64,000 nt of DNA from Phytohabitans maris. GTDB taxonomy: Bacteria; Actinomycetota; Actinomycetes; Mycobacteriales; Micromonosporaceae. The translations under genes were made by a program, and so were the position numbers. The stretch is taken from the NCBI RefSeq assembly GCF_031085175.1, contig NZ_JAVHUY010000007.1, forward strand, positions 124,001-188,000, in the 5' to 3' direction. The notes below the pieces were generated by a model, which searched no databases, was not told the DNA's origin, and saw only the letters and a program-made list of their open reading frames with translations. Shown one piece after another: positions 1-64,000 of this stretch. Every line of letters starts with the position of its first letter. Position 1 is the stretch's first letter.

Positions 1-658
1 CGAGCAGGTCGACCCGTTTCTCGGCGGCGAGGCGGCCCACGTACCCGACGAGCACCTCGCCGTTCGGGGCCAGCGCCTTGCGTACCAGATCGTTGCGCTT
101 GGCCGGGTCGAACCGGACGGTGTCGACGCCGCGCTGCCACAGCCATACCCGCTGGATCCCATGGGCGACCAGGTCGGCGGCGGATCGGGTGGACGGCGCG
201 AGAGTCCGGTCGGCGCCGTTGTGGATCGTGCGCATCCACTTCCAGACGGCGGCCTCGCCCCAGCCGACGTACGTGCGCGCGTAGGCGGCCACGTCGGTCT
301 GGTACACGGCGAGGCAGGGCATCCGCCGCTGCTGGGCGAGGGCGACGCCGCGCGCGCCGAGCAGGAACGGGCAGGCGAGGTGGACCATGTCAGGGGCGTG
401 CGAGACCAGCGCCTCGGTGAGCTTGGGGCCGGGCAGTCCCAGCCGGAGGCTGCGGTAACGCGGCAACGGCATGCTCGGTACCCGGATCACGGGAAACGGA
501 TGCACGCCGGTGAGGCCCCGGGTCGACGATGACGGGGCCGGAGCGATGACCAGGGGGGTGTGACCGCGCCTGACCAGGTGCTCAGCGATGCGGACGACGG
601 AGTGCGCGACGCCGTTGACGTCCGGGGGGAACGACTCCGCGATGATCGCGATACGCAT
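1..658 (-). CDS. mgtA: GDP-mannose-dependent alpha-mannosyltransferase (GT4), 3' part cut off by window edge
   Basis: This transfers mannose from GDP-mannose to a membrane glycolipid acceptor. The family acts at the cytoplasmic face of the membrane in glycolipid/lipomannan synthesis. Only the N-terminal 219 codons are inside the window. They begin MRIAIIAESFPPDVNG, followed by HSVVRIAEHLVRRGH, the acceptor-side GT-B Rossmann domain, and run to YVGRLAAEKRVDLL, the start of the donor-binding half. The segments AVYQTDVAAYAR, RTLAPSTRSA and WQRGVDTVRFDP closely resemble mycobacterial MgtA (Rv0557). The ATG at 658 is chosen because the family's conserved start aligns there. The gene points out of the window, and the MBL-fold gene lies upstream on the same strand 74 nt away. 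PimB/PimC-like paralogues are the alternative, but the AESF...NGV start favours MgtA. Confidence 0.88.
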   Translation of the reverse strand, partial: MRIAIIAESFPPDVNGVAHSVVRIAEHLVRRGHTPLVIAPAPSSSTRGLTGVHPFPVIRVPSMPLPRYRSLRLGLPGPKLTEALVSHAPDMVHLACPFLLGARGVALAQQRRMPCLAVYQTDVAAYARTYVGWGEAAVWKWMRTIHNGADRTLAPSTRSAADLVAHGIQRVWLWQRGVDTVRFDPAKRNDLVRKALAPNGEVLVGYVGRLAAEKRVDLL

Positions 659-732
659 GCGCTCACCGTGAGGTTCGCGCCGGTGCGGCAGGCTACACCC
701 AACTGACGCATCGGCGAACAGTGGTGCAAACT

Positions 733-1479
733 TCAGATGTCGTACCGGGATCCAGGCCTGACGATCTCCAGCGGTCCGGTGAAGGCGGCGGACGCGGCGT
801 CGAACGTGTCCGCCTCGCTGCCCCAGGCGGAAACGAGATGCGTCAGTAATAGCTGGCCAACCCCGGCCTTGGTGGCGACCTCACCGGCCTCCCGACCGGT
901 CAGGTGCAGGTCCGGCGGATTGTCCATGCCATCGAGGTAGCTCGCTTCACAGAGAAACAGGTCGGCGCCGAGGGCGAGCCGCAGGAGTGCCTCGCACGGG
1001 GCCGTGTCGGACGAGTACGCGAGCACCCGCCCCTTCGACTCCAGTCGCACTCCGTACGTCTCGACGGGGTGGTTGACCCGGTCGACGGTGACCGTGAAGG
1101 GCCCGATCGGAAACGTGCCCGGCTGCAGGCCGTAGAACGTGTACACGTCGTCGACCGGCCCCTCCTCCTGGCTGTACGCGGCGGCGATCCGGTCCGGCGC
1201 GCCGGCCGGGGCGTACACCGGGATCGGCGGCAGCGGGCCGGACGGGTCGTAGCGCCGCACCACCACGTACGTGCAGGCGTCGAGCATGTGGTCGCAGTGC
1301 AGGTGGGTGATGAGGATGGCGTCGATGGCGTGCAGCCCGGCGTACCGCTGGAGGGCGGTGAGCGAGCCAGACCCGAAGTCGATCAGGAGCCGGAAGTCGT
1401 CCTCTTCGACGAGGTATGCCGAGCAGGCGGACTCCGGGCCCGGGAAACTGCCGGCGCAGCCAAGCACCGTCAGTCGCAT
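733..1479 (-). CDS. Metallo-beta-lactamase-fold hydrolase, Rv1339-type (cyclic nucleotide phosphodiesterase-like)
   Basis: The protein is a 248-residue single-domain MBL-fold enzyme. The dinuclear metal motif is H59-x-H61-x-D63-H64 (ITHLHCDHMLD). A later SSDTAPC segment supplies the bridging Asp, and HLTGREAGEVATKAG and LLLTHL supply the distal ligands. The start MRLTVLGCAGSFPGPES and the order of motifs closely match M. tuberculosis Rv1339, reported as an atypical class II-like cAMP phosphodiesterase. Related proteins are often labelled RNase Z-like, but the exosite arm of tRNase Z is absent. It lies between the mannosyltransferase and a divergent small membrane protein gene. In mycobacteria Rv1339 also sits in the cysM/cysO/mec neighbourhood, so the linkage is conserved. 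The fold assignment is secure; the in vivo substrate is inferred by homology only. Confidence 0.85.
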   Translation of the reverse strand: MRLTVLGCAGSFPGPESACSAYLVEEDDFRLLIDFGSGSLTALQRYAGLHAIDAILITHLHCDHMLDACTYVVVRRYDPSGPLPPIPVYAPAGAPDRIAAAYSQEEGPVDDVYTFYGLQPGTFPIGPFTVTVDRVNHPVETYGVRLESKGRVLAYSSDTAPCEALLRLALGADLFLCEASYLDGMDNPPDLHLTGREAGEVATKAGVGQLLLTHLVSAWGSEADTFDAASAAFTGPLEIVRPGSRYDI

Positions 1480-1745
1480 CCTGCGGTCCCGGCTTCACGC
1501 TCGGCTATCGAGAGGCCCTCGGCGGTTGGCCCGAAGATCCTTACCGTCGAGTCAGTCACGGTGCGCAGCCTACGCCGTGACCAGGGCGCGACAGAAAGAA
1601 CTGATACAACATGTCGCCAAGGTGACATTGGGCGTGAGGATCGTGGGATTCGTGTGGTCCTCCACTGTCGCCGTTACGCGGAGTGATACGGCCCCGTTGC
1701 ACACGGTGAGCCCGCATCCCCAACCCGCGACAGGACGGTAACCAC

Positions 1746-2168
1746 GTGTCGACCGAGGCTGACGAGTCGAACCCGGAACGTTCTTTTGTCGAGGGCCTCG
1801 GCCTGCGCATCCAGCGCGAACCCCGGCCGGAGCCCGACTCGACCCAGCCCGGGACGTCCCGGGCTTTTCGCCTACCCGGCTCCGCCGACCCCTCGCCACC
1901 GAGCGGCAAGCTCGTCGCGATGTGCGCCTGGGCGACCGCCCTCGGCCTGGTGGGCCTGCTCGTGGCGACGCGGGCACTGCTGGCCCTGTGGCGGGGCAAC
2001 CCACCCACCTGGTACGAGCCGTCGTTCATCGCCATCGGCCTGGTCGGGATCGGGCTGACGGTGGGCGCGTTCATGTCCATCCAGCGCCGCCGCCTCCCCT
2101 GGATCATGCTGGCCCTCGCCACGATCCCTCTGGTCGCTTCGATCGTGCTTACGGTACGCGCGATCTAG
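1746..2168 (+). CDS. Small membrane protein with disordered N-terminus, unknown function
   Basis: The family is not recognised. The 140-residue protein has a polar, Pro/Ser/Glu-rich N-terminal half (about residues 1-57). Three hydrophobic helices follow: about 58-80 (AMCAWATALGLVGLL), 94-112 (SFIAIGLVGIGLTVGAF) and 120-139 (IMLALATIPLVASIVLTV). The basic loop SIQRRRLP lies between the last two, so a cytoplasmic N-terminus is plausible. Translation from GTG at 1746 is supported by AGGACGG eight bases upstream. The gene diverges from the MBL-fold gene and converges on cysM. Overlapping minus-strand frames have no domain. It is probably a conserved hypothetical of the order; no function is assigned. 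Confidence 0.6.
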   Translation: MSTEADESNPERSFVEGLGLRIQREPRPEPDSTQPGTSRAFRLPGSADPSPPSGKLVAMCAWATALGLVGLLVATRALLALWRGNPPTWYEPSFIAIGLVGIGLTVGAFMSIQRRRLPWIMLALATIPLVASIVLTVRAI

Positions 2169-2281
2169 CGAGCGCGATGCCCAGGTTCTACCGCCCGGGC
2201 CGGCACTGACGCGAGTGCCGGCCAGGGTGGTCCATCCCCGAACGGTGCGGCCCGGGTCATAGCGCGGTCAGCCGCCGGGAT

Positions 2282-2348
2282 GAGCACCAGCGGTACCGGA
2301 AGTACGTTATGGCGCCCCCATAAGGTATCTGGGGTACCGCTGGTGCTC
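2282..2348. repeat. Nested inverted repeat at the 2168/2385 convergent junction
   Basis: Two perfect 16-base arms, GAGCACCAGCGGTACC (2282-2297) and its exact complement (2333-2348), flank a 35-base spacer. The spacer holds a second dyad, TTATGG-N5-CCATAA. RNA from either strand could fold into a long stem topped by a small hairpin. The element lies between convergent genes and could be a bidirectional terminator or a short mobile palindromic repeat. There is no U-run and no transposase nearby. Confidence 0.7.
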
Positions 2349-2384
2349 GCCACGACGCTGGCGGCCCTGCGGGCCTGGCGAGGC

Positions 2385-3681
<1,297 letters not shown>

Positions 3682-3732
3682 GGCGGAAAACTCCTCGGAG
3701 AAAGATCGACAACGGGCGGACGGCGCGAGTGC

Positions 3733-4221
3733 TCAGCGGCCGGAACACTCGTAGTCGACCGTCGCCGGGCTCTGCCCGAACATGTACGTCTGCACGGCGT
3801 GCGGATCCACGGTCGCATCAACGATCCGGACGGGCTCCTCGGTTACGGCACCGTCCACGATGCGGAATGAACGGATCTCCTCGACCGCCGGATCGCGGGT
3901 GGAGACCAGCAGGTAGTGCGCCTCGGGCCAGCCGGCGATCGACGCGTCGCTGCGGGACGGGTATGCCTCCGTGGCGGTGTGCGAGTGGTAGATGACCACC
4001 GCTTCCTCGTCACGGTCGTCCATCTCCCGCCACACCTTCAGGTACTCCATCGAGTCGAACTCGTAGAAGGTCATCGAGCGGGCCGCGTTTTGCATCGGGA
4101 TGTGCCGGACCGGCGTGTCGCTGCCCACCGGGCCCGCGACGACGCCACACGCCTCGTCCGGGTGGTCCCGGCGAGCGTGGGCGAGGATCGCGTCGACGAT
4201 CGCCCGATCGATGGTCAGCAC
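3733..4221 (-). CDS. mec: JAMM/Mov34 metalloprotease Mec (CysO-cysteine peptidase)
   Basis: This zinc peptidase releases cysteine from the CysO-Cys adduct, completing the CysM/CysO pathway. Starting at GTG 4221 gives 162 residues. The JAMM signature is complete: catalytic Glu at about residue 23 (HPDEACG), H79-S-H81 (YHSHTATEAYPSRSD) and D92. The surrounding text (AHARRDHPDEACG, RSFRIVDGAVTEEPV) matches mycobacterial Rv1334. The frame stays open far upstream, but that sequence is antisense to the LysR gene. GTG 4221 fits the homologue's start and follows AGGGTAGG. The enzyme may also have to trim the C-terminal tail of the neighbouring CysO. The product order mec-cysO-cysM is one transcription unit. 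Confidence 0.93.
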   Translation of the reverse strand: MLTIDRAIVDAILAHARRDHPDEACGVVAGPVGSDTPVRHIPMQNAARSMTFYEFDSMEYLKVWREMDDRDEEAVVIYHSHTATEAYPSRSDASIAGWPEAHYLLVSTRDPAVEEIRSFRIVDGAVTEEPVRIVDATVDPHAVQTYMFGQSPATVDYECSGR

Positions 4222-4250
4222 GCCCAACAGCCTACCCTGTGCCACGGTGG

Positions 4251-5126
4251 TCACTCGGTGAGTTGTGCTTGGCGCAACAGCGCCGCCGCGGGCGGGCTGG
4301 CCGGGCGGCCGGCGGGCAGTGCCACCCAGACCCGCCACGTGTACGCCGAGGGGCCGGTCAGCGGCACCGCGCGCACCTGGTTGGGGCGTTTGTACGCGAT
4401 CGGCCGGGGCACGACGGCCACGCCCAGCCCGGCACCGACGAAGTCGAGCAGGCTGTGCACGTCGTTGACCTCCACCGCCACCCGCCGGGAGAGCCGCCGC
4501 TCCGCGCACTCCTCCTCGGTCACCTCGCGGGCCCCGAAGCCGCGGTGGAAGTCGACGAAGATCTCCTTTTCCAGCTCGTCCCAGTCGACCGCCGCGCTGT
4601 CGGCGAAGCGGTGCGCCGGGTGGCAGACCACCATCATCGGCTCGGCCGCGAGCGGGATCAGGTCGAGCGGGGGCTTGCCGTCGCCGGCGACGAACGCCAT
4701 GTCGAGGCGCCCGGCCTGCAGTTCGGTGCAGAGATCGCCGGAGGCGCCCTGGCGCAGCAGGATCTCGACGTTGGGGTGGCGGTCGCGGAAGTCGGCGAGC
4801 AGCCGGGCCACGTCGACCACGCCCAGGCACTGCTCGGCGCCGACCGCGAGCGTGCCGCGCAGCAACCCCTTGACCGCGGCGACCGCCTGCCGGGCCGCGT
4901 CGGCGCTGGCGAGCGTGCGCCGCGCCTCGGCGAGCAGCGCCCGGCCCGCCTCGGTCAGCTCGACCCGCCGGGTGGACCGGACGAACAGCGGCGCGCCCAG
5001 CTCCCGCTCCAGCGAGCGGATCGACGCGGAGAGCCCGGACTGGGCCACCCGCATCCGCTCCGCCGCCCGGGTGAAGTGCTGCTCCTCGGCGACGGCGACG
5101 AAGTATTCGAGATGGCGCAGCTCCAC
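4251..5126 (-). CDS. LysR-family transcriptional regulator
   Basis: A 291-residue LTTR, the usual family length. The N-terminal winged helix is ELRHLEYFVAVAEEQHFTRA followed by ERMRVAQSGLSASIRSLE (about residues 2-60). A linker helix and a type-2 periplasmic-binding-protein effector domain (about 90-290) complete the protein. The frame stays open upstream of 5126, but GTG 5126 matches the family start, and the upstream sequence is intergenic and then antisense to the aldo-keto reductase gene. It is divergent from that gene, with 78 bases between starts, so it very probably controls the reductase and itself. A dyad of LTTR type (5128-5150) touches its start codon. The effector is unknown. Confidence 0.93.
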   Translation of the reverse strand: MELRHLEYFVAVAEEQHFTRAAERMRVAQSGLSASIRSLERELGAPLFVRSTRRVELTEAGRALLAEARRTLASADAARQAVAAVKGLLRGTLAVGAEQCLGVVDVARLLADFRDRHPNVEILLRQGASGDLCTELQAGRLDMAFVAGDGKPPLDLIPLAAEPMMVVCHPAHRFADSAAVDWDELEKEIFVDFHRGFGAREVTEEECAERRLSRRVAVEVNDVHSLLDFVGAGLGVAVVPRPIAYKRPNQVRAVPLTGPSAYTWRVWVALPAGRPASPPAAALLRQAQLTE

Positions 5127-5127
5127 G

Positions 5128-5150
5128 ATTGAGCAGTCTATGCGCTCAAT
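5128..5150. promoter_or_regulatory. LysR-type dyad operator between lysR and aldo-keto reductase
   Basis: Perfect inverted repeat ATTGAGC-N9-GCTCAAT. The spacing gives a T-N11-A core of the LTTR type. It sits one base upstream of the regulator's GTG (5126) and 54 bases before the reductase ATG (5205), the usual autoregulatory position. The match is seen in the sequence; binding is inferred. Confidence 0.65.
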
Positions 5151-5204
5151 CTCAGCAGTTTCTTCTGTTGGATCGCGCGCGCGAGGCGGGCCAGGGTGGT
5201 TGCC

Positions 5205-6059
5205 ATGGAGTATCGCCGTATCGGAGATGTCGAGGTAAGCGCGATCGGGCTCGGCGGCATGCCGATGTCTATCGAGGGGCGGCCCGACGAGGAGCGTTCC
5301 GTCCGTACGATCCACGCCGCGCTCGACGCCGGCGTGACGCTGATCGACACCGCGGACGCCTACCACCTGTACGCCAACGACGACGGCCACAACGAGACGC
5401 TGATCGCCCAGGCGCTGGCCAGCTACGGCGGGGACACCTCGGGCGTGCTGGTCGCCACGAAGGGCGGGCACCTCCGTCCCGGCGACGGCAGCTGGACGCT
5501 CAACGGCTCGCCGAGCTACCTGCGCGAGGCGTGCGAGGCGTCGCTCAAGCGGCTGGGCGTCGACGCGATCGGGCTGTACCAGTTTCACCGCCCCGACCCG
5601 CGCACCCCGTACGAGGACTCGGTCGGCGCCATCCGCGACCTGCTGGACGCCGGCAAGATCCGGATGGCCGGCATCTCGAACGCCAACCCGGAGCAGATCC
5701 GGCTCGCCCAGGAGATCCTCGGCGGCCGGCTGGTCTCCGTGCAGAACCAGTTCTCCCCCGCCTTCCGCGGCTCCGAGCCGGAGCTGGAGCTCTGCCACGA
5801 GCTCGGCATCGCGTTCCTGCCCTGGTCGCCGCTGGGCGGCATCGCGCAGGCCGGCGAGCTGGGCAGCCGGTTCGCCCCGTTCGCCGAGGTGGCCGAGGCG
5901 CGCGGGGTCAGCCCGCAGCGCGTCTGCCTGGCCTGGATGCTGGCGAAGTCACCGGTGGTCGTCCCGATCCCCGGCGCCAGCCGCCCGGAGAGCATCCGGG
6001 ACTCGGTGGCCGCCGTCGACCTGCGGCTGACCGGCGAGGAGCTGGCCCTCCTCGGCTGA
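5205..6059 (+). CDS. Aldo/keto reductase
   Basis: An NADPH-dependent (beta/alpha)8 oxidoreductase of 284 residues. The catalytic tetrad is recognisable: D48 and Y53 (TLIDTADAYHLY), K86 (VLVATKGG) and the His of YQFHRPDP near residue 129. NADP-binding segments include GISNANPEQIR, PWSPLGG and VVPIPGASRPESI. ATG 5205 is preferred over the in-frame GTG at 5196 because AGGG at 5193-5196 sits eight bases ahead of it. The substrate cannot be deduced. Control by the divergent LysR protein is likely. A strong palindromic hairpin follows immediately after the stop. Confidence 0.94.
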   Translation: MEYRRIGDVEVSAIGLGGMPMSIEGRPDEERSVRTIHAALDAGVTLIDTADAYHLYANDDGHNETLIAQALASYGGDTSGVLVATKGGHLRPGDGSWTLNGSPSYLREACEASLKRLGVDAIGLYQFHRPDPRTPYEDSVGAIRDLLDAGKIRMAGISNANPEQIRLAQEILGGRLVSVQNQFSPAFRGSEPELELCHELGIAFLPWSPLGGIAQAGELGSRFAPFAEVAEARGVSPQRVCLAWMLAKSPVVVPIPGASRPESIRDSVAAVDLRLTGEELALLG

Positions 6060-6117
6060 CCGTGATCAAGGCTCCCTTCATGTCGCTAGAACGACGTGGA
6101 GGGAGCTTCGATCACGG
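6060..6117. terminator. Bidirectional hairpin, family A copy 1
   Basis: CCGTGATC (6060-6067) pairs with GATCACGG (6110-6117), and GCTCCCT (6071-6077) with AGGGAGC (6100-6106), around a loop containing CTAGAA. It lies between the convergent reductase and DUF2017 genes. The same design and much of the same sequence recur at 35737-35790, so the two belong to one repeat family. Confidence 0.8.
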
Positions 6118-6123
6118 ACGGGG

Positions 6124-6624
6124 CTAGTCGGTGAGGGCGTTGAGCAGAGACTCCTGCAGGTAGCCGAGGTAGGCGTAGACGGAGAGCTGGAAGACGCGGG
6201 ACGAGGTCGGGTCGCGCAGCACGGCCTCGTCCAGCTCCTCGCCCAGGTCGGTGTCGGCCTTGATCTCCAGCCGCACGCCCATCGCGAGCCGCGCGTCGTT
6301 GAGGGCGCGCAGCCAGGCCTCGGCGGTGTCCCAGTCGAGCCGCACCTCGCCGCCCCCGTCCGAGGGGAGCACGGCCAGGATCGCGCCGGCCTGGTCGATC
6401 TTGCTGGTCTTGAGGTCGCCCTCGGTGTACCGCCGGAACTCGGCCGAGTTGTGCGGGTCCTCGGGATAGATGTCGGGGAAGAGCCGCTCGACCACCGGGT
6501 CCTCGTGGTCGAAGCCCTCGCTGAGCAGCCCCACGACCTCCGAGGCGACCTTGCGCAGCACGCGCACCTCGTCCGGGGCGAACGTGGCGACACAGTGCTC
6601 TCCGTGCCGGCGGAACATGCTCAC
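6124..6624 (-). CDS. DUF2017 family protein
   Basis: A 166-residue actinobacterial protein of the DUF2017 family (Rv1332-like). It is acidic and largely helical, with conserved pieces RRHGEHCVATFAPDEV, LFPDIYPEDP and SVYAYLGYLQESLL. The biochemical role is unknown. In mycobacteria the gene sits directly next to clpS, as here, which suggests a link with ClpS/ClpP proteolysis (inference). GTG 6624 follows a GAGGGA ribosome site; the ATG six bases later is the alternative start. A 14-bp hairpin separates it from clpS upstream. Confidence 0.88.
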   Translation of the reverse strand: MSMFRRHGEHCVATFAPDEVRVLRKVASEVVGLLSEGFDHEDPVVERLFPDIYPEDPHNSAEFRRYTEGDLKTSKIDQAGAILAVLPSDGGGEVRLDWDTAEAWLRALNDARLAMGVRLEIKADTDLGEELDEAVLRDPTSSRVFQLSVYAYLGYLQESLLNALTD

Positions 6625-6640
6625 GAATATCCCTCACTCA

Positions 6641-6676
6641 GCGCTGGTCCTCGTCTCGCGAAACGAGGACCAGCGC
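6641..6676. terminator. Hairpin between clpS and the DUF2017 gene
   Basis: GCGCTGGTCCTCGT (6641-6654) is perfectly complementary to 6663-6676 around an 8-base loop CTCGCGAA. It starts 17 bases upstream of the DUF2017 start and lies inside an apparent two-gene operon. It may be an attenuator or processing site rather than a full terminator. There is no U-run. Confidence 0.6.
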
Positions 6677-6694
6677 CGGAAACCAGTTGGCCCT

Positions 6695-6994
6695 TCAGGC
6701 TTGGTCGACCGTGGCCCACAAGCCGTACGCGTGCAGTTGTGAGGCGTCGTGCTCCATCCGCTCCCGGGCGCCGCTGGACACCACGGCCTTGCCCTTGTGG
6801 TGCACGTCCAGCATCAGCTTTTCGGCCTTGTCCTTGCTGTAGCCGAACAGCTTCTGGAAGACCCAGGTGACATACGACATCAGGTTGACCGGATCGTCCC
6901 ACACGATCGTCACCCATGCCCGGTCCGCGACCGGCACCTCGTCAACGTCCGGAGTCTCGACCGGCGCAACCTGTGGAGCCGCCATGCCCCCCAT
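6695..6994 (-). CDS. clpS: ATP-dependent Clp protease adaptor ClpS
   Basis: ClpS delivers N-degron substrates to ClpC/ClpA-ClpP in the cytoplasm. From ATG 6994 the product has 99 residues with the typical disordered N-terminus. The ClpS core follows: [20 protein letters not shown], then [25 protein letters not shown], the Clp-binding and N-end-rule pocket helices. The conserved DDPVN and VHHKG motifs are present. An upstream in-frame start at 7069 would add a poorly conserved tail; ATG 6985 is also possible. The order clpS-DUF2017 is conserved with mycobacterial Rv1331-Rv1332. Confidence 0.93.
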
Positions 6995-7087
6995 CGTGCC
7001 ACCGCTTTCGCGGAACCGAGGAACGCCAACGTCCTGCTTTGTGCCTAATGAGCGTTTTGGCGGCCCCAAGTCGGCCGGATACCGCGC

Positions 7088-8449
7088 TCAGGCCAGCAGG
7101 ATCCCGTGATCGACGGCGTCGGTCAGCAGGGTGTTGAGCGCGTGCCGTACCGCCTCGAACCGCCGCGACACCTCGGAGAGCAGCTCCAGCTCCACGCCGC
7201 GCACGGCCTGCTGCAGCCAGGTGCGGGCGTTCCCCTGGTCGGCCCGGTCGGGCGCGGCCCAGTGCTGGTAGCAGGCGCCGGACAGCCCCACGCCGAGCGG
7301 CGGCAGGAGCGCGCGGTCGGTCTCGTCGCGGTACGCGGCCAGCGCGGTGACCGCCCCCGTACCCACGATCGTGGCGACGCCGGCGGTGCTGGTGACCAGC
7401 AGGACCCGGGCCGGGTTGGCGACGTCGCCCTCGCCGGTGACCTCGTGGCGGACGGCGAGCGCCACGCGCCGGCGTACCCCCTCGGATGGGATCTCGCCGA
7501 GCACCTGGGTGAGCGCGTCGTCCAGGATGCGGTCGACGGCGGCGTCGCACTCGGCGACGGCCCGCAGCGACACCGCGTGCATCTCCCGGTCGAGCACGTC
7601 GGGCAGGCCGGCCGAGCCGACCCCGAAGACGATCTCCTGGGTGCCCCGCAGGTGCACGTTGGCCAGCTCGATGGCGAGCCGCTGCCGCACCGTGCGCGCG
7701 GCCGCGACGCAGGCCCGGTCGAGCCGCTCGGCCCACCCCGACTCGTGCGCGCCGTCGGCGACCCGGACCGTCCCGTACGCACCGGGGAGCATCGGCGGGT
7801 TTGCGCTGGCCCGGGCCAGCGCCTCCGCACCCGCCCACTCGACCAGCGCACGCCGCAGCCCACCGATGTCGGCCATGCCGGGACCGGCGTCGAACGCCCG
7901 GTCGCCGGCGGCTCCACCGGGCAGCGCGCGAAACACCGCCGCCCCGGACTCGGCGACGCGGGCGACCAGGTCCTGCCCGCCGTCTCCGGCGTAGACCAGG
8001 GCGCCGGCGCGGCGGACCACGTCGAGCAGGATCCGGCTGCCGGCCACGTCCAGTGTGGACATATCGGGCGCGCGGATCAGCGTGAAGTGCCGTAGCAGCG
8101 GATCGGGCAACGACAGCTCCAGCCGCCGCGGCGGCCGCACGAAGCCGCCCGACCTGGGTCCCGCCAGGTCGTACGGCTGCGGCAGCCGGGCACCCGGCAG
8201 GTACGCCCAGGCGGCCACCCGCAGCCCGGGCTGCACCACCAGGTAGGCGCTCGCCGGGACGTCCGGCGCGGGTCCGGAGCTGCCGAGCAGCGCGTCGAGG
8301 AGGGCGGCGCGGCCACCCCCGGCCACCACCACCGCCGTCGGCTCGTCCGGCAAGGGGTCGACCGGATCGTCACGGAGCCGGATCCCGCGCCGTCCCCCGG
8401 CGTCGGACTCGACCCCCACCGAGCCCACCGCGCCAACTGCTGCCGTCAT
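7088..8449 (-). CDS. Uncharacterised protein resembling a degenerate dynamin-like GTPase
   Basis: No family is recognised with certainty. From ATG 8449 (preceded by GAGG) the protein has 453 residues. Near residue 40, VVVAGGGRAALLDALLGSS is placed and patterned like a P-loop but lacks the GKS/T. APDMSTLD stands where a Walker-B/DxxG would be, and VVRRAGALVYAGDGGQDL resembles the following strand-helix unit. The C-terminal two thirds is long amphipathic helix, as in bacterial dynamin-like proteins, with short hydrophobic stretches such as VATIVGTGAVTALAAY. An upstream in-frame extension to 8572 has no ribosome site. It lies upstream of clpS on the same strand and is divergent from the LAL regulator. 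Nucleotide binding is doubtful. Confidence 0.7.
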   Translation of the reverse strand: MTAAVGAVGSVGVESDAGGRRGIRLRDDPVDPLPDEPTAVVVAGGGRAALLDALLGSSGPAPDVPASAYLVVQPGLRVAAWAYLPGARLPQPYDLAGPRSGGFVRPPRRLELSLPDPLLRHFTLIRAPDMSTLDVAGSRILLDVVRRAGALVYAGDGGQDLVARVAESGAAVFRALPGGAAGDRAFDAGPGMADIGGLRRALVEWAGAEALARASANPPMLPGAYGTVRVADGAHESGWAERLDRACVAAARTVRQRLAIELANVHLRGTQEIVFGVGSAGLPDVLDREMHAVSLRAVAECDAAVDRILDDALTQVLGEIPSEGVRRRVALAVRHEVTGEGDVANPARVLLVTSTAGVATIVGTGAVTALAAYRDETDRALLPPLGVGLSGACYQHWAAPDRADQGNARTWLQQAVRGVELELLSEVSRRFEAVRHALNTLLTDAVDHGILLA

Positions 8450-8584
8450 CTGCCAGCCTCGCCTTCCAGGAGCGGCCGAACACTCGCGCTCCGCTTCGCC
8501 CACGACTCGTGCGGCCCGTACGCGAGAAGCGCGCGGTCCGCGCACCGGAACGGTATTTGCCCGCGGCGGCATACGGCAGCCCGG

Positions 8585-8616
8585 CCGCTACTCACCGCTG
8601 ACCGGTCCGCTACTCA
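8585..8616. promoter_or_regulatory. Paired direct repeat upstream of the LAL regulator
   Basis: CCGCTACTCA occurs at 8585-8594 and 8607-8616. The copies are exactly 22 bases apart, two helical turns, and 55-86 bases upstream of the GTG at 8671. Same-face spacing suggests a dimeric activator site in the divergent promoter region 8450-8670. The rest of that region shows no further clear signal. Confidence 0.45.
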
Positions 8617-8670
8617 AGTTGGCACATCTGGTGGTCCACGCGTCGTTGGCCGGCTCTATATGCTCCGCGG

Positions 8671-11325
8671 GTGGGCCCGTGGCAATTCGTCGGCCGGGCT
8701 GATGAGCTTGGCCGCATCGTCGCTTCGGCCACGAGTGGCGACCGCCGCGGCCTCATCCTGAGCGGCACCGCCGGCATCGGTAAGACCCGCCTGCTGCGCG
8801 AGGCGGTGAGCATCCTGGCTCCCGAGCGATACGCGGTCTGGACGGCCACGGCGAGCATCGCGGTGGCCGGGCTGCCCTTCGGCGGCATGGCCCAGGTGCT
8901 CCCCGGCGACCAGCCGGTCGGCGTCTCGCCGGCCGGCCTGCTGCGCTGGGCCGTCGACGCGCTGCACCGCCAGGCCGCCGGGCGCCCGATGGTGCTCGCG
9001 ATCGACGACGCGCACCTGCTCGACCCGTCCTCGGCCGCGCTGGTCTACCTGGTCGCCCGCGACGCGCGCGCCACCGTGCTGGGCACCCTGCGCACCGGCG
9101 AGCAGGTGCCGCTGCCGGTGCGTGCACTGTGGACCGACGACCTGGTCGACCACGACGAGCTCGCCCCGCTCTCCGCCGCCGACACCCACGCCCTGCTGGT
9201 GGAGATGCTCGGCGGCCCGGTCGACACCAGCTCGGCCGACCGCCTCTGGCGCCTCTCGGCGGGCAACCCGCTGCTGCTGCGCGAGCTGGTGATCGCCGCG
9301 TCGACGAGCGTCGAGCTCACCCGGCCGTACGGGGTGTGGCGCTGGACCGGCGAGTTCGACCTGGCACCCCGCCTCACCGACCTGATCGACGCCCGCATCG
9401 GCGACCTCAGCGACGACGTGCGTGAGGTGATCGAGCTGGTCGCGTTCGGCGAGCCGATCGGGCTCTCGCTGCTGATCGAGGCGGCCGGCGAGGCGCCGGT
9501 GGAGAGCGCCGAGGAGCGGGGACTGATCCGGGTCGCGGCCAGCGACCGCCGCCACCACGTGCGGCTGGCCCACCCGCTGTACGGGGAGGTGGTCCGCCAG
9601 CGCTGCCCGGTCACCCGGGCCATGCGGCTCAAGGCGCGCCTCGCCACGCTGGTCGAGGGGGCCGGCACCCGCCGCCGCGACGACCTGCTGCGGGTGGCGG
9701 AGTGGCGGCTGGACTCCGGCACCGCCACCGACCCGGTCATGCTGCTGCTGGCCGGCGCCCAGGCGTTCGGCCGGTTCAACATGCATCTCGGCGCCCGCCT
9801 CGCGCGGGCGGCGCTCGACATCGGCGGCGGCTTCGACGCGGCCGACCTGCTCGCCGCGATCCTGATGTTCATGGACCGGTCCGAGGAGGCGCTCCCGGTC
9901 CTCGAGTCGGTGCGCGGCGAGATCGACTCCGACCAGCGGCGCAGCCGGTGGCTGGTGGTCCGCGGCCTGGTGTCGTACTGGGGGCTGGGGCGGGAGTCCG
10001 CTGTAGACGAGATTGCCAAGGACGCGGCCACGGTGGACGACCCGGGGCTGCGGGCCCGGGTGCACTCGTTCGAGGCGATCATGCGGCTGCACCGGCTGGA
10101 GACGGCAGCGGCGTGCCAGCTCGCGCAGTCGACCGTGGACAGTCCCACCGCGACACCCTCCGCCCACGGGCTCGCCCAGTGCGTACTCGCCCACGCCCAC
10201 GCCGCCCGCGGCCAGCTCGCCACGAGCGCCCGGCTGACCGACCAGGTGCAGGCGGACGCGCCGCTGTGGCGGGCCGAGATGCCCTACCTCCAGCTCGCCC
10301 TGGAACTGGCCCGCGGCACCCGCCTCACGATCGCCGGCGACCTGGCCGGGATCGACGCGATCGTGGCGGACGAGTTCGCCGACCTGGCCGACGCGGGCGA
10401 CTTCCGGCTCGGCTCCGGCTACCTGTCGGTGGTCCGCGCCCAGTCGGCCCGCCTGCGCGGGCGCACCGCCGAGGCCCTCCGGGGGAGCCTGCAGGCGTGC
10501 GCGGTGCTCGCCAGCAGCCGGGTGTTCGCCGGCCTCGCGCACGCCGAGCGGGCGCACGCCGCCGCCCTGATCGGCGACGCCGACGAGGCGAAGGCGGCGA
10601 TGGCCGACTCCGACCAGACCCACCGCCCCGGCATGGCCATCCTCTACCCGTGGCGCGAGCAGGCCCGCGCCTGGGTGGCGGCCTGCGGCGGCGACGTCGA
10701 GCAGGCGATCACCGGGCTGGTCAGGCTGGTCGAGCGGCTGCGCGACGACGGCTTCGCGGCCCACGAGGCACTGATCCTGCACGACCTGGTCCGGCTGGGC
10801 TGCGCCACGCTGCCGATCGGCTGGCCCTCCGGCGCGAGCCAGGCACAGACCGTCGCCGACCGCCTCGCCGAGCTGGCCGGCGTGGTCGACGGCCCGCTCA
10901 CCGCGCTGATGGCCCGGCACGCGGCGGCCGTGAGCGACGGCGCCGAACTGCTGGCGGTCGCCGACGCGTTCGCCGAGCTGGGGCTGCTGCTCTTCGCCGC
11001 CGACGCGGCCGCGATGGCGGTGGTCCGGCTGCGGGCCACGACCGGCGCCGAGCGCTCCGAGGCGAGCGCCCGCCTCGGCGACCTGCTCGCCCGCTGCGAC
11101 GCCCTACGCACGCCCGCGCTGCGAGCGGCCCGCCCGGCGCTCACCGAGCGGGAGCGGCAGATCGCCCGCCTGGCGGCGGCCGGTGTGGCCAGCAAGCAGA
11201 TCGCCGACCAGCTCTTCCTCTCCACCCGCACGATCGAAAACCATCTCCAACGGGTGTACGGCAAGCTCGGCGTCACCAATCGGAGCGAGCTTGCTCACGC
11301 CCTACGGGCCCTGCCCGAACAATAG
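8671..11325 (+). CDS. LAL-family LuxR transcriptional regulator (large ATP-binding)
   Basis: An 884-residue signal-integrating activator. An N-terminal STAND/AAA-like ATPase has Walker A SGTAGIGKTRLL (about residues 31-42) and Walker B MVLAIDDAHLLD (about 108-119). A long helical, TPR-like middle region follows. The C-terminal LuxR-type HTH (about 820-880) contains LTERERQIARLAAAG, KQIADQLFLSTRTIENH and LQRVYGKLGVTNR. The gene begins at GTG 8671 (MGPWQFVGRADEL, the usual LAL opening). pncB starts ten bases after its stop, so it is probably co-transcribed with NAD salvage genes. Its ligand is unknown. The long antisense frame beneath it is a high-GC shadow. Confidence 0.93.
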   Translation: MGPWQFVGRADELGRIVASATSGDRRGLILSGTAGIGKTRLLREAVSILAPERYAVWTATASIAVAGLPFGGMAQVLPGDQPVGVSPAGLLRWAVDALHRQAAGRPMVLAIDDAHLLDPSSAALVYLVARDARATVLGTLRTGEQVPLPVRALWTDDLVDHDELAPLSAADTHALLVEMLGGPVDTSSADRLWRLSAGNPLLLRELVIAASTSVELTRPYGVWRWTGEFDLAPRLTDLIDARIGDLSDDVREVIELVAFGEPIGLSLLIEAAGEAPVESAEERGLIRVAASDRRHHVRLAHPLYGEVVRQRCPVTRAMRLKARLATLVEGAGTRRRDDLLRVAEWRLDSGTATDPVMLLLAGAQAFGRFNMHLGARLARAALDIGGGFDAADLLAAILMFMDRSEEALPVLESVRGEIDSDQRRSRWLVVRGLVSYWGLGRESAVDEIAKDAATVDDPGLRARVHSFEAIMRLHRLETAAACQLAQSTVDSPTATPSAHGLAQCVLAHAHAARGQLATSARLTDQVQADAPLWRAEMPYLQLALELARGTRLTIAGDLAGIDAIVADEFADLADAGDFRLGSGYLSVVRAQSARLRGRTAEALRGSLQACAVLASSRVFAGLAHAERAHAAALIGDADEAKAAMADSDQTHRPGMAILYPWREQARAWVAACGGDVEQAITGLVRLVERLRDDGFAAHEALILHDLVRLGCATLPIGWPSGASQAQTVADRLAELAGVVDGPLTALMARHAAAVSDGAELLAVADAFAELGLLLFAADAAAMAVVRLRATTGAERSEASARLGDLLARCDALRTPALRAARPALTERERQIARLAAAGVASKQIADQLFLSTRTIENHLQRVYGKLGVTNRSELAHALRALPEQ

Positions 11326-11335
11326 GCTGTGGGGC

Positions 11336-12610
11336 GTGACCGCGCTCCTGACCGACCACTACGAGCTGACGATGCTCAGCGCCGCGCTCAAGGACGGCAC
11401 CGCCAGCCGCCAGTGCGTCTTCGAGGTCTTCGCCCGCCGCCTGCCCGCCGGCCGCCGCTACGGCGTGGTCGCCGGCACCGCGCGGCTGGTCGACCTGGTC
11501 CGCGACTTCCGCTTCTGCGAAGCCGAGGTCGAGCACCTGCGCAGCCACGGCGTGGTCGACGACGAGACCGCCGCGTGGCTGTCGGCCTACCGCTTCACCG
11601 GCGACATCGAGGGGTACGCGGAGGGTGAGCTCTTCTTCCCCGGCTCCCCGATCCTGACCGTGAGCGGCACGTTCGCCGAGTGTGTGCTGCTGGAGACGCT
11701 GACCCTCTCGGTGCTCAACCACGACAGCGCGATCGCCGCGGCCGCCGCCCGCATGGTCACCGCCGCCCGCGGCCGGGCCGTTATCGAGATGGGCGCCCGC
11801 CGCACCCACGAGGAGTCCGCGGTCGCCGCCGCGCGGGCCGCCTACCTGGCCGGGTTCGAATACACCTCCAACCTCGAGGCCGGCTTCCGCTACGGCATCC
11901 CGACCGCCGGCACGGCCGCGCACGCGTTCACGCTGCTGCACGACGACGAGCCGGCCGCGTTCGCCTCGCAGGTGGCGGCGCTGGGCAAGGACACCACGCT
12001 GCTCGTCGACACGTACGACATCAGCCAGGGCATCCGCAACGCGATCGCGGTCGCCGGCCCGGAGCTGCGCGCCGTCCGCCTCGACTCGGGCGACCTCTCG
12101 GTGCTCGCCCAGCAGTCCCGCGACCTGCTCAACTCGCTCGGTGCCACGGAGACGAAGATCATCGTCTCCGGTGACCTCGACGAGTACGCGATCGCCGCGC
12201 TCGCCGCCGAGCCGGTCGACATGTACGGCGCCGGCACCGCCGTCGTCGTCGGCTCCGGTGCCCCGACCGCCGGCCTGGTGTACAAGCTCGTCGAGGTCGA
12301 CGGGCGGCCGGTGGTCAAGCGCTCGGAAAACAAGGCCACGGTCGGTGGGCGCAAGACCGCCGTCCGCCGCCACAAGCCGACCGGCACCGCGACCGAGGAG
12401 ATCGTGGTATCCCAGGGAGCGCCCGAGCAGCAGCTGGGTGACCGCGCGCTCCAGCGCTCCTACCTGACCGCGGGCGAGCCCGCCGACCTCCCCACGCTGG
12501 CCGAGTCGCGGGCACACCTGCGGCAGTGCCTGATCTCCATACCCTGGGAGGGTCTCAAGCTCTCCGCCGGTGACCCGGCCATCCCGGTCACCATGATCTC
12601 CGCGTCCTAG
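11336..12610 (+). CDS. pncB: Nicotinate phosphoribosyltransferase
   Basis: This enzyme converts nicotinate and PRPP to nicotinate mononucleotide, the committing Preiss-Handler step of NAD salvage. From GTG 11336 the protein has 424 residues. It opens TALLTDHYELTMLSAALKDG and contains [51 protein letters not shown] and VRLDSGDLSVLA. The phosphoribosyl-binding IIVSGDLDEYAI follows, then YGAGTAVVVGSGAPTAGLVYKLVEV. The frame is open upstream, but that stretch overlaps the LAL HTH coding region. pncA follows after 13 bases, and LAL precedes by ten, giving a three-gene unit. Rv1330c (pncB1) also lies beside clpS in mycobacteria. Confidence 0.95.
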   Translation: MTALLTDHYELTMLSAALKDGTASRQCVFEVFARRLPAGRRYGVVAGTARLVDLVRDFRFCEAEVEHLRSHGVVDDETAAWLSAYRFTGDIEGYAEGELFFPGSPILTVSGTFAECVLLETLTLSVLNHDSAIAAAAARMVTAARGRAVIEMGARRTHEESAVAAARAAYLAGFEYTSNLEAGFRYGIPTAGTAAHAFTLLHDDEPAAFASQVAALGKDTTLLVDTYDISQGIRNAIAVAGPELRAVRLDSGDLSVLAQQSRDLLNSLGATETKIIVSGDLDEYAIAALAAEPVDMYGAGTAVVVGSGAPTAGLVYKLVEVDGRPVVKRSENKATVGGRKTAVRRHKPTGTATEEIVVSQGAPEQQLGDRALQRSYLTAGEPADLPTLAESRAHLRQCLISIPWEGLKLSAGDPAIPVTMISAS

Positions 12611-12623
12611 AAGGGGTGTTCGC

Positions 12624-13178
12624 ATGAGCCGCGCGCTCATCATCGTGGATGTACAGAACGACTTCTGCGAGGGTGGCTCCCTGGCCGTCAGCGGCGGTGC
12701 CGCCGTGGCGGCCGGCATCTCCGGCGCCTTGACCAACGGCCCGTGGGAGCACGTCGTGGCGACGAAGGACTACCACGTCGATCCCGGCGCCCACTTCAGC
12801 GACTCGCCGGACTACGTCGACTCCTGGCCCCGCCACTGCGTGGTCGGCACGACCGGCGTCGAGTTCCACCCGGCCCTGGCCACCGGCCGCATCGAGGCGG
12901 TGTTTCGCAAGGGCGAGCACGCGGCGGCGTACTCCGGCTTCGAGGGCCACGACGACGAGGGCACGGGCCTCGCCGACTGGCTCCGGTCCCACGACGTGAC
13001 CCAGGTCGACGTGGTCGGCATCGCCACCGACCACTGTGTACGGGCGACCGCGCTGGACGCGGTCCGCGAGGGCTTCCAGACCACGGTGCTGGTCGACCTG
13101 ACCGCCGGGGTGGCGCCGGCGACGACGGAGGCCGCGCTGCGCGAGATGAAGGCCGCGGGCGTCACCCTGACCCCCTGA
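12624..13178 (+). CDS. pncA: Nicotinamidase (pyrazinamidase)
   Basis: PncA hydrolyses nicotinamide to nicotinate, which feeds PncB encoded just upstream. The 184 residues have the catalytic triad D9, K96 and C138 (LIIVDVQNDF, VFRKGEH, IATDHCVRAT). The metal ligands are D49, H51, H57 and H71, at exactly the same numbering as M. tuberculosis PncA. The cis-peptide motif VGIATDHCV is intact. The ribosome site AAGGGG precedes ATG 12624. This is the last gene of the LAL-pncB-pncA unit; a family-B hairpin follows about 80 bases downstream. Confidence 0.96.
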   Translation: MSRALIIVDVQNDFCEGGSLAVSGGAAVAAGISGALTNGPWEHVVATKDYHVDPGAHFSDSPDYVDSWPRHCVVGTTGVEFHPALATGRIEAVFRKGEHAAAYSGFEGHDDEGTGLADWLRSHDVTQVDVVGIATDHCVRATALDAVREGFQTTVLVDLTAGVAPATTEAALREMKAAGVTLTP

Positions 13179-13826
13179 TCAGCGCCGGTTCGTCCCACGG
13201 TTCGGCCGCCGCGCCCCACCCAACGGGCGGACCGGCCCTTGATCGGCGCCAACGCTGGCGGATCGTGGTATTTCGGTGCCTATCCAAGGGCACCTTCATA
13301 CCACGATCTCTGCCTTGGGCTGGTCTCCGAGCACCGATCATGGGAACGGCAGCCTGACGGGCCGGGGTTGTGCGACCGCGGAGCGCGGGAGCAGCGGCTT
13401 GGACCAGGACGGACGGCTTGGCCACCCCGGTCGCCGTCCATGCGGATGCACGCCTCGGTGGTCGTGTCCTTGATCGTTCGCCGGCCCCGGGCCGGCGGAC
13501 GGGCTGGTGACCGCGGACGGCAGGTGCCCCGCCCACCGGCCTTGATCAAATGACGGTGAGCGGGATCGACCCAGACCGTTGCTCCCGCGGCCTCACCCCT
13601 CCGCGGCCCACAACGCGACGCAATCCCCGCGCCGCGACGCACAGTGGGCAATGTCGGGGACTTCGCCCACCGCACGACGGCCCACCAAGCCAGCGGAGCG
13701 GTCCGGAGACGGTCGGGGGTGCCCCGTCTGTGCGGGCAGCTCGAGAGCTCCGCGCACGGACGCCCGGATCCAGCGGCACCGGCCTCGCGCGGACCCGGCA
13801 GCGGAGGCCGGGGAACTCCACGCCCG
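13179..13826. other. Long convergent intergenic region between pncA and ctaD
   Basis: No convincing gene is present in these 648 bases: frames are short, Arg/Pro-rich and lack ribosome sites. The region holds a family-B hairpin (13261-13308) with its conserved 14-base leader CCTTGATCGGCGCC (13237-13250). It also holds several TTGATC-containing segments and a compact palindrome GCCGGCCC-C-GGGCCGGC near 13482. It looks like an accretion of small palindromic repeats. Confidence 0.6.
13261..13308. terminator. Complex hairpin, family B copy 1
   Basis: GATCGTGGTAT (13261-13271) pairs with ATACCACGATC (13298-13308). Inside, GGTGCC (13275-13280) pairs with GGCACC (13289-13294). It lies between convergent pncA and ctaD. 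A second copy with the same outer stem and the same upstream 14-mer is at 52275-52322. Confidence 0.72.
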
Positions 13827-15584
13827 CTAGCGGTCGAGCTCGCTCGCGGTGTCCTCGTGGTACGAGGCGCCGCCGCGGGACTCGCTGGTCAGCGGCTTGG
13901 CGCCACCCTCCGGCGGGGCGGCCACCTGGCGGGAGCCGGCCGCGAGGTGCGGGAACTTGAGGTCGAACGCGGGCCGCTCGGAGCGGATCCGCGGCATCCG
14001 GTCGAAGTTGCGCAGCGGGGGCGGCGAGGACGTGGCCCACTCCAGCGAGTTGCCGTGGCCCCACGGGTCGTCCACCTCGACCACCGGGCCGGCCTTGTAC
14101 GACTTCCACACGTTGTAGAGGAACGGCAGCGTCGAGGCGCCCAGCACGAACGACCCGATCGTGGAGATCGTGTTGAGCGTGGTGAAGCCGTCGTCCGGCA
14201 GGTAGTCGGCGTACCGGCGCGGGAAGCCCTCGTTGCCGAGCCAGTGCTGCACCAGGAACGTGGTGTGAAACCCGATGAACGTCAGCCAGAAGTGGATCTT
14301 TCCGAGCCGCTCGTCGAGCATCCGGCCGGTCATCTTCGGGAACCAGAAGTACACGCCCGCGTACACGGCGAAGACGATCGTGCCGAAGAGCACGTAGTGG
14401 AAGTGGGCCACCACGAAGTACGAGTCGGAGACGTGGAAGTCGACCGGCGGGCTGGCCAGCAGCACCCCGGAGAGGCCGCCGAAGAGGAACGTCACCAGGA
14501 AGCCGATCGCGAACAGCATCGGCGACTCGAACGTCAGCTGGCCGCGCCACATGGTGCCGATCCAGTTGAAGAACTTCATGCCGGTCGGCACGGCGATCAG
14601 GAAGCTCAGGAAGCTGAAGAACGGCAGCAGCACCTGGCCGGTGGCGAACATGTGGTGCGCCCACACGCTCATCGACAACGCCGCGATGGCGATCATCGCG
14701 CCGACCATGCCCTTGTAGCCGAAGAGCGGCTTGCGGCTGAAGACCGGCACGACCTCGCTGATGATGCCGAAGAACGGCAGCGCGACGATGTACACCTCGG
14801 GGTGCCCGAAGAACCAGAACAGGTGCTGCCACAGCAGCGGGCCGCCGGTGGCCGCGTCGTACACGTGTGCGCCGAGGATGCGGTCGGCGGCGAGCGCGAA
14901 GAGCGCGGCGGCCAGCAGCGGGAAGATCAGGATCGCGAGCAGCGCGGTGATCAGGATCGACCACGTGAAGATCGGCATCCGGAACATCGTCATACCGGGC
15001 GCGCGCAGCGTGAGGATGGTCGTGATCATGTTGACGCCGCCGAGGATCGTGCCCAGACCGGAGATGGCCAGGCCCACGATCCACATGTTGGCGCCCACGC
15101 CGGGCGAGTTGACCGCGTCGTTGAGCGGGGCGTACGCGAACCAGCCGAAGTCGGCGGCGCCACCCGGCGTGACGAAGCCGGCGATGGCGAGCGTGCCACC
15201 GAACGCGTACAGCCAGTAGGCGAAGGAGTTGAGCCGCGGGAACGACACGTCCGGCGCGCCGATCTGGATCGGCACGACGAAGTTGGCGAACGCGAACACG
15301 ATCGGCGTCGCGAAGAACAGCAGCATGATCGTGCCGTGCATCGTGAACAGCTGGTTGTACTGCTCGGGCGAGAGGAACTGCATGCCCGGCCGGGCCAGCT
15401 CGGCGCGCATGATCAGCGCCATCAGGCCGCCGATCATGAAGAACACGAAGGACGTGACCATGTACATGATCCCGATCTGCTTCGCGTCCGTGGTGCGGAG
15501 GATGCGAGCGAACGCGGAACCCTTGACCGGCTCCCGGACCGGCCACGGCCGCGTCACGATCGGCTTCGGTGCGACGGTGGTCAC
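13827..15584 (-). CDS. ctaD: Cytochrome c oxidase subunit I (aa3-type)
   Basis: The catalytic heme a/heme a3-CuB subunit of the terminal oxidase, in the cytoplasmic membrane. From GTG 15584, which follows GGAGG by six bases, the protein has 585 residues. Twelve transmembrane helices are expected and visible as successive hydrophobic blocks. Diagnostic motifs include [15 protein letters not shown] (heme a ligand His), [19 protein letters not shown] (CuB His and cross-linked Tyr), [20 protein letters not shown] and [15 protein letters not shown] (paired heme ligands). A hydrophilic C-terminal tail of about 60 residues is typical of actinobacteria. The frame runs far upstream as a shadow. Subunits II and III are not in this window, so it is a stand-alone ctaD. 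Confidence 0.96.
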
Positions 15585-15670
15585 GCAGGGCCTCCGGATG
15601 TGTGCTGGCTCTTGATCTGGCAGTCCAACGGGCAGGATAGCCCTCCGCCAGCGGCCATCAACTACGGGGG

Positions 15671-16780
15671 TTAGTAGGGAGCCACCAGACCCCGGTAGTG
15701 GTCCGCGAAGATGGCGCCGCCGCGCCGGCGCAGCAGCGGGTCGCGCAGGGACGGCGACATGTCGCGGAGCCGGTCGCGGTCGCGGGTGCGCTCCAGGACC
15801 CAGCGGGTGCGCGGGCGGCGGCGCCGCTCGTACGCGGAGAGCGCCTCGGTCACCGAACCGGCCCGGCGCAGCGAGTCGGCGAGCACCACGGCGTCTTCCA
15901 GGGCCATGGCGCCGCCCTGGGCGAGCGTCGGCGCGGTGGCGTGCGCGGCGTCGCCGACCAGCACGACCGGCCCCTGGGACCAGCAGCCGATCTCGACCTC
16001 GTCGGTGACCGCGACCTGCACCTTCTCTATCGCGTCGAGGACGGCGGGCACCGGGCCGCCCAAGCCCCCGAAGACCTCCCGGACCCGCGCCACGGGGTCG
16101 GGCGGCGCGGCGGTGGCCGCCTCGTCGGCGTAGCAGAACAGCCGCCCCGCCCCCATCGGCATCACGACGAACGCGGCCCGCTTGCCGAGCACCGCGGTCC
16201 ACTCGGAGACCTTTGGACCGCCGGTCACCACGCTCCGGTACATCACCTGGCCGACCGGCGCCGCGGCGCTGCCCAGCGCGGTCATCAACCGCACTGGGGA
16301 GCGCCGGCCGTCGGCGCCGACCACCAGGTCGTACTCCGCGCTGGAGCCGTCGCCGAACTCCACCTTGGCGGTCTCACCGGCCACGGCCTCGACGCGGGTC
16401 ACCTCGGTCTCGTGCCGCACCGCGCCGCCGGCCCCGCTGAGCATCACCCGGTGCAGGTCGGCCCGGGGCAGGGCCCGGCACTCGCCCACGCCGTCCCAGA
16501 GCTCGACCAGGTCGACCTCGCAGAGCTCCCGCCCGCGCGCGTCGAGAAAGCGCTGGCGGGTCACCACCTCGCCGCACGGCCGCACCGGCGCGTCGAGGTC
16601 GAGCTCGCGCAGCGCCCGGGTCGCGTTGCCCGGCAGGAAGATGCCGGCACCCGCCACAGTGGACGCCGGGAGCTTGTCGACCACCTCGGGCCGAAACCCG
16701 GCAAGGCGCAGTGCGCGGGCGGCTGCCAGGCCGGCGATGCCGGCTCCGACAACGAGGATCCGCAGGGTGGATCCAAGCAT
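15671..16780 (-). CDS. FAD-dependent aromatic-hydroxylase-type monooxygenase
   Basis: A 369-residue flavoprotein of the FAD_binding_3 class. The dinucleotide-binding motif is [19 protein letters not shown] at the N-terminus. The DG motif is [14 protein letters not shown] (about residue 155), and the GD motif [19 protein letters not shown] is near 280. The substrate is unknown; relatives hydroxylate aromatics or tailor small metabolites. ATG 16780 is chosen because GGAGG lies nine bases before it; a longer frame to 16828 lacks this. It is 86 bases upstream of ctaD on the same strand, but no functional link is evident. Confidence 0.88.
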
Positions 16781-16945
16781 GTGCGAACGCCTCCGGAGGT
16801 TTCTAGCCCCGGCGCCGGGGAAGGGCAACGCGTTGAAGCCAAGAGACTACTCGGAGCGACCGGCCAAGGGTAGGCCCCGATCGCGTCTAAGGGTAGTCCC
16901 CCGAACACGCAATTGCGCTACGCAAGTCTCACGTAGTGGAGGCCC

Positions 16946-18040
16946 TCACCTCTGCACCCGAGCACCGGCGCCGCGCATCAACGCCTCCACCTCTTTGCGG
17001 CTGGCCATCGACGTATCGCCGGGTGTCGTCATCGCGAGCGCGCCGTGCGCCGCGCCGTACTCGACGGCGGTGGCGAGGTCTCCGCTCGTGAGGAGCCCGT
17101 AGACGAGGCCGGACGCGAAGCTGTCGCCGCCGCCCACCCGGTCCAGGATCTCCAGCCCGGGCCGGTGGGTCGCCTCGGCGAACGCGCCGTCGGCCCAGGC
17201 GATCGCGCCCCAGTCGTTGACCGTCGCGGTGCGCACAGTACGCAAGGTGGTGGCCACGACGGCGAAGTTGGCATACTCCTTCGTGACCTCTTCGATCATG
17301 CGGCGGAAGTTGGCAACCTCCAGCGTGGACAGTGACTCGTCGGTCTCCGGCACCTCAAAGCCGAGCGAGGCGGTGAAGTCCTCCTCGTTGCCGATCATCA
17401 CGTCGACGTAGCGCGCGAGCCGACGGTTGACCTCCTGCGCCCGCTCCTTGCCGCCGACCGCCTTCCACAGGCTGGGCCGGTAGTTCAGGTCGTACGAGAT
17501 GATCGTCCCGTGCCGGCGCGCGGCGGACATGGCCGTTTCGATGACGGCCGGGGTGGTCTCGGAAAGGGCGGCATATATGCCGCCGGTGTGCAGCCAGCGC
17601 GCGCCCAGCGTGCCGAAGAGGTGGTCCCAGTCGACGTCGTCGGGGCGGAGCTGGCTGGCCGCGGTGTGCCCGCGGTCCGAGGTGCCGACCGCGCCCCGCA
17701 CGCCGAAGCCGCGCTCGGTGAAGTTGAGCCCGTTGCGCACGGCGCGGCCGATCCCGTCGTACGGCAGCCACTTCACGAACGAGGTGTCCACGCCGCCCTG
17801 CAGCACGAGGTCTTCGAGCAGCCGCCCCACCTCGTTGTCGGCGAACGCGGTGACCACCGCCGTGCGCATGCCGAAGCAGCGGCGCAGCCCGCGGGCCACG
17901 TTGTACTCCCCGCCGCCCTCCCAGGCGCGAAAGCTGCGGGCCGTGCGGACCCGCCCCTCACCCGGGTCGAGCCGGAGCATGACCTCGCCGAGCGAGACCA
18001 GGTCGTAGCGGCACTCCTCGGCCGGCCGGATACGCAACAT
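16946..18040 (-). CDS. kdgK: PfkB-family sugar kinase, likely 2-keto-3-deoxygluconate kinase
   Basis: This phosphorylates 2-keto-3-deoxygluconate to KDPG, the substrate of the aldolase encoded just upstream. The protein has 364 residues with the ribokinase fold. VSLGEVMLRLDPGEGR is the N-terminal strand. GEYNVARGLRRCFG is PfkB signature 1, with GGEYN replacing the usual GA.N. The catalytic base lies in ILDRVGGGDSFASGLVYGL. The neighbouring eda gene makes KDG the most reasonable substrate; other PfkB sugars are possible. Start ATG 18040 overlaps the aldolase stop by one base (TGATG), so the genes are translationally coupled. Confidence 0.88.
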   Translation of the reverse strand: MLRIRPAEECRYDLVSLGEVMLRLDPGEGRVRTARSFRAWEGGGEYNVARGLRRCFGMRTAVVTAFADNEVGRLLEDLVLQGGVDTSFVKWLPYDGIGRAVRNGLNFTERGFGVRGAVGTSDRGHTAASQLRPDDVDWDHLFGTLGARWLHTGGIYAALSETTPAVIETAMSAARRHGTIISYDLNYRPSLWKAVGGKERAQEVNRRLARYVDVMIGNEEDFTASLGFEVPETDESLSTLEVANFRRMIEEVTKEYANFAVVATTLRTVRTATVNDWGAIAWADGAFAEATHRPGLEILDRVGGGDSFASGLVYGLLTSGDLATAVEYGAAHGALAMTTPGDTSMASRKEVEALMRGAGARVQR

Positions 18041-18696
18041 CACTTGCCTCCCTTGGCGACCAGCGCGACCGCCTCGGCGGTGAGCCGGGTGACCTCGTCC
18101 CACTTGCCGGCGGCGAGCAGGTCGGGCGCGACCATCCAGGTGCCGCCGACCGCGAAGACCGCGCCGAGCGCGAGGTAGTCAGGCAGATTTGCGGTGTTTA
18201 CCCCACCGGTCGGGATGAACCGGACGGACCGGAAGGGTGCGGCCAGCGCTTTGATCATCTTGGCCCCGCCGATCTGCTCGGCGGGGAAGAACTTGACGAT
18301 CGAGAGCCCCGCGTCGAGCGCCATGTGGATCTCCGTCGCGGTCGCCGCGCCCGGGTAGACCGGCAGGCCAGCCTCCCGGCAGCGCTCCACGACCGCCGGG
18401 CTGAACCCGGGGCTGACCACAAACTTCGCCCCCGCCTCGACGGCCGCGTCGACCTGGGCCGGGGAGAGCACCGTGCCGGCGCCGACCAGCAGCTCGGGGT
18501 TTTCCGCCATGATCCGGATGGCCTCGGCGGCGGCGTCCGTGCGGAACGTCACCTCCACGCTGCGCAGGCCACCCGCGGTCAGCGCGGCGGCCAGCGGCTC
18601 GGCACCGGCCGCGTCCTCCAGGACCACCACCGGCAGGAGCCGGGCGGCGCCAATTGCTTGTTCAACATGATGAACGCTGGTCACATCCTCGACCAT
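18040..18696 (-). CDS. eda: 2-dehydro-3-deoxyphosphogluconate (KDPG) aldolase
   Basis: This class I aldolase cleaves KDPG to pyruvate and glyceraldehyde 3-phosphate. The 218-residue product shows the catalytic Glu in LRSVEVTFRTDAA and the Schiff-base lysine in LSIVKFFPAEQIGG. The phosphate-binding loop is RFIPTGGVN. The start is uncertain: ATG 18696 is chosen, with ATG 18708 and GTG 18684 as alternatives. None has an ideal ribosome site, and a leaderless transcript is possible. The divergent IclR gene starts only ten bases away, so promoters must overlap coding DNA. With kdgK it forms the end of the uronate/gluconate (Entner-Doudoroff type) route. Confidence 0.92.
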   Translation of the reverse strand: MVEDVTSVHHVEQAIGAARLLPVVVLEDAAGAEPLAAALTAGGLRSVEVTFRTDAAAEAIRIMAENPELLVGAGTVLSPAQVDAAVEAGAKFVVSPGFSPAVVERCREAGLPVYPGAATATEIHMALDAGLSIVKFFPAEQIGGAKMIKALAAPFRSVRFIPTGGVNTANLPDYLALGAVFAVGGTWMVAPDLLAAGKWDEVTRLTAEAVALVAKGGK

Positions 18697-18699
18697 AAT
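18660..18699. promoter_or_regulatory. Putative operator and leaderless promoter for iclR/eda
   Basis: The dyad GTTCA-N6-TGAAC (18660-18675) overlaps a possible -35 (TGAACG, 18671-18676). CATAAT (18694-18699) is a good -10 after a 17-base spacer and lies seven bases before the IclR ATG at 18707. This arrangement predicts a leaderless iclR mRNA and autoregulation. The site is inside the 5' end of eda, so one binding event could affect both genes. Confidence 0.5.
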
Positions 18700-18706
18700 C
18701 GAAAGC

Positions 18707-19462
18707 ATGACCCCTGGCCAGCCAGTCAAGTCGGCCGACCGCACCCTGGAGGTGCTGGAGGCCCTCGCCGCCTCCCCTAACCGCCGTTCGCTGATCGAGC
18801 TCGCCCGGGCGCTCGACATCCCCAAGAGCAGCCTGCACGGCATCCTCCGCACGATGGCCCGGCGCGGCTGGGTGGAGACCGACCCGACCGGCACCCGCTT
18901 CGGCCTGGGCGTGCGGGCGCTCGAGGTAGGCGCGGCGTACCTCGACGCGGACGACGCGGTGGGCCTGGTGGCCGGGGTGCTCGACGACCTCTCCCGGCAG
19001 TTCGGCGAGGCCACCCACCTCGGCCGGCTCGACGGCCCGGACGTGGTCTACCTGGCCAAACGCGAGTCGACCCACCGGCTCCGGCTGTACAGCGCGATCG
19101 GCCGCAAGCTGCCCGCGCACGCCACCGCGCTGGGCAAGGCGCTGCTCGCCCACCATCCCGACCCCGACGGCCAGCTGCGCTGGCCGCTCCCCGCGCTGAC
19201 CGACCGCACGATCACCGACCGGGACGCGCTCCACACCGAGCTCCAGCGGACGCGGGAACGGGGGTACGCGCTCGACCGCGAGGAGAACACCGACGGCATC
19301 GTCTGCTTCGCGATCGCGGTACCCCTCACCGACCCGCCCGCCGACGCGATCAGCATCTCCGTACCGGCCGCCCGGATCGGCCCGGAGAGCGAGGAGCGGA
19401 TCACCGGGGCGCTCGCCCGAGCCATGGACCAGTTACGGGCCGCGCGCAGCATGTTTTCATAA
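18707..19462 (+). CDS. IclR-family transcriptional regulator (KdgR-like)
   Basis: A 251-residue repressor/activator. The N-terminal winged HTH is VKSADRTLEVLEALA, then RRSLIELARALDIPKSSLHG and ILRTMARRGWVETD (about residues 7-65). The IclR effector domain (about 80-250) includes GEATHLGRLDGPDVVYLAK, LPAHATALGKALLA and GYALDREENTDGIVCFAIAV. Divergence from eda-kdgK strongly implies control of KDG metabolism, as for KdgR. No Shine-Dalgarno is visible, and the -10-like CATAAT is very close to ATG 18707, which suggests leaderless translation. Confidence 0.92.
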   Translation: MTPGQPVKSADRTLEVLEALAASPNRRSLIELARALDIPKSSLHGILRTMARRGWVETDPTGTRFGLGVRALEVGAAYLDADDAVGLVAGVLDDLSRQFGEATHLGRLDGPDVVYLAKRESTHRLRLYSAIGRKLPAHATALGKALLAHHPDPDGQLRWPLPALTDRTITDRDALHTELQRTRERGYALDREENTDGIVCFAIAVPLTDPPADAISISVPAARIGPESEERITGALARAMDQLRAARSMFS

Positions 19463-19482
19463 CCGTGAATATGTCCTAACCT
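19454..19482 (+). promoter_or_regulatory. Possible promoter of the GH12 endoglucanase gene
   Basis: TTTTCA (19454-19459) and TAACCT (19477-19482) are separated by 17 bases. The match to -35/-10 consensus is weak, but the placement just ahead of the CebR-like box at 19485 fits operator-blocked initiation. Confidence 0.35.
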
Positions 19483-19484
19483 CA

Positions 19485-19498
19485 TGGGAGCGCTCCCG
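19485..19498. promoter_or_regulatory. CebR-like operator upstream of the endoglucanase gene
   Basis: TGGGAGCGCTCCCG differs at one end base from the streptomycete CebR box TGGGAGCGCTCCCA. CebR is the cellobiose/cellotriose-responsive LacI repressor. The box lies 40 bases before the GH12 ATG. Cello-oligosaccharide induction is therefore likely. CebR itself is not identified in this window. Confidence 0.75.
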
Positions 19499-19537
19499 TC
19501 CGACCCACCCGGACCCCACCCACGAAAAGGAGCACCC

Positions 19538-20692
19538 ATGAAACGCCCGATACGCGCGTTGGCCGCGATCGGCCTGTTCATCGCGGGCACCGCGACGGCG
19601 ATCACCGTGGCCGCCGCACCGGCCCAGGCCGACGTCCGCATCTGCGAGCAGTACGGCACGACCACGATCCAGGGCCGCTACGTGGTGATGAACAACCGCT
19701 GGGGCACCAGCGCCGAGCAGTGCATCAACGTGACCGACACCGGCTTTTCGATCGTGAGCCAGCAGGGCACCGGCAACACCAGCGGCGCCCCGGTGTCGTA
19801 CCCGGCCGTCTACTACGGCTGCCACTACACCAACTGCTCGCCGGGCACCAACCTGCCGCTGCAGGTCAGCCAGATCAGCAGCGCCAACAGCAGCGTCAGC
19901 TACAGCTACGTCAGCGGCGCCACGTATGACGCCGCGTTCGACATCTGGCTCGACCCGACGCCCAAGCGCGACGGCGTCAACCAGATGGAGATCATGATCT
20001 GGTTCAACCGCCAGGGCAACATCCAGCCGATCGGCTCGGTGCAGGGCAACGCCACGGTCGGCGGCCGGACCTGGGAGGTCTGGCGCGGCAGCAACGGCTC
20101 CAACAACGTCATCTCGTACGTCGCGCCGTCGCCGATCAACAGCTGGAGCTTCAGCCTGCTGGACTTCATCAACGACATCCGCAACCGCGGCGCCATCACC
20201 AACTCGTGGTACCTGACCAGCGTCCAGGCCGGCTTCGAGCCCTGGATCGGCGGCACCGGCCTCGCGGTCAACTCGTTCTCGACCACGGTCAACCAGGGCA
20301 CGCCGCCCAGCAACCCGTCGACCAGCCCGCCGGCCACCACCCAGCCCCCGGTCACCACGCCCCCGCCGGGCGGTGGCGGCGCCTGCCGGGTCGCGTACAC
20401 GGCGAACTCGTGGAACAACGGCTTCACCGGCAACGTCACGGTGACCAACACGAGCTCCAGCACGGTCAACGGCTGGACGCTGGGCTTCTCGTTCCCGAGC
20501 GGCCAGCAGATCACCAACAGCTGGAACGCGACCGTGACGCAGAGCGGCTCGTCCGTGAGCGCGCGGAACGTCAACTACAACGGCACCATCGCGCCGGGAG
20601 CCAGCCAGTCGTTCGGCTTCCAGGGCACGCACAGCGGCACCAACACAGCGCCCACCGGTTGGACGCTGAACGGTACCGCCTGCTCCTCCTGA
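19538..20692 (+). CDS. Secreted endo-beta-1,4-glucanase, GH12 with CBM2
   Basis: A secreted cellulase that cuts internal beta-1,4-glucan bonds with retention of configuration. The 384 residues comprise a Sec signal peptide (about 1-31, ending APAQA) and a GH12 catalytic domain (about 32-255). Nucleophile E151 lies in NQMEIMIWF and acid/base E234 in [13 protein letters not shown] Thr/Pro/Gly linker (about 256-280) and a CBM2 cellulose-binding module (283-384, bounded by two cysteines, with [15 protein letters not shown] and [12 protein letters not shown]) follow. ATG 19538 follows AAAAGGAG. A CebR-like box is upstream and a strong terminator downstream, so it is monocistronic. Confidence 0.95.
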
Positions 20693-20709
20693 CCTCGCTC
20701 CCTCCACAG

Positions 20710-20737
20710 ATCGGGGCGCCCTCCGGGGCGCCCCGAT
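20710..20737. terminator. Bidirectional terminator after the endoglucanase gene
   Basis: ATCGGGGCGCCC (20710-20721) pairs perfectly with GGGCGCCCCGAT (20726-20737) across a four-base loop. It lies in the 60-base gap between the convergent GH12 and AlbA_2 genes. Confidence 0.88.
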
Positions 20738-20752
20738 CGCTCTCATCGAACG

Positions 20753-22465
20753 TCAGATCCGTCGATAGCGCCGCAGCGGCGACCGCGGCGGCGCCGTCGC
20801 CTCAACCTTGCCCACGGCGATGAGGGACTCGAGCGCCCGGAGCACGGTGATCTGTCCGAGTCCAGTCGCTAGCTCGATATCGCGCCGGGACATTTCGCCC
20901 CGCCCGGAAAGGGCGGCGAGCACAGCTCCTTCACGGTCGCCCTGCGACGCCTCGGCCAGAGCACGCCCAGCCGACGGTACGAGAACGTAGCGGGCGTGTC
21001 TCCGCTCTCCGATCCTCGCCGCCAGCCCACGCCCGACCAGATCGGCCAACTCCACCGTGGCCCGTCGCCCGTCAAGGCCGAGGTTCCTCATGGACTGGTT
21101 CGTGATGGCCCGGCCTTCGTGCAGTTGCGCGAGGGCCATCTGTTGTGTAGCGGTCAGGCCAGTCGCACCCAGCCCTTCGATCCAGGCCATCGTCTCCGCG
21201 GTCAGCAGTGCGTGTCGCGGGAAAACGACCTTGAAGCGAGTGATCCGGTTGTGAAACTCTGGCGGCGCCGACCCTGCCCTCCTCATCTCACGCAGCATCG
21301 TGGGAATGCCGCTAGCGCGGTTTTCGCAGACCGTGCGGTCGCTGTCCGGCAACTGCACGTCCTGCAGCAACTTGACCAGCACCGGGTTTCGGGTAGAAGA
21401 CACACCTTCGCCGCCCAGGTCGTCTTCGGTCACCGCGCCGAACAGCCCGCCTGGGTTGGCCACGGCCAGCCGATCCGCATAGAGCACGATCTGCACCGGC
21501 GTCCCACGGGAGTACGGCGAATAGTCGCGGTGCACGAGGGCGTTGACGATCACCTCACGCAGTGCCTCGACCGGATAGTCGTAAACGTCCCGCCGCCCAG
21601 CGCCCTCGACAAACGAACGTACCGAGGTGTTGCGGAGCACCGCCGCTACCGCCTCGTCGACGATGTTGGGGATGGAGCCCTCAAAGGTCCGGTTGTCGAG
21701 AAACCGGGGGCCGCCCGCGGGAACATCCTCCGCCGAGACGCCGGGGTAGACGACGAACGTCGCGTTGAGCTGCGGAAAGAACTGTTGCGGATACTGCCCC
21801 AGCGCGAGCATGCCGCCAAGAGTCGGAACGAGACGGCCGTCAACGTCCGGAGCCAGAACGTTCAGGCGACGAAGGACACCCTCGTCATCGAGTCCATCAA
21901 ACGCCCGTCGCTGCCGCTGCCGCACCCGCCGCAGCAGGTAGCTAACGGACAGGCCGTCGAGATCCTCGACGCTCGCGCCGTCTACGGACCGCCTGTCGTC
22001 GTCGGGCTGGCCTCTGTTGGTGTGCAGAAGATGGATCTCGAAGTCGGTCAGCTTTCGGTCACCGTCTCCGCCACGCGTAAAGGATCCGTTGTACTCTCCC
22101 CGGCTCCTCACAAAGCAGGGCTTGAAGCGCGGGTCCAACTCCGGAATCTCGGCGACCACGATGGCTCCCTCGCCGATGTCGACAATGTCGATCTCGGCGC
22201 GGACCGGTGGTTCGAGGTCGCTTGAACACGCGCTCGCAAGATCGTCGCGGATCCGGGCAGCCTGAAAGCCCTCCGCGACCGCGAAGTCGGCCCGCTCGTC
22301 CAGGCCAAGGAGGATTGTGCCTCCTCGTCCGTTACTGAAGGCGCTGATGGTCTCGCGGACAGACTTCGGCAGACCGCCGACGGCGGTCTTGGCTTCCAGG
22401 TCGGTGAGATCCGTGGCACGGGCACGCAGTAATGTGACGAGCCCACGAAGTTCGACTGTATCCAC
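20753..22465 (-). CDS. AlbA_2 (Schlafen-type) domain ATP-binding regulator
   Basis: The 570-residue protein has an N-terminal AlbA_2 domain (about 15-140). Its typical strings are DLEAKTAVGGLPKSVRETIS, AFSNGRGGTILLGLDE and FVRSRGEYNGSFTRGG. A GHKL-like ATP-binding module follows at about 280-400 (EALREVIVNALVHRDYSPYS, VQIVLYADRLAVANPGGLFG). The C-terminal part is winged-helix-like (SRRDIELATGLGQITVLRAL). Such proteins are usually annotated as transcriptional regulators or ATP-binding proteins; some act in phage defence. GTG 22465 is chosen because upstream sequence contains an operator-like repeat. Codon choice looks slightly less GC-biased than the neighbours, consistent with an accessory gene. 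Confidence 0.85.
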   Translation of the reverse strand: MDTVELRGLVTLLRARATDLTDLEAKTAVGGLPKSVRETISAFSNGRGGTILLGLDERADFAVAEGFQAARIRDDLASACSSDLEPPVRAEIDIVDIGEGAIVVAEIPELDPRFKPCFVRSRGEYNGSFTRGGDGDRKLTDFEIHLLHTNRGQPDDDRRSVDGASVEDLDGLSVSYLLRRVRQRQRRAFDGLDDEGVLRRLNVLAPDVDGRLVPTLGGMLALGQYPQQFFPQLNATFVVYPGVSAEDVPAGGPRFLDNRTFEGSIPNIVDEAVAAVLRNTSVRSFVEGAGRRDVYDYPVEALREVIVNALVHRDYSPYSRGTPVQIVLYADRLAVANPGGLFGAVTEDDLGGEGVSSTRNPVLVKLLQDVQLPDSDRTVCENRASGIPTMLREMRRAGSAPPEFHNRITRFKVVFPRHALLTAETMAWIEGLGATGLTATQQMALAQLHEGRAITNQSMRNLGLDGRRATVELADLVGRGLAARIGERRHARYVLVPSAGRALAEASQGDREGAVLAALSGRGEMSRRDIELATGLGQITVLRALESLIAVGKVEATAPPRSPLRRYRRI

Positions 22466-22479
22466 ACCACCACGACCCC

Positions 22480-22508
22480 GATAAAGACTTCGTGATAAAG
22501 ACTTTATC
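22480..22508. promoter_or_regulatory. GATAAAG repeat/palindrome upstream of the AlbA_2 gene
   Basis: GATAAAGACTT is repeated at 22480-22490 and 22494-22504. The second copy extends into the perfect palindrome GATAAAG-A-CTTTATC (22494-22508). It begins 15 bases upstream of the GTG at 22465, in an AT-rich island. This position suits autoregulation by the encoded winged-helix protein. Confidence 0.55.
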
Positions 22509-22566
22509 AGGCACGTCGGTCCCGCGTGGGCATCGCCGCGCGTTTGTTTTGGCTCCTGGAGAGTGG

Positions 22567-22896
22567 TCAGGCGATCGTGGGGTAGGCGCGTCCCATCACC
22601 TGGCGTAGCTGGGCCGCGCCGGTCACGGTGAAGCGCTGGCCGGCGGCCAGGCGTAGCTCCAGGCCCCGGCCCTGCTGGGCGGCGCGGGACGCGGCCGCGG
22701 CGAGGGCCGTGACGATGCTGTCGTTGACGCTCGGCACGCGGACAAGGTCGATGACGATCGGGGTGGCCCGCTCGTCGACGATGTCGGCGAGCGCGTCGTG
22801 CAGGGTGGCGGCAACGGTGGCGTCGAGGGGACCCTCGGCGTAGACCAGGGCGGCCTCGCCGAGACGGACGACGGTGAAGTGGGACAACGCCCTCAC
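22567..22896 (-). CDS. STAS-domain anti-sigma factor antagonist-like protein
   Basis: A 109-residue single STAS domain: HFTVVRLGEAALVYAEGPLD, then ATPIVIDLVRVPSVNDSIVT and LELRLAAGQRFTVTG. STAS antagonists bind anti-sigma kinases and are controlled by Ser phosphorylation at the DSxG site. Here the motif is VNDSIVTAL, with Ser but without the usual following Gly. No kinase or sigma factor gene is adjacent, so the partner is unknown. Start GTG 22896. It lies between the AlbA_2 gene and the divergent phosphoesterase/pseudo-ligase gene. Confidence 0.82.
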   Translation of the reverse strand: MRALSHFTVVRLGEAALVYAEGPLDATVAATLHDALADIVDERATPIVIDLVRVPSVNDSIVTALAAAASRAAQQGRGLELRLAAGQRFTVTGAAQLRQVMGRAYPTIA

Positions 22897-23050
22897 CCCC
22901 GGGGCTGAGTTGGGCTGGCGCTCGCTCCGCTCGCCTGGTCCCGGTCGCTGGCTTCACCGGCAGCGCCCGAGGCCACGTTCGCGAAGTACTTTCCACGGTA
23001 CCCAGATCGAGCCCATGCGATACCGTCGCGGCGCGGCGACAATTGCGAAT

Positions 23051-24115
23051 ATGGGCGACCGGCTGGACGAGTACCGCCGCAAGCGTGACGCCAAGCGGAC
23101 GCCGGAGCCGGTGCCCGAGCGGCGCCCGGCGGCGGGCGGCGACGACACGTTCGTGATCCAGCAGCACCACGCCCGCAGCCTGCACTGGGACCTGCGGCTG
23201 GAGCGCGGCGGCGTCCTGGTCTCCTGGGCCGTGCCGCGCGGCGTGCCCCGCGACCCGGCGCGCAACAACCTTGCCGTGCAGACCGAGGACCACCCGATGG
23301 AGTACAAGGACTTCCACGGCGAGATCCCGGCCGGCGAGTACGGCGGCGGGCGGATGACCATCTTCGACCGCGGCACGTACGAGACGGAGAAGTGGCGCGA
23401 GAGCGAGGTGATCGTCACGCTGCACGGCGAGCGGGTCTCCGGCCGGTACGTGCTGTTTCGCACCGACGGCAAGAACTGGATGATCCACCGGATGGACCCG
23501 CCGCCGGCCGGCTTCAGCCCGATGCCGGACCTGGTCGCGCCGATGCTGCCGGTCCGCGCCGCCAAGCTGCCCGCCGACGACGACGCCTGGGCGTACGAGC
23601 TGGCCTGGGACGGTGTGCGCGCGGTGACCTACGTGTCCGGCGGCCGGCCGCGGCTGCTCGGCGGCGACGACAAGGACATCACCGCCTCGTACCCGGAGGT
23701 GCGGGAGATGGCCGAGGCGCTGGCGCCGACCGAGTGCGTGCTCGACGGCGTGGTCGTGGCGTTCGACGCCGCGGGGCGGGTGAGCGAGGCGGCGCTGCGC
23801 CCGCGGGTACGGGTCACCGACGGCGCGGCCGCCCGCCGGGTGGCATCCCGGGTGCCGGTGCAGTACCTCGTCTTCGACCTGCTCTGGGTCGAGGGCCGGT
23901 CCACTCTGGACCTGCCGTACGTGGAGCGGCGCGAGCTGCTGGCCACGCTCGACCTGGCCGGGCCCCACTGGCAGGTGCCGCCGCACTTCACCGGCGGCGG
24001 CGAGTTCGCCCGGCAGGCCAGTCGCGACCAGGGTCTCGGCGGCGTGGTGGCCAAGCGCCTGGACTCGCCGTACCTGCCGGGCAGGCGCACCCGCCAGTGG
24101 CTGGAGCTACCCTGA
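23051..24115 (+). CDS. LigD-type 3'-phosphoesterase fused to a catalytically dead ATP-dependent DNA ligase domain
   Basis: From ATG 23051 the protein has 354 residues. Residues 1-160 are a LigD phosphoesterase (PE) domain, opening GDRLDEYRRKRD. The metal/phosphate residues are kept: H39, H45, D47, R49 (FVIQQHHARSLHWDLRLE) and H81 (EDHPMEYKDFHG). This domain normally trims 3'-phosphate/ribonucleotide ends in NHEJ. Residues about 165-354 follow the ligase adenylation domain but have lost its chemistry. Motif I is YELAWDGVRA, with Ala185 in place of the AMP-accepting lysine. Motif III is LDGVVVAFD (Glu to Val), motif IV GLGGVVAKRL (Glu to Gly), and the final WLELP lacks the motif V lysines. The OB domain is absent. 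The PE is probably active; the ligase part is at most a binding scaffold. It overlaps the next gene tail-to-tail by nine bases. Confidence 0.9.
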   Translation: MGDRLDEYRRKRDAKRTPEPVPERRPAAGGDDTFVIQQHHARSLHWDLRLERGGVLVSWAVPRGVPRDPARNNLAVQTEDHPMEYKDFHGEIPAGEYGGGRMTIFDRGTYETEKWRESEVIVTLHGERVSGRYVLFRTDGKNWMIHRMDPPPAGFSPMPDLVAPMLPVRAAKLPADDDAWAYELAWDGVRAVTYVSGGRPRLLGGDDKDITASYPEVREMAEALAPTECVLDGVVVAFDAAGRVSEAALRPRVRVTDGAAARRVASRVPVQYLVFDLLWVEGRSTLDLPYVERRELLATLDLAGPHWQVPPHFTGGGEFARQASRDQGLGGVVAKRLDSPYLPGRRTRQWLELP

Positions 24116-24970
24116 CAGCCCGCGCAGGTATGCCGCCACCGCGCTCATGTCCCGGTCGCCGAAGGAGGCGGCCACCGCGGCCGTAGCCACGCCGAGGTTG
24201 GTGTCGGCCTGGGGCATCCGGGCACCGACCCGCTCGCCGAGCTGGCGGACCAGGTCGAGGTCCTTCGCCACCAGGTCGAGGCTGAACGCGACCGGCACCT
24301 CGTCGGGGCGTTCGAAGGCCGCCCGCTTGTACGAGACGAACGCCGAGCCGACCGCGCTGTTGGCGAGCACCTCGTACGTGGTCTCGCGCGGCACACCGGC
24401 CCGCTCGGCCAGCACCAGCGACTCGGCGAGCGCCTGGTTGAGCGCGAGCACGACGGTGTTGACGGCGAGCTTGACGACCGCGCCCGAGCCCAGGTCGCCG
24501 ACGTGGAAGACCTGGCGGCCGAGCAGGTCGAGCACGGGCCGGGCCCGGTCGACGCCCGCCGCGGGCCCGCCGACCATGAACGTCAGCTGCCCCTTCTCCA
24601 CCAGCGCGGTGCTGCCCGACACCGGCCCGTCCAGCAGCACGGCGCCGCGGCCGGTGACCAGCGGCTCGACCCGGCGTACCGTCTCGGGGTCGATCGTGCT
24701 GCTCTCCACGACGACCGTGCCCTCGGTGAGGCCGGCCGCGACGCCGTCCGGGCCGTCGTAGGCGGCGAGCACCGCGGCGTCGTCGGCCAGCGAGACGATG
24801 ACGACGTCGGCCGAGGCCGCCGCCTCGGCCGCGGTCTGCGCGACGGCACAGCCCGTGGCGGACGCCTTCTCGCGCGTACGGTTCCAGACCACCACCTCGG
24901 CGCCCGTCTCGCGCAGCCGGCCGGCCATGCCCGCGCCCATCCGCCCGGCGCCGATGATCGCGACCCTCAC
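24107..24970 (-). CDS. NAD(P)-dependent beta-hydroxyacid dehydrogenase (HIBADH family)
   Basis: A 287-residue oxidoreductase of the 3-hydroxyisobutyrate/6-phosphogluconate dehydrogenase superfamily. The N-terminal Rossmann motif is VAIIGAGRMGAGMAGRL. The substrate loop is LLDGPVSGSTALVEKGQLTF, and the catalytic lysine lies in GSGAVVKLAVNTVVLALNQA (about 165-185). The helical C-terminal domain ends with RDMSAVAAYLRGLSG. GTG 24970 overlaps the SDR stop (GTGA), and this is the last gene of the seven-gene operon. The substrate is not deducible; it would reduce or oxidise a short beta-hydroxy acid or semialdehyde in the same pathway. Confidence 0.9.
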   Translation of the reverse strand: MRVAIIGAGRMGAGMAGRLRETGAEVVVWNRTREKASATGCAVAQTAAEAAASADVVIVSLADDAAVLAAYDGPDGVAAGLTEGTVVVESSTIDPETVRRVEPLVTGRGAVLLDGPVSGSTALVEKGQLTFMVGGPAAGVDRARPVLDLLGRQVFHVGDLGSGAVVKLAVNTVVLALNQALAESLVLAERAGVPRETTYEVLANSAVGSAFVSYKRAAFERPDEVPVAFSLDLVAKDLDLVRQLGERVGARMPQADTNLGVATAAVAASFGDRDMSAVAAYLRGLSG

Positions 24971-25644
24971 TTCAGCAGCCAGCCGCCGTCGACGGGCAGG
25001 TTGACACCGTTGATCGCCCCGTTGCGGAGCAGGAAGACCACGGCGTCGCGGACCTCGTTCATGACCGCCAGCCGGCCGAGCGGCGTACGTGCCACGACCG
25101 CGTCCAGCGGCTTGCCTTCCCAGTACGGGCTGTCGCCGACGATGCCGGGGTGGATGCCGTTGACCCGGATCGGGGCGAGCTCGCAGGCGAGCGTGTGCAC
25201 GAGCCCGACCACGCCGCCGTTGACCGTGGAGACGGTGGTGGAGCCCGGGTACGGCCGCTGCATCGCCTGCCCGCCGAAGACCACGATCGAGCTGGTCGGG
25301 TGCATCTTCGGCACCAGCGTGTGCACGACCTCGGTGTAGCCGACCAGCTTGAGCGTGACCAGCCGGATCGCCCGCTCGATCACGTACTCGGCGGCGGTGT
25401 TGTGGTCCCGCTCGATCGCGGCGAGCACGAGATGGTCGACGCGCTCCACCCCGGCGAGCGCGTCGGCGATCGTCGCCGGCTCGGCCAGGTCGAGCGCCAC
25501 GCCGCGGGCGCCGACCTCCTTGGCCACCCGCTCGGCGCGGCCGGCGTCGCGGCTGGTCAGCAGGACGTCGTCGCCGAGGTCGGCGAAGAACCGGGCGACC
25601 TCCAGCCCGATCCCCGCCGAACCGCCAACTACGACAACGCTCAT
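24967..25644 (-). CDS. SDR-fold protein lacking the canonical Tyr-x-x-x-Lys
   Basis: A 225-residue short-chain dehydrogenase fold. VVVVGGSAGIGLEVARFFAD is the NAD(P) glycine motif, DHLVLAAIERDHNTA stands where NNAG would be, and VNGIHPGIVGDSPYWEG is the usual PG segment. Aligning STTVSTVNGGVVGLVHTLA with the active-site helix puts Val and Asn where catalytic Tyr and Lys should be. Normal SDR chemistry is therefore doubtful, although many annotated SDRs of this shape exist. ATG 25644 overlaps the cupin stop by four bases (ATGA). The frame open upstream is a shadow of the cupin and amidohydrolase genes. It may bind cofactor without classical turnover. Confidence 0.85.
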   Translation of the reverse strand: MSVVVVGGSAGIGLEVARFFADLGDDVLLTSRDAGRAERVAKEVGARGVALDLAEPATIADALAGVERVDHLVLAAIERDHNTAAEYVIERAIRLVTLKLVGYTEVVHTLVPKMHPTSSIVVFGGQAMQRPYPGSTTVSTVNGGVVGLVHTLACELAPIRVNGIHPGIVGDSPYWEGKPLDAVVARTPLGRLAVMNEVRDAVVFLLRNGAINGVNLPVDGGWLLK

Positions 25645-26534
25645 GAGTCCTCCTCGTGCAAAGCCTCGCGCAGGTACGCCCAGTCGCGCGCGAAGCGGTA
25701 GGAATGCCGCGGCGGCGGCTGCGGCGCCTGGGTCTCCAGCCAGCGCACCGGGCCGTCGCCGGCGTTCGCGAAGCCGTGCACGCAGCCGACCCCGGCCCAG
25801 GCGACGTCGCCGACCTCGAGGCGGTACGTCTCGCCGTCGAACGTAGCGTCGGTGGCGCCCTCGAGGATCAGGTAGGTCTCCTCGAACGGATGGTCGTGCG
25901 CGCCCGCCACGCCGTCCGGCTCGTACTGCACCATGAACATCGTGGACAGGTCGGCGCCGAGGTCGCTGTCGACCATCATCTTCACCGTGATGCCGCTGTA
26001 GACCAGCAGCGCGGTGCGCATGCTGGCGGAGACGGCGAGCAGGTCCTGGCTCTGCTTGCCCGGGTCCATGTGCTGCGGCGAGATGTGTCCGAACGACTGG
26101 GTGCGCGGGTCGCGGGGGTCGACCGGCAGCACCGGCCCGGGGGCCGCCAGTGCTGCCGGCAGCGTGTCGCCGTCGAGCCGCCCACGCGGCTGCGGCGCCT
26201 GCATCTGCGCCCACCGGGCGGGCTCGTCGCCGAGGTTGCGCCAGGCGTACGGCACGCCCGTGTTGACCAGGCCGTAGTCGCCGGGCTCCAGGCGGTACGA
26301 CCCGCCGGGCGTGTCCATCACCGCGGATCCGCTCAGCAGGAACACCGACTCCTCGAACCAGTTGACCCGGCTGGGTACGGAGGCGCCCGGCGCCAGCTCG
26401 CACACGGCGAACCCGGTGTGCACCGCGCCGGGCACGCCCTCGTCCACTATGGACCAGCGCGAGAAGCCGCCGGAGACGGCGGTGAAAGCCGCCTCCGACG
26501 CCCGTCGTACGACGTGCCTCGACGTCACCGTCAC
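25641..26534 (-). CDS. Bicupin protein
   Basis: The 297-residue protein has two cupin barrels. The N-terminal one runs from about 40 to 120 (FEESVFLLSGSAVMDTPGG, YRLEPGDYGLVNTGVPYAWR). The C-terminal one runs from about 195 to 280 with metal ligands in HDHPFEETYLILEGATDATF and VHGFANAGD. Only the second carries a full His/Glu metal set; the first has lost its histidines. The layout resembles (S)-ureidoglycine aminohydrolase, but that function is not assignable here. It is coupled by four-base overlaps to the amidohydrolase (upstream) and the SDR (downstream), so it belongs to the same catabolic operon. Confidence 0.85.
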   Translation of the reverse strand: MTVTSRHVVRRASEAAFTAVSGGFSRWSIVDEGVPGAVHTGFAVCELAPGASVPSRVNWFEESVFLLSGSAVMDTPGGSYRLEPGDYGLVNTGVPYAWRNLGDEPARWAQMQAPQPRGRLDGDTLPAALAAPGPVLPVDPRDPRTQSFGHISPQHMDPGKQSQDLLAVSASMRTALLVYSGITVKMMVDSDLGADLSTMFMVQYEPDGVAGAHDHPFEETYLILEGATDATFDGETYRLEVGDVAWAGVGCVHGFANAGDGPVRWLETQAPQPPPRHSYRFARDWAYLREALHEEDS

Positions 26535-27886
26535 GCCGAGACCGCCTTCTTGCCGGCGACCGCGCCGACGAGCCGGTCACGCGCGTTCTCGACCAGCTGG
26601 CGGGCACGCGCGACATCGGCCAGCAGCTTGCCGTCCCGCTTGCGGAACTGGCCGGCCACCAGCACGGACTCCACATTGGACACATCGGCGCAGAGGGTGA
26701 CCGCGGTGGCCGCGTCGTGCAGCGGCGCGACGTTGATCGCCTGCGCGTCGATCAGCACGATGTCGGCCTGCTTGCCGACGGTCAGCGAGCCGGTGCGGTC
26801 CTCCACGCCGGCCACGAACGCGCCGTTGAGCGTGGCGATCTCCAGCATCTGGCGGGCGGTGAGGTGCCCCTCGGCCGGCTCGTTGCGCTCCCAGTAGATC
26901 TCGTTGCGCCGGGCCCGGTCAGCACCGAACGCGGCCCGGATCTCGGTGAACATGTCGCCCGGCACCGTGGTTACCACGTCGATCGAGAGGCTGGGGCGCA
27001 GCCCGTACTCGAGGGATTTCGCCACCGGCGGCCAGCCGTGCCCCATCTGGAGCTCGACCTGCGGTGCGACGCAGATCGTGCCGCCGCTGCGAGCGACGAG
27101 CTCCCACTCTTCCTCGCTGAAGTAGCAGCAGTGGATGTACGTGGTGTCGGCGCCGAGCAGGCCCAGGCCGTCGAGCTGCTTGATCATGCCGAAGCGGCCG
27201 GCCATCCGCCCCATCCCCACGTGCACCGTGATCGGGATGCCGAGGTCACGGGCCATCTCCCACTCGGCGCGGACCACGTCGTCGGTGCAGAAGCCGGGGC
27301 CGCGGGTGGCGAGCGCCATCGTCAGCAGACCGTCGGAGGAGGAAAAGTACGTGTCCCGGATGCGGCGCACGTCGTCCTTCGGGATCACGATCTTGCTCTC
27401 GAACCAGTAGTCGGCCAGCGAGGTGTTCGCGCTGCCGTACGCGTACTGGGCCCGGATGCCCGCCTCCTGGAGCCCGCGGATGCCGGCGTCCGGGTGTTCC
27501 GGCGTGTTGTTGATGTGCGACCAGTCGACCAGCGTCGTGATGCCCGCGTTGAGGCACTCAAGCGCGCCGGCCAGGTTGCTGGCGTACACGTCCTCCGCCG
27601 TGTAGACCGGCGCGAACGTGTCGAGGATGTCCACGAAGTAGTCGTCCAGCGTGGCGTTCGGCGCCACGCCGCGGATCGCCGTCTCCCACGTGTGCCGGTG
27701 GCTGTCGACGAAGCCGGGGATGACGATGCGGCCGCTGGCGTCGACCACCTCGGCATCCGCCTCGATGTGCGGCTCGATCGCCGCGATCTTGTCGTCTTCG
27801 ATCAGCACGTCACCGCTCGGCAGGTCGCCGAGCAAGGGGTCCATCGTGAGGATGTGGCCGCCGCGGAGCAGGGTTCTGTGGGGCAT
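26531..27886 (-). CDS. Amidohydrolase of the cytosine deaminase/TrzN-AtzA group
   Basis: A 451-residue (beta/alpha)8 metal hydrolase. Metal ligands are in IPGFVDSHRHTWE (HxH), PITVHVGMG, DTTYIHCCYF and SLSIDVVTT (Asp). The small flanking beta-sandwich contains LLRGGHILTMD at the start and TGSLTVGKQADIVLIDAQ near the end, as in deaminases and dechlorinases acting on nitrogen heterocycles. The probable reaction is hydrolytic removal of an amino or other leaving group from a heterocycle or amide. The actual substrate is unknown. ATG 27886; its stop overlaps the cupin start. E1 beta lies 13 bases upstream in the same operon. Confidence 0.9.
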   Translation of the reverse strand: MPHRTLLRGGHILTMDPLLGDLPSGDVLIEDDKIAAIEPHIEADAEVVDASGRIVIPGFVDSHRHTWETAIRGVAPNATLDDYFVDILDTFAPVYTAEDVYASNLAGALECLNAGITTLVDWSHINNTPEHPDAGIRGLQEAGIRAQYAYGSANTSLADYWFESKIVIPKDDVRRIRDTYFSSSDGLLTMALATRGPGFCTDDVVRAEWEMARDLGIPITVHVGMGRMAGRFGMIKQLDGLGLLGADTTYIHCCYFSEEEWELVARSGGTICVAPQVELQMGHGWPPVAKSLEYGLRPSLSIDVVTTVPGDMFTEIRAAFGADRARRNEIYWERNEPAEGHLTARQMLEIATLNGAFVAGVEDRTGSLTVGKQADIVLIDAQAINVAPLHDAATAVTLCADVSNVESVLVAGQFRKRDGKLLADVARARQLVENARDRLVGAVAGKKAVSA

Positions 27887-27899
27887 GGCGGGTCTCTCC

Positions 27900-28895
27900 C
27901 TAGTAGGCGGATAGCCTGCGGATCGCCTCGGTGACCTTGTCGACGGTCGGGATCACCTCGGCTTCGAGCGAGTCGGCGAACGGCAGGGGCACGTTGGCAC
28001 CGGCGACCCGTTTGATCGGGGCGTCGAGCAGTTCGAAGCCTTCGTCCGCGACGACCGAGACGACCGTGCCGCCCCAGCCGCCCTGGTACGGATTCTCCTC
28101 CACGACGACGAGCCGGGAGGTGCGTTCGAGCGAACGCAGGACGGTGCGCATGTCGAGCGGGATGAGGCAGCGCAGGTCGATCACCTCGACCGAGATGCCC
28201 TCGCCGGCCAGCTGGTCGGCCGCCTTCAGCGACAGCGGCACGGTGGAGGCCAGCGCCACGACGGTCACGTCGGTGCCCTCGCGGGCCACCGCGGCCTGGC
28301 CGAGCTCGATCAGGTGACCTTCCGGTGGGCGCGGCCCGGAGCCCGCGAGCAGCGCCTTGTGTTCGAAGAAGACGACCGGGTCGTCGCTGCGGATGGCCGC
28401 CGACATCAGGCCGACCACGTCGGCCGGCGTGGACGGCGCCACGATCTTGAGACCGGGCACGGTGAACGCCCAGTTCTCCACCGCCTGCGAGTGCTGGGCG
28501 CCGAAGCCCAGCCCGCCGCCGTTGGCGGTGCGCACCACCAGCGGCACGGTCACCTGGCCGCCGGTCATGTAGCGGGCCTTGGGGATCTCGTTGGCGAGGT
28601 AGTCCCAGCAGCAGGCGAGGAAGTCGCTGAACATGATCTCGGCGACCGGCCGCATGCCGGTCATCGCCGCGCCCATGGCGGCCCCGACGATCGCCTGTTC
28701 GGAGATCGGCGTGTCCCAGACCCGCCCCGGCCCGAACTCCTTGAAGAGCCCGACCGTCGTCTTGAACACGCCCTCCGCCGCGCCGATGTCTTCCCCCAGG
28801 CAGACGACGCTCGGGTCGCGGCGCATCTCGCGGGCGATGCCCTCGGCGACCGCGTCCCGGTAGGTGAACTTCTCCGCCTTGGTCACGTCCGCCAT
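27900..28895 (-). CDS. 2-oxoacid dehydrogenase E1 component, beta subunit
   Basis: A 331-residue beta subunit of a heterotetrameric TPP-dependent E1. Characteristic stretches are FTYRDAVAEGIAREMRRDP, VVCLGEDIGAAEGVFKTT, TPISEQAIVGAAMGAAMTG and GGLGFGAQHSQAVENW (the last lining the cofactor site). DPVVFFEHKALL and the transketolase C domain with VVVEENPYQGGWGG follow. ATG 28895 follows GGGGGAG and lies inside the end of the alpha gene (13-base overlap). No E2 or E3 gene is nearby, so it either borrows these or works as a stand-alone TPP enzyme, as in acetoin-type systems. Confidence 0.93.
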   Translation of the reverse strand: MADVTKAEKFTYRDAVAEGIAREMRRDPSVVCLGEDIGAAEGVFKTTVGLFKEFGPGRVWDTPISEQAIVGAAMGAAMTGMRPVAEIMFSDFLACCWDYLANEIPKARYMTGGQVTVPLVVRTANGGGLGFGAQHSQAVENWAFTVPGLKIVAPSTPADVVGLMSAAIRSDDPVVFFEHKALLAGSGPRPPEGHLIELGQAAVAREGTDVTVVALASTVPLSLKAADQLAGEGISVEVIDLRCLIPLDMRTVLRSLERTSRLVVVEENPYQGGWGGTVVSVVADEGFELLDAPIKRVAGANVPLPFADSLEAEVIPTVDKVTEAIRRLSAY

Positions 28896-29860
28896 GCCGC
28901 TCCCCCGTCCGCCCACACGTCGGTGAAGGCCAGCGCCGGCTCCGGCTCTGGCGCGTTCTTCGCCGCCGCGATCGCGGCGTCCACTGTGGCCGCCGCGCGG
29001 CGGTCGCGGTCCGCGATCGTCTCCGGCGGTACGCCGAGCGCCTCCAGCCGCGCCCGGGCCACGTCGAGCGGGTCGTGCTTCATCCACCGCTCGACCTCGT
29101 CGGCCGGGCGGTACTTGGCCGGGTCGGCGCGGCTGTGCCCGAAGTGGCGGTAGGTCTGCGCCTCGATGAGCGTGGGCCCCTCGCCCTTGCGCGCCCGCTC
29201 GGCGGCCCGGGCCATCGTCTCGTGCACGACCACCACGTCGTTGCCGTCGATGATCTCGGCCGGCATGTTGTATCCGGCCGCGCGGTCGGCGGCCGGGTTG
29301 GGCACCGCGGTCACCGCCTCGATCGGCGTGTACTCCATGTAGAGGTTGTTCTCGCAGACGAACATCACCGGCAGCGACCACACCGCGGCGAGGTTGAGCG
29401 CCTCGTGGAACGCGCCGATGTTGGTCGCGCCGTCGCCGAAGAACGCCACCGCCACCTGGCCGCTGCCGCGCAGCTTCGCCGACCAGGCCGCGCCGGCCGC
29501 CATCGGCAGGTGCGCGCCGACGATGGCGTACGAGCCGAGCATGCCGTTGGTCGCCTTGGTCAGGTGCATCGAGCCGCCCTTGGCCTGGCACAGCCCGGTG
29601 GCCCGGCTCATCAGCTCGGCGAGGCACTCCTCCGGCGTCGCGCCGCGGGCCATCGCGTGGTGGTGGCCGCGGTACGTGGCGAAGACGTAGTCGTCCGGGC
29701 GCAGCGCGCTGCTCGCCCCCACCGCCACCGCCTCGTGCCCGGCGGCCAGGTGGGTGGTTCCCTTGACCAGCCCGGACATGAACAGGTCGTGCGCGGCCTT
29801 CTCCGTGCGCCGGATCAAGACCATTTCCGAGTACGCGTCGAGCAGCTCCTCCGGCGTCAT
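28883..29860 (-). CDS. 2-oxoacid dehydrogenase E1 component, alpha subunit
   Basis: A 325-residue TPP-binding alpha subunit, partner of the beta subunit encoded next. The TPP motif is VAFFGDGATNIGAFHEALNL through CENN (about residues 138-165). The N-terminal part LIRRTEKAAHDLFMSGLVKG, LAAGHEAVAVG and DYVFATYRGHHHAMARG fits the pyruvate/acetoin E1 alpha family. The regulatory-loop position reads TYRHFGHSRADPAKYR. ATG 29860 overlaps the M24 gene stop (ATGA). The alpha/beta pair decarboxylates a 2-oxoacid or cleaves an acyloin; the neighbourhood does not fix which. Confidence 0.93.
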   Translation of the reverse strand: MTPEELLDAYSEMVLIRRTEKAAHDLFMSGLVKGTTHLAAGHEAVAVGASSALRPDDYVFATYRGHHHAMARGATPEECLAELMSRATGLCQAKGGSMHLTKATNGMLGSYAIVGAHLPMAAGAAWSAKLRGSGQVAVAFFGDGATNIGAFHEALNLAAVWSLPVMFVCENNLYMEYTPIEAVTAVPNPAADRAAGYNMPAEIIDGNDVVVVHETMARAAERARKGEGPTLIEAQTYRHFGHSRADPAKYRPADEVERWMKHDPLDVARARLEALGVPPETIADRDRRAAATVDAAIAAAKNAPEPEPALAFTDVWADGGAAWRT

Positions 29861-31170
29861 CGGCCGCTCCCGTTCAGCGTGTTCAGGTGGGACTGTGCCT
29901 CGCGGCCGGTGGGCAGCGGGCCGTCCACGGTCCAGTAGCGACGCCCGGCGATCAGCAGCTTTTCGGCCGGGAACTTCGTGATCACCTCGCACCCGTCGGC
30001 GGTGACCACGACCTCCTCCTCGATCCGGGCGGCGGAGTACCCGTCGCCGGCCGGCCAGTACGTCTCCAGCGCGAAGACCATGCCCTCTTCGAGCACCTCG
30101 GGGTGGTCCAGCGAGACGAGCCGGCTGAACACCGGCTTCTCCCAGATGGAGAGCCCGACCCCGTGGCCGTACTGCAACGCGAACGCGGCCATCTCGTCCG
30201 GGAAGCCGAACTCCTCGGCGCGCGGCCAGAGCGACACGATGTCGGCCGTCGTCGTACCCGGCTTGACCAGCGCGATCGCCTGGTCCATGTACTCCCGGCA
30301 GCGGGTGTACGCGTCGCGCATCCCGCGCGACGCGCTCCCCACCGCGAAGCAGCGGTAGTAGCACGTGCGGTAGCCCATGTGGCTGTGCAGGATGTCGAAG
30401 AACGCCGGGTCGCCGGGGCGGATCAGCCGGTCGCTGTAGACGTGCGGGTGTGGCGCGCACCGCTCGCCGGAGATCGCGTTGACCCCCTCGACGTATTCGC
30501 TGCCGAGGTCGTAGAGGACCTTGCTGACCAGGCCCACACACTCGTTCTCGCGTACGCCCGGGCGGAGGAACTCGTACAGCTCCTCGTACGCCGCGTCGAC
30601 CATCGCGCACGCCTGCGCCAGGAGGCTGATCTCGTCGGCGGTCTTGATCCGGCGGGCCTCCAGGAAGACCTGCTGACCGTCCACAACGGTCAGCCCCTCG
30701 GCCTGCAGCGCGGCGAGCACCGGCATCTCGATGAGGTCGACACCGACCGGCGCGTCGGCCAGGCCGTGCTCACGCAGCACCGTGGCGACCTTCCGGGCCA
30801 CGTCGGCGGCGATGCCCGCGTCCGGATGGAACGCGCCGCGCAGCGTGGAGATCCCGGCCCGGGCCCGCTCGGCACCGTCGAGCCAGGGGTTGTAGAGCTG
30901 GTGGTGCCGGGCGGCGGAGCCGAAGTCCCAGATCACCGGCTCGCCGCCGCGCGGGAGCACGGCGAACCGGATCAGCTTGTCCATCGCCCAGGTGCCGATG
31001 TGCGTTGAGGTCAGATAGCGGATGTTGGAGAAGTCGAAGGTGAGCAGCGCGCCGAAATCCGACGCGTCCAGCTGCGCCTTGAGCCGGGCAAGGCGCTCAC
31101 GGCGCAGCCGATCGAGGTCGACCCGCTCTTCCCAGTCGACGGCGTTCGTCCCGAACGTGCGGATAGCCAC
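29857..31170 (-). CDS. M24-family (aminopeptidase P/creatinase fold) protein with altered metal site
   Basis: From GTG 31170, following GAGGAGG, the protein has 437 residues. It has a creatinase-like N-terminal domain (about 30-175) and a pita-bread C-terminal domain (about 185-415). Of the five M24 metal ligands, Asp in AFFDILHSHMGY, His in QYGHGVGLSIWEKP, Glu in MVFALETYW and Glu in RIEEEVVV are recognisable. The second Asp, 11 residues after the first, is Cys (GYRTCYYR). This speaks against ordinary dimetal peptidase activity. It suggests a creatinase-like or other specialised hydrolase or lyase. It is the first gene of the operon, 205 bases downstream of the XRE-cupin gene. Confidence 0.86.
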   Translation of the reverse strand: MAIRTFGTNAVDWEERVDLDRLRRERLARLKAQLDASDFGALLTFDFSNIRYLTSTHIGTWAMDKLIRFAVLPRGGEPVIWDFGSAARHHQLYNPWLDGAERARAGISTLRGAFHPDAGIAADVARKVATVLREHGLADAPVGVDLIEMPVLAALQAEGLTVVDGQQVFLEARRIKTADEISLLAQACAMVDAAYEELYEFLRPGVRENECVGLVSKVLYDLGSEYVEGVNAISGERCAPHPHVYSDRLIRPGDPAFFDILHSHMGYRTCYYRCFAVGSASRGMRDAYTRCREYMDQAIALVKPGTTTADIVSLWPRAEEFGFPDEMAAFALQYGHGVGLSIWEKPVFSRLVSLDHPEVLEEGMVFALETYWPAGDGYSAARIEEEVVVTADGCEVITKFPAEKLLIAGRRYWTVDGPLPTGREAQSHLNTLNGSGR

Positions 31171-31199
31171 CGCGTCCTCCTCACTGAGGCGACACCCCC

Positions 31200-31242
31200 A
31201 AGTGAAGGACGTGTTAAGGGCCCGTGTCAAGCGTCACTTAAC
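31200..31242. promoter_or_regulatory. Candidate XRE-cupin operator upstream of the M24 operon
   Basis: Two nested dyads are present. AAGTGA (31200-31205) faces TCACTT (31234-31239), and GTTAAG (31212-31217) faces CTTAAC (31237-31242). They lie 30-72 bases upstream of the M24 GTG, in the most AT-rich part of this gap. This is the likely control region of the seven-gene operon. Confidence 0.5.
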
Positions 31243-31254
31243 GGTCGCCGCCGT

Positions 31255-31323
31255 GGGGGGTGCGGCCCCCAAAGAGGGGGATGGGGGGGTGGTGGGGGGG
31301 GCGTTCACCCCCCCCCCCCCCCC
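31255..31323. repeat. G-tract cluster followed by a 16-base poly-C run
   Basis: The plus strand carries runs of six, five, seven and eight G between 31255 and 31301, then sixteen consecutive C (31308-31323). Either strand could form G-quadruplex structures, and the homopolymer is prone to slippage. It separates the XRE-cupin gene from the operon it probably controls. No gene is present. Confidence 0.8.
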
Positions 31324-31340
31324 GCGTTCCGAGGCTTGGT

Positions 31341-31358
31341 GGGGGTGCTCCCACCCCC
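31341..31358 (-). terminator. Short hairpin after the XRE-cupin gene
   Basis: GGGGGTG (31341-31347) pairs with CACCCCC (31352-31358) around CTCC. It lies 18 bases beyond the regulator's stop codon on its transcribed strand. It is a likely terminator isolating the regulator from the M24 operon. Confidence 0.55.
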
Positions 31359-31375
31359 GCTTCTCGGGTACGCGA

Positions 31376-32035
31376 TCAGGGCTCTTCGTGCACATACCAG
31401 ACGCCGACCGCGGGCGTGACCCCGTCGTTGCGGTACCGGTGCGGGGTGCTCGACGGAAACGAGACCGCGTCGCCGGGGCGCAGCAGGTGCTCCTCGAAGC
31501 CGAGCGTGAGGGTCAGCTCGCCCTCGATCAGAAAGCCGTACTCCAGGCCGGAGTGGCGCATCAGCTGGTCGCCGCTGGACGAGGTGCCGCCCGGCGCGTA
31601 CGTCACCAGCAGGAAGTCGATCCGCGTGCCGGGCAGGTGGCCGAGGCGCTCCCAGGTGACGCCGGAGTCGAGCTGCAGCACCTCGCGCGCCTCGGGGCGG
31701 ACGATCGGACCGATGCGGTGCCCGGCGGGCTGGGCGACCCCGTGCACCGCCTGGAGCACGGCGCCGGAGAGCGGCCCGCCGACCGGCCGGCCCGGTGGCG
31801 GGGTGGACTCCGCCTCGGTGCCGTCGAAGACGTCCTCGACCGAGATCTCCAGCGCCTTGGTGATCGCGTAGAGGGTGCTGACCGAGGGGCGGCTCTTGCC
31901 CGTCTCGATCTGGGAGATCAGGCTGGCCGACACGCCCACCGCCCGCGCGAGGGCGCGCAGGCTCATGCCGTGGCGCAGCCGCGCCTCGCGGATGCGCTCG
32001 CCGACCGGCGGGAGTGCAGTGGTCACGTCCCGCAT
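31376..32035 (-). CDS. XRE-family transcriptional regulator with C-terminal cupin domain
   Basis: A 219-residue regulator. The HTH_3 domain (about 12-66) reads [20 protein letters not shown], then [19 protein letters not shown]. The cupin_2 sensor domain (about 140-215) contains [40 protein letters not shown] and ends [13 protein letters not shown]-cupin proteins (PuuR, ClgR-like sugar/amine sensors) sense a small metabolite and control adjacent catabolic genes. Here the seven-gene M24-to-HIBADH operon lies downstream on the same strand. On the other side, the RyR/SLOG system starts divergently 77 bases away, so that gap probably holds both promoters. Confidence 0.92.
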
Positions 32036-32112
32036 CGTACAGCCCTGTTGAACAAAGTCATGAGAGCCATAGATCGCTTTGAGTCATAGAATGGCTACGC
32101 AGCGAAGGCGAG

Positions 32113-33837
32113 GTGAGCGTGGCGGGCGACAAGCGATACACCCCTGTCGTCGGCGTGCGCGCCTTCTTCACCGCTGCGGCGTTCCTTTCCCTCCTGTTTG
32201 GATACATAGGTCTACATCAGTACATGGGGGATTCCGCCCGGTTTTCCGACGTCCTCTACAACGCCCTGCAGCTCTTCGTCCTCGGGTCGCCGGCGACCGA
32301 CGACGGCGGCCCGTACCCGTTGTCCTTGGAGATCGCGCGCTTCGCCGCACCCGCCGTCACGTTCTACGCGCTGGTGGAGGCGCTCCGGCTGGTCTTCGCG
32401 GCGGAGGCCGAGCGGCTGCGCGCCCGGCGGGCGCGGGGCCACGTGGTGATCTGCGGCGACGGCCCGGTCGCCACCACCCTGTCCCGGCAGCTGCGCGCCG
32501 CCGGCCACCTGGTCGTGCACATCGCCGACAGCCGCAGCGGGGCGGTCGGCAGCCGCCGGTCGCTGCTCTGGGTGCTCGGCGACGCCCGCGACCCGGAGGT
32601 GCTGCGGGCGGCCGGGGTCGCCCGCGCCAGCGCCCTCTACGCCTGCGCCGAGGACAGCGCCACCAATACGGCCATCGCGCTCGCGGCCGGGCGGCGGCAG
32701 CGCGGCGAGCGCCCGCTGGCGGTGTACGCCCAGGTGCAGGACCAGGAGCTCTGCCTCGCCCTCCAGGCCCGGCACCTGGGCACCAGCGAGCCGCCGACGA
32801 TCCGGCTCGACTTCTTCAACATCGACGACGTGGCCGCCCGCCACCTGCTGGCCAAGGACCCGATCGTTCCCCCGCTCGACCGGCCGCCGCGGTTTCTCGT
32901 CGTCGGCGCCACGGCGTTCGGCCGCGCGGTCGTCGTGGAGCTGGCCCGGCAGTGGCGGGTCCTGCCGCCGGCCGCGATGTGGCGGGTCGAGGTGGCCGTG
33001 GTCGACGACGCGGCCACCCAGGTGATCGACGAGCTGAGCTTCCGGTACCCGTTTCTCAGCAAGGCCTGCGACCTGCGGCCGTACGACGGGGACCTGCTCG
33101 CGGTGCTGGCGGGAAAGGTCGCTCCGGAGGCACCCGACCGGGTCTTCATCTGCCACGACGACGAGCAGGTGGCGCTGAAGACCGCGCTGATCGCCGACCG
33201 GCTGTGGCGGGGCGGGCCGGGCACGGTGATCGTCCGGCAGGACCAGCTCGCCACCCTCCAGGACGCCTTCGACGGCGCCCGCGACGAGCGGCTCTTCGAC
33301 GAGGTGTCCGGCACGCTGCGCCTCTTCGGGGTGGTCGACGCGGCCTGCGACCCCGGCCTGATCCGGGACGACCTCGGCGAGCGCCTCGCCCGGGTGGTCC
33401 ACGAGAGCTACCGGGCCGCCCGGCGGCGGCGCGGCGACGGGCCGGACGACAGCCCGTCCCTGGCCCCGTGGCCGCGGCTGGCCGACCTGTACAAGGTCGA
33501 AAACCGGGCACAGGCCACCGACATCGGCCGCAAGCTGCGCGCGATCGAGTGCGTCCTCGCGCCACGCGTGGCCGCCGGCCAGGAGTACGTCTTTACGACG
33601 CAGGAGGTGACCCGACTGGCCATCACAGAGCACGAGCGGTGGCTGCAGGCCCGGCTGCGTGAGGGCTGGCGGTTCGCCGAAGCAGCGGACTACGACCGTA
33701 TGCTGCATCCAGGAATCCGACGTTGGGACGACTTGCCGGAGAGCATACGGAGGGTGAACTCAGACGCCATTCGTGAGCTGCCCGGGATACTCGCCGACTA
33801 CGGCTTCCGCATCGTGCGGATGAGGGAAGGTTCCTGA
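32113..33837 (+). CDS. Two-TM membrane protein with two TrkA-N/RCK-like Rossmann domains and a C-terminal RyR domain
   Basis: The 574-residue protein begins at GTG 32113 after GAAGGCGAG. TM1 is about residues 13-37 (AFFTAAAFLSLLFGYIGL). A re-entrant-looking segment FSDVLYNALQLFVLGSP lies before TM2 (about 77-97, FAAPAVTFYALVEALRLVF), as in two-TM ion channels, but no TVGYG-like filter is present. GHVVICGDGPVATTLSRQL begins the first RCK/TrkA-N domain (about 108-240), and RFLVVGATAFGRAVVVELAR the second (about 258-390). The last 70 residues fit the RyR repeat: ITEHERWLQARLREGW, DYDRMLHPGIRRWDDLPES, and INR-like VNSDAIRELPGIL. In prokaryotes RyR domains are predicted sensors of nucleotide-derived messengers in conflict systems. 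The stop overlaps the SLOG start (TGATG). A gated membrane effector is the working inference. Confidence 0.85.
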   Translation: MSVAGDKRYTPVVGVRAFFTAAAFLSLLFGYIGLHQYMGDSARFSDVLYNALQLFVLGSPATDDGGPYPLSLEIARFAAPAVTFYALVEALRLVFAAEAERLRARRARGHVVICGDGPVATTLSRQLRAAGHLVVHIADSRSGAVGSRRSLLWVLGDARDPEVLRAAGVARASALYACAEDSATNTAIALAAGRRQRGERPLAVYAQVQDQELCLALQARHLGTSEPPTIRLDFFNIDDVAARHLLAKDPIVPPLDRPPRFLVVGATAFGRAVVVELARQWRVLPPAAMWRVEVAVVDDAATQVIDELSFRYPFLSKACDLRPYDGDLLAVLAGKVAPEAPDRVFICHDDEQVALKTALIADRLWRGGPGTVIVRQDQLATLQDAFDGARDERLFDEVSGTLRLFGVVDAACDPGLIRDDLGERLARVVHESYRAARRRRGDGPDDSPSLAPWPRLADLYKVENRAQATDIGRKLRAIECVLAPRVAAGQEYVFTTQEVTRLAITEHERWLQARLREGWRFAEAADYDRMLHPGIRRWDDLPESIRRVNSDAIRELPGILADYGFRIVRMREGS

Positions 33838-34364
33838 TGGCGCGCATTGGGATAACCGGCCACGCTCGACTCGTGGGCGAGACCACGGAGCTCGTCTACG
33901 ACGCCGTGGTCGCCGCCCTCCGTCCCTATGCGGGCTCCACGTTTCACGGCATCACCTGCCTGTGTGACGGCGCCGACCAGATCTTCGCCCGGGCCGTGGT
34001 CGAGAGCGACGGCGCTCTCCAGGTCGTCCTTCCCGCCGACGACTACCGGGAGAGCATCGTCGACCGCGACGACTTCGACCACTTCCTCTCCAAAGCGATC
34101 CAGGTCGCACGTATGCCGTTCCAGTACTCCAACCGGCAAGCCTTCCGGGCGGCCAGTGAGGAGCTGCTCCGGCGTAGCGATGTGCTCTTCGCCGTCTGGG
34201 ACGGGCAGCCCTCCCACCATCTGGGCGACACGGCGGATGTGGTGCGGGTGGCGCGGGGCCTCGGCGTGCCGGTGGTGGTCGTCTGGCCGGAGGGTGCACG
34301 GCGCCTGCCTGAGCCTCTCGTCGCGACGGACCTGGCGGCACGAAAGGAGCCAGGCGGTGGATAA
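33837..34364 (+). CDS. SLOG-superfamily (DprA/YpsA-like Rossmannoid) protein
   Basis: A 175-residue single-domain protein opening ARIGITGHARL, the strand-loop typical of YpsA/DUF1273-type SLOG domains (G-x-[ST]-G-H-R). CLCDGADQIFARAVVES carries the second nucleotide-contact segment (GAD). Later, EELLRRSDVLFAVWDGQPS and GLGVPVVVVWPEGAR fit the remaining Rossmann strands. SLOG domains bind or process nucleotides and nucleotide derivatives, and recur beside RyR, TIR and SLATT genes in conflict systems. ATG 33837 shares a base with the preceding stop, and the next gene's GTG lies inside its 3' end. The three genes are therefore translated as a unit. Which ligand it handles is unknown. Confidence 0.8.
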   Translation: MARIGITGHARLVGETTELVYDAVVAALRPYAGSTFHGITCLCDGADQIFARAVVESDGALQVVLPADDYRESIVDRDDFDHFLSKAIQVARMPFQYSNRQAFRAASEELLRRSDVLFAVWDGQPSHHLGDTADVVRVARGLGVPVVVVWPEGARRLPEPLVATDLAARKEPGGG

Positions 34365-35727
34365 TACGGCAGTGGATTCCCCCCTCGTCCTCTTCATCGC
34401 GATGCCCGGAAGCGACATGGGCCCGCATGCCGCGTGGACCGATATCGAGGAGATCAAGCAGCACCTGTATATCCCCGTGGCGCGCGATCTGGGCGAACGG
34501 CTTGGCATCCACGTCGATCCGCGGATCGAGAAGGACAAGACCAGCCAAGGCATGATCCATCAGTCAATGTTCAACGAGGCACTTGAGGCACCGGTCTACA
34601 TCGCGGACCTTTCCGGAGCAAACCCAAACGTCTACCTCGAGCTTGGCGCCCGCTGGGCGCTTCGTGACAACGTAACGGTACTCACCTGCCAGGATCTGGT
34701 GCACGACATCAGGTTCAACGTCGCCGCCAACCGTGTCATTCGGTATGGCCGCGGGCCCTCGGAGATAGAGCTGAGTCGGCAGCAGATCGTCTCCGCGATT
34801 GTGGAAGGTCTGCGAAGCAAGCACACCGACAGTCCGGTCAGACAGAATGCGGCTGTGGTGAGCGTGAGTCGAATCGAGCTGTCCGACCTACGGTCGGAGG
34901 TGGCCAGACTCCGTCAAGAGCGCGGCGAGGAGCTCGTGGCTGCGGCGTTGAGGGCCGACCACGAGGAGCGGATCCGAATCCTGGGTATGGCGCTCGACAG
35001 CAATCCCGCCAACTATCGCGCGCATTTCCATCTCGGTGTCGCCATGCGGCTGCGGGGCGACTATGCGGGAGCGCTGGCGCACCTGCGGCGGGCGACCCGG
35101 TTCAACCCAGAAGACGCACGCAGTTGGCAGGAGCTCGGCGTCACCCAGAGCCAACACGGCGACCTGGATGACGCTATCGAGTCGTTAGAGCAGGCGCTGA
35201 CGTTCGATCCGACCTCCGCCGAGGCCTACTCCAACCTCGGGGGCGTCTACCGCCGCAAGAGCAGGTCCGAGGATCCGGCCGTGCCGCTCGACATGACAAC
35301 GCTCCGGCTGGCCCGCGACGCCTACCACAACGCGGCCAGAATCAACGCGCGAGACACCTATCCACTGCTAAACGTGGCCAAGATCGATCTGCTGCTGGCC
35401 GGGCAGGAGATCGTCCTCCAGCACAAAGCCCTCGACGCCTATCGGACGCTGGAGGATCTGGCGCGATACACCGCCCGGACCGAGGGCACCGACGACCCGT
35501 GGCGCTGGTTCGACCTGGCGGAGATCCTTGCGGTAAACGGAAAGCCGGAGGAGGCGGTCGACGCGCTGAGCCAGGGGTTCGCCCATCTGGAGGCGAGCTA
35601 CTGGGGGACCGCCGCCCTCTCCGCCAGCGCGCCGCTGCGCGACTTCATCGTGACCGCGGCACTGCCGGAAGACCGCGTCTCCTCGGTCAAGGCCATCCTG
35701 GAGGAGTACGAGGAACGGCTCGCCTAG
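34357..35727 (+). CDS. NDT/TIR-like effector domain fused to TPR repeats
   Basis: GTG 34357, eight bases after AAAGGAG and overlapping the SLOG gene, gives 456 residues. The N-terminal domain (about 8-160) begins PLVLFIAMPGSD and contains QGMIHQSMFNEALEAPVYIA followed by DLSGANPNVYLELGARWALR. This pattern, with a conserved acidic residue in YLELG, belongs to the nucleoside 2-deoxyribosyltransferase/TIR-like superfamily whose members cleave nucleosides or NAD. A short coiled coil (about 170-200, LSDLRSEVARLRQERGEEL) leads into TPRs (about 205-440, e.g. HFHLGVAMRLRGDYAGALAH, SWQELGVTQSQHGDLDDAIE). The C-terminus also reads as helical repeats. The likely role is sensing and effector function in the RyR/SLOG system; the enzymatic activity is unproven. 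Codon use looks less G/C-extreme than the flanking sugar genes. Confidence 0.8.
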   Translation: MDNTAVDSPLVLFIAMPGSDMGPHAAWTDIEEIKQHLYIPVARDLGERLGIHVDPRIEKDKTSQGMIHQSMFNEALEAPVYIADLSGANPNVYLELGARWALRDNVTVLTCQDLVHDIRFNVAANRVIRYGRGPSEIELSRQQIVSAIVEGLRSKHTDSPVRQNAAVVSVSRIELSDLRSEVARLRQERGEELVAAALRADHEERIRILGMALDSNPANYRAHFHLGVAMRLRGDYAGALAHLRRATRFNPEDARSWQELGVTQSQHGDLDDAIESLEQALTFDPTSAEAYSNLGGVYRRKSRSEDPAVPLDMTTLRLARDAYHNAARINARDTYPLLNVAKIDLLLAGQEIVLQHKALDAYRTLEDLARYTARTEGTDDPWRWFDLAEILAVNGKPEEAVDALSQGFAHLEASYWGTAALSASAPLRDFIVTAALPEDRVSSVKAILEEYEERLA

Positions 35728-35736
35728 CGCCCGCCT

Positions 35737-35790
35737 GTGATCAAAGCTCCCGTCAAGTCGTTCTAGCGACTTGACGGGAGCTTTGATCAC
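35737..35790. terminator. Perfect long palindrome, family A copy 2
   Basis: A flawless 24-base stem (35737-35760 with 35767-35790) encloses the loop TTCTAG. The outer sequence GTGATCAAAGCTCCC matches family A copy 1 at 6060. The palindrome covers the stop codon of the minus-strand CE7 gene and lies ten bases after the TPR gene, so it can terminate both. Confidence 0.9.
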
Positions 35791-36758
35791 TCCAGGTGGT
35801 AGCGGAGCCACCGGAGCTGGCGGCGTACGTGCACGGCCTCACCGCCCTCGTGGTGGTTGAACGGGTAGGCGTAGAGCACCCGGTCGTCGGCGCCGTACTG
35901 GTTGTACGCGGCGTACACCGTGCTCGGCGGGCAGACCGTGTCGCGCAGCCCCACCCCGAAGTGCGCGGGGGCGCCGGCGCGGCGGGCGAAGGCCACACCG
36001 TCCATGTAGGACAGCGTGCGCCGGGCCGCCTCCTCGGCCTCGCGGTGCACGGCCAGAAACGTGACGATCTCGCCGTACGGCTCGGCGTCGGTGATGTCGA
36101 TCGCGCGCTGGACGTGGCACATGAACGGCGCGGTGGTGAGCAGCGCGGCGAGGTCGGGCACCAGCCCGGCGACGGCCAGCGCGAGCCCGCCGCCCTGGCT
36201 GTTGCCGGCGACGACGACCCGCGCCGGGTCGACGCCGGGCAGCGCGCGGACCGCCTCCACGGCGCGTACCCCGTCCGTGATGAGCCGCCGGTAGTAGTAG
36301 TCGTGCGGGTCGAGGATGCCGCGGGTGACCGGCCCGGGCCCGCCCAGCGCGACGCCGTGCGGATCCGGGGTGTCGCCGCCGGTGCCGTACTGCCCGCCCT
36401 GCCCGCGGGAGTCCATGAGCAGGTGGGCGTAGCCGGCCACCGGCCAGGTGAGCCGCTCGTGCGGCAGCCCGCGCCCCCGGCCGTACCCCAGGAACTCCAC
36501 CACCGCCGGGATCGGACCGTCCACACCGGCCGGTCGGGTGTACCAGGCCCGGACCGGATCGCCGCCGTACCCGGCGAACGTGACGTCCCACGTCTCCACA
36601 AGCGACAGTTCGTTCCGGTACGGCTGGACGTCGACGAGGATCGGCTTCGCGGCCGCCGACTCCACAGTGGAACGCCAGAAGGCGTCGAAGTCGAGCGGCT
36701 CCCGCACGTCCGGCGCGTACCGCTCGAGCTGGTCCAGGGGAAGGTCGAAGAGCGCCAT
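35787..36758 (-). CDS. CE7-family acetylxylan esterase/cephalosporin-C deacetylase
   Basis: A 323-residue alpha/beta hydrolase that removes acetyl groups from xylo-oligosaccharides inside the cell. The family opening MALFDLPLDQLERYAPDVRE is present, then the CE7 signature DSRGQGGQYGTGGDTPDPHG. The catalytic residues are Ser in VVVAGNSQGGGLALA, Asp in VGLRDTVCPPST and His in YPFNHHEGGE. There is no signal peptide, fitting a cytosolic hexamer. ATG 36758 shares one base with the LacI gene stop, so the two are co-translated. The gene serves the xylan locus transcribed divergently next door. Confidence 0.94.
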   Translation of the reverse strand: MALFDLPLDQLERYAPDVREPLDFDAFWRSTVESAAAKPILVDVQPYRNELSLVETWDVTFAGYGGDPVRAWYTRPAGVDGPIPAVVEFLGYGRGRGLPHERLTWPVAGYAHLLMDSRGQGGQYGTGGDTPDPHGVALGGPGPVTRGILDPHDYYYRRLITDGVRAVEAVRALPGVDPARVVVAGNSQGGGLALAVAGLVPDLAALLTTAPFMCHVQRAIDITDAEPYGEIVTFLAVHREAEEAARRTLSYMDGVAFARRAGAPAHFGVGLRDTVCPPSTVYAAYNQYGADDRVLYAYPFNHHEGGEAVHVRRQLRWLRYHLE

Positions 36759-37795
36759 CAGGCCACCCCGGACAGCGGAGCCGTGCTCTCCCGCACGATC
36801 AGCTCCGTCACCAGGTCGATCCGGCTGGTGGCCAGCTCCTCCCCGCGGGCCAGGTCGAGCAGCATCCGGGTAGCGGTGCCGGCCATGTCGCGCAGCGGCT
36901 GGTTGACCGTGGTGAGCGCCGGGCCGATCCAGGTGGCGACCGGCAGGTTGTCGTAGCCGACCACGGAGAGGTCGCGGGGCACGTCGAGGCCGAGCTGGCG
37001 GGCCGCCCGCATAACGCCCATCGCCTGGATGTCCGAGCCGGCGAAGATGGCCGTCGGGCGGTCGGGACGCTGGAGCAGCTCCAGACCGTGGTCGTTGCCG
37101 CTGTGCGCGGCGAAGTTGCCGTACCGCACCAGCTGCGGATCGACGGGTACGCCGGCCTCGTCGTGCGCCGAACGGAAGCCGGCCACCCGGGCCCGGCTGC
37201 ACAACACGTCCTCCGGGCCGGAGATCACCGCGATCCGGCGATGGCCCAGCTCCAGCAGGTGGCGGGCGGCGAGCAGGCCGCCGTTCCAGTTGTTGGAGCC
37301 GACCGTGGGCACCGACGCGGACGTCGCGCTGTCGGTGTCGATGACGACGAACGGGATCCGCTGCCGCTGCAGCTGGCGCTGCTGGGCCTGGGCGAGGTGG
37401 CAGAGCACGAGGAGCACGCCGAGCGGACGCCGCCCGTACACGGTGTCCAGCCACTGCTGCGACGGGCTGTGCGCGCCGTCGAGCTGGGAGAGCACGATGT
37501 CGACCTTGGCGCTGGCGGTCACCGTCTCCACGCCCTTGATGATCTCCATGGCCCACGCGGTGTCGAACTCGTGGAAGACCAGGTCGATCTGCTGGGCAGT
37601 GGTCGACTGGCGGTTGGCGCGGCGGCGGTAGCGGTGGCGCTCCAGGCTCTCCTCGACCCGCGCGCGGGTCTCCGGCGCGACGTCCGCGCGCCCGTTGAGG
37701 ACCTTGGACACGGTCGTGACGGAGACGCCGACCTCATCGGCGATCGTCGCGATCGTGGCGGATCCGGGCTTGGCGACCGGAGGAGGAACCGTCAT
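36758..37795 (-). CDS. LacI-family transcriptional regulator of the xylan locus
   Basis: A 345-residue repressor. The N-terminal HTH is ATIATIADEVGVSVTTVSKV, then LNGRADVAPETRARVEES (about 14-60). The hinge and periplasmic-binding-like sensor domain (about 70-340) includes IVLSQLDGAHSPSQQWLD, HRRIAVISGPEDVL, TAIFAGSDIQAMGVMRAA and DLSVVGYDNLPVATWIGPALT. It is divergent from GH3 and coupled to the CE7 esterase. Palindromes of LacI type lie upstream of GH3 (37998) and of the GH67 gene (50251), suggesting it controls both. The inducer is presumably a xylo-oligosaccharide or aldouronate. The ribosome site before ATG 37795 is weak. Confidence 0.93.
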   Translation of the reverse strand: MTVPPPVAKPGSATIATIADEVGVSVTTVSKVLNGRADVAPETRARVEESLERHRYRRRANRQSTTAQQIDLVFHEFDTAWAMEIIKGVETVTASAKVDIVLSQLDGAHSPSQQWLDTVYGRRPLGVLLVLCHLAQAQQRQLQRQRIPFVVIDTDSATSASVPTVGSNNWNGGLLAARHLLELGHRRIAVISGPEDVLCSRARVAGFRSAHDEAGVPVDPQLVRYGNFAAHSGNDHGLELLQRPDRPTAIFAGSDIQAMGVMRAARQLGLDVPRDLSVVGYDNLPVATWIGPALTTVNQPLRDMAGTATRMLLDLARGEELATSRIDLVTELIVRESTAPLSGVA

Positions 37796-37943
37796 CGAAA
37801 ACTCACGCAGCCCACTCGGAAGTTTCGGCAATTCTTCGCCGTGGACGACCCGATCTAGGCCAGCCTCGCCAAGAACGGGGGCAGCCGCGCCCAGGCATGA
37901 CGCACAGGACGATAACACCTACTGAGCATCGCAATCGAGCCTC

Positions 37944-37973
37944 TTGACATCGATCGCAGACGACGCCTATGTT
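37944..37973 (+). promoter_or_regulatory. Promoter of the GH3-permease operon
   Basis: A consensus -35 TTGACA (37944-37949) is followed after 18 bases by TATGTT (37968-37973), a reasonable -10. The predicted start of transcription near 37980 lies just before the LacI-type palindrome at 37998 and about 75 bases ahead of the GH3 ATG. Confidence 0.65.
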
Positions 37974-37997
37974 GCCGCCATATGTAACGAGGTTGTT

Positions 37998-38011
37998 GCG
38001 GAAATTTTCGC
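37998..38011. promoter_or_regulatory. LacI-type operator upstream of GH3
   Basis: GCGGAAATTTTCGC is a 14-base palindrome with one mismatch centred on AAATTT. It lies just downstream of the predicted promoter, a roadblock position. It resembles CCGTAAATTTACCG at 50251 upstream of the alpha-glucuronidase gene. Confidence 0.6.
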
Positions 38012-38053
38012 GCAGCCGAGCCCCGGAGGGCACCGTTCGATCGAAGGGGTGGC

Positions 38054-40438
38054 ATGGCAGGTCAGGTACCGGTCGGGACGGACTTCGCACCCGCGCGCTG
38101 GCGCGACCCGAAGCTGCCGCCGACCGAGCGCGCCGAGGTACTCCTGCCGCTCATGACGCTGGAGGAAAAGATCGCCCAGCTCGTCGGCGTCTGGGTGGGC
38201 GCCGACGCCGAGGGCGGTGGGGTGGCTCCGCACCAGGCCGACATGATGGGCGGCGCGCCGTGGAGCGAGGTCATCCAGCACGGGCTGGGCCAGCTCACCC
38301 GGCCGTTCGGCACCGCGCCGGTCGACCCGGCGCTGGGCGCCCGCTCGCTGGCGGTCTCCCAGGCCGAGATCGCGGCCGCGAGCCGTTTCGGCATCCCGGC
38401 GCAGGTGCACGAGGAGTGCCTCACCGGCTTCGCCACCTGGCGCGCGACGGCGTACCCGACGCCGCTGTGCTGGGGGGCCGCGTTCGACCCGGGCCTGGTC
38501 GAGGAGATGGCCGGGCACATCGGCCGGTCGATGCGGGCGGCCGGCGTGCACCAGGGGCTCGCGCCGGTGGTGGACGTGACCCGCGACTACCGCTGGGGCC
38601 GCACCGAGGAGACCATCGGCGAGGACCCGTACCTGGTCGGCACCGTCGGCGCGGCGTACGTGCGCGGTCTGGAGGACGCCGGCGTCGTCGCCACGCTCAA
38701 GCACTTCGCCGGCTACTCGGCCTCCCGCGGCGGCCGCAACCACGGGCCGGTGTCGATGGGGCGCCGGGAGCTGGCCGACATCGTGCTCCCCCCGTTCGAG
38801 ATGGCGCTGCGCCTGGGCGGCGCCCGTTCGGTGATGAACTCCTACGCCGAGATCGACGGCGTCCCGGCCGCGGCCGACGAGGCCCTGCTGACCGGCCTGC
38901 TGCGCGAGGAGTGGGGCTTCACCGGCACGGTCGTCTCCGACTACTTCGCGGTGAAGTTCCTGCTGACGCTGCACGCCGTCGCCGCCGACCCGGTCCACGC
39001 CGCCGCGCTCGCCCTGCGCGCCGGCATCGACGTCGAGCTGCCCACGGTCGACGCGTTCGGCCCCGCGCTGGTCGACGCGGTCAGCTCCGGCGCGGTGGAC
39101 GAGGCGCTGGTCGACCGCGCGGTGCGCCGCGTGCTGGCCCAGAAGGCCGAGCTCGGCCTGCTCGACGAAGACTGGCAGCCGCTGCCCGACGGCGTCGACG
39201 AGCTGCGGTTCGACGACGAGACCGGCCGCGACATCGCGCTGCGCCTGGCCCGCCAGTCGATCGTCCTGCTGCGTAACGGCGACGGCCTGCTGCCGCTCGC
39301 GCCCGGCGCGCGGGTGGCGCTGGTCGGCCCGGTCGCCGACGACCCGCTGGCGATGCTCGGCTGCTACGCGTTCCCGACCCACGTGGGCGTGCGGCACCCG
39401 GAGCACGAGGTCGGCGTGGAGATCCCCACGCTGCGGGAGGCCCTGGAGCGGCTGCGCCCCGGCCTCACGTACGTGCCGGGCTGCGCGATCACCGGCGACG
39501 ACATCACCGGCATCGCCGGTGCGGCCACGGCCGCGGCGGAGAGCGACGTCTGCGTGGTCGCCGTCGGCGACCGCGCCGGCCTGTTCGGGCGGGGCACGTC
39601 GGGCGAGGGCTGCGACGCCGCCGACCTGCGCCTTCCGGGGGTCCAGGCAGAGCTGGTACGCGCGGTGCTGGCCACCGGCACGCCCGTGGTGCTGGTGCTG
39701 CTCTCCGGCCGCCCGTACGCGATCGGCGACGAGTTCGACACCGCCTCGGCCATCGTGCAGGCCTTCTTCCCGGGGCAGCGGGGCGCGGAGGCGCTCGCGG
39801 AGGTGCTCACCGGCGCGGTCAACCCGTCCGGGCGGCTGCCGGTCGGCATCCCGCGCGACGCGGGCGGTCTCCCCACCACCTATCTCGCGCCGCCGCTCGG
39901 CCGCCGCACCCAGGTGTCCTCAGTGGACCCGACACCGGCGTTCCCGTTCGGGCACGGCCTCAGCTACACGTCGTTCGAGTGGTGCGACGCGGCCGGCGAC
40001 GCCGAGTGGCCGGTCGACGGCGAAGCGACCGTGCAGCTGACCGTCCGCAACACCGGCACGCGGGCCGGCGCCGAGGTGGTCCAGCTCTACCTGCACGACC
40101 CGGTCGCCCAGGTCACCCGGCCGGTGATCCGCCTCGTGGGATACGCCCGGGTGCCGCTGGCGCCGGGCGAGACCGCGCGGGTGACGTTCACCGTCCCCGC
40201 CGACGTCGCCGCCTTCACCGGGCTGCACGGCCGGCGCGTGGTCGAGCCCGGCGACGTGGAGCTCCGCTTCGGCCGCTCGGCCGGCGACCTGGTGGCCGCG
40301 GTGCCCCTGCGCCTGACCGGTGCCGAGCGCGAGGTCGGCCACGAGCGCCGCTTCCAGGCCCTGGCGCGGGTCGACCGCGCCGCGCCGGTACCGCAGCACG
40401 CCGTTCGGGAGGGACTCGGCCGGGAGGGCACCGCATGA
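38054..40438 (+). CDS. Glycoside hydrolase family 3 (beta-xylosidase/beta-glucosidase type)
   Basis: The 794-residue protein has an (alpha/beta)8 domain, an alpha/beta sandwich and a C-terminal Fn3-like domain (from about 670, WPVDGEATVQLTVRNTG). The substrate-binding KHF motif is at 216-218 (TLKHFAGYSASRGGRN). The nucleophile is D296 in GFTGTVVSDYFAV. GDRAGLFGRGTSGEGCDAAD lies in domain 2, where the acid/base is supplied. There is no signal peptide, so it acts on imported oligosaccharides. ATG 38054 follows GAAGGGG. The stop overlaps the first permease start (ATGA). Context (GH39, GH67, CE7) favours xylo-oligosaccharides over cello-oligosaccharides, but this is inference. Confidence 0.93.
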   Translation: MAGQVPVGTDFAPARWRDPKLPPTERAEVLLPLMTLEEKIAQLVGVWVGADAEGGGVAPHQADMMGGAPWSEVIQHGLGQLTRPFGTAPVDPALGARSLAVSQAEIAAASRFGIPAQVHEECLTGFATWRATAYPTPLCWGAAFDPGLVEEMAGHIGRSMRAAGVHQGLAPVVDVTRDYRWGRTEETIGEDPYLVGTVGAAYVRGLEDAGVVATLKHFAGYSASRGGRNHGPVSMGRRELADIVLPPFEMALRLGGARSVMNSYAEIDGVPAAADEALLTGLLREEWGFTGTVVSDYFAVKFLLTLHAVAADPVHAAALALRAGIDVELPTVDAFGPALVDAVSSGAVDEALVDRAVRRVLAQKAELGLLDEDWQPLPDGVDELRFDDETGRDIALRLARQSIVLLRNGDGLLPLAPGARVALVGPVADDPLAMLGCYAFPTHVGVRHPEHEVGVEIPTLREALERLRPGLTYVPGCAITGDDITGIAGAATAAAESDVCVVAVGDRAGLFGRGTSGEGCDAADLRLPGVQAELVRAVLATGTPVVLVLLSGRPYAIGDEFDTASAIVQAFFPGQRGAEALAEVLTGAVNPSGRLPVGIPRDAGGLPTTYLAPPLGRRTQVSSVDPTPAFPFGHGLSYTSFEWCDAAGDAEWPVDGEATVQLTVRNTGTRAGAEVVQLYLHDPVAQVTRPVIRLVGYARVPLAPGETARVTFTVPADVAAFTGLHGRRVVEPGDVELRFGRSAGDLVAAVPLRLTGAEREVGHERRFQALARVDRAAPVPQHAVREGLGREGTA

Positions 40439-41424
40439 GTACACCGAAAATATTGGATCCCCCACCGACGACGTTGGCGCAGCCGCCGCTCCCGCCGGTG
40501 ACCCGCAAGGTGCGCAAGGGGCGGCAGAGCTGGCGCCGGGCGTTCCGCCGGGACTGGCAGCTCTACTCGCTGGCCCTGCTGCCGCTGGTGTTCTTCGTGG
40601 TCTTCCGATACCTGCCGATGATCGGCAACGTCATCGCGTTCCGGCGGTTCCGCCCCGGCGGCAGCATCTTCGGCGAGTACTGGGTCGGGCTCCGCTACGT
40701 GAAGATGTTCCTGAGCGACCCGACCTTTTGGGACGTCTTCACCAACACGCTGATCCTGGGCGGGCTGACCCTCCTCGTCTGCTTTCCGCTGCCGATCGTG
40801 CTCGCGCTGCTGCTCAACGAGGTCCGCACCCGCTACCTCAAGCGCTTCGTCCAGTCGGTGTCGTACCTGCCGCACTTCCTCTCCATCGTGATCGTCGCCG
40901 GCATGATCATGCAGATGCTGTCGGTCGACGGCGTGGTCAACCAGCTCGTGAACGCGCTCGGCGGGGAGCCCAGCGCGTTCCTGCAAAAGCCCGAGTGGTT
41001 CCGCACCATCTACGTCTCGTCGGAGGCGTGGCAGACCGTCGGCTGGGGCACGATCCTCTACCTCGCCGCGCTCACCACCATCGACCAGGACCTGTACGAG
41101 GCGGCGCGGATCGACGGCGCCAACCGGTGGCGGCAGACCTGGCACGTGACGCTGCCCGGCATCCGGCCGACGATGATGACGCTGCTGATCCTCAACATCG
41201 GCACGTTCATGGCGGTCGGCTTCGAGAAGATCCTGCTGATCTACAACCCGCTGACCTACGAGACCGCGGACGTCATCTCCACGTACGTGTACCGGGTCGG
41301 CATCGTCTCCGGCAACCTCAGCTACGCCGCCGCCATCGGGCTCTTCGAGTCCGTCATCGGGCTGGTGCTCGTGCTGTCGGCGAACTTCATCTCCCGTCGC
41401 ACAGTGGGGACGAGCCTGTGGTGA
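40435..41424 (+). CDS. ABC sugar transporter permease, LplB/YteP type
   Basis: A 329-residue inner-membrane permease with six predicted helices after a basic cytoplasmic N-terminus. The first helix is YSLALLPLVFFVVFRYLPMI. The EAA loop reads YEAARIDGANRWRQTWHVTLPG. The RxFRPGG segment and NALGG periplasmic loop are typical of the polysaccharide/oligosaccharide LplB-YteP group, which imports aldouronates and similar oligomers. It overlaps GH3 by four bases. No ATPase gene is present, so a shared MsiK-type ATPase encoded elsewhere is expected. Confidence 0.94.
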   Translation: MSTPKILDPPPTTLAQPPLPPVTRKVRKGRQSWRRAFRRDWQLYSLALLPLVFFVVFRYLPMIGNVIAFRRFRPGGSIFGEYWVGLRYVKMFLSDPTFWDVFTNTLILGGLTLLVCFPLPIVLALLLNEVRTRYLKRFVQSVSYLPHFLSIVIVAGMIMQMLSVDGVVNQLVNALGGEPSAFLQKPEWFRTIYVSSEAWQTVGWGTILYLAALTTIDQDLYEAARIDGANRWRQTWHVTLPGIRPTMMTLLILNIGTFMAVGFEKILLIYNPLTYETADVISTYVYRVGIVSGNLSYAAAIGLFESVIGLVLVLSANFISRRTVGTSLW

Positions 41425-42338
41425 CCCTCGACGCGCTCCGGCGGCCCACCCGGCGAAAGCCGGGAATCCGGCCCACCCGCGGCTACCGCGCCTTCCAGGT
41501 GGTCAACGCCATCGTCCTGACCGGCGTGGTGGTCGTGACGCTCTACCCGTTCATCAACATCGTGGCCCGCTCGATGAGCGACCAGGCCAGCATCATCTCC
41601 GGCGAGGTTAACCTGCTGCCGAAGGGGTTCAACGTCACCTCGTACGAGCACGTGATGTCCGACTCGATGTTCTGGAGGAACTACCGCAACACCGTCTACT
41701 ACACGTTCGTCGCCACCAGCGTCGCCCTGATCCTGACGACCACGTACGCCTACGTCCTGTCCAAGAAACACCTCAAGGGCCGGACGTTCCTGGTCGCCGT
41801 CGCGGTGTTCACGATGTTCTTCAACGGCGGCCTGATCCCCAACTACGTCCTGGTGACCAGCCTCGGCCTGAAGAACTCGGTCTGGGCCATCGCCCTGCCG
41901 AACGCCATCAGTGTCTTCAACCTCCTCGTCATGAAGGCGTTCTTCGAAAGCCTGCCGACCGACCTGGAGGAGGCGGCGGCCGTCGACGGCCTCAGTACCT
42001 ACGGGATCCTGCTCCGGATCGTGCTGCCGCTGTCGAAGGCGATCGTCGCCACGATGGTGCTTTTCTACGCGGTCTCCTTCTGGAACTCCTGGTTTTCCGC
42101 GTTCCTCTACATGGACCGGCAGGAGCTCTTCCCGGTCACCGTCTACTTGCGAAACCTCATCGCCGGCTCGACCGGTGCCGAGTTCGCCGGCGCGATCGCC
42201 GAAACGGACGAGGCGCAGGTCGACGCCACCATCAAGTCCGTCACGATCGTGCTCACCACGCTGCCAATCCTGACGGTCTATCCCTTCATCCAGCGGTACT
42301 TCGTCTCCGGCATCATGCTCGGCGCCGTGAAGGGCTAG
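41418..42338 (+). CDS. ABC sugar transporter permease, LplC/YtcP type
   Basis: The second permease of the importer, 306 residues from GTG 41418 (GTG 41421 is possible). Six helices begin with VVNAIVLTGVVVVTLYPFIN. The EAA loop is EEAAAVDGLSTYGILLRIVLP. The C-terminus ends FIQRYFVSGIMLGAVKG, a strongly conserved tail in this CUT1 branch. It overlaps the first permease by seven bases. The solute-binding protein follows after 46 bases with its own ribosome site. With LplB and the lipoprotein it forms the oligosaccharide uptake system of the xylan locus. Confidence 0.94.
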   Translation: MVTLDALRRPTRRKPGIRPTRGYRAFQVVNAIVLTGVVVVTLYPFINIVARSMSDQASIISGEVNLLPKGFNVTSYEHVMSDSMFWRNYRNTVYYTFVATSVALILTTTYAYVLSKKHLKGRTFLVAVAVFTMFFNGGLIPNYVLVTSLGLKNSVWAIALPNAISVFNLLVMKAFFESLPTDLEEAAAVDGLSTYGILLRIVLPLSKAIVATMVLFYAVSFWNSWFSAFLYMDRQELFPVTVYLRNLIAGSTGAEFAGAIAETDEAQVDATIKSVTIVLTTLPILTVYPFIQRYFVSGIMLGAVKG

Positions 42339-42384
42339 CCGTCCGCTTCATTCGAAGTATTGACTGTCTAGAAAGGACGGTGCG

Positions 42385-44028
42385 ATGTTCCTACGATCCC
42401 GGCGTCGTGCGGTGGCCGCGGCGGCCAGCGCGCTCGCTCTCACGCTGGGGCTGACGGCCTGCGGCGACGACAGCGACCCCGCCGAGGAGCTTTCCGCCAA
42501 CCGGGCCGGCGCCATGGAAAGCTACAACGTCGGTGACCAGTTCAAGGCCACGGAGCCGATCAGCTTCTCGATGCTCTACAACAACCACCCCAACTACCCG
42601 CTCAAGAACGACTGGCTCTTCTGGCAGGAGCTCACCAAGCGGACCAACGTCACGCTGGAGCCGTCCGCCGTGCCGTTGAGCGACTACGAGCAGAAGCGCA
42701 GCGTGCTGATCAGCGCCGGCGACGCCCCGCTCATCATCCCCAAGACGTACCACCCGCAGGAGAACGCGTTCGTCTCCTCCGGCGCGATCCTGCCGGTCAG
42801 CGACTACATCGACCTGATGCCCAACTTCAAAGACAAGATCGCAAAGTGGAACATGGCGCCCGAGATCAACGGGCTGCGCCAGTCGGACGGGAAGTTCTAC
42901 CTGCTCCCCGGGCTGCACGAAAAGCCGTGGCAGGACTACTCGCTGGTCGTCCGCACCGACATCCTCCAGGAGCTCGGGCTTCAGACGCCGAAGACCTGGG
43001 ACGAGGTCTACACGATGCTCAAGGCGATGAAGGCCAGGTATCCGGACCTCTACCCGTTCACCGACCGGTACAGCCAGCCCAAGCCGACCGCCAACCTGTG
43101 GAACATCCTCGGCTCGTCGTACGGCGCGCCGGGCGGCTGGGGCTTCAACCACGCCACCTGGGACGCCGCCGCCGGTAAGTACTTCTACACCGCGGCGAGC
43201 CCGCAGTGGAAGGCGTGGGTCGAGTACCTCAACAAGCTCGTGTCGGAGAAGCTGCTCGACCCGGAGAGCTTCACCCAGACCGACGACCAGGCCCGGTCGA
43301 AGCTGGCCACCGGCAAGTCGTTCGTCATCACCGGCAACGCGCAGGCGCTCGTCAACGACTACCGCCCCGACCTCTCCAAGAACCCGGCGGCGAAGCTCGT
43401 CAAGATCCCGCTGCCGGTCGGACCGGCCGGGGAGGTCAACCCCGCTCCCCGCACCGAGAACGGCGTCATGATCTCGTCGAAGGCCAAGGACAACAAGAAC
43501 TTCGTGGCCATGATGCAGTTCATCGACTGGCTGTTCTACTCGGACTCCGGCCAGGAGTTCGCGAGGTGGGGCATCGAGGGCACCACGTTCACCCGGGACG
43601 CCTCCGGCAAGCCGCAGCTCGCCGACGACGTCAACGTGATCGGGCTGCACCCGAACGCGCCGAAGCACCTGCAGAAGGACTTCGGCTTCTACAACGGCAT
43701 ATTCGCGTACGGCGGCAAGCCCGAGCTCGTACAGTCGTTCTTCTCGCCGGAGGAGCAGGAGTACCAGGCGGTCGTCGGCGCCCGCCAGCCGGCCCCGTGG
43801 GTGGCGCCTCCGCCGGCGCCGTTCACCGACGAGGAGCGCGAGCAGGCGACCCTGTGGGAGACCACGCTGCGCGACTACGTCGACCAGCAGACGCTACGGT
43901 TCATCCTCGGCCAGCGGCCGCTCAGCGAGTGGGACGCGTACGTGAACGAGCTGAAGAGCAAGAACATGGACCAGTACATGGAACTGCAGCAGAAGGCCTA
44001 CGACCGCTACAAGAAGGAACACGGCTGA
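42385..44028 (+). CDS. Extracellular solute-binding lipoprotein of the oligosaccharide ABC importer
   Basis: A 547-residue substrate-binding protein. A lipoprotein signal peptide (RSRRRAVAAAASALALTLGL, then LTAC lipobox near residue 27) anchors it to the outer face of the membrane. The large two-lobed body contains ISFSMLYNNHPNYPLKNDWL, PQTPKTWDEVYTMLKAMK-like and FVAMMQFIDWLFYSDSGQEF segments typical of LplA/YtcQ binding proteins, which at over 500 residues are larger than standard sugar-binding proteins. GAAAGGACGG precedes ATG 42385. It presumably captures xylo- or aldouronic-type oligosaccharides released by secreted enzymes. Confidence 0.94.
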   Translation: MFLRSRRRAVAAAASALALTLGLTACGDDSDPAEELSANRAGAMESYNVGDQFKATEPISFSMLYNNHPNYPLKNDWLFWQELTKRTNVTLEPSAVPLSDYEQKRSVLISAGDAPLIIPKTYHPQENAFVSSGAILPVSDYIDLMPNFKDKIAKWNMAPEINGLRQSDGKFYLLPGLHEKPWQDYSLVVRTDILQELGLQTPKTWDEVYTMLKAMKARYPDLYPFTDRYSQPKPTANLWNILGSSYGAPGGWGFNHATWDAAAGKYFYTAASPQWKAWVEYLNKLVSEKLLDPESFTQTDDQARSKLATGKSFVITGNAQALVNDYRPDLSKNPAAKLVKIPLPVGPAGEVNPAPRTENGVMISSKAKDNKNFVAMMQFIDWLFYSDSGQEFARWGIEGTTFTRDASGKPQLADDVNVIGLHPNAPKHLQKDFGFYNGIFAYGGKPELVQSFFSPEEQEYQAVVGARQPAPWVAPPPAPFTDEEREQATLWETTLRDYVDQQTLRFILGQRPLSEWDAYVNELKSKNMDQYMELQQKAYDRYKKEHG

Positions 44029-44030
44029 CC

Positions 44031-45554
44031 GTGCGGGTCTCCGTACCGAAAGAGCCGACCGGCCGGTTGTCCGACGCTTGGCGCTACTGCGTCGGCACCG
44101 GCCGGTTCGAGCTCGCCCTGCGCCGCGACTACCAGGACTCCCTGGCGACCGTCCAGCGGGAGATCGGCTTCCGCCACATCCGCGGGCACGGCCTGCTCAG
44201 CGACGGCGTCGGCATCTACCGGCCGTACGAGCACCGGGGCGCCCGCCGCGTGCACCACTCGTTCACCTACGTCGACCAGGTCGTCGACGCCTACCTCGAC
44301 CTGGGCATCAAGCCGTTTCTGGAGCTGGGCTTCATGCCCGCCGAGCTGGCCTCCGGCGACCAGACGGTCTTCTGGTGGAACGGCAACGTCACGCCCCCGC
44401 GCTCCTGGCCCGAGTGGGCCGACCTGGTCCGCGCCACCATCTCCCACCTCGTCGACCGGTACGGCCTCGCCGAGGTGCGCGGCTGGCCGATCGAGGTGTG
44501 GAACGAGCCCAACCTCAAGGAGTTCTGGGCCGGCGCGGACCAGGAGGCGTACCACCGCCTGTACGAGCTGACCGCGCACACCGTCAAGGAGGTCGACGCG
44601 GAGCTCCAGGTCGGCGGCCCGGCCCTGGCCCCGAGCGCCGGCGACTGGCTGCTCCGCTTCGCCGACTTCGTGGCCGCCCGCGACGTGCCCGTCGACTTCG
44701 TCAGCCAGCACGCGTACACCTCCGGCTCCGCCCAGCACGTGCCCTTCGGCACGCACCAGCGGCTGGCGCCGTCGAGCCGCCTGCTGGAGCAGTTCGCCGG
44801 GCCGGGGCGCAAGCTGCGCGGCACCGCCCTGGCCGGGCTGCCGGTGCACATCACCGAGTTCAACTCCTCGTACCGGCCGGACAACCCGATCCACGACACC
44901 GCGCTCAACGCCGCGTACCTCGCACCGGTGCTGGCCGCCGGCGGTGACCTGGTCGACTCCTTCTCGTACTGGACGTTCAGCGACGTCTTCGAGGAGGTGG
45001 GCGTACCGACGGCGCTGTTGCACGGCGGGTTCGGCCTGCTCGCCCACCGCCAGGTCAAGAAGCCGACCTACCACCTGTACGCGTTCATGGCCCGGATGGG
45101 CGACCTGCTCCTGACCCGCGGCCTGGACCACCTCGTCACCCGCGACGCCACCGGACGGGTGACGGTGCTGGCGTGGGCGCCGGTGGACATCAGCGGCCGC
45201 GACGCGTCCCCGACCGGGCACACCGTGCGGCTGTCGATCCCGCTCGATGCTCCACAGAGGACGGCGTTCGCGCTGCGTTCCTCGGTGAGCGAGGAGGCGG
45301 GCAACGCCTGGGCGGCCTGGTCCGCGATGGGCCGCCCGCGCTCCCCCGACCAGCGCCAGCTCGACCTGCTGCGCGAGCTGGCCGAGCCGGTCCGCCGGCA
45401 TCAGGCGCTGCCGATCGCGGGCGGCCGCGTCGACCTCGACCTCACCCTCGACCGCCACGAGGTGACGCTGGTGGAGATCACCGCCGTCGCCGACGAGACC
45501 CCGCCGTGGTGGGACGAGGACCGGCTACTGGGCACCGGAAGGGAAGAGAGATGA
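44031..45554 (+). CDS. Beta-xylosidase, GH39
   Basis: A 507-residue retaining glycosidase that releases xylose from xylo-oligosaccharide ends. GTG 44031 comes two bases after the binding-protein stop. The TIM barrel holds acid/base E159 (WPIEVWNEPNLKEFW) and nucleophile E276 (LPVHITEFNSSY). These fall at nearly the same positions as in Thermoanaerobacterium XynB (160/277). FRHIRGHGLLSDGVGIY and FSYWTFSDVFEEVG are further family landmarks. A C-terminal beta-sandwich follows from about 350. There is no signal peptide. The stop overlaps the DUF624 start. Confidence 0.93.
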   Translation: MRVSVPKEPTGRLSDAWRYCVGTGRFELALRRDYQDSLATVQREIGFRHIRGHGLLSDGVGIYRPYEHRGARRVHHSFTYVDQVVDAYLDLGIKPFLELGFMPAELASGDQTVFWWNGNVTPPRSWPEWADLVRATISHLVDRYGLAEVRGWPIEVWNEPNLKEFWAGADQEAYHRLYELTAHTVKEVDAELQVGGPALAPSAGDWLLRFADFVAARDVPVDFVSQHAYTSGSAQHVPFGTHQRLAPSSRLLEQFAGPGRKLRGTALAGLPVHITEFNSSYRPDNPIHDTALNAAYLAPVLAAGGDLVDSFSYWTFSDVFEEVGVPTALLHGGFGLLAHRQVKKPTYHLYAFMARMGDLLLTRGLDHLVTRDATGRVTVLAWAPVDISGRDASPTGHTVRLSIPLDAPQRTAFALRSSVSEEAGNAWAAWSAMGRPRSPDQRQLDLLRELAEPVRRHQALPIAGGRVDLDLTLDRHEVTLVEITAVADETPPWWDEDRLLGTGREER

Positions 45555-46306
45555 GCGGGAGTCGCGAGGCTACGGGCCGGGACCACGACGGCGGACGAGC
45601 GCCGAGCGACGGAGCGTGGCAGGCACGCGCCAGTACGAGGCGCCACTTCGGCAACGGTCCCCTGTCTCAGGGTGCGGCCCTGGTCTACACGCTGCTCGTG
45701 GTCGAGCTGCTCATCCTGCTCACCGCGCTCCCCGGCCTCGTGCCGCTCCTCCTGCTCACCGCCGACAGCAGCAACATCCCGCTCGCCGCCGCGTGCGCGC
45801 TCCCGCTCGGCCCGGCCGTCTCCGCCGCGCTGTACGCCTTGCGCCGGCGCAGCGGTGACATCACCGACCTCCATCCGGCCCGGGCGTTCTGGCGCGGGTA
45901 CCGGCTCAACGTCCTGGCCAGCCTGAAGGTCTGGGTGCCGGGTGTGGCGTGGCTGGCCGTCATCGGGCTCAACCTCGCCAACTTCGGTGCCGCGGACGTG
46001 CCCGGCTGGTGGGCGGCGCTGCTCGTGGCGATCGCGGTCGCGACGGCCCTGTGGCTGGGCAACGCCCTGGTGATCACCTCGCTCTTCTCGTTCCGCACCG
46101 TCGACATCGCCCGCCTGGCGCTGCTCTTCCTCGCCCGTACGCCGGCCGTGACGCTCGGCAACGCCTGCCTCGTGGCGCTGGCGGCCCTGCTCACCGCCGC
46201 CACCTCCGAGGTGGTGCTGATCCTGCTGGGCTCGGTGTTCGCGTTTGTCCTGCTACTCACCTCCCGCCGGATGATCACCGCGATCGAGGAGGAGTTCACG
46301 GCATGA
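45551..46306 (+). CDS. DUF624 (YesL-like) integral membrane protein
   Basis: The 251-residue protein has a hydrophilic N-terminus and five to six membrane helices. These include LVYTLLVVELLILLTALPGL, GLVPLLLLTA and VTLGNACLVALAALLTAATS. YALRRRSGDITDLHPARAFW fits the DUF624 loop before the third helix. DUF624/YesL genes accompany uronate and plant-polysaccharide uptake operons in many Gram-positives, but their function is unknown. Four-base overlaps with GH39 (upstream) and GH42 (downstream) show strict co-translation. Confidence 0.88.
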   Translation: MSGSREATGRDHDGGRAPSDGAWQARASTRRHFGNGPLSQGAALVYTLLVVELLILLTALPGLVPLLLLTADSSNIPLAAACALPLGPAVSAALYALRRRSGDITDLHPARAFWRGYRLNVLASLKVWVPGVAWLAVIGLNLANFGAADVPGWWAALLVAIAVATALWLGNALVITSLFSFRTVDIARLALLFLARTPAVTLGNACLVALAALLTAATSEVVLILLGSVFAFVLLLTSRRMITAIEEEFTA

Positions 46307-48303
46307 AGGTTCCGTACGGCGGCGACTACAACCCCGAGCAATGGCCCGAGCAGGTGTGGAAGCAGGACTACGAACTCTTCGACGCCGCCCGGATAGACAC
46401 CGTCACGCTCGGCGTCTTCACCTGGGCGCAGACCCAGCCCGCCCCGGACATGTACGACTTCACGACGCTGGACCGGATCGTCGAGCGGGCCGCCGCCGAG
46501 GGGCGCCAGATCTGCCTCGCCACCGGCACCGGCGCGCTGCCGCCCTGGCTGGCCAAGGCGCACCCCGAGGTCAACCGCACCGACTTCGAGGGGCGGCGCC
46601 ACCGGTACGGCCAGCGGCACAACGCCTGCCCCAGCTCTCCGGTGTTTCGCCGCCTCTCCGCCGAGATGGCGCGCCGCGTCGCCGCCCGGTACGCGGGCAA
46701 CCCCGCGGTGATCGCCTGGCACGTCGGCAACGAGTACGGCGGTGCCTGCTACTGCGACCTCTGCGCGGCCGCCTTCCGTGGCTGGCTGCGCGCCCGGTAC
46801 TCCACTGTGGAGCGGCTGAACGCGGCGTGGAACACGACGTTCTGGTCGCACACCTTCACCGACTGGGACGAGATCGAGCCGCCGTCGGCGCTGACCGAGC
46901 ACTGGCGCGGGCCGGACCACACCGCGTTCCAGGGCATCACGCTCGACTACCTGCGGTTCATGTCGGACGCCATGCTCACCAACTTCCGCGACGAAAAGCG
47001 GGCGATCCGCGAGTCCGACCCGCACACCCCGGTCACCACCAACTTCATGGGCATGTACCGGCCGATCGACTACCACCGCTGGGCGCCGCATCTCGACTTC
47101 GCCTCGTGGGACAACTACCCGCCGGACGACACCTCGCAGGCGCGGATGGCGCTCACCCACGACCTGATGCGCGGGCTCAAGGACGGCCAGCCGTTCTGGC
47201 TGATGGAGCAGACGCCGAGCTACACCGCGTCCCGCGACGTCAACCCGCTCAAGCGGCCCGGCCTGATGCGGCTGTGGAGCTGGCAGGCGGTCGCGCACGG
47301 AGCCGACGCGGTGCTGTTCTTCCAGATGCGCGCCTCCCGCGGCGCCTCCGAGAAGTACCACGGCGCGGTCATCGGCCACAGTGGACGCTCGGACACCCGG
47401 GTCTTCCGCGAGGTCGCCGAGCTCGGCGCCGAGCTGGAGCGGGTCGGCGGCGTGACGCTCGGCGCGCGTACGCCGGCCCGGGTCGCGCTCCTCTTCGACT
47501 GGGACAGCTGGTGGGCGCTGGAGATCTCGGACGGGCCGTCCCGCCTGGTCCGGTACCAGCAGGTGGTGCTCACGTACCACCGGGCGTTGTGGGATGCCGG
47601 CGCCGACGTCGACGTGGTACCGGTGACCGCCGACCTCTCCCGGTACGACGTGGTGATCGCACCGGCGCTGCACATGGTCAAGGGCGACCTGGCCGAGCGG
47701 CTGGAGCAGGTGGCCAGCCGGGGCGGCTCGGTGGTGACCACGTTCCTGTCCGGGCGGGTGGACGAAGACGACAACGCGTTCCTGGCGGACGTGCCCGGCC
47801 CGCTCGGCCCGCTGATGGGGATCCGGATCGACGAGTGGGACGCGCGCGGCCCGGAGTTCGTCAACCCGGTCTGCTTCGACAACGGCCCGATCGTCGACGC
47901 GCGGCTCCTCTTAGAGCTGGTGATCCCGCAGGGCGCGGACGTCGTCGGCACGTACGGCGAGGACTTCTACGCCGGTACGGCGGCGGTGACCCGCAACGTC
48001 TTCGGCGCCGGCTACGGCTGGTACGTGGGCGCCGGGCTGGACCAGACCGGCGTCTGCTGGGTGGTCCGGCAGGTGCTCGACTGGCACAACCTGAGCGGCC
48101 CGTACCCGGACGTGCCCGACCTGGAGACCGCGGTCCGGGTCACCCGGGACGGCACGCACCTGCTCTTCCTGCTCAACCACAACCCCGAGCCGGTCGAGGT
48201 GGTGGCCCGGGCGGGCGGCCTCGACCTGCTCACCGGCGCACGCGTCCACATCGGACAGGTGATCCGGCTGGACGCGCGCGGCGTGATGGTGCTGCGTCAG
48301 TAA
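46303..48303 (+). CDS. Beta-galactosidase, GH42
   Basis: A 666-residue family 42 glycosidase. VPYGGDYNPEQWPEQVWKQD is the standard opening. Acid/base E144 is in IAWHVGNEYGG, with the cysteine zinc cluster CYCDLC just after. Nucleophile E302 is in PFWLMEQTPS. The trimerisation domain (about 390-600) and a small C-terminal beta domain follow. There is no signal peptide, so it is intracellular. GH42 members also take alpha-L-arabinosides, which would suit a hemicellulose operon (inference). It converges on and overlaps the GH67 gene by seven bases. Confidence 0.94.
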   Translation: MKVPYGGDYNPEQWPEQVWKQDYELFDAARIDTVTLGVFTWAQTQPAPDMYDFTTLDRIVERAAAEGRQICLATGTGALPPWLAKAHPEVNRTDFEGRRHRYGQRHNACPSSPVFRRLSAEMARRVAARYAGNPAVIAWHVGNEYGGACYCDLCAAAFRGWLRARYSTVERLNAAWNTTFWSHTFTDWDEIEPPSALTEHWRGPDHTAFQGITLDYLRFMSDAMLTNFRDEKRAIRESDPHTPVTTNFMGMYRPIDYHRWAPHLDFASWDNYPPDDTSQARMALTHDLMRGLKDGQPFWLMEQTPSYTASRDVNPLKRPGLMRLWSWQAVAHGADAVLFFQMRASRGASEKYHGAVIGHSGRSDTRVFREVAELGAELERVGGVTLGARTPARVALLFDWDSWWALEISDGPSRLVRYQQVVLTYHRALWDAGADVDVVPVTADLSRYDVVIAPALHMVKGDLAERLEQVASRGGSVVTTFLSGRVDEDDNAFLADVPGPLGPLMGIRIDEWDARGPEFVNPVCFDNGPIVDARLLLELVIPQGADVVGTYGEDFYAGTAAVTRNVFGAGYGWYVGAGLDQTGVCWVVRQVLDWHNLSGPYPDVPDLETAVRVTRDGTHLLFLLNHNPEPVEVVARAGGLDLLTGARVHIGQVIRLDARGVMVLRQ

Positions 48304-50225
48304 ATCGTCCGGCCCTTCTCGTCGGGCACGCCGGACTTGCGGTAGAAGTATGTGTTGATCTGGTCGCGCCACTCCGCGGCCGAGCGCACCTGCTCGTCGA
48401 GGCGCTCCCGCACCCGCGCGTCCAGGTCGGCGTCCACCTGGCCGGCGAGCCGCTCCCAGAGCCGCCGCATCTCCACGGTCCGCTCGGCGCCGGCGAAGTG
48501 CGTGTCGTAGATGTGCTGGATCACCGTCGAGCCGCTGTGCAGCACGTGGCCGTACGGCACGTGGTGGAAGAAGAGCAGCAGCTCGTCCGGGCACCGCTCC
48601 AGCGACTCGTACACGTCGGACCAGGGCCGCGGGTACTGCCCGGTGAAGCCGGTGCCGGTCGCGCGGGTGCGGTCGACCCCGACGCCGTCGCGGTCGGCGA
48701 AGTGGTACGTGCCCCAGGGCGTGTACTCGTACCCGTCCACGTCCGGGCCGTAGTGGTGCCCCGGTCGCACCATGAACCCCACGCCCAGCGGCGCCGTGTA
48801 CGACTCGTACGTGCGCCACGAGTCGTCCAGGATCGCGTGCAGCGCCGCCCGGTCCACGTCCGGGCCGAGCGCGAGGTCGATCCACTCGTCCAGGATGGAC
48901 AGTGGGTCGAGCGACGGGTCCCAGGCGAAGCGGCCGAACGCGTAGAGGTTGGCCTGGGCGAGCGGGTGCCCGGTCCAGAACCGATCGTCGCCGACGTTGG
49001 AGACCGCGATCAGCTCCTTGGCCAGCCCGGCCACGTCGCGGTCCGGGGTCAGCGGGAAGCCGAGCACCTCGCTCCACATCGGACCGAGGTAGCAGGCGTG
49101 CCGTTGCTGCCCGGTGTACTCCTGCGTCACCTGAAGCTCGACCGCGACGTTGGTGGCCGGCATCGCGGCGATGACCGGGGAGATCGGCTCGCGGGTCTGG
49201 AAGTCGATCGGGCCGTACTTGACCTGCAGGATGGCGTTGTCCCGAAACTTGCCGTCGAGCGGGGCGAAGTGGTCGTACGCGGCGCGGGCCCGGTCGGTCG
49301 AGCGGTCCCGCCAGTCCTGGCGGTGGTTGTAGACGAACGCGCGCCAGTGCACCACGCCGCCGAAGGGGGCCAGGGCGTCGGCGAGCACGTTCGCGCCGTC
49401 CGCGTGGTCGCGCCCGTACCCGAACGGGCCGGGCTGCCCCTCGGAGTCGGCCTTGACCACGTAGCCGCCGAAGTCCGGGATCGCCTCGTACACCCGCCGG
49501 GTGGTCTCCGCCCACCAGGCCCGCACGCCCTCGTCGAGCGGGTCGGCGGTGGGCAGGCCGCCGAGCATTACCGGCGCGGCGAAGTTGACCGAGAGGTGCA
49601 CCCGGATCCCGTACGGCCGCAGCACGCCGGCGACCGCGGCGACCTCACCGAGCCGGTCGGTGAGCAGCCGCGCCGCGGCCGCCTGGACGTTGACGTTGTT
49701 GATCGTGATGGCGTTGACCCCGGTGGCCGCGAGCAGCCGCCCGTACGCGCGCACCCGGGCGAGGTCGCACTGCGCGCCGTCCCGCCAGAAGATCGAGCCG
49801 CCCGAGTAGCCCCGCTCGACCTGCCCCATCACCGGGTTTACCGCGACGTTGTCCCAGTGGTCGAGCATCCGCCGCCGCATCGCCGGCAGGTGCCGCTCCA
49901 CCGGCCGCTCCCCGGTGAACGCCGCCTCGCCGAGCCGTACCACGTGGAAGAAGCCGTAGAGCAGTCCGGCCGGCGCGCCGGCCAGCACGACCGTGACGCC
50001 GTCCCGCCGGTACAGCTCGAAGCCCTCCTCGCCGAGCGCCCCCACCTCGCCGGTCACGCGGAGGACGAGCTCGGCGTCCTCGTCGACGGTGGCGCCGACC
50101 TCCGCGCGGACGGTGTCCACCAGCGTGCCGGTGCCGTGGACGGCCACCCGGCGCGCCGCGATCGCCCGGAACGCCGCCGGCGGAAGCCAGGCCGGATGCA
50201 CGCCGGCAAGCTCATCGGTGCTCAC
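48297..50225 (-). CDS. aguA: Alpha-glucuronidase, GH67
   Basis: This removes (4-O-methyl)glucuronic acid from the non-reducing end of aldouronic acids derived from glucuronoxylan. The 642-residue enzyme has the N-terminal GH67 domain (about 10-120) and a TIM barrel. The catalytic carboxylates are recognisable: E262 (VVKADSEGQPGPFGYGR), D341 (YGPIDFQTREPISP) and E369 (ELQVTQEYTGQQ). A C-terminal helical domain ends INTYFYRKSGVPDEKGRTIY. There is no signal peptide. GTG 50225 follows GGGGAGG. Its promoter region has an AAATTT palindrome like that before GH3. Released uronate could enter the kdgK-eda route. Confidence 0.95.
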   Translation of the reverse strand: MSTDELAGVHPAWLPPAAFRAIAARRVAVHGTGTLVDTVRAEVGATVDEDAELVLRVTGEVGALGEEGFELYRRDGVTVVLAGAPAGLLYGFFHVVRLGEAAFTGERPVERHLPAMRRRMLDHWDNVAVNPVMGQVERGYSGGSIFWRDGAQCDLARVRAYGRLLAATGVNAITINNVNVQAAAARLLTDRLGEVAAVAGVLRPYGIRVHLSVNFAAPVMLGGLPTADPLDEGVRAWWAETTRRVYEAIPDFGGYVVKADSEGQPGPFGYGRDHADGANVLADALAPFGGVVHWRAFVYNHRQDWRDRSTDRARAAYDHFAPLDGKFRDNAILQVKYGPIDFQTREPISPVIAAMPATNVAVELQVTQEYTGQQRHACYLGPMWSEVLGFPLTPDRDVAGLAKELIAVSNVGDDRFWTGHPLAQANLYAFGRFAWDPSLDPLSILDEWIDLALGPDVDRAALHAILDDSWRTYESYTAPLGVGFMVRPGHHYGPDVDGYEYTPWGTYHFADRDGVGVDRTRATGTGFTGQYPRPWSDVYESLERCPDELLLFFHHVPYGHVLHSGSTVIQHIYDTHFAGAERTVEMRRLWERLAGQVDADLDARVRERLDEQVRSAAEWRDQINTYFYRKSGVPDEKGRTIY

Positions 50226-50250
50226 GGAACCTCCCCAGGTCAGAACTGTT

Positions 50251-50264
50251 CCGTAAATTTACCG
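50251..50264. promoter_or_regulatory. LacI-type operator between aguA and the sulfatase-fold gene
   Basis: CCGTAAATTTACCG is palindromic except for one pair and embeds the perfect GTAAATTTAC. It begins 26 bases upstream of the aguA start and shares its core with the GH3 operator. It could also affect the divergent sulfatase-fold gene. Confidence 0.6.
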
Positions 50265-50328
50265 GAAGATGCAGCCGGTACCGGGGCAGGCGTTGAACTG
50301 TTGCCACGCGGTGCCCGTTCTAGTTGTC

Positions 50329-52026
50329 GTGCGGACCTTGACCTCCCCCGCCGAACCGGCCGCGCCGCCGGTCCCGCCGGAGGAGCCCGGCAGGCCGCCG
50401 CGGCTCGCGCGCATCCGGCCGGTCGCCGGCCGCATCGCCACCGTCCTGGCCTGGCTGCTGGTGATCGGGGCGCTCCTGCTCCCGAACGAGCTCGCCAAGG
50501 TCACCCCGTGGACGTTCCTGCGGATCCCGATCGAGGCGGTCGTCGGCATCGCCGTGCTGCTCGCGCTGCCGCCCCGCCCGCGCCGCGTGCTCGCCCTCCT
50601 CGGCGGCGCCGGCCTGGGCCTGGTCACGATCCTGAAGTTCTTCGACATCGGCTTCTACTCGGTCCTCGACCGGCCGTTCGACCCGGTCTTCGACCTGAGC
50701 CTCTTCGACCCCGCGCTGGTCTTCCTCACCCAGTCGATCGGTCGGGCCGGCGCGATCGGCGCGGTCGTCGGCGCCGTGCTGCTGGTCATCGCGGTGATCG
50801 TGCTGATGACGCTGTCGGTGCTGCGGGCGACCCGCCACGTGGTGACCCACCAGCGCACCGCCACCCGGGCCGCCGCGGCGCTGGTCCTGGCCTGGTTCGT
50901 CTGTGCCGCGCTCGGCGCGCACGTGGTCTCCGGCGCGCCGCTCGCCGCCAGCGACACCGCCGGCATCGTGCGCGGGCACGCGGCGCAGACCCGGAGCAGC
51001 CTGCGCGACCAGCAGGCGTTCGAGGGGGTGGCGGCGGTCGACGCGTTCCGGAACACACCTGGCGACCAGCTGCTGACCGCACTGCGCGGCAAGGACGTGA
51101 TCTTCACGTTCATCGAGAGCTACGGCCGCGACGCGATCGAGGACCCGCTGTACGCGCCGGAGGTCGGCGCGGTGCTCGACGACGGAACCCGCCGGCTCGC
51201 CGCCGCCGGCTTCGACTCCCGCAGCGGGTTCCTCACCTCGTCGACGGCGGGCGGCGGGAGCTGGATGGCGCAGGCCACGTTCAACTCCGGCCTCTGGATC
51301 AACAACCAGAAGCGGTACCGCTCGCTGGTCTCCAGCGACCGCCTCACGCTCACCAGCGCCTTCGAGCGGGCGAACTGGCGGACGGTCGGCATGATGCCGG
51401 GTGTGACCAAAGCCTGGCCGGAAGGGCGCTTCTACGGGTACGACCAGGTCTACGACGCCAAGAACGTGGGTTACCAGGGGCCGGCCTTCGCGCTCGGCAC
51501 GATGCCCGACCAGTACACGCTCTCGGCGTTCCAGCGGCTGGAGTACGGCCGGGCCGGGCGCGGGCCGCTGATGGCGGAGATGCCGCTCACCTCCAGCCAC
51601 GCGCCGTGGGCACCGCTCCCCCACATGATCGACTGGGGTGACGTCGGCGACGGTTCGGTCTTCGGCCCGATGGCCAAGGCCGGCGACTCCCCGGAGGAGG
51701 TGTGGCGCGACGCCGACAAGACCCGCGCCGGCTACCGCACCTCCATCGTGTACTCGCTGAACGCCCTCATCGCGTACATCGAGAAGTACGGCGACGACAA
51801 CCTCGTGCTGGTCTTCCTCGGCGACCACCAGCCGGCACCGCTGCTCACCGGCAAGGGCGCCACCCACGACGTACCGATCACGATCCTCACCCGCGACCGC
51901 GCGGTGCTCGACCGGATCTCCGGCTGGCACTGGGACCCAGGCCTCAAGCCCGGCAAACAGGCCCCGGTCTGGCGGATGGACACCTTCCGCGACCGCTTCC
52001 TGACCGCGTACAGCCCGCCGCGCTAG
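50329..52026 (+). CDS. Membrane-anchored sulfatase/LTA-synthase-fold (alkaline phosphatase superfamily) protein
   Basis: From GTG 50329 (start uncertain; GTG 50311 is possible) the protein has 565 residues. The N-terminus has about four membrane helices (e.g. TVLAWLLVIGALLLPNEL, AVVGIAVLLALPP, AIGAVVGAVLLVIAVIVLM, AAAALVLAWFVCAALGAHVV). The extracytoplasmic hydrolase domain from about 260 has DVIFTFIESYGRDAIED for the first metal strand. The nucleophile region is SGFLTSSTAGGGSWMAQATF, and the distal ligands LVLVFLGDHQPAP. Members cleave or transfer sulfate, phosphoglycerol or phosphoethanolamine groups at the cell surface. Nothing in the xylan locus requires it, and it may simply be adjacent. 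Confidence 0.84.
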   Translation: MRTLTSPAEPAAPPVPPEEPGRPPRLARIRPVAGRIATVLAWLLVIGALLLPNELAKVTPWTFLRIPIEAVVGIAVLLALPPRPRRVLALLGGAGLGLVTILKFFDIGFYSVLDRPFDPVFDLSLFDPALVFLTQSIGRAGAIGAVVGAVLLVIAVIVLMTLSVLRATRHVVTHQRTATRAAAALVLAWFVCAALGAHVVSGAPLAASDTAGIVRGHAAQTRSSLRDQQAFEGVAAVDAFRNTPGDQLLTALRGKDVIFTFIESYGRDAIEDPLYAPEVGAVLDDGTRRLAAAGFDSRSGFLTSSTAGGGSWMAQATFNSGLWINNQKRYRSLVSSDRLTLTSAFERANWRTVGMMPGVTKAWPEGRFYGYDQVYDAKNVGYQGPAFALGTMPDQYTLSAFQRLEYGRAGRGPLMAEMPLTSSHAPWAPLPHMIDWGDVGDGSVFGPMAKAGDSPEEVWRDADKTRAGYRTSIVYSLNALIAYIEKYGDDNLVLVFLGDHQPAPLLTGKGATHDVPITILTRDRAVLDRISGWHWDPGLKPGKQAPVWRMDTFRDRFLTAYSPPR

Positions 52027-52527
52027 CGTGTGGCGGTCGTTGGGGCGCCTGGCCGCCGTCGTGGTCAGCCTGGCCGCGCTGGTCGGCGTGGTCCGGCTCG
52101 TCGTGCCGGTCACGGCCGGCACCGCGGGAGAGCCATTCGGGGTACGCCGCCAGCTGGCATCCTCGCAACCGCCACGCCGTTCCCGCAGCCGCGCCCTCCG
52201 CGGCTCACTCTCAAAGCGCCTCGCACCGCGCCGCTGTCCCTTGATCGGCGCCCTCAGATCCGGCCGGAGGCGCAGATCGTGGTACGTAGCTGCCCCTCCA
52301 GGGGCACCCGAGTACCACGATCTACTCAGAGTCAGCCGGCGTCGACGTCGATCAAGGAGCGGTCCTTCCGAGGCGCGGTCGAGGCGATCCCTGGTGGCGC
52401 GGAGGGTGACGCCGCGGGAACGCACCCCAAGAAACGCTCCGCTGCGCTCCACGTTTCCCCGGGGACCCTGCGCAACGGTCTGGACCAGCGCGGACATCGC
52501 GGTAGCCCAACTCTTGGAACAGATCGT
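52027..52527. other. Convergent intergenic region with a possible decayed membrane-protein gene
   Basis: A GTG at 52028 opens a frame whose first 40 codons (MWRSLGRLAAVVVSLAALVG, then a second hydrophobic stretch) look like a genuine signal/TM segment. Composition then changes to Arg/Ser-rich noise that runs to 52531. This may be the 5' remnant of a gene replaced by repeat DNA. The region also holds family-B hairpin copy 2 with its 14-base leader (52239-52252). No intact gene is supported. Confidence 0.5.
52275..52322. terminator. Complex hairpin, family B copy 2
   Basis: GATCGTGGTAC (52275-52285) pairs with GTACCACGATC (52312-52322). Inside, TGCCCCT (52291-52297) pairs with AGGGGCA (52300-52306). 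It lies between convergent genes. The outer stem and the upstream CCTTGATCGGCGCC are shared with the copy at 13261. Confidence 0.72.
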
Positions 52528-53241
52528 CTAGCCCTTGGCGTCGCGGGCGGCGGCGATGAGGGCGGTGATCTCCTCCTCGGTCGCCTCCTTGCCGATGCCG
52601 AGGCTGGCCAGGAGCCCGCTGCCGTTTTCCTGCTCCAGCAGCGCGAGCAGGATGTGCTCGGTGCCGACGTAGTTGTGGCCGAGCCGCAGCGCCTCGCGGA
52701 AGGTCAGCTCCAGGACCTTCTTGGCGTCCGCGTCGTAGGGGATCAGCCCTTCGAGCCGCTCACCGCCCGCCGGCAGGGCCGCCGTCGCCGCCTCCCGGAC
52801 CCGATCGAGCGTCACGCCCTGGTCGACGATCGCCTTGCCGGCCACCGCCTCGGGCTCGGTGAGCAGGCCGAGCAGGACGTGCACCGGGCCGATGAAGGCG
52901 TTGCCGGCGGCCCGCGCGGCCTCCTGCGCCTCCACCACGACGGTGCGGGCCCGCGGCGTAAACCGGCGGAAGCCCTCCAAGGGGTCGAGGGTGAACGGCT
53001 CGCCCTTGCCCACGAACCGCTTCTGCGCGGCCTGCTTGGTCACCCCCATGCTCTGGCCGATGTCGGTCCAGGAGGCGCCGGAGCGGCGGGCCTGGTCGAC
53101 GAAGTGGCCGATCAGGTGGTCGGCCAGCTCGCCCAGATGCTCGCCGGCGAGCACGGCGTCCTTGAGCTGCTCAAGGGGTTCGCTGTGCACCTGCTTGATC
53201 CCGGCGATGAGGTCGTCGAGCTTGATTGATGGCATCGTCAT
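52528..53241 (-). CDS. HTH plus Clp N-terminal (ClpC-N) domain protein
   Basis: From ATG 53241 the protein has 237 residues. The first part has a helix-turn-helix, SGASWTDIGQSMGVTKQAAQ then KRF (about 60-80). Residues about 90-235 form a double Clp_N repeat: TPRARTVVVEAQEAARAAGN, FIGPVHVLLGLLTEPEAV, then LGHNYVGTEHILLALLEQEN. This is the substrate/adaptor-binding part of ClpC without any AAA ATPase. It could be a transcription factor controlled by Clp-pathway ligands or arginine-phosphate-type signals; that is inference. Two near-identical palindromes sit directly upstream, suggesting autoregulation. ATG 53241 follows AGGG by eight bases. Confidence 0.87.
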   Translation of the reverse strand: MTMPSIKLDDLIAGIKQVHSEPLEQLKDAVLAGEHLGELADHLIGHFVDQARRSGASWTDIGQSMGVTKQAAQKRFVGKGEPFTLDPLEGFRRFTPRARTVVVEAQEAARAAGNAFIGPVHVLLGLLTEPEAVAGKAIVDQGVTLDRVREAATAALPAGGERLEGLIPYDADAKKVLELTFREALRLGHNYVGTEHILLALLEQENGSGLLASLGIGKEATEEEITALIAAARDAKG

Positions 53242-53243
53242 GC

Positions 53244-53290
53244 CGTCAACCCTAGGTTGACGACCGGCCCGCGTCAACCTCAAGTTGACG
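53244..53290. promoter_or_regulatory. Twin CGTCAAC palindromes upstream of the HTH-ClpN gene
   Basis: CGTCAACC-CTA-GGTTGACG (53244-53262) and CGTCAAC-CTCAA-GTTGACG (53272-53290) are two 19-base palindromes with centres 28 bases apart, beginning three bases from the start codon. They are strong candidates for operators of the encoded HTH protein. Overlap with the promoter would give repression. Confidence 0.7.
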
Positions 53291-53391
53291 GCACGGGCGG
53301 CCGGGTCGCCTCGCGGTGGCCTACCGGGCAATTCCGTCCGTTTCTCTCGCGCGATACCGGATATCCACCGTTCGGCGGACGGGCGGCTGGC

Positions 53392-53448
53392 GTGAACGAA
53401 ATGAACGACCTCATCTCATCCACCCCGGAGGGTAGTCCGAATGGCTGA
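53392..53448 (+). CDS. Tiny upstream reading frame 1 (18 codons)
   Basis: GTG 53392 encodes MNEMNDLISSTPEGSPNG and stops at 53448, inside the start region of the next tiny frame (eight-base overlap). There is no family match and no strong ribosome site. It is listed because its stop overlaps the second, well-initiated small frame, as in coupled leader peptides. Real translation is unproven. Confidence 0.25.
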   Translation: MNEMNDLISSTPEGSPNG

Positions 53449-53527
53449 GTCGACCACCGGGCGCGCGCTCGCGACTGTCAGCAATACGACAGGAGAAGGT
53501 GCTGCGTACATGACCATTGACGGCTAG
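53441..53527 (+). CDS. Tiny upstream reading frame 2 (28 codons), possible leader peptide
   Basis: ATG 53441 is preceded by GGAGGG with suitable spacing. It encodes a 28-residue peptide starting MAESTTGRALATVSNTTGEG and ending AAYMTIDG. Its second half is embedded in the left arm and loop of a long stem (53469-53554). That layout suits a regulatory leader peptide for the VWA gene 150 bases downstream. A small secreted or modified peptide is an alternative, but no maturation genes are nearby. No homologue is recognised. Confidence 0.4.
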   Translation: MAESTTGRALATVSNTTGEGAAYMTIDG

Positions 53528-53554
53528 TCAAGATTTGCTGACGCAAAGTCGCGA
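53469..53554 (+). promoter_or_regulatory. Structured leader upstream of the VWA/Calx-beta gene
   Basis: TCGCGACTGTCAGCAA (53469-53484) pairs along its full 16 bases with 53535-53554, apart from a four-base GCAA bulge. A second hairpin, GCGCTTT-CCAAC-AAAGCGC, is at 53590-53608. A third, CCCC-A6-GGGG (53651-53664), can mask the GGGGAGGAG ribosome site of the downstream gene. Together they look like a regulated 5' leader. Confidence 0.5.
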
Positions 53555-53676
53555 CTGCTTCACTCTGCATAGTCATCCACCGCCTTCCGGCGCTTTCCAA
53601 CAAAGCGCGAATCCGTTTCCCATGTGCAATTCGGAATGCGGTGGACCGTGCCCCAAAAAAGGGGAGGAGAAGCGCC

Positions 53677-55545
53677 ATGCGCGTACGCAGCCGCCGCCAG
53701 AGGAGATTCATGGCGACCCTGTTGGCCGGGTGCCTAGCCAGCTCCGGCTGGGCCCTCGTCCCGGCCCGTGCCGCCGCGGCCGATCCGGGCGTGGAGCCGT
53801 CCAACGTGACACTCACGCTCGGCCCAGGGGGATCCGCCGACGTCACCAAGGTCGTCCACACCCCGCCCATCCCGCCGAACCCCGACCTGGTGTTCATCGC
53901 GGACACCACCGGCAGCATGGGCGGCGCCATCGCGAACGTCCGCACCAACGCCGCCGACATCCTCAGCGAGGTGAGCGGCGCGCAGCCGACGGCGCAGTTC
54001 GCGGTCGCGGAGTACAAGGACTTCACCGACTCCTCCCCGTTCCGGGTGAACCAGGGCCTGACCGGCGACGACCCGGCGGTGCAGGCGGGCATCGACCAGT
54101 GGGTCGCCTCCGGCGGAGGCGACTTTCCCGAGGCCAACCTCAACGCGCTCTACGAGGTGGCCACCGGCGCGATCGCGTTCCGGCCGGACAGCACCCGGAT
54201 CGCGGTCATCTTCGGCGACGCGCCGTCGCACGACCCCAGCGGTGGTCACACGCTCGCCGACACCTCGGCCGCGCTCCAGGCGGCGGGCATCCGGCTCGTC
54301 GCGGTGGACGTGGGCGCGCTGGACAGCTCCGGCCAGTTCAGCAACCTCACCGCCGCGACCGGCGGGGTGCTGCTCAGCGGCGTCGCCGGCGACGAGGTCG
54401 CGGACGCCATCCTCGCCGGCATCAAGGCCATCGAGGTCACCGTCACGCCGAAGGTGGTCTCCTGCGCGGCCGGCGTCTCCGTGACGTTCTCCCCCGCCAA
54501 CCGCACGGTCACCAGCGGCGAGGACGCCACGTTCACCGAGCACGTGGCGCTCTCCGGCAGCGTGCCGGCCGGCGCCCACCAGTGCACGGTGGACTTCCTG
54601 GTCGACGGCGAGAGCCGCGGATTCATCCAGAAACTCACCGTCAACGTTCCCGGGCTGAAGATCAACGACGTCGAGGTCCCCGAGCCGGGCGGGCCGGCGG
54701 TCTTCACCGTCACCCGGACCGGGCCCACCGACAACCCGGTGACCGTGAAGTACGCGACCGCGAACGGCTCGGCGACCGCGCCGGGCGACTACACGGCCGT
54801 GAACGGCACGCTCACGTTCGCCGCGGGCGAGACGACCAAGCCCCTTCCCGTACCGATCAAGGATGACGCGGTGAACGAGCCGGACGAGACGTTCGCGGTC
54901 AACCTCTCCGCGCCGACCGGCGCCGCCATCGTCGACGGCGCGGGCGTGGGCAAGATCCTGGACAACGAGCGGGACGGCTCGTTCTCCTGCCAGGCGACCG
55001 CGGTGAAGATCGCCAGCCTGAAGGCCGCCCAGGCCAACCCGGCCGACGTACCGTGCGCCGACGACGCCGCGACCGTCGCGCAGTCGACCCTGAACGCCGG
55101 CATCGTCAAGGTCCAGACCAGCGTGCTGGACGCCCGTACCGACCAGACGCCCAACAACCTCAACAGCGCGCCGCCAGCCGCGGGCGACAGCGCCACGGCC
55201 AAGGCCGGGATCGACTCCACGAAGATCATCGCCGGCCCGGTGGTGATCGAGCTGGGCGTGATCAAGTCGTCGGCCTCGGCGACCTGCACGGCGGGACCCG
55301 CGGGGCTGACGCCGAAGTTCGCCGGCGCCTCCTCCATCGCCAGCCTGAAGATCAACGGTCTCCCGGTGACGGTGGGCACCGCGCCGCTGACCATCCCGCT
55401 GGTGGTGGGCTCGCTCCAGATCAACAGCACCCAGACGACCGGCAACACCGTCGTACAGCGGGCGGTCTTCCTGGACACGCTGCTGACCGACGTGGTCCTC
55501 GCCGAGTCGAAGGCCAATGTGGAGGGTAAGCCCTGCGAGGCCTGA
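53677..55545 (+). CDS. Secreted VWA-domain protein with Calx-beta domain
   Basis: A 622-residue exported protein. The signal peptide is about 1-36 (RRFMATLLAGCLASSGWALV, ending ARAAAA). The von Willebrand A domain runs from about 68 to 265, with intact MIDAS residues in LVFIADTTGSMGGAI and the later Thr/Asp sites (VIFGDAPSHDPSGG). A short beta domain (about 270-320) and a Calx-beta domain (about 325-435, PGDYTAVNGTLTFAAGETTK, NEPDETFAVNLSAPTGA) follow. The unfamiliar C-terminal 180 residues carry four cysteines. It is probably a surface or matrix adhesion-type protein binding divalent cations. ATG 53677 follows GGGGAGGAG. Confidence 0.87.
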   Translation: MRVRSRRQRRFMATLLAGCLASSGWALVPARAAAADPGVEPSNVTLTLGPGGSADVTKVVHTPPIPPNPDLVFIADTTGSMGGAIANVRTNAADILSEVSGAQPTAQFAVAEYKDFTDSSPFRVNQGLTGDDPAVQAGIDQWVASGGGDFPEANLNALYEVATGAIAFRPDSTRIAVIFGDAPSHDPSGGHTLADTSAALQAAGIRLVAVDVGALDSSGQFSNLTAATGGVLLSGVAGDEVADAILAGIKAIEVTVTPKVVSCAAGVSVTFSPANRTVTSGEDATFTEHVALSGSVPAGAHQCTVDFLVDGESRGFIQKLTVNVPGLKINDVEVPEPGGPAVFTVTRTGPTDNPVTVKYATANGSATAPGDYTAVNGTLTFAAGETTKPLPVPIKDDAVNEPDETFAVNLSAPTGAAIVDGAGVGKILDNERDGSFSCQATAVKIASLKAAQANPADVPCADDAATVAQSTLNAGIVKVQTSVLDARTDQTPNNLNSAPPAAGDSATAKAGIDSTKIIAGPVVIELGVIKSSASATCTAGPAGLTPKFAGASSIASLKINGLPVTVGTAPLTIPLVVGSLQINSTQTTGNTVVQRAVFLDTLLTDVVLAESKANVEGKPCEA

Positions 55546-55562
55546 CCTGAAGCGCTCCGGAC

Positions 55563-55596
55563 GCGCGGCCTCGGGAGTTCGCTCCCGGGGCCGCGC
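55563..55596. terminator. Strong hairpin with TTCG loop
   Basis: GCGCGGCCTCGGGAG (55563-55577) pairs with 55582-55596 (one G-T wobble) around the stable tetraloop TTCG. It lies in the 52-base gap between the convergent VWA and hydrolase genes and ends two bases before the hydrolase stop codon. Confidence 0.88.
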
Positions 55597-55597
55597 C

Positions 55598-56812
55598 TCA
55601 ACGTGGTAACTGAGTGGTCAGCCAGCCGAACATGCGCTCGTCGGTGAGCTGCCGGGCGAGCGGCTGGCAGTGGAGGTTCGCCCCCTCGGCCGCGGTGAAG
55701 TCGACGAGCTCGGCCCGATCGCCGAGCAGCTTCGCCAGCTGTTCCGGCTGCCCGGGCCAGAACTGCTCGCCCTCCGGGTTGGTCACCAGCACCGGGGTGG
55801 TGATCCGGCCGAGGGTCTCGTCGTCCAGCGCGTACGTGCGCACCTCGCTGAAGAGGTCGAACCAGTCGTCCCGCGAGCCGTACGGGCGGCTGCGGTAGGT
55901 CAGCGTCCGGCGCAGGCCCGGCAGCAGCGTGGCCATCCGCATGTCCCGGTTGAACGCCGCCCGCTCGCCCCGGTCCAGCAGCCCGCGCATGCTGCTGCCC
56001 AGCGCGAGCATCCAGCGCGTCGACACGTCCACCACGCCGGGGTCGGCGACCGCCGCGACGAACCGGTGCTCGTACGCCAGCGCGCGCGGCACCCAGTAGC
56101 CGCCCTGGCTGACCCCGTACGCCATGAGGCGTCCGGCGTCCACGTCCGGCCGCGCCACGAGCGTGTCGACGACCGGTGTGAGCACCGCTTCCCAGTCCGG
56201 CCGAAACGGCACACCGCGCTCGAACAGCATCGACTGCTGCCCCGGACCGTCGTACACGAACGCGTTCCACCCCCGGGCGAGCGCGCCGGCGGCGCCGTTA
56301 CTCCACTGTGCACTGATCGCGGCGTCGCTGCCGTTGGTGAGCACGAGCGTGGGGCGGAGCGCGCCGGAGGCGTCGGGGCGCAGCAGGTAGCCGGGGAGGG
56401 TCGTGCCCTCGTACGGCACGTCGACCCGTACGTGCGCGCCGTCGAACGAGTCGACGAACGCGTCCCAGCACTCCCGGTGCGCCTCGAAAGCCTGCCGCAG
56501 GCCGTCGCTGTCGTCGCCCTCCGCGAAGTCGTCGACCACGCAGGCCCAGTAGGTGGCCGCCCGCAGGTACGCCATCCCGGCGCCCCGCGCGTCGCCGCGC
56601 GACCGCTGGCTGTCGGCCGACACGCGGGCGCGCCGGGCGGTCTGCGTCCACTGGCGCCGCCAGTCGACCCGCCCCTCGACCCGGTCGACCGTGGCGAGCA
56701 CCTCGCCGATCTCGCTGGCGCCGTGCACCGCCGCCCCCAGGACCACGCGAGTCTCGTAGTCCAGGTCTCGATCCCGGAAGAAGCCGCGAGAAAAGACCTG
56801 ATTTGACGGCAT
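55598..56812 (-). CDS. Alpha/beta hydrolase, FrsA/2,6-dihydroxypseudooxynicotine hydrolase-like
   Basis: The 404-residue protein has a helical N-terminal region (about 1-135) and a C-terminal alpha/beta-hydrolase domain. The oxyanion-side strand is [18 protein letters not shown]. The nucleophile elbow is [19 protein letters not shown] (Ser in GVSQGG). [20 protein letters not shown] carries the acidic residue region, and EGANLHCQP the His. The N-terminal cap plus elbow resembles C-C bond hydrolases such as DHPONH and the FrsA group. The substrate is unknown. ATG 56812; no operon partners. Confidence 0.85.
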
Positions 56813-56959
56813 TCAACCAATCTAAACCCGCACGGGTACGCCCGGCAGGCGCTTCACGTATCCCGGCGCCACATCGGGGCGCCCGGCCCCGGCCTCGCGT
56901 TTCCCCGTGCCGCATCGGGGCACCTCCGATCCATGGCGAAGCGACGGCAGGGAGCTGAC

Positions 56960-59071
56960 ATGGACGACAAGGCGAGGCGGGACGGGATCCGGTACGGCGA
57001 GGAGACGGTCGCGCGCGGCGCCGGCGGCGAGACGCACCAGATCGCGCGGGACGGCCGGACCAGCCTCACGACGCAGCAGGGCATCCCGGTCTCCGACGAC
57101 CAGAACACGCTGCGCGCCGGCGAGCGCGGTCCGGACCTGCTGGAGGACTTCCACTTCCGGGAGAAGGTCTTCCACTTCGACCACGAACGGATCCCGGAAC
57201 GGGTGGTGCACGCGCGCGGTTTCGGGGCGCATGGTTTCTTCGAGGCGTACGAGCCGCTTTCCGACCTGACCCGCGCCGACCTGTTCCAGCGGGCCGGCCA
57301 GCGGACCGAGGCGTTCGTACGGTTCTCCACGGTCGCCGGCAGCAAGGGTTCGTTCGACCTGGCCCGGGACGTACGCGGCTTCGCGGTGAAGCTCTACACC
57401 CGGGAAGGCAACTGGGACCTCGTCGGTAACAACATCCCGGTCTTCTTCATCCAGGACGCGATCAAGTTTCCGGACGTCATCCACGCCGCCAAGCCGGAGC
57501 CCGATCGCGGATTTCCGCAGGCGCAGACCGCGCACGACAACTTCTGGGACTTCGCGTCCCTGATGCCCGAGTCGACGCACATGCTGATGTGGATCATGTC
57601 GGACCGGGCTATCCCGCGCTCTTTCCGGTTCATGGAGGGTTTCGGCGTACACACGTTTCGGTTCGTGAACGCGCAGGGACGGTCGACGTTCGTCAAGTTT
57701 CACTGGAAGCCGAAGCAAGGCATGCAGTCGGTGGTCTGGAACGAAGCCGTGAAAATCAACGGGGCCGATCCCGACTTCCACCGCCGCGACCTGTGGGACG
57801 CGATCACCCAGGGCGCGTATCCGGAGTGGGAGCTTGGCCTGCAACTGTTCGACGACGATTTCGCGGACCGGTTCGCGTTCGACGTCCTCGACCCGACGAA
57901 GATCATCCCGGAGGAGGAGCTGCCGGTCCGCCGCGTGGGGCGGCTCGTGCTCGACCGGGTGGTGGACAACTTCTTCGCCGAGACCGAGCAGGTGGCGTTC
58001 TGCACGCAAAACGTCGTACCGGGGATCGACTTCACCAACGACCCGTTGCTTCAGGGCCGCAACTTCTCCTATTTGGACACTCAGCTCAAGCGGCTCGGCA
58101 GCCCGAACTTCACCCGGCTGCCGGTCAACGCGCCCCGCTGCCCGGTCGCGCACTTCCAGCAGGACGGGCACATGGCCACGATGAACCCGTCGAGCCGCGC
58201 CAACTACGAGCCCAACTCCTGGTCGCCGGAGGAGGGCGGACCGCGGGAGGACCCGGTACGCGGCTTCACCACGTACCCCTCGACGGACTCCGGCCCCAAG
58301 CGGCGGCTCCGCCCGGAGAGCTTCGCCGACCACTACAGCCAGGCCCGCCAGTTCTACCTCAGCCAGGCGCCGGTGGAGCGGCGGCACATCGTGGACGCGT
58401 TCACCTTCGAGCTCAGCAAGTGCGAACGGCCGGACATCCGGGCCCGGATGGTCGCCGGCCTGCGCAACGTCGACGACGACCTGGCCCGTACCGTCGCCGA
58501 CGGCCTCGGCCTGCCCGCGCTGCCCGATCCGCTGCCGCCGGCCCGCGAGCCGGTCCGTGACCTGGCGCCCTCGCCGGCGCTCTCCATCATCGCGAACGGC
58601 CCGGAGAGCTTCGCCGGCCGGAAGATCGGCATCCTGGTCACCGACGGGGCGGACGCCGGGGTCCTGGCCGAGCTACGGGCCGCCGCGGCCGAGGAGAAGA
58701 CCAACGTCGAGATCGTCGCGCCGGCGGTCGGCGGCGTCGACACCAGCGACGGCAACCACGTCTCCGCCGACCAGAAGCTGGAAGGCGCACCGTCGGTGCT
58801 CTACGACGCGGTCGCGATCCTGACCACCAAGGAGGGGGCCACTCAGCTGGCCAACCTGCCGGCCGCCCGCGACTTCGTGACGGACGCGTACGCCCACTGC
58901 AAGTTCGTCGGGTACGTCGAGGAGGCGACCGCGCTGCTGGCCGCCACCGGACTGAACGGGCACCTGGACGACGGGTTCGTACGGATCGACGACGGCCAAC
59001 GCCCGGCGGCCGACTTCCTGACCCGGTGCCGGCGGCTACGGATCTGGGACCGCCAGGCGGCGCCGTCCTGA
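56960..59071 (+). CDS. katE: Large-subunit (clade 2, HPII-type) catalase
   Basis: A 703-residue haem catalase that dismutates hydrogen peroxide. ATG 56960 follows AGGGAG by six bases; an in-frame ATG at 56933 lacks such a site. Catalytic H84 is in [16 protein letters not shown]. The distal Asn is in [20 protein letters not shown], and the haem-ligating Tyr in [16 protein letters not shown]. From about residue 540 a C-terminal flavodoxin/DJ-1-like domain ([20 protein letters not shown]) typical of clade 2 enzymes is present, giving the large size. It is monocistronic, between a divergent hydrolase and the AfsR-like gene. Confidence 0.96.
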
Positions 59072-59135
59072 CCTCGGCTCCGGCGCCGCCGTCGGGGGCA
59101 GAGGATCGCCGATCGCCCATGGCAAAATCAACTGA

Positions 59136-62100
59136 GTGCAGATCGGGATACTTGGACCATTCGAGGTTCGCACGGACGGCGGCGCCCTGGCCGACGTGCC
59201 GGGTGCCCGGCTGCGCGCACTGTTGGTCGCGCTCGCCCTCGAAGCCGGTCACGCGGTCCCGAAGGCGACGCTCGTCGACTGGATCTGGGGCGAGCAGCCG
59301 CCCTCCGACGCGGCGAACGCGTTGCAGCGCTTGGTCTCCCGGCTGCGCAAGGCGCTGCCGGAAGGTTCGGTCGAGGGGCTGACGGACGGCTACCGGTTAC
59401 GGGTCGAGCCCGAGGCGGTCGACGCCGTGCGGTTCGAGCGCCTCGTCACCCAGGCCCGCGACGACGCCGACCTGCGCGGGGTGGCACGGCTGCGCGAGGC
59501 CCTGGCGCTGTGGCGTGGTGCGGCCATGCAGGACGTCGGTCTGCAGGAGAGCGCGGCGTTCGACGCGGCGGTCACCCGGCTCGAAGGGCTGCGGCTCGCG
59601 GCCATGGAGGACCGGTTCGACGCCGAGATCGGCCTCGGCCACGGCGCGGAGCTGGTCACCGAGCTGACCGACGTGGTCGCCGCGCATCCGGTACGCGAAC
59701 GGCTTGTCGCCGCGCTGATGCGGGCCCTGGTCGCGACCGGTCGCGACACCGAGGCGCTGCTGGTGTACGAGCGCACCAGGCAGACCCTGGCCGACACGCT
59801 GGGCGTCGACCCGTCGCCGGAGCTGTCCGGGTTGCACGTCGCGCTGCTGCGGGGCGAGTTGGGGCGGCGGGAGGAGCAGCGAAAGACCAACCTGCGCGCC
59901 GAGCTGACCAGCTATGTCGGCAAGGACGCCGATGTCGCCGCGGTCCGCGAGCTCGTCGCCGAGCGCCGGCTCACCACGCTGATCGGGCCGGGCGGTACGG
60001 GCAAGACCCGGCTGGCCACCGAGACCGCGCGTACCCTGCTCGGCGACCTGCCGGACGGGGCCTGGCTGGTGGAGCTCGCGGCCATCGGTGCCGACGGTGA
60101 CGTGGCGCAGGCGACACTCGCCGCGCTCAGCCTGCGCGATGCGCTGCTCGGCGAGGCACCGGACGCGGAGCCGACCGATCGGGTCATCGCCGCGGTACGC
60201 GAGCGGGCGATGTTGCTGATCCTGGACAACTGCGAGCACGTGATCGAGTCCGCGGCGAGTTTCGCCCATCGGGTCCTCGGCGAGTGCCAGCGGCTGCGGA
60301 TCCTCGCGACGAGCCGGGAACCGCTCGGCATCACCGGCGAGGCGCTGTGGGCGGTCGCGCCGCTGGCGGTCCCCGCGGCGGACGCCGACGCCGGCGTGAT
60401 CGGTGCGTCCGCGGCGGTCCGGCTGCTGCAGGACCGAGCCAGCGCGGTGCGCAAGGACATCGCCACCGACGTCCGTACACTATCTACGATGGCGCGCATC
60501 TGCCGGGCGCTCGACGGGATGCCGTTGGCGATCGAGCTCGCCGCCGCCAGGTTGCGCACGATGTCTCTCGATCAGCTCGCCAACCGGCTCGACGACCGGT
60601 TCCGCCTGCTGACCGGCGGCAGCCGCACGGCGCTGCCCCGGCACCGGACGCTGCGCGCGGTGGTCGACTGGAGCTGGGAGCTGCTCACCGACGCGGAACG
60701 GACGGTGCTGCGCAGGCTCTCGGTATTTTCCGGCGGGGCGAGCCTGGAGGCGGCCGAGCGGGTCTGCGCCGGCGATGCGGTCGAGGCGTGGCAGGTGCTC
60801 GAGCTGCTGACCGCGTTGACCGAGAAATCGCTCGTGGTCACCGAAGGCGAGGGGGCGCCGCGCTACCGGATGCTCGGCACGATCAAGGAGTACGCCGGGC
60901 AGCGCCTCGCGGAGGCGGGCGAGTCGGACCTGGCGCGCCGCGCGCACCTCGCCTACTTCACCGACCTCGCCGAGACCGCGGACCCGCACCTGCGCCGCGC
61001 CGAGCAGCTGCGGTGGCTCGCCACGCTCGAGGCCGAGCACGACAACATCGCGGCCGCCATGCGCGGCGCGCTCGCGGCCGGCGAGGCCGAAGGGGCGATG
61101 CGGCTCGCCGCTGCCGCCGGCTGGTACTGGTGGTTCAACGGGCACAAGGCCGAGGGCAACGAGCTGATCATGGCGGCCATCGCCGTGCCCGGCGAGGTGC
61201 CCGAGGAGATCCAGGCCGTGGTGTACGCGTTCGTCGCCGGGTTTCTGACCTCCGGGCGGGAGAGCGACGAGCGTCAGGCGGCGGAGTGGATCCGGAAGGT
61301 GTACGAGTTCAGCCAGCGCGGCCGGCACCGCCACCCCGCGGTGGCGCTCGTCGCCGCGCTGGAGCGCATGCTGCGGACGCCGGACGCGTTCCTGGCCGCC
61401 TGGGAGCCGCTGCTCACCGACGAGGACCCCTGGGTCGGCGCCCTCGCCCGGCTGCAGCTCGGCAAGATGCGGATCCTGCTCGGCCAGGGCGGGCGGGACG
61501 CGGACGCGTACCTCGAAGCGGCGCTCACCGAGTTTCGCGCGCTCGGCGACCGGTGGGGGATCTCGTTCGCCCTGACCGAGCTGGCCGACCGGCTCGCCAT
61601 GCGCGGCGAGTTCGCCGCCGCCCGCGAGCACTACGACCAGGCGATCGCGGTCGTCATCGAGGTCGGCGCCATCGAAGACGTCGTGCGGATGCGGTCCCGG
61701 CAGGCCCAGTTCTACTGGCTGTCCGGCGACGAGGAGTCGAGCGCGGCCGCCATGGCCGAGGCCCAGCGGTACGCGGAACGGGTCGCCTGGCCGCAGGCGC
61801 TGACCGAGCTGGCCCTGGCGAAGGCGGAGCTGGCCCGCTGGAGCGGTGACGCCGAGCAGGCACGCCGGCAGCTCGACGCCGCGACGGCCGTGCTCGGCAC
61901 CGCGGCCGAGCGGCCACAGATCCGCGCGGTGGCCCAGGACCTGCTCGGGTACCTCGCCGGGGCTCTCGACGAGGCCCGCAAACACCGCGCCGCGGCCATC
62001 CAGGCGGCGACCGAGTCGGGCAGCGCGCTCGCGATCGCGCGGGTACTCGTCGGGGTGGCGGATCTGGCGCTGCGCCAGGAGGAGTACGAGCAGGCGGCGC

Positions 62101-62276
62101 GGCTGCTCGCGGCGAGCGCCGCCGTGGGCGGCCTGGCCGACCGTTCCCAGCCGGACGTTGCCCGGATCGAGCGGGAAGCGCGGCGCCGCCTCGGTGACAC
62201 GCGGTTCACCGAGGCGGCGCGGGAGGGTGCGCAGGCGAGTTGGGGCGAGTTGGCCGCGGTCACGCTCGCTTCTTGA
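59136..62276 (+). CDS. AfsR-like regulator: OmpR-type DNA-binding, BTAD and NB-ARC-type ATPase domains
   Basis: A 1046-residue transcriptional regulator starting at GTG 59136. The winged HTH is QIGILGPFEVRTDGGALADV then KATLVDWIWGEQPPSDAANA (about 1-90). The BTAD domain is about 95-245. The STAND ATPase is about 255-560, with P-loop TTLIGPGGTGKTRLATETA, Walker B AMLLILDNCEHVIES and RILATSREPLGI. The TPR-like C-terminus is about 600-1030. Family members integrate ATP and ligand signals to control secondary metabolism or transport. It is convergent with the DrrBA-type exporter and overlaps it by 17 bases, so a regulator-transporter link is only suggestive. Confidence 0.94.
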   Translation: MQIGILGPFEVRTDGGALADVPGARLRALLVALALEAGHAVPKATLVDWIWGEQPPSDAANALQRLVSRLRKALPEGSVEGLTDGYRLRVEPEAVDAVRFERLVTQARDDADLRGVARLREALALWRGAAMQDVGLQESAAFDAAVTRLEGLRLAAMEDRFDAEIGLGHGAELVTELTDVVAAHPVRERLVAALMRALVATGRDTEALLVYERTRQTLADTLGVDPSPELSGLHVALLRGELGRREEQRKTNLRAELTSYVGKDADVAAVRELVAERRLTTLIGPGGTGKTRLATETARTLLGDLPDGAWLVELAAIGADGDVAQATLAALSLRDALLGEAPDAEPTDRVIAAVRERAMLLILDNCEHVIESAASFAHRVLGECQRLRILATSREPLGITGEALWAVAPLAVPAADADAGVIGASAAVRLLQDRASAVRKDIATDVRTLSTMARICRALDGMPLAIELAAARLRTMSLDQLANRLDDRFRLLTGGSRTALPRHRTLRAVVDWSWELLTDAERTVLRRLSVFSGGASLEAAERVCAGDAVEAWQVLELLTALTEKSLVVTEGEGAPRYRMLGTIKEYAGQRLAEAGESDLARRAHLAYFTDLAETADPHLRRAEQLRWLATLEAEHDNIAAAMRGALAAGEAEGAMRLAAAAGWYWWFNGHKAEGNELIMAAIAVPGEVPEEIQAVVYAFVAGFLTSGRESDERQAAEWIRKVYEFSQRGRHRHPAVALVAALERMLRTPDAFLAAWEPLLTDEDPWVGALARLQLGKMRILLGQGGRDADAYLEAALTEFRALGDRWGISFALTELADRLAMRGEFAAAREHYDQAIAVVIEVGAIEDVVRMRSRQAQFYWLSGDEESSAAAMAEAQRYAERVAWPQALTELALAKAELARWSGDAEQARRQLDAATAVLGTAAERPQIRAVAQDLLGYLAGALDEARKHRAAAIQAATESGSALAIARVLVGVADLALRQEEYEQAARLLAASAAVGGLADRSQPDVARIEREARRRLGDTRFTEAAREGAQASWGELAAVTLAS

Positions 62277-62994
62277 ACGTGGAGGACGCCCAGAGGTAGC
62301 CGACGAGGGCGAACCCGACGCACCAGGCGAGGGCGGGGATCACGTCGCCGGCGGAGGGCGCGCCGTTGAGCAGCCCGCGCAGGGTTTCGATGATCGGCGT
62401 AAAGGGCTGGTACTCCGCGAACTCCCGGACGCCCGGGCCCATCTTGTCCGTCGGCGAGATCGCGCTGCTGAAGAACGGCAGCATGACCAGCGGCAGCGAG
62501 GCCAGACCCGCGGTCTCCGGGGACTTCGCCGCCAGCCCCATGGCGATCGTGAGCCAGCCCGCCGCGAAGCTGAGCAGTACGACGAGGCCGACCACGCCGA
62601 GCCAGTCCAACAGGCTCGCCGACGGACTGAATCCCAGCGCGAAGGCGACCCCGACGATCGCCGCGACGGCGAGCATGTTGGTCAGCACACTGGCGATGAC
62701 GTGACCGGTCAGCACCGCGCTGCGCGGGACGTCCATGACCTTGAACCGGTTGATGATGCCCTTGGTCACGTCGGAGTTCACCGACACCGCAACAGACCCC
62801 AGGCCGTAGCAGACGGCCAGCAGGAGCAGGCCCGGCGTCGCGTAGTCGACACCGACGCTGAAAGCGTCACCGAAGACGTACACGAACATCAACATGACCA
62901 CGACCGGCATCAGGACCGCGTTGAACACCGTTGTCGGGTTCCGGGCGATGTGCTTGAAGTTGCGGCGCAACATCACTATCGACGGCGATTTCAT
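62260..62994 (-). CDS. ABC-2 type exporter permease (DrrB family)
   Basis: The 244-residue membrane protein has six helices. The N-terminal RRNFKHIARNPTTVFNAVLM precedes helix one. The ABC-2 signature region AAKSPETAGLASLPLVMLPF and SSAISPTDKMGPGVREFAEY follow near residues 150-190, then PFTPIIETLRGLLNG. This is the standard DrrB/antibiotic exporter pattern. ATG 62994 overlaps the ATPase stop (ATGA). The 3' end overlaps the end of the AfsR-like gene. The exported compound is unknown. Confidence 0.94.
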   Translation of the reverse strand: MKSPSIVMLRRNFKHIARNPTTVFNAVLMPVVVMLMFVYVFGDAFSVGVDYATPGLLLLAVCYGLGSVAVSVNSDVTKGIINRFKVMDVPRSAVLTGHVIASVLTNMLAVAAIVGVAFALGFSPSASLLDWLGVVGLVVLLSFAAGWLTIAMGLAAKSPETAGLASLPLVMLPFFSSAISPTDKMGPGVREFAEYQPFTPIIETLRGLLNGAPSAGDVIPALAWCVGFALVGYLWASSTFKKRA

Positions 62995-63980
62995 TTCGCG
63001 ACTACCTCCGTGGTGTGGCCCGTCAGGGCGTCCGTCATGTGGCCTGTCAGGGCCTTCGTGGTGTGGCCCGTCAGGGCGAGGAAAACGTCATCGAGGTCCG
63101 GTGTGTGGACGGAAAAGCCTTCGGCGTCGAGCGAGTACTCGCCGAGCCGGTCCAGCAGGGCCCGCACCGCCTTGGTCCCGCCGTCGCTGGGCACCCGCAG
63201 GGTCAGGGCCTCGTCGTCCCGGGTGGAGTCGGGGAGGATCCGCGCGGCCGCGTCGAGCTCCTCGGCGGTGCTGAACCGGAGCCGCACGTGGGTACCGGGG
63301 ATCTGGCGCTTGAGCTCGTCGGGAGTCCCCTCGGCGACCAGGCGGCCCTGGTCGAGCACCGCGATCCGGTCGGCGAGCTGGTCGGCCTCGTCGAGGTACT
63401 GGGTGGTGAGGAAGATGGTCACGCCACCCGCCACCAGCTCGCGGATGATCGACCACATCGTGCGCCGGCTACGCGGATCCAGGCCCGTCGTCGGCTCGTC
63501 CAGGAAGATGATCCGCGGGTTGCCGACGAGCGTCATCGCCAGGTCGAGCTTGCGGCGCATGCCTCCGGAGTAGGTCGACGCCGGCTTCTGCGCCGAATCG
63601 ACCAGTTCGAAGCGCTCCAGCAGCTCGGCGACCATCCGCTTGCCGGCGCCCGCGGAAAGCTGGTTCAGGTCCACCATCAGTTGCAGGTTTTCCTGGCCCG
63701 TCAGCAGCTCGTCGACCGCCGCGAACTGACCGGTGACCCCGATGGCGGCGCGCACCGCCTTGGCCTCGGTCGCGACGTCGTAGCCGGCGACGTGAATCGT
63801 CCCGCCATCGGCCTTCGACAATGTGGTCAGTACGTTCACCGTCGTGGTCTTGCCGGCCCCATTCGGACCGAGCAGGGAAAAAACCGTTCCCGCGCGGACG
63901 TTCAGGTCGATGCCGTCAAGCACGACTTTGTCTTTGTATGCCTTCCGCAGATCGGAGGCCGTAATCGCGAAATCCGTCAT
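62991..63980 (-). CDS. ABC exporter ATPase (DrrA family) with repetitive C-terminal tail
   Basis: A 329-residue nucleotide-binding subunit paired with the adjacent DrrB-type permease. Walker A is LLGPNGAGKTTTVNVL, the ABC signature STYSGGMRRKLDLAMTLVGN, and Walker B RIIFLDEPTTGLD. The DrrA C-terminal domain is about 225-300. The final 27 residues contain three copies of A/L-LTGH-T/M-T (LTGHTTKALTGHMTDALTGH then TTEVVAK), encoded by 24-base tandem repeats. The tail is not usual for DrrA. The gene begins 21 bases from the window edge; its promoter is outside. Confidence 0.95.
   Translation of the reverse strand: MTDFAITASDLRKAYKDKVVLDGIDLNVRAGTVFSLLGPNGAGKTTTVNVLTTLSKADGGTIHVAGYDVATEAKAVRAAIGVTGQFAAVDELLTGQENLQLMVDLNQLSAGAGKRMVAELLERFELVDSAQKPASTYSGGMRRKLDLAMTLVGNPRIIFLDEPTTGLDPRSRRTMWSIIRELVAGGVTIFLTTQYLDEADQLADRIAVLDQGRLVAEGTPDELKRQIPGTHVRLRFSTAEELDAAARILPDSTRDDEALTLRVPSDGGTKAVRALLDRLGEYSLDAEGFSVHTPDLDDVFLALTGHTTKALTGHMTDALTGHTTEVVAK
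63014..63078. repeat. 24-base tandem repeat in the drrA-like gene
   Basis: TGTGGCC starts at 63014, 63038 and 63062, exactly 24 bases apart. Each is followed by a near-copy of the same unit (about 2.7 copies). Because 24 is a multiple of three, copy-number change would add or remove eight residues of the tail without a frameshift. Confidence 0.8.
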
Positions 63981-64000
63981 GCGCCCACTGTCATCGGGCG

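Follow-up and report, generated by a model that had tools for sequence, protein, structure and literature searches.

A conserved RCK-RyR and SLOG gene pair of Micromonosporaceae, possibly encoding a bacterial channel under the control of a nucleotide-derived messenger

Our results identify a stable gene pair in the Micromonosporaceae: gene A, which encodes a membrane protein with RCK domains and tandem RyR repeats, and gene B, which encodes a YpsA-type SLOG protein. The best reading of these sequences is that the RyR pocket of gene A would bind an ADP-ribose-type ligand without hydrolysing it, with the SLOG protein as its partner. We give a probability of about 0.4 to the view that the pair is a ligand-gated membrane protein with a nucleotide-binding SLOG partner, working by the mechanism set out below, so gene A may be a bacterial channel under the control of a nucleotide-derived messenger.

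The window, that is, the whole stretch of 64,000 nucleotides that was analysed, comes from Phytohabitans maris, a soil actinobacterium. In it, genes A, B and a third gene, C, lie in the same direction on the forward strand (32113-33837, 33837-34364 and 34357-35727), and the overlaps of 1 and 8 bases reported in the earlier note agree with the ORF coordinates. An alternative start of gene A at 32119 is possible, as the orthologue L114 opens with MAGDK. All three genes are under purifying selection when compared to P. flavus (omega 0.21, 0.11 and 0.12 for A, B and C, respectively). The earlier note had proposed the three genes as one system. However, gene C follows the dyad in just 2 of the 40 co-directional A+B dyads found in 40 Micromonosporaceae genomes, the A-B-C order being restricted to two Phytohabitans species, and gene C has stand-alone relatives elsewhere, which rules out the triplet as one conserved system. 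The stable unit is the A+B dyad, and C is the part that changes. Note that gene A of L336 (genome G780) is split over two frames and was counted as a dyad. Among 19 order-level relatives, the SLOG gene was directly downstream of gene A in 13, convergent in 1 and absent in 5.

In Phytohabitans the dyad occupies the same site in five of six species, with a variable gene after it. This constancy also fits a different explanation, in which A and B are a physiological sensor of the nucleotide or NAD state, serving ion or redox homeostasis, and gene C is a recent, unrelated neighbour. We consider this quite possible, although short of an even chance. In support of it, the upstream gene has an asparagine synthase-like start in at least 8 of 20 dyads (starts were read, not scanned; the neighbours of these 20 come from ORF starts and in-house profiles, without a Pfam scan), no match was obtained in 72,556 plasmid records, and no RCK-RyR gene was confirmed in viral contigs. 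Against it, 11 of the 40 genomes have an FxSxx_TPR (STAND-type) gene no more than 10 kb from the dyad among the matches listed, compared to 0.57 expected if kinship is ignored; 5 of these 11 dyads belong to one genus. These distances were read by hand from the match listing, and G248, at about 18 kb, was left out. The distances used for G772 and G776 are larger than those to the nearest gene edges, with no effect on the count of 11. L047 has a DUF4062-NACHT-HEAT gene upstream (as do L048 and L050, judging from the shared start), and in G667 a TIR gene directly follows the RCK-RyR gene; both also argue against simple homeostasis. A TIR-like FxsC adjoins the dyad in G299.

These recurrent TIR/STAND neighbours suggest a defence role, but 29 of the 40 dyads have no FxSxx_TPR gene within 10 kb among the matches listed, and many have common metabolic neighbours. 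FxSxx-COOH peptide-processing/TIR-STAND-TPR systems are recurrent neighbours of the dyad, although the window's own dyad does not adjoin one, and the part of the account used here (PMC7159879) names no RyR or TrkA component. Fusions point to a nucleotide link as well: a RelA_SpoT-TPR-S-SLOG-RyR protein is encoded divergently from an RCK-RyR gene; in a second genome, another contig encodes a TPR-SLOG-RyR protein. The LSDAT_prok (SLOG) matches of both proteins are under the Pfam cut-off. Together with the linkage to SLOG in 13 of 19 relatives and the RyR domains that bind cADPR isomers (see below), these fusions support the previous idea of a nucleotide-linked membrane protein.

Gene B (core residues 1-157; the tail has a pLDDT below 50) was modelled because a PDB profile search, with a best value of 0.37, gave no name to its SLOG domain. 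The AlphaFold model (pLDDT 84, pTM 0.81) has YpsA as its top fold match (8.8e-9, TM 0.74) and adopts the Rossmannoid SLOG fold. In Pfam, YpsA was the one match of gene B, at E 0.27, and 4 of 16 family members matched it at E up to 1, the best at 8.1e-4. The fold matches include the BcThsA SLOG bound to 3'cADPR (8.4e-4), TRPM2 (6.7e-3) and also LOG structures. The presence of the latter, and the tight coupling of A and B in dyads without gene C (gaps of -11 to +10 bases in the 17 co-directional pairs measured), would suit a scheme in which the SLOG protein produces the ligand of gene A, much like the release of a base by LOG enzymes, and gene C is dispensable. We regard this scheme as unlikely, since the nearest fold is YpsA and not LOG. 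Moreover, reading the gene B family alignment by eye gave no PGGxGTxxE, the LOG phosphoribohydrolase motif, in the conserved WDG...GxT stretch. The same SLOG family is also paired with NsdA-like XRE-TPR regulators, which suits a sensor at least as well. In viral contigs, 28 loci had SLOG relatives, and at 8 of these an NsdA-like match lay upstream (E up to 1e-5); no SLOG was found in the INPHARED phages. In the part of PMC9503650 used here, cADPR sensors are counted among the members of the YpsA-like SLOG clade.

Gene A encodes a protein of 574 residues with the order 2TM-RCK-RCK-RyR-RyR. Both membrane helices of the earlier note were placed, at 32146-32202 (about residues 12-30; Kyte-Doolittle window 1.87) and 32341-32397 (about residues 77-95), although the second is of moderate hydrophobicity (1.57). 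Between them lies a pore-loop-like segment (32233-32322), without a TVGYG-type K+ filter. The T[VIL]G[YFL]G filter was absent from the first 110 residues of all 52 sequences scanned, this region being present in 50 of them (absent in L265 and L336), and a K+ channel identity of gene A is therefore unsupported by the filter region. A G[YF]G[DE] match occurs once, within the GGFGDLP of L370, N-terminal to helix 1. The helices are followed by an RCK1/TrkA_N Rossmann domain (32443-32754; Pfam 2.2e-14), which matches the 'TrkA domain protein' 4gx0 (1.8e-6), presumably GsuK, and by a second RCK-like Rossmann segment (LVVGATAFG; 32893-33312), recognised from the sequence and the family alignment and without a Pfam match. 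Gene A thus resembles the RCK-gated two-helix channels such as 4gx0, but lacks their filter and has an added RyR module.

This module ends in a C-terminal RyR domain (PF02026; 33607-33822; 7.4e-10, 39.4 bits versus a curated cut-off of 27.4). Among solved structures, the RyR part of gene A has matches to RyR repeats (6uhi, 6.4e-14) and also to bacterial chains named 'putative ryanodine receptor', of which 3nrt (3.4e-6) is an example. A first, degenerate repeat, missed in the earlier note, lies upstream (33379-33567; His430, Asn464); it was placed by alignment and by the profile in relatives, where it is clear (1.7e-8 in L053, 0.0084 in L114), and has no separate profile match in the window's own protein. 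The phage protein RyDEP uses His75, Trp78 and His100 as ligand residues and Asp117 as the general acid (PMC13232231, a 2026 preprint on phage proteins, cited here throughout from part of its text). RyR domains of RyDEP and its relatives bind 2'/3'cADPR, and one of them also hydrolyses it; six out of eight phage relatives bound the signals when tested, and the cited part reports cleavage for none (PMC13232231). The same His/Trp/His set is kept at identical spacing (0, +3, +25) in all 40 dyads (His507, Trp510 and His532 in the window), while position +42, that of the catalytic Asp, is never Asp (N in 38, C in 1, A in 1; Asn549 in the window). Since the catalytic Asp is an Asn, the pocket would bind its ligand without hydrolysing it. 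That gene A is instead a signal terminator, its RyR module hydrolysing cADPR-type signals like RyDEP, agrees with its place in the RyR family and with the conservation of the pocket residues but is very improbable, given the absence of the general acid in 40 of 40 dyads and the six phage relatives that bind with no cleavage reported.

Relatives without a visible SLOG gene have Asp at +42 in 10 of 11 cases, L062 and L065 among them. Their pockets differ beyond this residue, since the second His is present in 5 of 11 and the Trp in 10 of 11. L264 has Asn at the catalytic position and no visible SLOG, and in L261 a contig end cuts the downstream side, which bears on its SLOG-free status. The association between Asp/Asn and SLOG (Fisher 7e-10) ignores phylogeny and groups L061 with the dyads. 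Because the residue states mostly track one clade (support 0.968), the link rests on about two independent cases, the main clade and L061. L348, a second convergent case, has no RyR row in the residue table.

Gene C combines an NDT/DRHyd-like domain (34384-34821), assigned by alignment and profile, with a TPR/TPR-S region (34942-35385; PF20308, 2.2e-11). Its N-terminal profile matches DNPH1/Rcl (5.3e-5) with the catalytic-type glutamate of the ELG motif aligned, and Asp84, Asn89, Val92 and Glu95 (codon 34639-34641) are invariant across 14 rows. The NDT model gave weaker fold matches to TIR-STING, SpbK and SARM1, low in TM (0.36-0.46 over the query for the best-ranked). With this, profiles and structure prediction bear out the domain identities first proposed for A, B and C, respectively 2TM-RCK-RCK-RyR, SLOG and NDT-like plus TPRs. 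No SIR2 or TIR match was obtained in Pfam for the three proteins, and the PADLOC models matched neither A nor B, their sole match being TIR-effector for C (1.6e-5).

In the ligand-gated reading that we prefer, a trigger felt by the TPRs would switch on gene C, which would act on a nucleotide or NAD-type molecule by cleaving an N-glycosidic bond. The ADP-ribose-type product would be bound, and not hydrolysed, by the RyR pocket of gene A, and binding would act through the RCK ring so that the pore opens or closes. The SLOG protein could serve as a second sensor of ligand, or set the threshold by processing ligand. Where the dyad lacks gene C, the ligand would come from an enzyme, TIR or other, whose gene lies elsewhere. 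A more specific form, in which an ADP-ribose-type messenger directly gates the channel via an R12-like tandem, with SLOG as co-sensor and the channel as an infection or stress effector, is in our opinion doubtful.

RyR, SLOG and TIR/DRHyd domains were reportedly catalogued in nucleotide-centred conflict networks by Burroughs et al. in 2015. Our literature search found nothing on this RyR/TrkA/SLOG architecture among the records listed, and we do not claim its absence from print. Thoeris (TIR plus the SIR2-SLOG ThsA) shares the logic of a TIR/NDT-class enzyme with a SLOG domain, and BcThsA is among the fold matches; however, SIR2 is missing here, SLOG is a separate YpsA-like protein and the effector would be a channel. 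As in the R12 region of the animal ryanodine receptor, whose RyR1 repeats gave the 6.4e-14 match, the RyR repeats of gene A are in tandem and belong to a membrane protein, but one with two helices, two RCK-like domains and putative ion conduction instead of a giant receptor. The C-terminal domain of gene A is a relative of that part of animal calcium-release channels which binds nucleotides. The phage RyDEP and sponge-type RyR proteins share PF02026 and the ligand residues with gene A, which differs in being a chromosomal membrane RCK protein with tandem RyR repeats and Asn at +42 (PMC13232231).

Studies on the direct action of cADPR-type molecules on ryanodine receptors through the RyR repeats have been called for (PMC13232231). 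Gene A offers a small bacterial protein in which ligand binding and gating are testable, because its tandem RyR module is carried by a compact membrane scaffold and its relatives divide naturally into those with Asp and those with Asn. If our reading is true, a channel-type effector would join bacterial NAD-derived signalling. In the more specific form with direct gating, the control by NAD metabolites that is known for TRPM2 and has been proposed for RyR would have a prokaryotic counterpart.

Finally, a perfect 24-bp palindrome lies 3' of gene C, outside the unit (35737-35790, no strand assigned; arms 35737-35760 and 35767-35790). The inverted repeat described in the earlier note is real, but not its role in closing the unit. 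A terminator scan, weak in itself (shuffle mean 0.9), found nothing, and the 22-base arm had no match in five other Phytohabitans species or in the reversed control. Since this arm has 230 matches in the genome, the palindrome is a copy of a dispersed repeat and not the terminator of the unit.

The window is C67:124001-188000 of a 9.9 Mb genome; a locus in it had been described in an earlier note as a candidate three-gene nucleotide-sensing system ended by a palindrome. The three overlapping genes are indeed present, all on the plus strand: gene A (32113-33837), encoding the membrane protein with RCK-like domains and a RyR module, overlaps gene B (33837-34364), the SLOG gene, which in turn overlaps gene C (34357-35727), encoding an NDT-like domain with TPRs. 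The start of gene A is perhaps at 32119 rather than 32113, as an orthologue (L114) begins with MAGDK there (window 32113-32119). Phytohabitans flavus is the closest named relative at the three-gene locus, and omega against it is 0.21, 0.11 and 0.12 for genes A, B and C, respectively. The perfect 24-bp palindrome (35737-35790) does not close a unit; it is one copy of a dispersed repeat family, its 22-nt arm (up to two mismatches) having 230 matches in this genome and 0 for the reversed control. The same arm search gave 0 matches in five other Phytohabitans species.

In 298 genomes of the order Mycobacteriales, gene A was found in 20 places above 190 bits, the window's own included; in the 19 others, a SLOG gene lies directly downstream on the same strand in 13, is convergent in one (L061) and is not seen in five. 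The gene B SLOG family is present in 70 of 121 Micromonosporaceae genomes as 83 copies, all of which were examined for neighbours. RCK-RyR profile matches occur on the stretches of 31 copies: 29 of these copies adjoin the match in the same direction, L348 is convergent and L341 is remote. A further 11 copies lie beside an NsdA-like regulator (tblastn) and 41 were classed as other. Among the 52 copies lacking an RCK-RyR match, 17 have a common upstream family of XRE/TPR type, and nine of these are among the 11 NsdA-like cases. A member of this SLOG family often follows an NsdA-like XRE-TPR regulator as its partner gene, on viral contigs too (L004:4439-6477, L306, L215-L224). Both searches combined gave 40 distinct co-directional A-B pairs (dyads) in 40 genomes, and gene C follows two of them; the proposed three-gene system is not conserved. 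Five Micromonosporaceae genomes, all from a single genus (L094-L098), have a distant NDT-like gene 10-12 kb from the dyad, as found with an NDT profile that itself included L094, and in L371 such a gene lies about 3 kb from the dyad.

Six Phytohabitans genomes were searched, and in five the dyad has the same XRE-cupin and M24-peptidase genes as neighbours; full-length gene A was not found in G301. Gene C follows the dyad in the window's genome and in the P. flavus chromosome (G298), an esterase gene comes immediately after it in G302, and unrelated genes come after it in G300. In G299 the dyad is succeeded by a TIR-like FxsC gene and, beyond that, by KGGVGR-AAA and TIR-NB-ARC-FxSxx_TPR frames. 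Thus, the third position is variable in this genus, and is occupied twice by NDT/TIR-class plus TPR genes. The FxsC-like gene of G299 adjoins the dyad in two reading frames (L114:5583-7186, minus strand), through sequence error or decay.

The domains assigned to gene A were confirmed. Pfam reports TrkA_N and RyR, and phmmer matches solved RyR repeats (6.4e-14), the bacterial 3nrt protein and the RCK chains 4gvl/4gx0; the second Rossmann segment, which Pfam does not report, is visible in the 16-row family alignment. A RyR profile built from this alignment detects in relatives an additional, degenerate repeat immediately before the main one (e.g. 1.7e-8 in L053); this repeat gave no separate match in the window's protein. 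Since the family also keeps His430 (invariant) and Asn464 (nearly so), the RyR module is probably tandem, as in animal RyR. None of 52 sequences, of which 50 cover the region, has a TVGYG-type filter in the loop between the two helices; the architecture, and not a filter, suggests that gene A is a channel.

According to a 2026 preprint (PMC13232231), the phage protein RyDEP cleaves 2'/3'cADPR via His75 and Asp117, with Trp78 bracing the adenine and the phosphates held by His100. Eight other phage relatives were examined there: six bind the 2'/3'cADPR signals, and none is reported to cleave them. The RyDEP spacing (0/+3/+25/+42), counted by hand, also fits the RyR1 chimera row. The window's gene A has His507, Trp510, His532 and Asn549 at these positions, and thus an Asn where RyDEP has the catalytic Asp117. 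His/Trp/His are kept in 40/40 dyads, in which the fourth residue is N in 38, C in one and A in one. Ten of 11 relatives without a visible SLOG have D there and one (L264) has N; of these 11, the Trp is kept in 10 and the second His in five. N is also the residue of the convergent L061, and there is no RyR row for L348 in this comparison. All 40 dyads fall in one clade (support 0.968), which also holds L060 (no SLOG, D; placement support 0.164), and L061 lies outside. The link between SLOG presence and loss of the Asp therefore counts about two independent cases, and is suggestive rather than proven.

Gene B had no curated Pfam match (YpsA only at E 0.27). Among 16 relatives, YpsA was matched in four (best 8.1e-4) and Nuc_deoxyrib_tr in two (best 0.0011). 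Its structure model, from 15 sequences (pLDDT 84, pTM 0.81), upheld the SLOG identity: YpsA was the top Foldseek match (8.8e-9, TM 0.74), followed by ShosA, DprA and LOG-like proteins, the BcThsA SLOG bound to 3'cADPR (8.4e-4) and TRPM2 (6.7e-3).

The NDT/TIR-like and TPR assignment of gene C also held. Its N-terminal profile matched DNPH1/Rcl (5.3e-5), PycTIR (0.015) and Cap12 (0.28); its ELG motif lines up with DNPH1, and Asp84, Asn89, Val92 and Glu95 are invariant in a 14-row alignment. In the fold search with its model (pLDDT 79), nucleoside deoxyribosyltransferases rank first (1.2e-4, low TM), above DNPH1, TIR-STING, SpbK and SARM1; the TPRs include TPR-S (Pfam). Stand-alone relatives occur in four genomes (G215, G290, G295 and G012; 39-49% identical along most of their length), and another, in G026, lacks the N-terminal 60 residues and has an RCK-RyR gene about 8 kb away.

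The most likely role of the RyR module is to bind, but not hydrolyse, a ligand of the adenine-dinucleotide or ADP-ribose type; it would act through the RCK ring on the membrane part of gene A. SLOG would be a second sensor or processor, and gene C a possible local source of the ligand. The genes may have a role in defence; the chief competing explanation is a homeostatic membrane module that takes no part in conflict. In 11 of the 40 genomes, which represent five genera with one genus supplying five of them, an FxSxx_TPR gene (NF040586) is no more than 10 kb away from the dyad. The number of these genes per genome predicts 0.57, and the highest count in 200,000 random draws was six, with the relatedness of genomes uncorrected in both figures. 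The other 29 dyads have no such gene at that distance.

L047 carries a DUF4062-NACHT-HEAT gene upstream of the dyad (domain scan), as do L048 and L050, judged by a common start. At least 8 of 20 dyads have an upstream gene whose start, the part read, resembles asparagine synthase. A gene that joins a caspase domain to a trehalose-synthase-like amylase is convergent with the dyad at L054:10250-12847 (minus strand), and is also present in L057-L059, judged by the common start.

Finally, at 1e-20 the gene A profile matched 14 of 396 Actinomycetota genomes. Long RCK-RyR matches occur in six besides the window, and the gene B SLOG family was seen beside RCK-RyR in 0 of these six, the downstream side of L261 ending with the contig. 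A TIR gene is directly downstream of RCK-RyR in G667 and about 5.6 kb away in G317, and a WD40 gene is convergent in G441. In G596, a RelA_SpoT, TPR-S, TRPM-type SLOG and RyR protein (L262:9214-11922; SLOG match below the Pfam cut-off) is divergent from the RCK-RyR gene, and G467 has a TPR-SLOG-RyR protein on a different contig. These RyR/SLOG/TPR fusions link the window's domain kinds independently of the triplet. The other RyR proteins encountered have weak kinase-like matches or nothing known; among them, L269, L271 and L273 have RyR at the C-terminus together with weak, sub-threshold protein-kinase-like matches. A further RyR match in the window's genome, at G000:C5:86943-87149 (L378), scores 25 bits, under the cut-off of 27.4.
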